DNA of 21,791 bases from a virus: the IMG/VR virus record IMGVR_UViG_3300001848_000268, positions 1 through 21,791 of that record. One strand, 5' to 3'. Positions 1 through 21,791 of the stretch are shown in pieces. The notes under the pieces are model-generated. The model did no database searches, was not told where the DNA came from, and saw only the letters and a list, made by a program, of their open reading frames with translations. The position numbers and the translations under genes were made by a program. Each line of letters opens with the position of its first letter. Within the stretch, counting starts at the first letter, position 1.

Positions 1-137
1 AAATCGTTTAATTCTTTTCCTGCGGCATTCAGGAATTTCGAAATCCGAACAGATATATAAGCAGGCAAAGGTTCTTTTGAAAGAGCAACCAAAGCAGATT
101 CAGCAGTCTTTAATTGTGCTATAGTGAATTTCATCAT
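1..137 (-). CDS. Conserved phage protein, 5' part only
   Basis: The minus strand is open from an ATG at 137 to the window edge, giving 45 codons that begin MMKFTIAQLKTAESALVALS and continue with PLPAYISVRISKFLNAAGKE. A second ATG follows directly at 134. A GGAG lies about 8 nt before the ATG at 137, so the start is well supported. The pattern of a short helical stretch, then 'LP' and an 'A-x-x-hydrophobic-x-K' helix ending in KEL, recalls small phage proteins of unknown function that begin with an 'alkyl-Leu-Pro' helix pair. That resemblance is from memory and is weak. The gene is divergent from the lysin at 222. A TATAAATA on the minus strand (211 to 204) could drive it late. Function unknown; the rest is outside the window. 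Confidence 0.6.
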   Translation of the reverse strand, partial: MMKFTIAQLKTAESALVALSKEPLPAYISVRISKFLNAAGKELND

Positions 138-141
138 TCTA

Positions 142-170
142 TTGACTCCAATCGAAAATTATATTACAAT
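142..170 (+). promoter_or_regulatory. Sigma70-like promoter of the lysin gene
   Basis: TTGACT (142-147), a 17-nt spacer and TACAAT (165-170) match a host sigma70 promoter. Transcription would start near 177-180, just before the GGGTG/CACCC hairpin at 181-198. The next gene on this strand begins at 222. Confidence 0.6.
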
Positions 171-180
171 ATATATTAAG

Positions 181-198
181 GGGTGACATCACACACCC
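181..198 (+). promoter_or_regulatory. Hairpin at the 5' end of the lysin mRNA
   Basis: GGGTG (181-185) can pair with CACCC (194-198) around an 8-nt loop. It sits almost at the predicted transcript start and 13 nt ahead of the AGGGAG ribosome site (211-216). A 5'-terminal stem could protect the mRNA. The stem is only 5 bp, so this is tentative. Confidence 0.35.
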
Positions 199-203
199 AC
201 AAT

Positions 204-211
204 TATTTATA
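204..211 (-). promoter_or_regulatory. Possible T4-type late promoter, leftward
   Basis: TATAAATA on the minus strand (211 to 204) equals the T4 late promoter consensus. It points at the partial gene starting at 137, which would leave a leader of about 60 nt. The octamer also occurs by chance inside AT-rich genes here, so position is the main support. Confidence 0.35.
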
Positions 212-221
212 GGGAGTTCTA

Positions 222-662
222 ATGAAAACATTAAAACTCCTGTTTTTGTTTTTAGGGTTGTCTTTTCTGTCTTTTGGAAATTCACCAACAAAACAAGAAC
301 AGGATCTAAAATGTCTGACGCAAGCAATTTACTTCGAAGCAAGAGGAGAATCAATCGAAGGAAAAATTGCTGTTGCTAATGTAGTCATGAATAGAAAAGA
401 AAAGTGGAAGATATCTTCTGTCTGCCAGGTGACTTCTCAGAAGCGCCAATTTGGTTGGTGGAGATATAGAAATGCGAAAATCTTAGAAAAAGATAAATGG
501 GAAGAAGCACATATAATCGCAATTCTAGTTTATATCGGAGACATTCATGATATAACAGAAGGTGCTGTTTTCTTTCATGAAAGAAAAATCCATCCTGGAT
601 GGACTAAGAAAATGATTATAACTCGTCAGATTGGACTTCATGTATTTTATGCACTTAGTTAA
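222..662 (+). CDS. Secreted SleB/CwlJ-type cell wall hydrolase (endolysin)
   Basis: This 146-aa protein has an N-terminal hydrophobic stretch (about residues 4-19) behind two lysines, as in a signal peptide or signal-anchor, followed by a Hydrolase_2 (SleB) domain. Visible family signatures are CLTQAIYFEARGE (residues 31-43, with E39 the expected catalytic glutamate), AVANVVMNR and the later aromatic-rich QFGWW and FFHE motifs. The family cleaves peptidoglycan glycan strands as a lytic transglycosylase or amidase. The export signal suggests Sec-dependent delivery to the periplasm, so it would be a SAR-type or secreted lysin that may not need a holin. Start ATG 222 has AGGGAG at 211-216. It stands alone behind its own sigma70-like promoter. 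Family call is firm; the lysis role is inference. Confidence 0.85.
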   Translation: MKTLKLLFLFLGLSFLSFGNSPTKQEQDLKCLTQAIYFEARGESIEGKIAVANVVMNRKEKWKISSVCQVTSQKRQFGWWRYRNAKILEKDKWEEAHIIAILVYIGDIHDITEGAVFFHERKIHPGWTKKMIITRQIGLHVFYALS

Positions 663-729
663 CTTATAATATAATATTTCCTTGGTACATCTAATATTGT
701 ATCTTAAAAAATAAAAAAAGTCAAGTACC

Positions 730-758
730 TTTACGAAATAATATTTTGGTAGTATAAT
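730..758 (+). promoter_or_regulatory. Sigma70-like promoter of the primase operon
   Basis: TTTACG (730-735), 17-nt spacer, TATAAT (753-758). The primase ATG is at 771, so the leader would be only about 6 nt and there is no clear ribosome site in it. This is a near-leaderless arrangement. Confidence 0.6.
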
Positions 759-770
759 AGTTAAGTAAAT

Positions 771-1742
771 ATGATTTGGATTGATTCGAAATATCTCTCT
801 TTGATTTCTTCACATCTTCCGGGATTCAAGAAAAAAGGAGAATCCTTATGGAATTTCAGATGTCCATATTGCGGTGATTCTCTTAAGAAGAAATCTAAAG
901 CAAGAGGATATATTTACAAGAAAGGATCTGATCTTTTTTATAGATGTCATAATTGTTCAATAGGAACAACTTTTTCTAAATTCTTAGAAAAGATAGATTC
1001 TTCCCTCTATAAAGAATGGGTTAAAGAAAGATTCTTAGAAGGTAAAAAAGAAATCCCTAAACAAGTTTTTTCTTTTTCTCCTCCCACATTTAAGAACAAG
1101 GTTAAGATTAATCTTTCTTCCATCGAAGAGTTAGAAGAAGCCCATTGGGTTAAACAATATGTTATCGGAAGGGGAATCCCTAGAGATAAATTTTCTCTCT
1201 TGTATTATTCGCCCGACTTCAAGAAGTTCGTTGAAGAAATGGGATCGCCTAAGGCAAAAGAATTAATAACTGGCGATCCTAGATTGATAATTCCTTTCTT
1301 TGATGTAGATGGAAATCTATTTGCTTTTCAAGGAAGAGCTTTAACAAATTCAAAAGTTAGGTATATTTCCATTAAACTAAATACAGATGCTCCCTTAATT
1401 TATGGTTTGGATCGAGTGAATCTAGAGTCTCCTGTTTATGTTGTAGAAGGTCCAATTGATTCTTTGTTTCTCCCGAATGCAATTGCTGCCGCAGGTCCCG
1501 ATTTAACTCGTGTGACAGATATTGTTCCTAATCCTATTTTTGTTTTTGATAATGAGCCAAGGAATAAAGAAATTTGCAGAACAATGGCAAAAGCTATGTC
1601 TAAAGAAAACAAGATAGTTATTTGGCCAGATTCTTTGTCAGAAAAAGATATAAATGATATGGTTTTAATTGGGAAAGATCCAGAAAAGATTATTAGAGAA
1701 AATACTTATGAAGGATTAGAGGCAGGTGCCCGGAGCTTATAG
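771..1742 (+). CDS. 61: DNA primase, T4 gp61-like
   Basis: The 323-aa protein makes RNA primers for lagging-strand synthesis, acting with a replicative helicase of the gp41/DnaB type (not in this window). Domains in order: a four-cysteine zinc ribbon with CPYC (C31, C34) and CHNC (C59, C62); a middle segment; and a TOPRIM-like catalytic region with VVEGPID (residues 224-230), the acidic FVFDNEP (257-263) and KDINDM (292-297). Length is close to T4 gp61 (342 aa). The start at ATG 771 leaves a leader of only a few nucleotides behind the promoter at 730-758. It heads a run of same-strand genes that continues with ThyX and ribonucleotide reductase, so primer synthesis and dNTP supply are probably co-transcribed early. 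Confidence 0.92.
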   Translation: MIWIDSKYLSLISSHLPGFKKKGESLWNFRCPYCGDSLKKKSKARGYIYKKGSDLFYRCHNCSIGTTFSKFLEKIDSSLYKEWVKERFLEGKKEIPKQVFSFSPPTFKNKVKINLSSIEELEEAHWVKQYVIGRGIPRDKFSLLYYSPDFKKFVEEMGSPKAKELITGDPRLIIPFFDVDGNLFAFQGRALTNSKVRYISIKLNTDAPLIYGLDRVNLESPVYVVEGPIDSLFLPNAIAAAGPDLTRVTDIVPNPIFVFDNEPRNKEICRTMAKAMSKENKIVIWPDSLSEKDINDMVLIGKDPEKIIRENTYEGLEAGARSL

Positions 1743-1774
1743 AACCGAATATAGAAGATGAAACTTATTATGTT

Positions 1775-1954
1775 GTGGCGTCGGAGCAGGATATTCTGAA
1801 CAGTTCATGGGCAGAGCAATGTAGAGAGATGAATGTTAAACACAATAAAATGAATCTTAAATATGGATTCGAATTGGTGTTCTTATCTAACCAAGATATT
1901 ATTGATGATTTTATTTGTGTGAATTGGGCATATGAAGTGATTGGAGAAGCATAA
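1775..1954 (+). CDS. Possible small protein between primase and ThyX
   Basis: A frame open from 1712 to the TAA at 1952-1954 fills the 212-nt space between primase and ThyX. It contains protein-like sequence such as KYGFELVFLSNQDIIDDFI and NWAYEVIGEA. There is no ATG early in the frame. The first plausible start is GTG 1775 (59 aa), and an ATG at 1829 would give 41 aa. Neither has a good ribosome site. The stop lies directly against the ThyX ATG at 1955, which is typical of a real gene in this tightly packed operon. The frame stays open upstream of 1775 (ETYYVV...), so the true start may be a rarer codon such as ATT or ATA. No family recognised. Confidence 0.35.
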   Translation: MASEQDILNSSWAEQCREMNVKHNKMNLKYGFELVFLSNQDIIDDFICVNWAYEVIGEA

Positions 1955-2662
1955 ATGTATAAAGATTATGATGAGATAGTAAATGTTAAATTGATTTCTT
2001 CTTCTAAGGCTTCGGCTGAATTTGCTAATTTATCTGGATCCGAGTTCAGTGATGAGATCACGAATTTGATTTCTTATTGTGCTAGAGTGTCTAATCCTAG
2101 CAATCAAAACAATCTTGAGACTGCAGATAAATTAATCTCTTATTTAATTGAGAACAAGCACTGGTCTCCTTTTGAACTGGTAAATGTTTGTTTAGAAATA
2201 ACAACCACAAGAGATATTGCGAGACAGATTCTTAGACACAGATCCTTTTCCTTCCAAGAATTTTCTCAAAGATACGCAGACCCCACCAAAGAATTAGAAT
2301 TTTGTTTCCGTGAATGTAGATTACAAGATAATAAGAATCGCCAAAATTCAATTCCAACAGAAGACAAATTATTAAAGTCAGATTGGTATATAATTCAAAA
2401 ATCCATGATCTCTTCTGCTATAGTAAATTATAAATATGCTATCTCAAAAGGAATCGCCAAAGAAGTTGCTAGAGCTATTCTTCCGGAAGGAAATACAGTA
2501 TCCAGGATGTATGTTAATGGATCCATCAGATCCTGGATTCACTATATAGAAGTACGAGAAAAAAATGGAACCCAAAAAGAGCACGCTATGATTGCTCATA
2601 AATGTGCTCAAGTCATTTCCGAGATATTTCCCTCGATCTTAAAGTTACAGGAGAAAAATTGA
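1955..2662 (+). CDS. thyX: Flavin-dependent thymidylate synthase ThyX
   Basis: This 235-aa enzyme converts dUMP to dTMP using FAD, NADPH and methylene-tetrahydrofolate. The ThyX signature RHRX7S is intact: R94-H95-R96 followed by S104 in RHRSFSFQEFSQRYAD. Upstream HWSPFE and downstream GIAKEVARAILPEG and WIHYIEVR are also typical. Length fits the family. It follows the preceding small ORF with no gap and its TGA shares one base with the ATG of the ribonucleotide reductase gene (TGATG), so the two dNTP enzymes are translationally coupled. T4 itself uses the unrelated folate-oxidising synthase (td), so this is a replacement, as in many environmental T4-like phages. Confidence 0.95.
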   Translation: MYKDYDEIVNVKLISSSKASAEFANLSGSEFSDEITNLISYCARVSNPSNQNNLETADKLISYLIENKHWSPFELVNVCLEITTTRDIARQILRHRSFSFQEFSQRYADPTKELEFCFRECRLQDNKNRQNSIPTEDKLLKSDWYIIQKSMISSAIVNYKYAISKGIAKEVARAILPEGNTVSRMYVNGSIRSWIHYIEVREKNGTQKEHAMIAHKCAQVISEIFPSILKLQEKN

Positions 2663-4596
2663 TGTCAGTAGAAAAGTATTCATCAGAAATTTTACCAGAT
2701 AAATTTCTAATTAATTATGTTGGAAAACAACCTAAGTGGGGATTTGGGGGATTGGGATATATTGTTTACAAGAGAACATATGCTCGTCAATTAACAGATG
2801 GCACAACTGAAGAATGGTGGCAGACTGTAGCTCGTTGTGTTAATGGAGCACAAAAGATCGGAGCCAAATATACTCCTGAAGAAGCGCAAAGACTTTTTGA
2901 TTTAGTATTTAATCTTAAGTGTAATTTCGCAGGCCGCATGTTGTGGCAGTTAGGAACTTCAACAGTTGATAGATTCGGAGCCAATTCTCTTTTAAATTGT
3001 TGGTTCACGGCAATGAGAAAGCCAGGAGATTTTTCTTTCTTATTTGAAAATTTGATGCTTGGTGGAGGCGTGGGTTTTTCTGTAAAAAAAGAAGATGTAC
3101 ATGAATTGCCGAAGGTTAAAAAGAGCGTCCACATAACTCATAAAGCAACAAATGATGCAGACTTTATTGTTCCTGATTCCCGGGAAGGTTGGGTTAAGTT
3201 GCTAGATGCTGTATTAGATTCTTTCTTTTCAACTGGAAAATCCTTTTCTTATTCAACAATTTTAATTCGTGGAGCAGGCCAACCTATTCATGGATTTGGT
3301 GGAGTAGCTTCTGGTCCTGTTATTTTAATTGAAGGAATTGAAAAGATTTCAAAGGTTCTTCGTGAAAGAGAAGGAAAGAAATTAAGATCAATTGATGTTC
3401 TTGATATTTGTAACATTATTGGGTCTGTTGTTGTTGCTGGCAATGTACGCAGGTCTGCTGAAATTTCTATTGGGGATCCGGATGACTACCATTTCCTTAG
3501 GGCAAAGAGATGGGATCTTGGAAATATTCCCAATTGGCGTGCTATGTCTAACAATACTATATCTGCTGATTCATTTGATCAGATAAGCAATGCAGTCTGG
3601 GAAGGTTATGAAGGAGGAGGAGAACCATATGGATTTTTCAATTTACCTCTTTCAAAGAAGTACGGAAGATTGGGCGAAGAAAGAAAAGATGATTGTGAAG
3701 GATTAAATCCTTGCGCAGAAATTACTCTTTCAGATAAAGAATGTTGTAACCTTTCTGAGATCTACCTAAATAATATTGAATCAAAAGAAGAATTGATTCA
3801 GTGTGCGACTTTACTGTATAAAGTACAGAAAGCTATTTGCGCTATGCCATTTATTCATGAAGAAACTTCAAATGTTGTTCATAAGAATATGAGAATTGGT
3901 GTTGGTATAACTGGAATATGTCAGTCTGGTTCTAAATTAGATTGGTTATCTGATGCCTATAAATCACTCAGAAAATTCGACAAGACCTGGTCAAAAGAAA
4001 ATGGTTGGCCAGAATCGATTCGTCTCACAACTACTAAACCTTCTGGTACGCTTTCTCTGTTGGCTGGGTCGAGTCCTGGAGTTCATCCTGGCTATTCTCG
4101 TTACTTTATACGTCGTGTTCGGATGTCTTCTTCTGATAAATTGGTTGGTGCGTGCCGTGAATTAGGTTATGGCGTAGAATACGCAAAGAACTTTGACGGA
4201 ACAGAAGATCACGGAACTTGTGTAGTTTCTTTCCCTTGTTCTTTTGGAGAAGATACAATCCTAGCAAAAGATATGTCTGCTGTTGATCAGCTAGAATTAG
4301 TGAAGAAAATTCAAACTCTTTGGTCCGATAATTCTGTTTCTGTAACAGTTTATTATCGCAAAGAAGAGTTACCACAGATTAAAGGTTGGTTAAAAGATAA
4401 TTATGCTACCTCACTGAAGTCTGTTTCTTTCCTTCTACATTCAGACCACGGATTTGCTCAGGCTCCTTACGAGGAAATTTCTGAGGAAGAATGGAAAAAA
4501 GCAACTTCTAGAGTTAAATCCTTAATGGATATCACTATTGATAGCGGAGATATGGAAGGATTGGAATGCGTCGGTGGCGTGTGTCCAGTAAAATAA
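2662..4596 (+). CDS. nrdJ: Class II (B12-dependent) ribonucleotide reductase
   Basis: The product reduces ribonucleotides to deoxyribonucleotides with an adenosylcobalamin radical. It resembles the monomeric Lactobacillus leichmannii triphosphate reductase. Counting from ATG 2662 (644 aa), the key residues are in register: C113 in LLNCWF (redox pair), C351 and E353 in GLNPCAEI (thiyl radical cysteine and glutamate), C362 in CCNL (redox partner), and a C-terminal C636-x4-C641 pair (CVGGVCPVK) that recharges the active site. The spacing between C113 and C351 is about 50 residues shorter than in the Lactobacillus enzyme, so part of the regulatory or insertion region is trimmed. I prefer ATG 2662 over an in-frame ATG at 2602 because CAGGAG lies at 2648-2653 and the upstream part overlaps thyX. 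A class II enzyme works with or without oxygen but needs host cobalamin. Confidence 0.93.
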   Translation: MSVEKYSSEILPDKFLINYVGKQPKWGFGGLGYIVYKRTYARQLTDGTTEEWWQTVARCVNGAQKIGAKYTPEEAQRLFDLVFNLKCNFAGRMLWQLGTSTVDRFGANSLLNCWFTAMRKPGDFSFLFENLMLGGGVGFSVKKEDVHELPKVKKSVHITHKATNDADFIVPDSREGWVKLLDAVLDSFFSTGKSFSYSTILIRGAGQPIHGFGGVASGPVILIEGIEKISKVLREREGKKLRSIDVLDICNIIGSVVVAGNVRRSAEISIGDPDDYHFLRAKRWDLGNIPNWRAMSNNTISADSFDQISNAVWEGYEGGGEPYGFFNLPLSKKYGRLGEERKDDCEGLNPCAEITLSDKECCNLSEIYLNNIESKEELIQCATLLYKVQKAICAMPFIHEETSNVVHKNMRIGVGITGICQSGSKLDWLSDAYKSLRKFDKTWSKENGWPESIRLTTTKPSGTLSLLAGSSPGVHPGYSRYFIRRVRMSSSDKLVGACRELGYGVEYAKNFDGTEDHGTCVVSFPCSFGEDTILAKDMSAVDQLELVKKIQTLWSDNSVSVTVYYRKEELPQIKGWLKDNYATSLKSVSFLLHSDHGFAQAPYEEISEEEWKKATSRVKSLMDITIDSGDMEGLECVGGVCPVK

Positions 4597-4597
4597 T

Positions 4598-4837
4598 ATG
4601 CCAAAATTTGTAAAGAAACCAGTGGTCATTGAAGCTGAACGGTGGTTCCCAGATGAAAATTTGATTATTGGATATGATAGATTTGGAGTTGAATATACTG
4701 TTATGGATAGATGTATACAGACCCTAGAAGGACCAATGAAAGTTTCTCCTGGGGATTGGATTATTACTGGAGTGAAAGGAGAAAGATATCCTTGTAAACC
4801 AGATATCTTTGATATGACATATGAACCTGTGGCTTGA
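4598..4837 (+). CDS. Conserved small phage protein of unknown function
   Basis: The 79-aa protein has the pattern KPVVIEAERW near the start and SPGDWIITGVKGERYPCKPDIF then Y at the end. This 'PGDW-I-TG-KGE-Y-KPDIF' layout is common in short phage proteins of unknown function, recognised from memory. The ATG follows the RNR stop by one base (TAATATG) and no strong ribosome site is visible, which points to termination-reinitiation. Its last 17 nt overlap the next gene. Confidence 0.75.
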   Translation: MPKFVKKPVVIEAERWFPDENLIIGYDRFGVEYTVMDRCIQTLEGPMKVSPGDWIITGVKGERYPCKPDIFDMTYEPVA

Positions 4838-5183
4838 TGATGTAAGAGATTGTCCTTTTATTGGAGATTGGATAGTCGTAAAGAATTATGACCAAGCAAT
4901 CCAGGCTTTATCTCAGGAAAAATTTGAAGAAGCATGGTTAGATCATGATCTAGCTTATGAACATTATGGTCATGTCCCTGAAGCACAATATGAAGAAAAG
5001 ACTGGTTATGATGTAGTTAAATGGATGGAAGAAAATGCCATTTGGCCAACCAAAAGATGTACAGTACATTCTATGAATCCTGTTGGTTCCCAAAAAATGT
5101 GTAAGGTTATCGCCAAACATTATGGTGGTTATCCAGACGATTATTATGTCAGCTTCATGAAGCTAACAGGAAGGACTTGGTAA
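4821..5183 (+). CDS. Receiver-like domain protein (cyclic-phosphate processing cREC type)
   Basis: The 120-aa protein has the core of a CheY-like receiver fold: LWLDDVRD at the N-terminus (acidic pocket), EAWLDHDL in the middle and VHSMNPVGSQKM near the end. The L-W-L-D-D-x-R, LDHDL and HSxNPxG signatures match the family named cyclic-phosphate processing receiver domain, in which the third motif with its histidine replaces the usual receiver lysine. That family has been proposed to act on cyclic phosphate ends or linkages. Its true substrate is unproven. Start ATG 4821 overlaps the upstream gene. No output domain is present, so it is a stand-alone receiver. Confidence 0.7.
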   Translation: MNLWLDDVRDCPFIGDWIVVKNYDQAIQALSQEKFEEAWLDHDLAYEHYGHVPEAQYEEKTGYDVVKWMEENAIWPTKRCTVHSMNPVGSQKMCKVIAKHYGGYPDDYYVSFMKLTGRTW

Positions 5184-5184
5184 T

Positions 5185-5370
5185 ATGCCTATCTATGAAT
5201 ATAAATGTGAGGTATGTGGTGAAATAAAAGAAGCCTTGCAAAAGATGTCAGATCCTGACCTTACTAAATATTCAGGATGTGATAATGTAGATTGTTGTTT
5301 AAAGAAAATTCCTTCTACTTATGGGATGAATTTTGTTGGTAGTGGGTTTTACAAGACGGATTATAAATAA
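5185..5370 (+). CDS. FmdB-like zinc-ribbon protein
   Basis: The 61-aa protein starts MPIYEYKCEVCGEIKEALQK, the standard N-terminus of FmdB-family zinc ribbons, and ends GSGFYKTDYK, also typical. The first CxxC knuckle is intact (C8, C11). The second is altered to GCDNVDCC in place of the usual CPxC, so zinc binding may differ. The family is called putative regulatory, but its biochemical role is not known. AGGAAGG (5168-5174) is a usable ribosome site and the junction with the preceding stop is TAATATG. Confidence 0.8.
   Translation: MPIYEYKCEVCGEIKEALQKMSDPDLTKYSGCDNVDCCLKKIPSTYGMNFVGSGFYKTDYK
5362..5369 (+). promoter_or_regulatory. T4-type late promoter of the exported-protein operon
   Basis: TATAAATA overlaps the end of the FmdB-like gene. 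By T4 rules transcription would start about 6 nt after the box, near 5375, leaving a short leader with GAAGGG before ATG 5391. It would switch on the three signal-peptide genes late. Confidence 0.55.
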
Positions 5371-5390
5371 GAAAGAGAAGGGTTTTAGAA

Positions 5391-6437
5391 ATGAAGATAT
5401 TTAAATATGCTTTTTTGATTTGTTTGATTAATGTGGGAATGGCATTTGCTCAATTGTCAATTTCCCCTGGAATATCCTCAGTGACATATGATGTTGCTAG
5501 AGATACTTCTATCACTTTACCAGATGTCACTTTAACAAATAATGGAACAGGTGGAATTTTTTGGAATACTAATAACAACACAGGAATTAACATTTATCCT
5601 GCTGTTGGTTATCTTCCCGCAGGCGCAACTGTTAATGTAGTTATTCAAGTAAATGCTTCTACTTATTCTGTTGGGAATTATTATATTCCTGTTAACTTTT
5701 TAAGTAAGGACGCAGTTATTACTGGCGGAAACAGCTGGTCTATATCATACGGAATCACTTTAACTGTTGTTGATTCTCGTACTTTCGTTGTAACCAATAA
5801 GCCAATTATTCCACATGTAGCTTCTGGTGCAGAATGGAAGACTGTAATTACTCTATTGAATCCATCTCCTACTGCATCATTGGTTGATATTAAATTTTAT
5901 GATCCAACTGGCCAACCAACCACTTTTACAGTAGATGGAGTTCCACGTGGAGATTATCTGACTGTAGTATCAGCATATGGAACTAGCACTATTACATTGT
6001 TCGAATTAACTGGTCCCGTTAAAACAGGATCGCTTGAATTTCAAACTTTGTATGGTCAAGATCCAAAAGCCTTTGCGAATTATGTTAATAATTCGTTTGA
6101 AGCATTTATCTCTGCCGATGTACCAAATTCTTCTAGTATGACAATTGGGTTTGATAATACTGGAACAAATAGAACTGGTTTGGCTCTTGGAAATTATTTA
6201 AATTTCGCACAAGATATCACTCTCACCTTTTATGATTACACCGGTGTACTTCTTGATACTCAAATTATGAGACTCAATCCATACGGTCAATCTTCTTTTG
6301 AATTGTCTCAGACATTCTCGAAGATATCAGGGAAAAGAGGAATCGTCAAGATTAGTGCTGCCCGAAATGGTTTATCTGGATTCGCATTTAAATTTAATTT
6401 GTCAAAGGGATATTTCGTAACGTCCCCGAAGTTCTAA
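5391..6437 (+). CDS. Exported two-domain beta-rich protein
   Basis: The 348-aa product has a clear signal peptide (MKIFKYAF... to AFA|Q, cleavage near residue 20). Residues about 22-125 look like a BACON/Ig-like domain: SISPGISSVTY, WNTNNNTG, YPAVGYLPAGATVNVVIQV, SVGNYYIPVNF. Residues about 140-348 resemble the secreted 'variable surface' domain frequent in Acidobacteriota: IPHVASGAEWKTVITLLNP, RTGLALGN, LNPYGQSSFELSQ, then a C-terminal FAFKFNLSKGYFVTSPKF. No catalytic motif is visible. It is the first gene behind the late-type promoter at 5362 and is followed by two more exported proteins. A role at the cell surface, for example in blocking superinfection or altering adhesion during late infection, is possible but unproven. 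It could also be a virion-associated protein, though a Sec signal argues against that. Confidence 0.65.
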   Translation: MKIFKYAFLICLINVGMAFAQLSISPGISSVTYDVARDTSITLPDVTLTNNGTGGIFWNTNNNTGINIYPAVGYLPAGATVNVVIQVNASTYSVGNYYIPVNFLSKDAVITGGNSWSISYGITLTVVDSRTFVVTNKPIIPHVASGAEWKTVITLLNPSPTASLVDIKFYDPTGQPTTFTVDGVPRGDYLTVVSAYGTSTITLFELTGPVKTGSLEFQTLYGQDPKAFANYVNNSFEAFISADVPNSSSMTIGFDNTGTNRTGLALGNYLNFAQDITLTFYDYTGVLLDTQIMRLNPYGQSSFELSQTFSKISGKRGIVKISAARNGLSGFAFKFNLSKGYFVTSPKF

Positions 6438-6466
6438 GAAATAAATTATTCACAAGGAGAAATAAA

Positions 6467-6955
6467 ATGAAGAAGCTATTGTTTTTGTTAGTATCAGGAG
6501 TTGGTTTGCTTTCTGCACAATCTTATACGGTGTCGGTTGGTTCTGGAATTAATGCTTATGCAACACCGTCTAATTTTGGATATATGTCTTTTAGCACACC
6601 AGTCGCCGAAAATAGTTACAGTATTACAACTGTTGAAATGTATGGAAACGTCGCAAGGTTAAGAACAGGTCTAGCTCACGATCTTGCAACAACTGGTCCA
6701 GCAACTCTATTTGCTCTAGCTGATCTTGGTGTTGCCACTAACGGTAATGGGAATGTTGGAGTAGATTTTTCTACCGGAAGCGGGATTCGTGTTCGGGGAA
6801 ACGGTGTTCCTTTTGTTAACAGATGGGTTAAGACGGATAAGGCAGGATTTTTGTGGACTACACTTTTACACAAATCTGCTATTTCTAATCCAGATGGAAC
6901 AACAGGAGTACAACCATCTTTTACTGCTGGCGTGTATTTGACTTTTGGTAAGTAG
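6467..6955 (+). CDS. Exported protein, possible outer-membrane beta-barrel fragment
   Basis: The 162-aa product begins MKKLLFLLVSGVGLLSAQ, a signal peptide with likely cleavage after LSA (residue 17). The mature part alternates polar and apolar residues in short strands rich in Gly, Ser, Thr and Asn, and ends SFTAGVYLTFGK, which resembles the closing strand of an outer-membrane barrel. It is too short for a typical 8-strand porin, though 145 residues could make a small barrel. AAGGAG (6453-6458) is an excellent ribosome site. It sits between two other exported proteins. No family recognised. Confidence 0.6.
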   Translation: MKKLLFLLVSGVGLLSAQSYTVSVGSGINAYATPSNFGYMSFSTPVAENSYSITTVEMYGNVARLRTGLAHDLATTGPATLFALADLGVATNGNGNVGVDFSTGSGIRVRGNGVPFVNRWVKTDKAGFLWTTLLHKSAISNPDGTTGVQPSFTAGVYLTFGK

Positions 6956-6982
6956 TACAATTTAAATATAGGAGAATATTAT

Positions 6983-7129
6983 ATGAATAAGATTGCACTT
7001 GGATTGATTCTAGCTGTAGGAATTTCTTTTGCTCAAGCTCCAGCACCAGCTGGAGAAAAGAAGACAGAAAAGAAGACAGAAAAGAAGACAGAAAAGAAGG
7101 CAGATAAGAAGACAGACAAGAAGGCATAA
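6983..7129 (+). CDS. Short exported lysine-rich repeat peptide
   Basis: This 48-aa ORF begins MNKIALGLILAVGISFAQAP, a signal peptide with cleavage near SFA|Q, and then has an Ala-Pro linker and six tandem tetrapeptides of the form (E/D)KK(T/A) to the end. GGAGA (about 6971-6975) precedes the ATG by a normal distance. The mature peptide would be about 30 residues and strongly basic, which could bind nucleic acid, lipopolysaccharide or teichoic acids outside the cytoplasm. It is the last gene before the terminator at 7131-7160. It is too short for most gene callers. Function unknown. Confidence 0.6.
   Translation: MNKIALGLILAVGISFAQAPAPAGEKKTEKKTEKKTEKKADKKTDKKA
7055..7126 (+). repeat. Six 12-bp tandem repeats coding (E/D)KK(T/A)
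   Basis: Units of 12 bp start at 7055, 7067, 7079, 7091, 7103 and 7115. The first three are identical (GAAAAGAAGACA); the last three vary in the first and fourth codons. The array is in frame with the exported peptide, so unit number could change without breaking it. Confidence 0.9.
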
Positions 7130-7130
7130 A

Positions 7131-7160
7131 AAGAGGAGGGGAAATTTCCCCTCCCTTTTA
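7131..7160. terminator. Bidirectional intrinsic terminator
   Basis: GGAGGGGAAA (7135-7144) and TTTCCCCTCC (7145-7154) form a perfect 10-bp palindrome. It has TTTT on its right side and AAAA on its left, so it can end transcription in both directions. It lies between convergent genes ending at 7129 (+) and 7158 (-). Confidence 0.85.
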
Positions 7161-7364
7161 ATAAGAAATCTCTACTTTGATTAAATCGATTTCTGTTTTC
7201 TCGTTTAGATTGCTGATGATTTCTTTAGCTCTTACATTATCCTTGAATATAGTTGCTTCATGAGCAGTCCAGGACCAAACAAGAGTTTCTTCTTTTAGAA
7301 TTAAAAATTGTACGGATCCTGATAGATAAGATTTAGATATAACCCATCCTATAGTTTGTGTCAC
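7158..7364 (-). CDS. Small protein of unknown function downstream of uvsE
   Basis: The frame has a TTG at 7373 and a GTG at 7364. I choose the GTG (68 aa, starting MTQTIGWVIS) because it overlaps the uvsE stop by one base (TAGTG), matching the coupling seen elsewhere. The product has a hydrophobic, aromatic first half (VQFLILKEETLVWSW) and a charged second half ending DLIKVEISY, which suggests a compact alpha/beta protein. It is the last gene of the leftward cluster before the terminator. No family recognised. Confidence 0.55.
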   Translation of the reverse strand: MTQTIGWVISKSYLSGSVQFLILKEETLVWSWTAHEATIFKDNVRAKEIISNLNEKTEIDLIKVEISY

Positions 7365-8257
7365 TATTCCCAAAAATCCCTTCTGTATTTCAGAAGAGCC
7401 AATTCCTTAGCTTTTGCTTCCAATTCAACATCACAATCTAGATGCTCTTCTATTTTATTATATATGTAATCAGAATGTGCACGTGGATTGCCGATAGATC
7501 CTTCCCATAGTTTCCGAGAATCAGAGAAATGAAAAAGAGGTTTGTAATCGTGCCACGTAGAAGCGGCCAAAAGAGCAGCTGTCTTTTCTGGAATTTCCTG
7601 AGAGTGAAAAGAGTGATGGAAATAATCAAAGGTTATAGGAGTGCCGATAACATCTGTGATATACTCCAAGATTTGTTCTACTGAGAAACAAGAATCTTTG
7701 TCATCGTTTTCTACAACTAATCTCTTCTGTAGATTGGGCGACAATCGTTCGAAGTTGTCACAGAATCTGTTAGCCACTGCAGGGGAAAAAGAACAACCGA
7801 CGTGAATGTTGATAGGATTCCAATGGGAATCTTCTAATCCGATTAAATCAAAGATTTGAGAATGAATCTCTAGATCTTTGATTGAATTAGAGACTACTGC
7901 TTCTCTTTCGGAGGCGAGCTTAACAAACTGACCAGGATGAGCAGAGAGACGTATTTCTGCATCCTTAGCCAGGATGCCGCATCTAGAAAGTACAGCGCAA
8001 ATAGATTCCCAATCTGGAAGATCGGATAAGGAATACTCACTTGCCCATGGAAACATATCAGAGGAGATCCGAAAAACTTTGACATTATTTTGTGCATTCC
8101 ATTTTAAGATCTTTTCTAGATCTGTTACATTTGCAAGCGCAAGTTGCGAAGCATAAGAAATTCCTTTCTGAAGAAAAGTCGCTTTGCGCATCGTACGATT
8201 TGTAGTGACTCCCTGTTTGCCGAGAGTCAGATTAATGCAGCAATATCCTAGATTCAC
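7364..8257 (-). CDS. uvsE: UV damage endonuclease UvsE/UVDE
   Basis: The 297-aa enzyme would nick DNA 5' of UV photoproducts and other distorting lesions in a repair pathway independent of UvrABC. It has the TIM-barrel metal-site motifs of the family: RISSDMFPW, SAHPGQFV, PINIHVG, VENDDK, TFDYFHH, HFSDSR and HSDYI, and the length is normal. The start is GTG 8257, which shares bases with the preceding stop (GTGA) and has GAGGAA just upstream. T4 uses DenV, an unrelated glycosylase, for the same job. Exposed environmental phages may gain from such a gene. Confidence 0.92.
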   Translation of the reverse strand: MNLGYCCINLTLGKQGVTTNRTMRKATFLQKGISYASQLALANVTDLEKILKWNAQNNVKVFRISSDMFPWASEYSLSDLPDWESICAVLSRCGILAKDAEIRLSAHPGQFVKLASEREAVVSNSIKDLEIHSQIFDLIGLEDSHWNPINIHVGCSFSPAVANRFCDNFERLSPNLQKRLVVENDDKDSCFSVEQILEYITDVIGTPITFDYFHHSFHSQEIPEKTAALLAASTWHDYKPLFHFSDSRKLWEGSIGNPRAHSDYIYNKIEEHLDCDVELEAKAKELALLKYRRDFWE

Positions 8258-8448
8258 AGTTCCTCTGTTACGGAAAGATCAATAAAGTTGTCGAAGTTCT
8301 TTGCGCCTCGACGTAGGTAATCTAATCCACCGTCTACAAAGATTTCTCCACAACTACAAGAAACAAAATCCCAGCGGTACTTAGATTCGATTACTTCACC
8401 ACACAAAGAGCATGCGGCGGAATTTTTGATTACTTTATAATTAGGCAT
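8254..8448 (-). CDS. Small zinc-ribbon protein (DUF7695-like)
   Basis: The 64-aa protein has two CxxC-type knuckles, CSLC and CSC, around the stretch IESKYRWDFVSCSCGEIFVDGG, followed by LDYLRRG. The 'C-x2-C...ESKxRxDFVxCxCGxIxVDGGxDYLRRG' pattern is a small, widely shared family in phages and bacteria with no known function; the DUF name is from memory. Its promoter at 8456-8484 puts the -10 box 7 nt before the ATG, so its mRNA is probably leaderless. Its stop overlaps the uvsE start. Confidence 0.75.
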   Translation of the reverse strand: MPNYKVIKNSAACSLCGEVIESKYRWDFVSCSCGEIFVDGGLDYLRRGAKNFDNFIDLSVTEEL

Positions 8449-8455
8449 GTATTTT

Positions 8456-8484
8456 ATTGTACTCTCTTTCTAGAGAGAAATCAA
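8456..8484 (-). promoter_or_regulatory. Promoter of zinc-ribbon/uvsE operon, with dyad in spacer
   Basis: On the minus strand: TTGATT (8484-8479), 17-nt spacer, TACAAT (8461-8456), then 7 nt to the ATG at 8448. The spacer holds a CTCTCT-agaa-AGAGAG palindrome (8462-8477), which could be an operator or a weak hairpin ending the upstream gene. Confidence 0.55.
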
Positions 8485-8487
8485 GAT

Positions 8488-8844
8488 CTAATTTTCAGCG
8501 TACCATTTCAAACAGACTTTTTTGATCTCTGGAAGACACTTAGGAATTAGATTCTTAGGAAATTTGGCGACACCAATCTTCCATGCATCTTCTTCGGAAT
8601 CTCCGCCACCATACAGACGTTTGTCCATAATATGACCGAACTCGTGGATAAGGCAAGCTAATACCTTATCAGCCTCGGATTGCGGGTCGTCGGCGAAAAG
8701 ATCAATTATCCCATCATCTAGGAAGGCGCATCCGTTAAAGGATAAAGGAGATCCGATTTTGGATGCGGACCCTTTGTAGTTCACATCAATCCCGTGATCG
8801 TTAACGAAAGAGATACCTTCTTGAAGTTTTTCCCAGTTGTTCAT
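8488..8844 (-). CDS. Zincin-like metallopeptidase
   Basis: The 118-aa protein carries LACLIHEFGHIMD, the HExxH zinc-protease helix (H67, E68, H71), and acidic residues further on (GGDSEEDAW, about 81-88) that could give the third ligand as in short zincins. No signal peptide is visible, so it would act in the cytoplasm. Its ATG overlaps the stop of the upstream 26-aa peptide as ATGA, so translation is probably coupled. The substrate is unknown; it may be an inactive structural zincin. Confidence 0.65.
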   Translation of the reverse strand: MNNWEKLQEGISFVNDHGIDVNYKGSASKIGSPLSFNGCAFLDDGIIDLFADDPQSEADKVLACLIHEFGHIMDKRLYGGGDSEEDAWKIGVAKFPKNLIPKCLPEIKKVCLKWYAEN

Positions 8845-8921
8845 AGGCTTGCAACAAAAAGGAGAATCGCTGCCAGAACAGCCGCACCCACAAGCAAGAC
8901 GTCTATTAGAATTGTTTTCAT
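8841..8921 (-). CDS. 26-aa single-pass membrane peptide
   Basis: A short frame reads MKTILIDVLLVGAAVLAAIL then LFVASL and a stop that overlaps the next ATG (ATGA). It is almost one continuous transmembrane helix with an N-terminal lysine. It starts 3 nt after the stop of the 74-aa gene at 8925. The coupling to both neighbours argues that it is translated. No strong ribosome site is seen. A role as a small membrane regulator or holin-like peptide is speculation. Confidence 0.5.
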   Translation of the reverse strand: MKTILIDVLLVGAAVLAAILLFVASL

Positions 8922-8924
8922 ATG

Positions 8925-9149
8925 TTAGAAATTGTTGAAGGCATCAACTGCTTCGCTTAGACTTAGACTGTCGAAGGTGCGGGACTGATTATCAAATCTC
9001 ACCTTGAAAATAACACGCCAGTTATTGCCATTCGAGTCGGATACACATTCCGCATAGATGCGCCTGCCGGAGGCTGAAGCGATTAGCCTTGAATCGTTGT
9101 CCAGGAAATACTGGAGATCAGAAAGTAGTGATTTGTCTTTGTTATTCAT
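8925..9149 (-). CDS. Small protein of unknown function
   Basis: The open frame extends upstream to 9224, but the promoter (-35 at 9196-9191, -10 at 9173-9168) lies inside that extension. The real start must therefore be the ATG at 9149, preceded by AAGG, giving 74 aa: MNNKDKSLLSDLQYFLDNDS and onward. The sequence suggests an alpha/beta fold with a central basic, aromatic strand (NNWRVIFKVRFDN) and a C-terminal helix (LSLSEAVDAFNNF). No family recognised. It heads the leftward cluster that includes the membrane peptide and the zincin. Confidence 0.6.
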   Translation of the reverse strand: MNNKDKSLLSDLQYFLDNDSRLIASASGRRIYAECVSDSNGNNWRVIFKVRFDNQSRTFDSLSLSEAVDAFNNF

Positions 9150-9167
9150 AATCAACCTTACAATACT

Positions 9168-9196
9168 ATCATAACTCGAAAGTCCGAAAAAGTAAA
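9168..9196 (-). promoter_or_regulatory. Leftward promoter, cassette copy A
   Basis: Minus strand: TTTACT (9196-9191), 17-nt spacer, TATGAT (9173-9168), then AAGG and ATG 9149. The spacer and the flanks match copy B at 9588-9616 almost base for base. A short dyad, AGTCC/GGACT, encloses the -35 region. Confidence 0.7.
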
Positions 9197-9200
9197 GGAC

Positions 9201-9257
9201 TTTTTTCCCTTTAGAATCAATCACTTACCGTAAGTCGCTGATTCTAAAGGATAAAAA
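9201..9257. repeat. Inverted repeat upstream of cassette A
   Basis: CCTTTAGAATCA (9208-9219) is the exact reverse complement of TGATTCTAAAGG (9239-9250), and the match runs on imperfectly to 9201 and 9257. Inside, ACTTAC (9223-9228) pairs with GTAAGT (9230-9235). It may be a terminator, an operator or an extruded cruciform between divergent genes. Confidence 0.75.
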
Positions 9258-9321
9258 TATTTGTTCCCTTTAACATCAATAGGTTGCAGCTAAGTCTAAC
9301 AAAACAAAGGAGATAAAGTTC

Positions 9322-9351
9322 TTTACTTTTTCGGAACATCCATAGTATAAT
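9322..9351 (+). promoter_or_regulatory. Rightward promoter, cassette copy C
   Basis: TTTACT (9322-9327), 18-nt spacer, TATAAT (9346-9351), with ATG at 9358. The upstream ATAAAGTTC and the GTTC/GAAC dyad around the -35 match copies A and B; the hairpin arm further upstream is degraded. The spacing implies a leaderless mRNA. Confidence 0.65.
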
Positions 9352-9357
9352 GTATGT

Positions 9358-9549
9358 ATGATGAAAAACAAGTTGCAAGTCGGCTCTTCCGTTGTTTGGA
9401 AGGAATATCACCGTGATTATATCACGGGCACGATTAAGTCCCTTTGTTCTCATAACGATGTGGCCGTGGCCAAGGTTGTCTTCTCGGATTGTCCCGAGGT
9501 TCCTTATTGGGTTGCCGTCGAAGAACTTTATTCCCTTGGGAATCAGTAA
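9358..9549 (+). CDS. Small protein of unknown function, leaderless
   Basis: The 63-aa product (MMKNKLQVGSSVVWKEYHRD...) resembles a small beta-barrel: strands GSSVVWKE, ITGTIKSL, VAVAKVVFSD and VPYWVAVEELYSL, similar in shape to SH3 or KOW-like folds such as those in DUF-type phage proteins. There are two adjacent ATGs (9358 and 9361) and no ribosome site; the -10 box ends 6 nt upstream. The last codons lie in the 25-bp inverted repeat at 9521-9589. Base composition is more GC-rich than the genes on either side. Confidence 0.6.
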   Translation: MMKNKLQVGSSVVWKEYHRDYITGTIKSLCSHNDVAVAKVVFSDCPEVPYWVAVEELYSLGNQ

Positions 9550-9589
9550 GTTGCACTAAGTGATTGATTCCAAAGGGAATAAAGTTCTT
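9521..9589. repeat. 25-bp inverted repeat upstream of cassette B
   Basis: The arms 9521-9545 and 9565-9589 are reverse complements except for one G/T position, around a 19-nt centre. The left arm is the end of the 63-aa gene, including its final codons. The right arm runs into the -35 box at 9588. Its TGATTC(C/T)AAAGGGAA core is shared with the repeat at 9201-9257. Confidence 0.85.
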
Positions 9590-9616
9590 GACCTTTTGGG
9601 ACTTTCGAGGTATGAT
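9588..9616 (+). promoter_or_regulatory. Rightward promoter, cassette copy B
   Basis: TTGACC (9588-9593), 17-nt spacer, TATGAT (9611-9616), then AAGG before ATG 9640. Spacer TTTTGGGACTTTCGAGG differs from copy A at only two or three positions, and GTAAGGTTGATT follows the -10 in both. Confidence 0.75.
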
Positions 9617-9639
9617 AGTAGTGTAAGGTTGATTGGGTA

Positions 9640-9918
9640 ATGGAAAACAAACCACATATGTCCAAGGAGACCATGATGATCAAGACTGGCGATTTTGAAA
9701 AGGATGTACGCAACGGATACTATCGTTGGGAACGGAATAATCCGGATTACAAGAATCGCAGCTTCTATCAGGACTTTGATCTTTGGCTAACTCTGCAAGG
9801 AGTGCCCGCCCAGTATTTGTCCAAGGTGTCTTATGCAGCCTATGACCGTGGGCATTCCTCTGGCGAAGAGGGAATCCTGGACTGCGCCTACGATTTCATT
9901 AGGATTTTTCAGTCGTAA
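9640..9918 (+). CDS. Small phage protein of unknown function
   Basis: The frame gives 92 aa from ATG 9640, which is served by GTAAGG in the leader. A second possible start at ATG 9676 has AAGGAG (9664-9669) at good spacing and would give 80 aa; I keep the longer form. The protein is rich in Tyr, Trp and Asp: YYRWERNNPDYKNRSFYQDF, DLWLTLQGVPAQY, then AAYDRGHSSGEEGILD. The 'A-x-D-R-G-H-S-x-G' segment echoes the DRG motif of the next gene. Composition is higher in GC than the surroundings. Function unknown. Confidence 0.6.
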   Translation: MENKPHMSKETMMIKTGDFEKDVRNGYYRWERNNPDYKNRSFYQDFDLWLTLQGVPAQYLSKVSYAAYDRGHSSGEEGILDCAYDFIRIFQS

Positions 9919-9925
9919 CTTTTAG

Positions 9926-9954
9926 TTGACTCTTCCCACTAGATAAGGTATAAT
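9926..9954 (+). promoter_or_regulatory. Sigma70-like promoter with -10 six bases from ATG
   Basis: TTGACT (9926-9931), 17-nt spacer, TATAAT (9949-9954), ATG at 9961. The transcript would start at or next to the A of the ATG. Confidence 0.7.
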
Positions 9955-9960
9955 ATCTAT

Positions 9961-10176
9961 ATGACTGTTTTCAACGGCATCGAATACGAAGATTATCATG
10001 GTTCTCCGTTTGATCGTGGTAGGGCAGACTATTATTATGGTCGAGGACCGGGTCCTCATAAGTGGTTGGATGACGTAGGACGCAAACGTGTAGAAGTCTT
10101 GACAGAAGAAGAGATCTCAGCCTATATGGCTGGATATGCCTGTGGTAAAGAATGGGGAGAGCAAAAGGAATATTAA
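9961..10176 (+). CDS. Conserved small phage protein, leaderless
   Basis: The 71-aa protein has the pattern GSPFDRGRADYYYGR, PHKWLD, RVEVLTEEEISAYMAGY. The 'PFDRGxADxYYGR...PHxW...LT..E..AY..GY' layout is familiar from many short phage proteins of unknown function. It is preceded by a near-consensus promoter whose -10 ends 6 nt before the ATG, and there is no ribosome site, so translation should be leaderless. It ends with TAAGATG into the next gene. Confidence 0.75.
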   Translation: MTVFNGIEYEDYHGSPFDRGRADYYYGRGPGPHKWLDDVGRKRVEVLTEEEISAYMAGYACGKEWGEQKEY

Positions 10177-10177
10177 G

Positions 10178-11218
10178 ATGCGTATCGCTAATGAATTGGA
10201 AGCGATGTATGGTAAAGAACCAGACACTACTAATATTGGTAGTGCTTTAAATTGGTACTCCTTCACAGCGTCAAAGGACGACAAGAAGAACTGGTTTCTT
10301 GATTATCTAAAGGAGATCGGAGCAGATTTCAAGGCTGCTTCTCTAGTCTCGGATTCTTTCTTTATGACTGCTGGAACTATCGCTCGTCTTTGGATGCGTG
10401 GTGTACACACTCCAGAGTTCGATGAGAAGCTAACTTCCTTTAAAGAAGAGATCATGAAAGAAGCAAACCGCATCCAGAAAGAAACTCAGGATGCCGCTGC
10501 AGCCAAAGCCGCTTACAAAGAAGCCGTCGCAGCGAAAGAGATCTCAGAATCTTTAACTGAGATTAACCTTATCATCGACAGCTTTATTCAAAACAAGTTT
10601 GTTAAGTTTGATTATGCGAGTTGGGTTCGCACTTCTCGACCCAGCAAAGAAGCTCAGGAGATAATCCAGGTCAAGATGCAGAAGATGCTAGATGAATTAA
10701 TTGCATCTAAGACTGATCCTGAATTAGCCGAAGGATATTCTAATTTCTCCAAGAAAGAAAAGGAGAAATTCATTGAACTTCTGGAAGGGATTGTTTCTTC
10801 GAAGGTAACTCCTATCTCTTCTGTCTCTCGTAAGCCTCGCAAGAAAAAAACAGTCACTCCGGAGAAAATGGTTAAGAGGCTAAAGTTCCTCCAAGAATTT
10901 AAGGAATTAAAGTTGGAATCTATCGATCCGACGATTCTTGTTGGAGCCACTTCTCTCTGGGTCTACAATGTCAAATATCGGATTCTTACCAACTATGTTT
11001 CGGATTCTGGTCTTGCAGTCAAAGGTTCAACATTACTAAATATCAATGAACAAGAAACTAAGTCTAAGAAGCTGCGGAAGCCTGAGGTAACTGTACCTGA
11101 AGTAATGACGGCAGGCAAGGTTCCTCTTCGGAAGGTTTTTGATTCTTTGACGACTGGTTTCTTAAAGACAAATGGAAGGATTAATAAGGATACTATTCTC
11201 TTACGAGTGGTAAAGTAA
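10178..11218 (+). CDS. Conserved T4-like phage protein of unknown function
   Basis: I choose ATG 10178 (346 aa) over an in-frame ATG at 10136 because 10136 lies inside the upstream gene, and AAAAGGAA precedes 10178. N-terminal part (1-90) is globular; residues about 90-130 are Ala/Lys/Glu-rich and likely coiled coil (AAAAKAAYKEAVAAKE); a basic linker KPRKKK follows at about 225; the C-terminal part has SIDPTILVGATSLWVYNVKYR, LAVKGSTL and KLRKPEV. The 'GAxxLWVYNxKYR...VKGxTxxN...LRKPE' pattern is shared with large hypothetical proteins of marine T4-like phages. No catalytic motif is visible. The basic linker hints at nucleic acid binding. Confidence 0.75.
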   Translation: MRIANELEAMYGKEPDTTNIGSALNWYSFTASKDDKKNWFLDYLKEIGADFKAASLVSDSFFMTAGTIARLWMRGVHTPEFDEKLTSFKEEIMKEANRIQKETQDAAAAKAAYKEAVAAKEISESLTEINLIIDSFIQNKFVKFDYASWVRTSRPSKEAQEIIQVKMQKMLDELIASKTDPELAEGYSNFSKKEKEKFIELLEGIVSSKVTPISSVSRKPRKKKTVTPEKMVKRLKFLQEFKELKLESIDPTILVGATSLWVYNVKYRILTNYVSDSGLAVKGSTLLNINEQETKSKKLRKPEVTVPEVMTAGKVPLRKVFDSLTTGFLKTNGRINKDTILLRVVK

Positions 11219-11219
11219 T

Positions 11220-11444
11220 ATGAGTTCAGATAACACTGTAAATTTTCTATTAGAAAATGGTTGGGCAATTAACAAGAGCAAGGGAGAAGCAACCCACTGG
11301 AAACATTCTATCCTCTGGGTTTCTCTGGATGAAGCGATGCGAATCCAGGAATCTGTGGACCCTGGGTCAGTAGAAGATTTCAAGCTCTTGAATAACTTAA
11401 ATTCCAAACATGCTCATATGTATGATGAGTATCTAGATTCTTAA
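11220..11444 (+). CDS. Small protein of unknown function
   Basis: The 74-aa product begins MSSDNTVNFLLENGWAINKS and contains THWKHSILWVSLDEAMRIQ and a C-terminal charged helix (NSKHAHMYDEYLDS). The layout 'GW...G...TTHW.H......L..A...Q' suggests a compact alpha/beta protein. The TAATATG junction with the upstream stop implies coupled translation. It precedes the tRNA gene by 8 nt. No family recognised. Confidence 0.6.
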   Translation: MSSDNTVNFLLENGWAINKSKGEATHWKHSILWVSLDEAMRIQESVDPGSVEDFKLLNNLNSKHAHMYDEYLDS

Positions 11445-11452
11445 GGAATAAT

Positions 11453-11548
11453 CCTCCTGTAGTTTAATTGGCAAAACACTGGCCTTATACTCCAGCATCG
11501 GCACCAGATTAGTGCAAATTCCAGGTTCAAGTCCTGGCGGGAGGACCA
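11453..11548 (+). tRNA. tRNA with long variable arm, apparent anticodon TAT
   Basis: A 96-nt cloverleaf: acceptor CCTCCTG (11453-11459) with CGGGAGG (11538-11544, one G-T pair), discriminator A and encoded CCA; D stem GTTT/AAAC with GG in the loop; T arm CCAGG-TTCAAGT-CCTGG (11521-11537). The anticodon arm is CTGGC-CTTATAC-TCCAG with a C/T mismatch at the loop edge, giving anticodon TAT (11486-11488, reading AUA Ile). The 25-nt variable region has its own hairpin, GCAC/GTGC. Long variable arms belong to Leu, Ser and Tyr tRNAs, so isoleucine identity is doubtful; a one-base slip would give ATA (Tyr). The fold is firm, the amino acid is not. Confidence 0.85.
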
Positions 11549-11555
11549 ATTTTAT

Positions 11556-12056
11556 ATGTCAGTCCTAGTTTTAAATTCAGCGTATGAACCAATTCAAACA
11601 GTGTCGCCACGCAAGGCGATTAAACTGATTGTTCGTGGTGTCGCAATTGCTGAAAAATACACAGAAGAAATTTGGAAAAGCGTAGCAACAGAATTCGTTG
11701 TCCCTTCTGTTGTGAGATTGTTAAATTTCTACAAGATCCCCAACCGGATCTACAGACTATCAAAGCGAAACATTTTCGCAAGAGACAACTGGACTTGTCA
11801 GTATTGCAAAACCAAATTGTCAACTTCTAACGGAACATTAGATCACATTGTTCCTCGTTCTAAAGGCGGGGAATCTTCTTGGGAAAATCTCGTGACTGCA
11901 TGTAAGCCATGTAATTCTAGAAAAGGAAACAAAACACCTAATGAAGCTGGAATGCAATTGGCCGTTAAGACAGCCAGATTAAACTACAGAGCAATTCTGA
12001 GAAATCATGGGGCTTCTCGTGGAGAATGGCATGAATATTTGTTCCTGGGTGCTTGA
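11556..12056 (+). CDS. HNH endonuclease
   Basis: The 166-aa protein has an N-terminal segment (MSVLVLNSAYEPIQTVSPRK) typical of a common bacterial and phage HNH family, then a zinc-bound HNH motif: CQYC, LDHIVPRSKGG, ENLVTACKPCNSRKGN. The DH pair, the asparagine and the two CxxC knuckles are all present, so it should be active. It cuts DNA; a homing or host-DNA role cannot be told apart. The only ribosome-site-like sequence is GGAGG (11540-11544), which is part of the tRNA acceptor stem 11 nt before the ATG. Neighbouring tRNAs and the NUMOD3 gene make this a mobile-element-prone area. Confidence 0.88.
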   Translation: MSVLVLNSAYEPIQTVSPRKAIKLIVRGVAIAEKYTEEIWKSVATEFVVPSVVRLLNFYKIPNRIYRLSKRNIFARDNWTCQYCKTKLSTSNGTLDHIVPRSKGGESSWENLVTACKPCNSRKGNKTPNEAGMQLAVKTARLNYRAILRNHGASRGEWHEYLFLGA

Positions 12057-12081
12057 CTTTTAAGGAAGGAAGAGGTATAAT
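12053..12081 (+). promoter_or_regulatory. Promoter of the 56-aa gene
   Basis: TTGACT (12053-12058, overlapping the HNH stop), 17-nt spacer, TATAAT (12076-12081), with ATG at 12087. Only 5 nt separate the -10 from the ATG, so the mRNA would be leaderless. Confidence 0.7.
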
Positions 12082-12086
12082 ATATT

Positions 12087-12257
12087 ATGCGTGGAATGTA
12101 CTTGTGTCGTTTTTATATTAAGAGTCGATTGACGGAGGAAGAAGTTTATGCTTCTTCGCCCTTTCAAGCCGAGAGGATTATTAATGCGAAATATGGAGAC
12201 ACGATCAAATGGTCTGGACCTCCTAATCTTGCACAGAATTCTCATCGGTGGTTATAA
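12087..12257 (+). CDS. 56-aa protein, leaderless
   Basis: The frame encodes MRGMYLCRFYIKSRLTEEEV, then YASSPFQAERIINAKYGDTI and a Trp-rich tail ending NSHRWL. The pattern YASSPFQAERIINAKYGD looks like an alpha/beta unit in which a helix follows 'S-P-x-Q-A', as in small phage proteins that modify tRNA-region neighbours, but no family can be named. A second ATG at 12096 would give 53 aa. Support: near-consensus promoter at fixed distance, intact frame and position. The stop overlaps a TATAAATA box. Confidence 0.6.
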   Translation: MRGMYLCRFYIKSRLTEEEVYASSPFQAERIINAKYGDTIKWSGPPNLAQNSHRWL

Positions 12258-12260
12258 ATA
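12253..12260 (+). promoter_or_regulatory. Late-type promoter before the structured RNA and tRNAs
   Basis: TATAAATA overlaps the stop of the 56-aa gene. Predicted start is near 12266, just ahead of the 7-bp closing stem at 12273. It could express the structured RNA and three tRNAs late. Confidence 0.45.
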
Positions 12261-12265
12261 AATAT

Positions 12266-12376
12266 TGATTTTGACCTCTCGAATAATCTAGTCAACCTTA
12301 CCTAGAGATATCGGATAAAAGACTGAACCTTTGGAGATAAGATCCACCGAAGAGGTCATCCTCAGTTTGCTGAGGA
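12266..12376 (+). ncRNA. Candidate structured RNA ahead of the tRNA cluster
   Basis: GACCTCT (12273-12279) pairs perfectly with AGAGGTC (12351-12357), closing an 85-nt element the size of a tRNA. It is followed by a perfect 7-bp hairpin, TCCTCAG-TTTG-CTGAGGA (12359-12376). Inside, GGAT can pair with ATCC. There is no T-loop motif, no GG D-loop and no CCA, so it is not a normal tRNA. It contains no convincing ORF. It lies between a late-type promoter and tRNA-Thr. It may be a decayed tRNA, a processing signal or a small RNA. Confidence 0.4.
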
Positions 12377-12396
12377 AAAGGAAGAACATTAAATGC

Positions 12397-12470
12397 GCCG
12401 AAATAGTTTAACGGTAAAACGATTGACTTGTAATCATTAAATTCGAGTTCAATTCTCGATTTCGGCTCCA
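12397..12470 (+). tRNA. tRNA-Thr (TGT)
   Basis: Acceptor GCCGAAA/TTTCGGC, discriminator T and encoded CCA; D stem GTTT/AAAC; anticodon loop CTTGTAA giving TGT (reads ACA); T arm TCGAG-TTCAATT-CTCGA. The anticodon stem has one T-T mismatch. Confidence 0.88.
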
Positions 12471-12476
12471 AAATTT

Positions 12477-12550
12477 GCTTTGATGGTGTAATGGCAACAT
12501 TTCTGGCTTCCATCCAGACGTTACGAGTTCGAATCTCGTTCAAAGCTCCA
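12477..12550 (+). tRNA. tRNA-Gly (TCC)
   Basis: Acceptor GCTTTGA/TCAAAGC, discriminator T and encoded CCA; anticodon arm TCTGG-CTTCCAT-CCAGA giving TCC (reads GGA); T arm ACGAG-TTCGAAT-CTCGT. It lies 6 nt after tRNA-Thr. Confidence 0.92.
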
Positions 12551-12555
12551 ATAAT

Positions 12556-12632
12556 CGGGAAGTGGGCCAAAGGTGGGCCGCCTGTTTTGGGAACAGGACA
12601 TCGAGTGAGTTCGATTCTCACCTTCCCGACCA
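12556..12632 (+). tRNA. tRNA-Pro (TGG)
   Basis: Acceptor CGGGAAG/CTTCCCG, discriminator A and encoded CCA; D stem GGCC/GGCC; anticodon arm CCTGT-TTTGGGA-ACAGG giving TGG (reads CCA); T arm GTGAG-TTCGATT-CTCAC. The variable region is about 7 nt, slightly long. Confidence 0.92.
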
Positions 12633-12649
12633 CTTGATTTTCAATTTAT

Positions 12650-12657
12650 TATAAATA
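12650..12657 (+). promoter_or_regulatory. Late-type promoter of the NUMOD3 gene
   Basis: TATAAATA is followed by 5 nt and then GGG at 12663. T4 late transcripts begin 6 nt after the box, so the RNA should start exactly with the hairpin at 12663-12695. Confidence 0.5.
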
Positions 12658-12662
12658 GTAAT

Positions 12663-12695
12663 GGGAGAAGAAGTGCGGAAACACTATCTTCTCCC
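12663..12695 (+). promoter_or_regulatory. 5'-terminal hairpin of the NUMOD3 leader
   Basis: GGGAGAAGA (12663-12671) pairs with TCTTCTCCC (12687-12695), extended inward by AGTG/CACT across one bulged A, with a CGGAAA loop. No T-run follows, so it is not an intrinsic terminator. Its placement at the predicted 5' end suggests mRNA protection or translational control. Confidence 0.6.
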
Positions 12696-12725
12696 TAAAC
12701 AAATACTAGAATAGAGGTCTAGCAT

Positions 12726-13202
12726 ATGTCTGATACTATTTATTGGAACGTCGAATCTCTTAACGAATTCTTTAACCTTCCGAATATAATCACCCATATA
12801 GAATTACCAGCAGAAGAAATAGAACTTTCTAAATCAGAATATTGTTGTTTTTGGAAGGGAAAACTCAGAACAGAAGAAGAAAGGAAAGCAATATCTGACA
12901 GACGCATCGGACAGAAGGCTTCGTTGGAAACAAAAAAGAAATTATCTGAATCTAAAACTGGTAACAAGAATTTTATGTATGGTAGAACACATACAGAAGA
13001 AGCACGAAAGAAGATATCAGAAGCTAGGAAAAAATTAAAAGGAACATATACACACACTGAAGAAACAAAAAAGAAGATGTCAGAGGCGCAAAGAGGGCAA
13101 AAACATTCCATGTATGGAAGAAAACACTCAGAAGAGTCTAAGCGGAAAATGAGAGAAGCTGCCGAAAAAAGACGTTTGACATCTATAGATAATATAGTAT
13201 AA
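12726..13202 (+). CDS. NUMOD3-repeat DNA-binding protein without nuclease domain
   Basis: The 158-aa protein has a 50-residue N-terminal region and then a run of basic NUMOD3 modules: RTEEERKAISDRRIGQ, YGRTHTEEARKKISEARK, THTEETKKKMSEAQRG and YGRKHSEESKRKMREAAEK. NUMOD3 repeats are the sequence-specific DNA-binding parts of GIY-YIG and HNH homing endonucleases (such as the T4 Seg proteins). Neither a GIY-YIG nor an HNH motif is present, so this is either a remnant or a stand-alone DNA-binding protein. AGAGGT (about 12713-12718) is the ribosome site. The frame is intact, which argues against simple decay. It sits between the tRNAs and RNase H, a usual landing area for homing genes. Confidence 0.75.
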   Translation: MSDTIYWNVESLNEFFNLPNIITHIELPAEEIELSKSEYCCFWKGKLRTEEERKAISDRRIGQKASLETKKKLSESKTGNKNFMYGRTHTEEARKKISEARKKLKGTYTHTEETKKKMSEAQRGQKHSMYGRKHSEESKRKMREAAEKRRLTSIDNIV

Positions 13203-13203
13203 T
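13176..13203 (+). promoter_or_regulatory. Promoter of the RNase H gene
   Basis: TTGACA (13176-13181), 16-nt spacer, TATAAT (13198-13203), ATG at 13210. Perfect -35 and -10 boxes lie inside the end of the NUMOD3 gene. The 6-nt gap to the ATG implies a leaderless message. Confidence 0.75.
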
Positions 13204-13209
13204 ATTAAT

Positions 13210-14028
13210 ATGGCTATTCTAGTGGACTTAAATCAGGTTGTTCTCTCTAACCTGATGCAACAAATAAACATTACAAAGAGCGAAACCGTAGAAGAGAACT
13301 TTCTACGTCATATGATCTTAAATTCTATTCGTTCTTACAAAACCAAATTCGGGAGAGAATTCGGCGAGATTGTTCTCTGTAATGACACTTCCAACTATTG
13401 GCGCAAAGATGTTTTCCCTTATTACAAAGCCAATCGTAAGAAAGCCCAAGAAAATTCTCTCTTTGATTGGAATCTTATCTTTGGATCTCTGAACAAAATC
13501 AAAGACGAGATTCGTGAAACCTTTCCTTATAAGTTTGTGGCAGTTCCTCGTTGCGAAGCCGACGATGTAATTGCTGTTTTAACTCGGGTCTTTCACAACA
13601 CAGAAAAGATCTTAATTGTTTCTGGAGATAAAGATTTCGTTCAGTTATATAAATATCCCAATGTTCAACAATATTCACCAGTACAAAAGAAATTCATCAC
13701 AGAAGAATCACCGGAAAAATTCCTCAGAGAAAAGATCATTTACGGTGACTCTGGAGATGGAATACCTAATATTGTTTCTGATGATAATACTTTTGTATCT
13801 GGTAAGAGGCAGTCTAGAGTAACTTCTAAGATTATTGAATCTGCAGAGAATCATCCTAATTTCAAACGCAATCAGATCCTTATTGATTTTGATTATATTC
13901 CTAATCTATTGGCCAATCAAATCCTAGAAGAATATGGCAAGCCAATGGTGGGAGCAAAGGATAAGGTCTATCCTTACCTTATAAATAATAAACTGAAGCT
14001 GTTACTTACAGCACATGGAGAATTTTAA
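13210..14028 (+). CDS. rnh: RNase H / 5'-3' exonuclease, T4 Rnh-like
   Basis: The 272-aa protein belongs to the FEN1/T4 RNase H family and would remove RNA primers from Okazaki fragments together with the gp45 clamp encoded downstream. Visible metal-site motifs are VDLNQ (D6), CEADDVIAVL, IVSGDKDFVQLY and YGDSGDGIPNIVSDDNTF. The basic FPYYKANRKK near residue 75 matches the bridge region. It is about 30 residues shorter than T4 Rnh (305 aa). There is no ribosome site; the promoter's -10 ends 6 nt before the ATG. The stop overlaps the next start as TAATG. Confidence 0.92.
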   Translation: MAILVDLNQVVLSNLMQQINITKSETVEENFLRHMILNSIRSYKTKFGREFGEIVLCNDTSNYWRKDVFPYYKANRKKAQENSLFDWNLIFGSLNKIKDEIRETFPYKFVAVPRCEADDVIAVLTRVFHNTEKILIVSGDKDFVQLYKYPNVQQYSPVQKKFITEESPEKFLREKIIYGDSGDGIPNIVSDDNTFVSGKRQSRVTSKIIESAENHPNFKRNQILIDFDYIPNLLANQILEEYGKPMVGAKDKVYPYLINNKLKLLLTAHGEF

Positions 14029-14477
14029 TGGCATACGTGAAACCACCTGGCGAGATCCTCGCAGAAGCAAATGAGATTTCAACTGTAGGAGAAAGAGCAG
14101 AATTTATGAAGGCAAATATTAGACCTTCTATTCGTGTTCTTTTAGCTTGTGTTTATAATCCCAATATCACTTTCCCTGATTATTCCGATGTAAAGTGGAA
14201 GCCTCTTCGTAATGAAAGAGGAATCACTGATACAAATTTAGACAAAGAAGCACGCAAGATTTATATCTTTGCGAATGGAGTGGCTCTTCCATTAGAACGA
14301 AAGAAAGCAAAGTTGATCCAGATGCTGGAAGGAATGCATGTAGATGACGCAGATCTGTTATTTAACTGGATCTTAAAGAAGAAGTTACCTTATTCAAAGA
14401 TTTCAAATTCTTTTATCTCAAAGGTTTTCCCTGAAATTTTCCAAACAATTATTTCCCCAGCTATTTACACGGCATAA
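14028..14477 (+). CDS. T4-like phage protein, DUF6433-like
   Basis: The 149-aa protein has the layout of a family found next to replication genes in T4-like phages of cyanobacteria and other hosts: an N-terminal 'ILAEANEISTVGERAEFMKAN', RPSIRVLLACVYNPNITF in the middle, LDKEARKIYIFANG, KKAKLIQMLEGMHVDDADLL and a C-terminal YSKISNSFISKVFPEIF. I recall the family as DUF6433. All-helical by appearance. Function unknown. Its stop is followed by the gp45 promoter. Confidence 0.7.
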   Translation: MAYVKPPGEILAEANEISTVGERAEFMKANIRPSIRVLLACVYNPNITFPDYSDVKWKPLRNERGITDTNLDKEARKIYIFANGVALPLERKKAKLIQMLEGMHVDDADLLFNWILKKKLPYSKISNSFISKVFPEIFQTIISPAIYTA

Positions 14478-14492
14478 AAAGTGTAGTATAAT
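14464..14492 (+). promoter_or_regulatory. Promoter of the clamp/clamp-loader operon
   Basis: TTTACA (14464-14469), 17-nt spacer, TATAAT (14487-14492). The leader (about 14499 on) includes GAGGTG and leads to ATG 14514. The -35 box overlaps the end of the preceding gene. Confidence 0.75.
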
Positions 14493-14513
14493 ATATAAGA
14501 GGTGAATAAAATA

Positions 14514-15197
14514 ATGAAACCGAGTACACAACAAATTATGAAACTTGAAGCATTTACTCTTGACGTTCTTTCGAACTTTTCGCAGATCAACAATTCTATT
14601 GTGATCTTAGAAGGAAATGAGATTCGCACAATGCCTGAGAACAAGACTATTCTTGCCGAAGCTACTGTGTCAAATTCTTTTAGCCAAACGTTTGGAATCT
14701 ATGATCTTAAGAAGTTATTGGGTTGCCTTTCTTTAACAAAGGATCCGGATATTGTTCTTAGAGAAAAGCACCTAGAAGTTACTTCTGGTGGGAATAAGAT
14801 TAAGTATATGTACACAGATCCTTCCAGAATTGTTACTCCTTCTAAGCGAATTAATCTTCCTTCAGCCGAAGCTACTTTTGATCTAGATGGTTCTGTTCTT
14901 ACAGATGTACTAAAGGCTTCATCGGTTCTTTCTGTTGATGATCTATGTGTTTCTTCAGAAAATGGAGAAGTAATTGTAACTGTTCTTGACAAGACAGATG
15001 TCACTTCTAACTCTGCAACCTTTTCGGTTAATGGTTCTTCTAAGGGAGATTTCAAGGCTCTTCTAAAGATTTCAAATCTAAAGTTAATCCATGACGATTA
15101 CACAGTGAAGATTTCTTCAAAGGGAATTTCTCTTTTCCAATCAAAGAACCACGACCTGAAGTATTACATTGCTATTGAGGCAGATTCGAAGTTCTAA
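14514..15197 (+). CDS. 45: Sliding clamp, T4 gp45-like
   Basis: The 227-aa protein matches T4 gp45 (228 aa) in length and pattern: an N-terminal KPSTQQIMKLEAFTLDVLSNFS, FGIYDLKKLLGCLSL, then ADSKF at the end. It forms the trimeric ring that tethers the polymerase and, in T4, also activates late transcription with gp33/gp55 at TATAAATA promoters, which fits the late boxes seen here. An upstream GTG at 14502 is in frame, but ATG 14514 has GAGGTG at a 9-nt spacing, so I choose it. First gene of the 45-44-62-regA operon. Confidence 0.92.
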   Translation: MKPSTQQIMKLEAFTLDVLSNFSQINNSIVILEGNEIRTMPENKTILAEATVSNSFSQTFGIYDLKKLLGCLSLTKDPDIVLREKHLEVTSGGNKIKYMYTDPSRIVTPSKRINLPSAEATFDLDGSVLTDVLKASSVLSVDDLCVSSENGEVIVTVLDKTDVTSNSATFSVNGSSKGDFKALLKISNLKLIHDDYTVKISSKGISLFQSKNHDLKYYIAIEADSKF

Positions 15198-15221
15198 TTT
15201 GAAATAATTGAAAATTATATT

Positions 15222-16166
15222 ATGATCCAAAATACATTATGGGTAGAAAAGTACAGACCTCAATCTATTGACGATTGTATCTTACCTGATGACATCAAGG
15301 CATCTTTTAAGGCATTTGTTGAGAAAGACGATTTGCCCAACATGCTCTTGACTGGGAAACCAGGAATGGGTAAGACTACAATCGCCAAGGCTTTGTGTAA
15401 TCAATTAAATTGTGATGTTATGACAATCAATGGTTCTGATGAAGGCAGAACCATTGACACACTTAGAGAGAAATTAAAGTCTTTTGCTTCAACGATTTCT
15501 CTTTCTGGTGGCAAGAAAGTAATTATTATTGACGAAGCAGACTATATGAATGCTCAGTCAGTACAACCTGCCCTTCGTAATTTCATGGAAGAATTTTCAG
15601 CTAATTGCAGATTTATCTTGACCTGTAATTTTAAGATGAAGATTATTGATCCATTGATTTCTCGTTGTACAGTATTCGAATTCAACATCCCCTCTTCTCA
15701 GAAGAGCAAACTAGCAGCGCAACTAATGAAGCGCATTTCATCTATTCTCGAAGAAGAGGGTGTTGAATTCGATAAAAAGGTGGTTGCGGAAGTTATTATG
15801 AAGTTCTACCCAGACTTCCGCAAAACCATCTCAGAGTTCCAGCGTTATTCGACACAGCGTGGTGCGATCGATGTTGGGATTCTGGCGGCAATTGAAGATG
15901 TGTCAATTAAAGAATTAGTGCGTTCTTTAAAGGAAAAGGATTTCTCGTCCATGCGTAAGTGGGTAAACGAGAATCTAGATAATGATCCAATACAAATCAT
16001 TCGTACTGTGTTTAATTCTTTAGAAGATTATCTAGAACCTGCTTCTATTCCTCAGGCAATTATTATTCTTGGAGACTATGCATACAAGTCTGCGTTTGTG
16101 GCAGATCATGAGTTAAACCTTTCAGCAATGTTTATCATGCTTATGGCCGAGTGTGCGTATAGATAA
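15222..16166 (+). CDS. 44: Clamp loader ATPase, T4 gp44-like
   Basis: The 314-aa AAA+ protein loads the gp45 ring at primer ends as a gp44(4):gp62(1) complex. It shows the entry motif VEKYRPQSIDDCILP, Walker A GKPGMGKTT (residues 45-53), Walker B IIIDEAD (101-107), Sensor 1 ILTCNFK and the SRC arginine-finger motif (147-149). Length is close to T4 gp44 (319 aa). No good ribosome site precedes ATG 15222; the space is AT-rich, which would suit RegA control as in T4. It couples to gp62 through a TAATATG junction. Confidence 0.95.
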   Translation: MIQNTLWVEKYRPQSIDDCILPDDIKASFKAFVEKDDLPNMLLTGKPGMGKTTIAKALCNQLNCDVMTINGSDEGRTIDTLREKLKSFASTISLSGGKKVIIIDEADYMNAQSVQPALRNFMEEFSANCRFILTCNFKMKIIDPLISRCTVFEFNIPSSQKSKLAAQLMKRISSILEEEGVEFDKKVVAEVIMKFYPDFRKTISEFQRYSTQRGAIDVGILAAIEDVSIKELVRSLKEKDFSSMRKWVNENLDNDPIQIIRTVFNSLEDYLEPASIPQAIIILGDYAYKSAFVADHELNLSAMFIMLMAECAYR

Positions 16167-16167
16167 T

Positions 16168-16551
16168 ATGCCAGAATTAAAGGATATTCTAAAGTCTATC
16201 AATGTGACAAAGGATCAAGATCTTATCGACGAATATAATGAGTCTGATTATCCTTCATGGGTAGTGAATCGTGCTCTTTCTTTTTATCCAGATACCATTC
16301 TTCAGGTTAACGAGATCAATCAACGTCCGTATCTACCAAAAACAATGATGTATAAATACCTTCTGAATGCAGTTCGGAAGAAGAGTCGATATTCTCCATG
16401 GTTAAAATACAAGCTGCCAGAAGAGATCCAGCTGATTAAGGATTATTATGGGTTTTCTACAGCCAAGGCAAAAGATGCACTTCCCCTGCTTTCAAAAGAT
16501 GATTTGAATAAAATCAAAGAGATTTTGGATAAAGGCGGAATTAAAAAATGA
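16168..16551 (+). CDS. 62: Clamp loader small subunit, T4 gp62-like
   Basis: The 127-aa protein has gp62 signatures: YPSWVVNRALSFYPDTILQVNEIN, then KTMMYKYLLNAVRKKSRYSPWLK. It is shorter than T4 gp62 (187 aa), as in many marine T4-like phages. I use ATG 16168, one base after the gp44 stop, rather than an in-frame codon at 16153 inside gp44. Its stop overlaps the regA start (ATGA). Gene order confirms the call. Confidence 0.9.
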   Translation: MPELKDILKSINVTKDQDLIDEYNESDYPSWVVNRALSFYPDTILQVNEINQRPYLPKTMMYKYLLNAVRKKSRYSPWLKYKLPEEIQLIKDYYGFSTAKAKDALPLLSKDDLNKIKEILDKGGIKK

Positions 16552-16982
16552 TTGAATCGTTAATCGAAATAACATTGGAATCAAGAGACGATTTCCTTAA
16601 GATAAAGGAAACTCTTACTAGAATTGGGATCGCTTCGAACAAAGAAAAGAAGTTGTACCAATCTTGCCATATCCTCCATAAGAGAGGAAAATATTACATC
16701 GTGCACTTTAAAGAGTTGTTTGCTCTAGACGGTCGCAAGTCTACAATGGACGAAAGCGATCTAGGTCGAAGAAATTCTATTGCTGCTCTTTTACAGGAAT
16801 GGGGATTGTGTTCTATTGTAGGATCAAAATCTTTTAATGAAGATTTAGAGATAACAGTTACTTATCCTTCTACCATGACAATCTTTTGTCCTTACAACAA
16901 GATCAAGATACTCTCTTTTGACGAAAAAGAAGATTGGGAACTGATCTCTAAGTATTCCATAGGTAAGAAGAAACAACAATGA
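16548..16982 (+). CDS. regA: RegA translational repressor
   Basis: The 144-aa protein closely tracks T4 RegA (122 aa): FLKIKETLTRIGIASNKEKK, LYQSCHILHKRGKYYIVHFK, LDGRKSTM, RRNSIAALLQEWGL and a C-terminal WELISKYSIGKK. RegA binds AU-rich sites at the start codons of early mRNAs, including those of the clamp genes and its own, and blocks ribosomes. It is about 20 residues longer than T4 RegA, mainly by an insertion near residues 100-115 (VTYPSTMTIFCPYNK). The ATGA overlap with gp62 gives coupling. In T4 the DNA polymerase gene follows; here it does not. Confidence 0.95.
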   Translation: MIESLIEITLESRDDFLKIKETLTRIGIASNKEKKLYQSCHILHKRGKYYIVHFKELFALDGRKSTMDESDLGRRNSIAALLQEWGLCSIVGSKSFNEDLEITVTYPSTMTIFCPYNKIKILSFDEKEDWELISKYSIGKKKQQ

Positions 16983-16983
16983 T

Positions 16984-17340
16984 ATGTATACAACAACTGT
17001 TAGAAGTGCGAGGATAACTTACACAAAACTCAACAGACTGTTGTTTGAAGGGAAATTGCCGCCTTCTTCCCAAATTGTTTTTGACATCGGAGCAATTAAT
17101 AAATCCTGGGCCTATTGCGAGAAAATAAAGGATGGAGTAAAGATTAAGTTAGCTCCCAATTACAAGAGCAAACATTTCTTTATTACAATTTTAGCTCATG
17201 AAATGGTCCATGTGTGGGAATATCTTACTTGGGGTAAGATGACACATGGACCTAGATTTTTTGAATTTAGAGAGATCTTCCAAAAACACGGAATAGAATT
17301 AATCGGCGAAGCTGGGTATAATCACGAAGACTTTATTTAA
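16984..17340 (+). CDS. SprT-like zinc metalloprotease domain protein
   Basis: The 118-aa protein has AHEMVHVWEY (H72, E73, H76) and a downstream histidine in THGPRFFEF (H88), the zinc ligands of the SprT/Spartan-like family. Known relatives cleave proteins bound or crosslinked to DNA. Such genes are frequent in T4-like phages near replication functions. It follows the regA stop by one base (TGATATG) and its end overlaps the convergent gene at 17333 by 8 nt, leaving no room for a terminator. The function in phage is unproven. Confidence 0.8.
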   Translation: MYTTTVRSARITYTKLNRLLFEGKLPPSSQIVFDIGAINKSWAYCEKIKDGVKIKLAPNYKSKHFFITILAHEMVHVWEYLTWGKMTHGPRFFEFREIFQKHGIELIGEAGYNHEDFI

Positions 17341-18637
17341 TCATCGTGAATCCGATTCTATTATTCAATGGATATCTGATAGAACTTGGTGATCCGAATT
17401 TAAATTTGGCTTCTTTAAATGGTTTAATGATATATCCGTATTTTTCTTTTCCTAATTTATCTACGTAAATCTGAGAAACAGACAATCGATTAGCAGCTAA
17501 TGTTATTAATCTGGTTGCTCCATTAACATCAGCATTCAACCATTTTACTAACTCTGATGTAATAGGATAATGCAACGATCCCCAATTAGTCATCATAGAC
17601 TTTTCTGTTGGTTTGAATCCTGCTTTACTGTAAAATTCTAATATAGCTTTTTTCTTTGTTCCATTCATATTATATAATATAGATTGTAATGCTTCTTTGG
17701 AAGGAATGTCGTCTGAGACAGAACCGCTATGTGCTTTATATTTAGATAACAATTCTATAAGAGCTAAGTATCCAGGAGTCTTTAAATATTTTGCTGCTTT
17801 TAATGGTCCTTCATATAAAGAATCTCCATTGATTATTTTTATTACAGCTAAAGATCTTTTTTCTCCTGTAGTCAAATCTTCTACTTCTGATAATTTATCT
17901 AATTCGCCGATAAGAGAAGAAATTGTAGGTTTACTTCCTTTATTGGATTTAACTGAAAAATTTTCTATTTCTCCATTAGGATAATTTAAAATAAAATCGA
18001 TAAGAGGAAGATTTGCTTTTGGAAAAGTTACACTATCATAAGCTGGATTGGTAAACAAAAGATATGCCGCTGCGGCGATCTCGCCAAAATCTTTTAAGAT
18101 AATTTTAATATCAACATCTGAAAGAGAAGAAGATATAGTGAAAGTTGGTTCTTCTGCGTTGAATAATTTTCGACAAAATTTCTTCACTTCTTTGTCTATG
18201 GATAATTTTGATAATGCTTTTTCTGTAGCAGTGATCAATTGATCGTGTGTTAATGTCTTATCAGCTAATCCAAAAGTAGCAGGAATTAATTCTTTATCTC
18301 TAACAAACGTAGGAGACTCTGAACCTGCTCTAGATCTTGGTTTATTGATAGATTCAAAGGGAATAAAAAACTTTTTGTTCTCATCAGTTCTTATTGGGTA
18401 TAATGTAGAATTCCCAACTTTCGGTAACTTGTTATAATCGTCTATTTGTAGTGCTACAATTTTGGTCCCTTTTTCCAGGGTTCCTACTTTAACTAAGTCT
18501 TTGTTATAATAACTAGCAATCTTTTTGAGATCAGTTTCAACTTCTTTTCCTTGGAAATATTTTTGCCATTTATATATCCCGGAAGTAGCTGCTTCTGTTA
18601 TTCTTTCTTCTTCTAGATATTTTTTAAACGATAGCAT
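17333..18637 (-). CDS. Putative capsid-targeted protein, nuclease-like core
   Basis: The 434-aa protein starts MLSFKKYLEE, resembling the T4 capsid targeting sequence MKTYQEFIAE, with L8-x-E10 in the place where T4 gp21 protease cuts. The middle has FGEIAAAAYL (E186), LPLIDFIL (D214) and ENFSVKSNKGSKPTISSL (K230), an order compatible with the E...D...(S/E)xK active site of PD-(D/E)XK nucleases. That is a pattern match, not proof. The C-terminal half is Lys/Tyr-rich with GYIIKPFKEAKFKFG. It follows the HAD gene with TAAATG and GGAG. It could instead be a structural head protein. No exact family recalled. Confidence 0.55.
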   Translation of the reverse strand: MLSFKKYLEEERITEAATSGIYKWQKYFQGKEVETDLKKIASYYNKDLVKVGTLEKGTKIVALQIDDYNKLPKVGNSTLYPIRTDENKKFFIPFESINKPRSRAGSESPTFVRDKELIPATFGLADKTLTHDQLITATEKALSKLSIDKEVKKFCRKLFNAEEPTFTISSSLSDVDIKIILKDFGEIAAAAYLLFTNPAYDSVTFPKANLPLIDFILNYPNGEIENFSVKSNKGSKPTISSLIGELDKLSEVEDLTTGEKRSLAVIKIINGDSLYEGPLKAAKYLKTPGYLALIELLSKYKAHSGSVSDDIPSKEALQSILYNMNGTKKKAILEFYSKAGFKPTEKSMMTNWGSLHYPITSELVKWLNADVNGATRLITLAANRLSVSQIYVDKLGKEKYGYIIKPFKEAKFKFGSPSSIRYPLNNRIGFTMIK

Positions 18638-19210
18638 TTATTTCTCCAGGAGATATTTTTTTAATTGATCCAAAGTCTGATCTGTTGTCTCTTCTTCGTG
18701 TTGTATTCCGATCCCGCCTGCGTTTTTCCACTTAGCGATATTGACTCCATAATCATCAACCAGGATATCACCCTTTTTCGCATATTTATATTTATCGTGT
18801 TCGAAGATTGCTTTCACATTTCCTAATCCATGGGCTTCTAACCATTTGGTTTTTCCAGCAATAGATCCTTTCACATCAGATCCTAATGGAGAAGAAAGGA
18901 TCGCAAAAGGAATGTCGTGATCTCTTAGAAAGCGAATTATCTTTTTTCCGCCAGGAAGTTGTGGTAGATCAGCAAAGAATTTCTCCGCACCACCATATTC
19001 TTCGATATCTCTGTCTAACTTTTCTCTATCGTTTATGTTCTGAAGATAAGCCTTAATCTTTACCCAGTCTTCTCTTGCTTCTTTTATTTCGCCTTTTTCT
19101 TTTAAGATAGCATACCAGGCACCAAAGAAATCACAGAGTACACCATCCATGTCAACGTACACCATGGGTTTCTTTTTTGCTTCTGTTAAGAATTGGGAGT
19201 AGGATAGCAT
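18638..19210 (-). CDS. HAD-family 5'-nucleotidase/phosphatase with capsid-targeting-like N-terminus
   Basis: The 190-aa protein has the HAD motifs in order: VYVDMDGVLCDF (D20, D22), AILSSPLGSD, KTKWLEAHG and DILVDDYGVNIAKWKNAGG. It resembles 5'(3')-deoxyribonucleotidases and related phosphatases. Before the catalytic domain lies MLSYSQFLTE|AKKKP, which matches the T4 internal protein leader MKTYQEFIAE|A in length and in the L-x-E cut site at residues 8-10. The enzyme may therefore be packed into the head and injected with the DNA. Its ATG overlaps the tail tube stop as TAATG. Confidence 0.8.
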   Translation of the reverse strand: MLSYSQFLTEAKKKPMVYVDMDGVLCDFFGAWYAILKEKGEIKEAREDWVKIKAYLQNINDREKLDRDIEEYGGAEKFFADLPQLPGGKKIIRFLRDHDIPFAILSSPLGSDVKGSIAGKTKWLEAHGLGNVKAIFEHDKYKYAKKGDILVDDYGVNIAKWKNAGGIGIQHEEETTDQTLDQLKKYLLEK

Positions 19211-19710
19211 TATAGAGCCTCGACTGTGAAATAAGAGTAATTAAATGTCACGTCCGATGTAATTGTGACGGCTTCTGTTGCTTGCGAATCATAAGTAAGT
19301 GTTCCGATATTTGTTGGCCAACAATCCACAAAAGTAACTTTTACTAATGGATTATATTTGTTAGAAAGAATTATCAGCTGTCCGTCGGAGTATTGATTTT
19401 TGTTAACAGCCTTGTAATTCTTATAATCTTCGGTGTCAGTTGTTCTACCAATCCCCTTTATCCAGTTGTATAATTCTAAATAGTTTGCTAGATTTTCCTG
19501 GACAATATAGTTAAGAGTAAGTGGTTCAAAGTTTAGCTTATCTCCAGGAATAGGTCTGTCTCTAAATGGAGTTGGCTGCAATATTTGGTTTAAAGAAACT
19601 GCTGGTAGGGAAACAGAATAAGAAGTAAAAGCGACGTTTGGCAACTTGTCGAACGTCAATTTAAATAAAGGTTGTAATGAACGATCCGTAGATCCTGGCG
19701 TAAATGACAT
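19210..19710 (-). CDS. Tail tube protein, T4 gp19-like family
   Basis: The 166-aa protein shows the fold pattern of gp19: LFKLTFDKLPNVAFTSYSV, SLPAVSL, PTPFRDRPIPGDKLNFEPL (the 'G-D' loop), LYNWIKGIG, then VTFVDCWPTNIGTLTYDS and a last strand VTFNYSYF. T4 gp19 (163 aa) has GLWPTNVGEL at the matching place. It polymerises as the inner tube through which DNA passes, or it caps or starts that tube at the baseplate; a paralogous baseplate role cannot be excluded. It sits between the HAD and cupin-like genes in the late block. Confidence 0.75.
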   Translation of the reverse strand: MSFTPGSTDRSLQPLFKLTFDKLPNVAFTSYSVSLPAVSLNQILQPTPFRDRPIPGDKLNFEPLTLNYIVQENLANYLELYNWIKGIGRTTDTEDYKNYKAVNKNQYSDGQLIILSNKYNPLVKVTFVDCWPTNIGTLTYDSQATEAVTITSDVTFNYSYFTVEAL

Positions 19711-19711
19711 T

Positions 19712-19981
19712 TTATTCTAACTCTCTTATCTTTAAGACTAGTTTGTTCTCGCCTCTCCAAATTCTATGAAAAACCATACCAGGTATGTAACGAATGTCGT
19801 TCGCTTTAAGTTCAACTGGTAGCTCATTATCGTACTGGAACTTCCATCCTTTTCCCTCGATAACAGTTACATTTCTTGTTTTATAATCTCTATGCCAAAC
19901 CAATTCTGATTCTTCCACTTCAGGAGAAAATTCTCTTAAGAAAACTCCTTTACCTATATTAATATCATGATATGTTACCAA
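19712..19981 (-). CDS. Small cupin-like protein
   Basis: The 89-aa protein reads as a short double-strand barrel: ELVWHRDYKTRNVTVIEGKG then WKFQYDNELPVELKANDIRYIPGMVFHRIWRG and LVLKIRELE. The H-R-D, E-G-x-G-W and IPGMVFHR elements follow cupin motif spacing, with possible metal ligands H30 and H72. Similar proteins occur in marine T4-like phages. The frame begins at TTG 19981, overlapping the upstream gene by 7 nt, with GGAGG about 10 nt before it; no nearby ATG exists. Function unknown. Confidence 0.65.
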   Translation of the reverse strand: MVTYHDINIGKGVFLREFSPEVEESELVWHRDYKTRNVTVIEGKGWKFQYDNELPVELKANDIRYIPGMVFHRIWRGENKLVLKIRELE

Positions 19982-20505
19982 AAGAAATTACCTCCACCGG
20001 ACAACCCCAAAGACTTTGCATAACGAGGCAAATTACAAGACCAGTATCCGGGAGTTGTTCTATCCTTTTTTTCTTGACACTTGTGTCTTGCCACAAAAGA
20101 CTTTCTAGCTTCAGGATCTGAGATTTTTTCCTTTAACCCAGATGTATCCCCGAATGCAACCTTAATGATATTCCCGCTGTTGTTCTTTACATACACGTAA
20201 TATTTCTTGGGTCCGCCTCGCTTTGGCTTTCCTAATTCAACTTCTTTTCCATGGTATTCTGCTTCAGCTAAAAATGGAAAATCTAGAGGAACTTCTTCTC
20301 CCTCGTAAATCCCAAATTTCCCAATATCAGTAGCCAAGATTTCTCTGTCCCCTTCGGAAAGATCAAGGGATTCTTGTAACTCCCTCGCCTCGTTAATTAA
20401 ATCAAAGTAACCCTGAGATCCATATCTGAATACAGATTCAGAAAGAGGAATCTTGTTCTCTAGATGATACTCTAATGACTTGGAAAATTGGGAAAAAGAT
20501 TTCAT
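19975..20505 (-). CDS. T4-like phage late-block protein of unknown function
   Basis: The 176-aa protein starts MKSFSQFSKS, a weaker version of the capsid-targeting-like leader. The C-terminal half carries a distinctive module: EYHGKEVELGKPKRGGPKKY, YVYVKNNSGNIIKVAFGD, DPEARKSFVARHKCQEKKD and TPGYWSCNLPRYAKSLGLSG. This 'KPxRGGPKKYxVYVKN..G..xKVxFGD...R.SF.ARH.C...K..T.GYWSC' block is familiar from many T4-like phage proteins, but the function is not known. The two cysteines and the basic helix suggest zinc or DNA binding. It follows the 41-aa gene by TAATATG. Confidence 0.7.
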   Translation of the reverse strand: MKSFSQFSKSLEYHLENKIPLSESVFRYGSQGYFDLINEARELQESLDLSEGDREILATDIGKFGIYEGEEVPLDFPFLAEAEYHGKEVELGKPKRGGPKKYYVYVKNNSGNIIKVAFGDTSGLKEKISDPEARKSFVARHKCQEKKDRTTPGYWSCNLPRYAKSLGLSGGGNFFW

Positions 20506-20506
20506 A

Positions 20507-20632
20507 TTATTTCTTCTTTTTGGTTTTAGGTTCTTCTTCTTTTTTTTCTTCTATCTTTTCTTCTTTTTTCTCTTCTGGAGAAACCCCATATTTCTGGTCC
20601 AGATATTGTTTAGCTCTTTCTACGTTGTTCAT
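20507..20632 (-). CDS. 41-aa highly charged Lys/Glu protein
   Basis: The frame encodes MNNVERAKQYLDQKYGVSPE and then a run of Lys and Glu to KTKKKK. Its ATG shares one base with the stop of the 138-aa gene (TAATG), and its stop is one base from the next ATG (TAATATG), so it sits exactly between two coupled genes. Small, very charged proteins such as T4 gp67 build the prohead core; this could be a counterpart, but the similarity is only in composition. The poly-purine stretch explains an apparent Phe-rich frame on the other strand. Confidence 0.6.
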   Translation of the reverse strand: MNNVERAKQYLDQKYGVSPEEKKEEKIEEKKEEEPKTKKKK

Positions 20633-21048
20633 TATTTTTCCTTAGATTCCCAGGCATTGCAAGATCTTAACTCATCAGCAATAAACTTATGATGAGTACA
20701 GTACGCCATTCTTCCCGCATGGGCATTCCATCCAGTTAAATTCTGCATGCCTTGAATTATAAATAAAGTCTGTCCATCTTTTACACAATTCTGAGTCTTG
20801 GCTGTCTCATCAAAATATTCACAGGCAGAACAGATTCTGCCTCTAGCCACTCCTGGTTCGACTTTCCAGACTTGGGCCTTTTCCTCCCAAAAAGTCACAT
20901 TAGGAACAGTAGGATCCATTGGACCATAAGCCTTTTTCTCGTTATGAATGGCTTCGCCTTTATTCTGGATGTGCTCTAGATAATCCTGAGTGGCTACGGG
21001 ACAACCTTTAATCTTTTCTTCCTGAAGGAAATCTTTGAAGTTTTTCAT
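20632..21048 (-). CDS. T4-like phage late-block protein with capsid-targeting-like N-terminus
   Basis: The 138-aa protein starts MKNFKDFLQE|E, matching the T4 leader MKTYQEFIAE with an L-x-E cut site. It then has GCPVATQDYLEHIQNKGEAI, AYGPMDPTVPNVTFWEEKA, ARGRICSACEYFDET and YCTHHKFIADELRSCNAW. The CPVATQD, GPxDPxxPNxxFWxxKA and C-x2-C...C...C...H pattern recurs in T4-like phages of marine bacteria, with unknown function, and looks like a metal-binding cysteine/histidine domain. A late TATAAATA box lies just before its ATG, so the message would begin at or very near the start codon. First gene of the late block. Confidence 0.75.
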   Translation of the reverse strand: MKNFKDFLQEEKIKGCPVATQDYLEHIQNKGEAIHNEKKAYGPMDPTVPNVTFWEEKAQVWKVEPGVARGRICSACEYFDETAKTQNCVKDGQTLFIIQGMQNLTGWNAHAGRMAYCTHHKFIADELRSCNAWESKEK

Positions 21049-21055
21049 ATAATAT

Positions 21056-21063
21056 TATTTATA
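21056..21063 (-). promoter_or_regulatory. T4-type late promoter of the right-hand block
   Basis: TATAAATA on the minus strand (21063 to 21056), then 7 nt to ATG 21048. It overlaps the stop codon of the RuvC-like gene. It could drive the whole leftward block down to 17333, starting with a nearly leaderless message. Confidence 0.55.
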
Positions 21064-21622
21064 AATTTGTTACCGCCCACCCACAGATAAAATAAGAATC
21101 TACAATATCAGAAAGAGGAGAATCCACCTTCCCAGTCTTCTTCCGGGGTGAGGCAAATATGGAGAACATATCTGGGTTCTTCGGGTTCTTGTGGAAGGCT
21201 TCGACCATTTGTTCTTTTGCTGCATTCCCGGAACCAGTGGCCCATTTCTTGATGCTCTTCGGTGAGATCTTGGTGTATTGCTTTTTCTTTAGCCATAAAT
21301 TATACTGTAACACCTCCGTGTTTTCTGCGATACCAAAGACCCTGCCTTTTGCCGCAAAAGCATAATCTTCTATTAGGATAACATCTGCTGATTCTAAACA
21401 ATTGGTCTTGATTAAATAATCGGCGATATTGTGATATCTTTCGTCCTGATTAGTCCATGGTTTGTGAGGAGAGATGAAGATATTCTTTGGTAAATTAGGA
21501 GGGATCTTAACATCTGAGATAACAGAAAAGGTACAATTGTCAAATACAAAATCCCCTCTGTCCGAATTGTATACACAGACAGAGGGAGATGTTAGAGAAT
21601 AATCAATTCCTACATAAATCAT
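21059..21622 (-). CDS. RuvC-like Holliday-junction nuclease
   Basis: The protein has an RNase H-like fold pattern: MIYVGIDYSLTSP (D7), DVILIEDYAF (E85), a GRVFGIAENTEVLQ helix, and DSPLSDIVDSYFI (D172, D175) at the end. These are the four acidic positions of RuvC-type resolvases. The open frame extends to 21688, but MIYVGIDYS is the natural N-terminus, so I use ATG 21622 (187 aa). It would resolve branched DNA before packaging. T4 uses an unrelated enzyme (gp49) for this, so this is a functional substitute. There is no ribosome site and the start follows the previous stop by 4 nt. Confidence 0.8.
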   Translation of the reverse strand: MIYVGIDYSLTSPSVCVYNSDRGDFVFDNCTFSVISDVKIPPNLPKNIFISPHKPWTNQDERYHNIADYLIKTNCLESADVILIEDYAFAAKGRVFGIAENTEVLQYNLWLKKKQYTKISPKSIKKWATGSGNAAKEQMVEAFHKNPKNPDMFSIFASPRKKTGKVDSPLSDIVDSYFICGWAVTNL

Positions 21623-21626
21623 ATAT

Positions 21627-21728
21627 TTAATTTTTAGTGAATAAAGATAAATCGGAAGTAACTTCCCAACCCAGAAAGCCACCAACAAATCTCATCTTAA
21701 AAGTTATATTTGGTACATCACAATTCAT
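21627..21728 (-). CDS. Possible 33-aa protein
   Basis: A short frame encodes MNCDVPNITFKMRFVGGFLG and ends SDLSLFTKN. Its ATG overlaps an upstream stop as ATGA and its TAA is 4 nt from the RuvC-like ATG. The coupling is the only real support. No family recognised. Confidence 0.35.
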   Translation of the reverse strand: MNCDVPNITFKMRFVGGFLGWEVTSDLSLFTKN

Positions 21729-21791
21729 GTGCTCTTGTTCACATCAATACCAGCATCATCACAATCAAGAATAAACTCCATAAATCCACCG
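21725..21791 (-). CDS. 3' end of an upstream gene (partial)
   Basis: From the window edge one minus-strand frame reads GGFMEFILDCDDAGIDVNKS and one more residue before TGA. That stop overlaps the next ATG. Too short to identify; the rest lies outside the window. Confidence 0.35.
   Translation of the reverse strand, partial: GGFMEFILDCDDAGIDVNKST

Follow-up and report, generated by a model that had tools for sequence, protein, structure and literature searches.

A T4-type capsid-targeting tag shared by nearby genes in an uncultured T4-like phage suggests head cargo that includes enzymes

In an uncultured T4-like phage, four neighbouring minus-strand genes (positions 17333-21048 of the window, that is, of the whole 21,791-nucleotide stretch analysed here) carry at their N-terminus the T4-type capsid-targeting sequence (CTS) or part of it, and it is very likely that this block encodes tagged cargo that would enter the prohead and reach the host together with the DNA. 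Behind this reading stand the motif itself, its enrichment at gene starts, the unrelated folds that follow the tag, the presence of a gp21-type protease in relatives and the fit to virion data on other phages. Packaging, cleavage, injection and host function of the four proteins are what we infer, since the window is a 21.8 kb fragment that lacks gp21 and the phage is known from sequence alone. The block is laid out as follows, a slash marking a putative cut:

20632..21048, minus strand: 138-aa protein, MKNFKDFLQE/EK, start at 21048, tag codons 21019-21048
20507..20632, minus strand: 41-aa Lys/Glu-rich ORF, untagged, read from the sequence between the 138-aa and 176-aa genes
19975..20505, minus strand: 176-aa protein, MKSFSQFSKS, start at 20505; phrog_7595, function unknown
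20260..20271, minus strand: LAE/A, residues 79-82 of the 176-aa protein, putative gp21-type site
19712..19981, minus strand: cupin-like 89-aa protein, untagged; weak Pfam Cupin_2 match (E 0.0026), under cut-off
19210..19710, minus strand: gp19/tail-tube-like 166-aa protein, untagged; phrog_45 tail tube, E 2.7e-37
18638..19210, minus strand: 190-aa predicted NT5C-type HAD phosphatase, MLSYSQFLTE/AK, domain from residue 15, tag codons 19181-19210
17333..18637, minus strand: 434-aa protein, MLSFKKYLEE, start at 18637, tag codons 18608-18637
17948..18082, minus strand: PD-(D/E)XK-like pattern E186 ... D214 ... S228-x-K230 of the 434-aa protein, from residue conservation

The four N-termini and start positions reported by an earlier, sequence-only reading were all recovered by our ORF reading; the ORF caller used throughout is simple and permits starts within the first codons, and some called starts may be wrong. 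The start of the 190-aa gene overlaps the stop of the tail-tube-like gene (TAATG). The label "late" given to these genes found no backing in a late-promoter scan of the window, in which TATAAATA-like boxes show no enrichment (56 observed vs 47 expected). A single exact TATAAATA box (21056-21063) immediately precedes the 138-aa start, too near the ATG for interpretation.

The capsid-targeting sequence of the T4 internal proteins IPI, IPII and IPIII was reportedly described by Mullaney and Black in 1996. The 138-, 190- and 434-aa proteins carry it in full, with aromatic residues at 4 and 7, L8 and E10, and thus the (L/I)xE gp21 cleavage consensus at residues 8-10. The L-x-E that the earlier reading had placed there is exact in three of the four proteins; MKSFSQFSKS of the 176-aa protein lacks it and matches at the aromatic positions only, which are present in 4/4. 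In T4 IPIII, residues 4 and 7 serve targeting and residues 8 and 10 processing (PMC9026906), and the positions shared by the window tags are exactly those four. The T4 internal proteins present the same ten-residue layout, with aromatic residues at 4 and 7, and with I/L8 and E10 in IPII and IPIII (PMC9026906, PMC3012670); IPI, like the 176-aa protein, lacks LxE at 8-10. Two features count against the cargo reading: the less usual Glu after the putative cut in two window tags (LQE/E, LEE/E), and the 176-aa protein, which keeps the targeting residues F4 and F7 without the processing residues 8 and 10. In the 434-aa protein a putative second site, ITE/A, occurs at residues 13-16. In the 176-aa family, F/Y at 4 and F/Y/H at 7 are retained in many members, and LAE/A, with its nearly invariant E81, stands directly ahead of the conserved C-terminal domain, in what the AlphaFold2 model renders as a low-confidence linker.

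We propose that F/Y at positions 4 and 7 of the 138-, 190- and 434-aa tags would bind the prohead core, that a gp21-type prohead protease would then cut at L8-x-E10, and that the freed enzyme or effector would remain beside the DNA inside the head and accompany it into the next host. The 176-aa protein may be recruited via its two aromatic residues and cut later at LAE/A (E81), which would free the C-terminal domain.

A decapeptide is short, and likeness by chance or by the composition of short AT-rich N-termini had to be weighed; one in-frame chance match does exist, at codon 17 of UvsW in C48C1. When a profile built over residues 2-10 of proteins from other phages, the window's own tags excluded, is applied to the 45 window ORFs, the four block proteins come out on top (21.5, 14.5, 13.9 and 6.0 bits; next, -0.6), the 138-aa protein ranking second; a previous profile derived from T4 and cyanophage proteins returned the identical top four. 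Among 5,004 internal methionines, scores as high were reached by none for the 138- and 190-aa proteins, one for the 176-aa and two for the 434-aa protein. At the starts of distinct genes of related loci the strict motif occurs in 67/2,444 cases vs 0/8,669 internal methionines (p = 4e-45), and at none of the 144 starts of lambda and HTVC010P, two phages unrelated to T4. These controls, together with the correct ranking of S-CREM2 and T4 genes described below, led us to reject a chance resemblance, which we regard as extremely improbable.

The tag is common to about 26 unrelated families that otherwise show no resemblance: mean identity between families is 44% at residues 2-10 vs 6% at residues 16-45. 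Residue 11, which lay outside the selection criteria, is A, G or S in 32/59 tagged proteins vs a background of 20% (p = 1e-8), the type of residue found after the T4 IPII/IPIII and S-CREM2 capsid sites. In the relatives, tagged genes concentrate in the block between gp41 and gp61 (11/95 vs 1/939 elsewhere, p = 2.5e-11), a location unlike that of T4 ipI-III, which sit near genes e and 57. The tag is not universal: the full motif is missing from HTVC008M, and in one relative, G004, no called start carries it.

The arrangement of the block also invites the idea that these N-termini form a helix that docks to the tail, the baseplate or a host protein and resembles the T4 CTS only outwardly, as two tagged genes come right after the gp19-like tail-tube gene, one of them overlapping the stop codon of that gene. 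We consider this very unlikely: constraint falls on the positions mapped in T4 IPIII, residue 11 suits a protease site, the motif recovers the T4 internal proteins, and the tail-tube gene itself is untagged.

The protease expected by the sequence-only reading is absent from the window, a fragment, and present in relatives. A gp21-type protease was found in 6/6 relatives obtained near-complete (W01, W03, W04, G001, G002, G004), as well as in G019 (gp44 72% identical to the window's) and G024 (gp44 56% identical). All records above 100 kb that were searched encode it except G010, which entered the sample via a phosphatase homologue.

Further evidence comes from phages with characterized virions. 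A profile trained only on tags of the uncultured-phage type ranked gp154, gp6, gp14, gp136 and gp13 as the top five of 219 ORFs in cyanophage S-CREM2, and all five appear in published virion mass spectrometry (P = 6.5e-4 overall; P = 3e-5 among proteins without an assigned structural role) (PMC10665884). With a cut after the tag, the S-CREM2 proteins would start ADEKQQQAPK (gp154), FDRDQESLEESSLSR (gp6) and DAGDK (gp136), and the MCP, once cut, would start at APTQ. In T4, the same kind of profile placed 61.1 first among 283 ORFs, followed by ipIII, ipII and ipI at ranks 2-4. A looser motif, requiring only the aromatic-type residues 4 and 7 and allowing a shifted start, did not separate S-CREM2 virion proteins (p = 0.23), which indicates that much of the discrimination comes from LxE. 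Cytidylyltransferase is reported from virions of S-CREM2 (PMC10665884), S-SZBM1 (PMC9146016) and S-SM1 (PMC3037559); it bears the tag in S-CREM2, Syn9 and S-SM2, and a nine-residue form of it in S-SZBM1. S-SZBM1_191 and _192 have strong tags, yet the consulted passages of the virion study do not name them among the proteins detected (PMC9146016). The S-CREM2 authors hold that neither internal location nor cleavage follows from detection in CsCl-purified material, and leave carry-over open (PMC10665884). Taken together, the match to the T4 IPIII positions, gp21 in relatives and the S-CREM2 virion and T4 rankings favour the capsid-cargo interpretation that had been put forward earlier for this block.

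What the tag precedes also bears on that interpretation. The 190-aa protein matches PF06941 (E 3.7e-16, 59.9 bits vs a Pfam cut-off of 24.8), contains the DxDG nucleophile motif, read as DMDGVLCDF, and aligns to 5'(3')-deoxyribonucleotidase from residue 15; judged by these matches it is an NT5C-type HAD phosphatase with a tag added in front, in agreement with the phosphatase proposed earlier. The "nuclease-like" assignment of the 434-aa protein fared less well. Its PD-(D/E)XK-like residue pattern stands, with E186, D214 and K230 invariant in 34 aligned relatives and a predicted order helix-strand-strand-strand-helix, as in the alpha-beta-beta-beta-alpha core; a fold match was not obtained, Foldseek against the PDB giving nothing at E <= 0.001 (top of the list EcoO109I, E 0.18). 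A PDB profile search returned no credible match, nothing exceeded the cut-off in Pfam, PHROGs, NCBIfam or PADLOC, and significant BFVD matches to the model are uncharacterised or unnamed proteins only. In the AlphaFold2 model the tag is helical, residues 11-51 are of very low confidence and the chain is confident from residue 110 onward. We thus treat the protein as a weakly supported candidate PD-(D/E)XK nuclease. The 138-aa protein is Cys-rich, and its homologues, which align from query residue 15 or later, are annotated "high potential iron-sulfur protein"; with that annotation alone and no Pfam or NCBIfam match, HiPIP membership was rejected as unproven. For the 176-aa model, Foldseek against the PDB gave nothing at E <= 0.001.

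These identities weigh on a further alternative, that the tagged proteins belong to the prohead core, are cut by gp21 and serve head assembly only, with no action in the host. The tag does bind the core in T4 (PMC9026906), and several tagged families consist of small, basic proteins, a description that can also fit core proteins. However, tagged enzymes such as the NT5C phosphatase, S-AdoMet lyase and cytidylyltransferase have no obvious assembly role, the tagged gene varies between sister lineages, as expected of accessory cargo, and T4 IPI and IPIII have functions inside the host (PMC9391042, PMC3012670). We therefore consider this alternative unlikely and retain host-delivered head cargo as the best explanation.

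Compared with known systems, the block resembles the T4 internal proteins in placing unrelated mature domains behind one tag, and differs in that none of its mature domains is known to resemble them and its cargo includes a clear enzyme domain. The S-CREM2 SAM hydrolase/lyase, kinase and cytidylyltransferase are tagged as well and occur in virions (PMC10665884); the consulted passages of the S-CREM2 and S-SZBM1 papers tie virion presence to no tag (PMC10665884, PMC9146016). In P1 DarB, an N-terminal signal is likewise enough for a reporter to be packaged in the head, and cargo is delivered to the host, but the signal lies within 30 residues, there is no consensus among Dar proteins and no T4-type decapeptide is reported (PMC9024508). 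The ejection proteins of the giant phage SPN3US similarly lose N-terminal propeptides after Glu to a gp21-like protease, but several propeptides exceed 100 residues and only one, of 20 residues, has T4 CTS length (PMC5694885).

Phage-injected proteins have usually been learnt one virion at a time. Since the window genes bear the same tag as S-CREM2 virion enzymes, injected proteins may be readable from sequence. A T4 review already raises the possibility that T4-like phages generally use the CTS to take proteins into the head (PMC9026906). Among the open-access papers searched that use "capsid targeting sequence", none is by title on marine or uncultured phages, and "capsid targeting" together with "cyanophage" retrieved that T4 review only. 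In this regard, we think it rather likely that the T4 decapeptide serves phages with a gp21-type protease as a general cargo code, from which a profile would read the proteins carried to the host and a gp41-gp61 cargo island. Such a reading also flags the uncharacterised T4 gene 61.1, adjoining gp61, as a further internal protein, whose cut would follow FIKE.

Together, our findings suggest that virion cargo of phages never brought into culture can be predicted from a ten-residue tag that was mapped in T4 decades ago, and that this tag may supply a mechanism for the enzymes repeatedly found in cyanophage virions. They provide a testable list of putative injected effectors, comprising phosphatases, cytidylyltransferases, a SAM lyase, a Zeta-toxin-like kinase and many unknowns and, if the cargo-code reading is true, the profile would cover marine and freshwater T4-like phages, enzymes included.

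On the plus strand, the ORFs of the 21.8 kb fragment, from an uncultured virus, read as T4-type replication genes (a gp61-like primase, RNase H, clamp, clamp loader and RegA), and a minus-strand block lies downstream of a RuvC-like gene. The features concerned are as follows:

17333-21048, minus strand: block of a 138-aa gene, a 41-aa ORF, a 176-aa gene, a cupin-like gene, a gp19/tail-tube-like gene, a 190-aa HAD phosphatase and a 434-aa gene
7364-8257, minus strand: UvdE-type UV endonuclease gene (PF03851, E 3.8e-49)
11453-12632: four tRNA genes, Ile(tat), Thr(tgt), Gly(tcc) and Pro(tgg)
11556-12056: HNH endonuclease, by the tRNAs
12726-13202: protein bearing two NUMOD3 stretches, next to RNase H

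The last two are likely mobile endonucleases, and a minus-strand ORF at 12298-12633, which overlaps the three-tRNA cluster, is probably spurious. On a second contig, of 15.2 kb (L005/L085, IMGVR_UViG_3300001847_000191), all four block proteins and the clamp-loader subunit recur at 100% identity; its virus is the window virus or a nearly identical one.

The sequence-only reading had placed a common N-terminus, resembling the T4 capsid-targeting decapeptide (CTS), on four of the block genes. Three of them begin with the full layout; the 176-aa gene has its first half only, the same half-pattern as in T4 IPI. Our results show that this tag is non-random and modular. The strict motif (M..[FY]..[FY][LIVM].E) opens 67 of 2,444 distinct genes in related loci, fetched by similarity, and follows none of 8,669 internal methionines there, nor does it occur at any of 144 starts in two phages unrelated to T4. 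A profile of residues 2-10, trained on related tags with the window's own left out, ranks the four tagged genes first to fourth of 45, the score dropping from 6.0 to -0.6 after the fourth. The tagged set comprises about 26 families with a between-family mean identity of 44% at residues 2-10 and 6% at residues 16-45, the decapeptide being common to them and nothing beyond it. Additionally, 32 of 59 tagged proteins have A, G or S at residue 11, a position outside the motif used for selection (p = 1e-8). In T4 IPIII, targeting depends on residues 4 and 7 and processing on residues 8 and 10, according to PMC9026906.

Tagged genes are also clustered. Across five long relatives, the full motif is found in 11 of the 95 genes between gp41 and gp61 versus 1 of 939 elsewhere, that lone match being a chance in-frame one in UvsW. 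Among 283 T4 ORFs the profile ranks gene 61.1 first and ipIII, ipII and ipI second to fourth; the uncharacterised gene 61.1 (L327, NC_000866 18966-19130, MKTFKEFIKE), the best CTS match in T4, adjoins gp61, one edge of the cargo block position in marine relatives. Sister contigs L006 and L007 retain the tagged phosphatase next to the same tube-like gene and have different tagged genes where the window has the 434-aa gene. The viral contig L038 (4501-7647) has five consecutive genes with full tags (MISFKEYLSE, MISFKSFISE, MISFKNYLSE, MISFREYLEE, MITFKEYLDE).

The gp21-type protease to which the tag had been tied is encoded in relatives and not within the window fragment. With T4 and both cyanophages as positive controls, PF03420 was absent from the 21.8 kb and present in HTVC008M, Melnitz-1, C48C1, Flavobacterium phage immuto, G001-G005, several shorter contigs, and G019 and G024, two relatives with gp44 proteins that share 72% and 56% identity with that of the window. 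The gene that follows gp21 in G019 is capsid-like, with an LAE/ site around residue 42 and an ITE/ site around residue 49. Phage immuto also has several proteins with another common N-terminal leader (MKKSELVKLIKEEL / MKKSQLREIIRKEL; L002:10992-12057, 19882-20352), possibly an analogous tag in another gp21-bearing lineage.

Virion data from cyanophages agree with the motif. PMC10665884 reports 52 of 219 S-CREM2 ORFs in the virion by mass spectrometry, presence being taken as given in published tables, and all five of the top-ranked ORFs are among them: gp154 cytidylyltransferase (MKNFSSFLTE), gp6 SAM hydrolase (MKDFDSFLEE), gp14 kinase (MKRFDAFLTE), gp136 (MQTFSMFFSE) and gp13 (MKDLHSFLTE). 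The fifth scores 6.9 and the sixth 0.4; S-CREM2 N-termini had been seen before the profile was built, and both its training sequences and the regular expression were derived from other phages and published T4 residues. A relaxed motif (first 30 residues) also picks the virion-detected gp12 (L164, OR473000 7704-10313; RFASFMAEA, about residues 18-26), annotated as a Cas9-like nuclease, for which no Pfam match at E <= 0.01 was found. The S-CREM2 major capsid protein has LLTE/AP at residue 56. Cytidylyltransferases carry the full tag in Syn9 and S-SM2 and a nine-residue form in S-SZBM1, and the enzyme is listed in virions of S-SM1, S-SZBM1 and S-CREM2 in PMC3037559, PMC9146016 and PMC10665884, respectively. 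A CTS-tagged protein in L084 (6135-7622) joins a cytidylyltransferase-like domain to a Zeta-toxin/AAA kinase domain.

With regard to the block proteins themselves, the 190-aa protein is, as proposed, a phosphatase, of NT5C type. Its domain starts at residue 15, which matches residues 4-9 of solved 5'(3')-deoxyribonucleotidases, and the tag is therefore an added leader. A frequent start among freshwater HAD homologues (L087-L094) is MKIxELLE. The 434-aa family counts 76 relatives; a tag-like start is seen in many of them, and some freshwater members lack the entire first 100 residues. The protein may be nuclease-like: E186, D214 and K230 are invariant in 34 aligned members and the predicted element order is compatible with a PD-(D/E)XK core, but Foldseek gave its model no significant match among solved structures. 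Its AlphaFold2 model forms a helix at residues 4-10, is mostly of very low confidence from there up to residue 56, and has a body that is confident from about residue 110. In the 176-aa family, a nearly invariant E81 lies in an LxE/A-like junction that precedes the C-terminal domain and falls within a low-confidence linker of the model; the cleavage site may have shifted to this junction. The 138-aa protein is Cys-rich.

We infer that the four block proteins are packaged, cut and injected. An anti-restriction or metabolic role of this cargo in the host would be plausible by analogy with T4 IPI (PMC3012670) and with S-CREM2 gp6, which has an S-AdoMet lyase domain.
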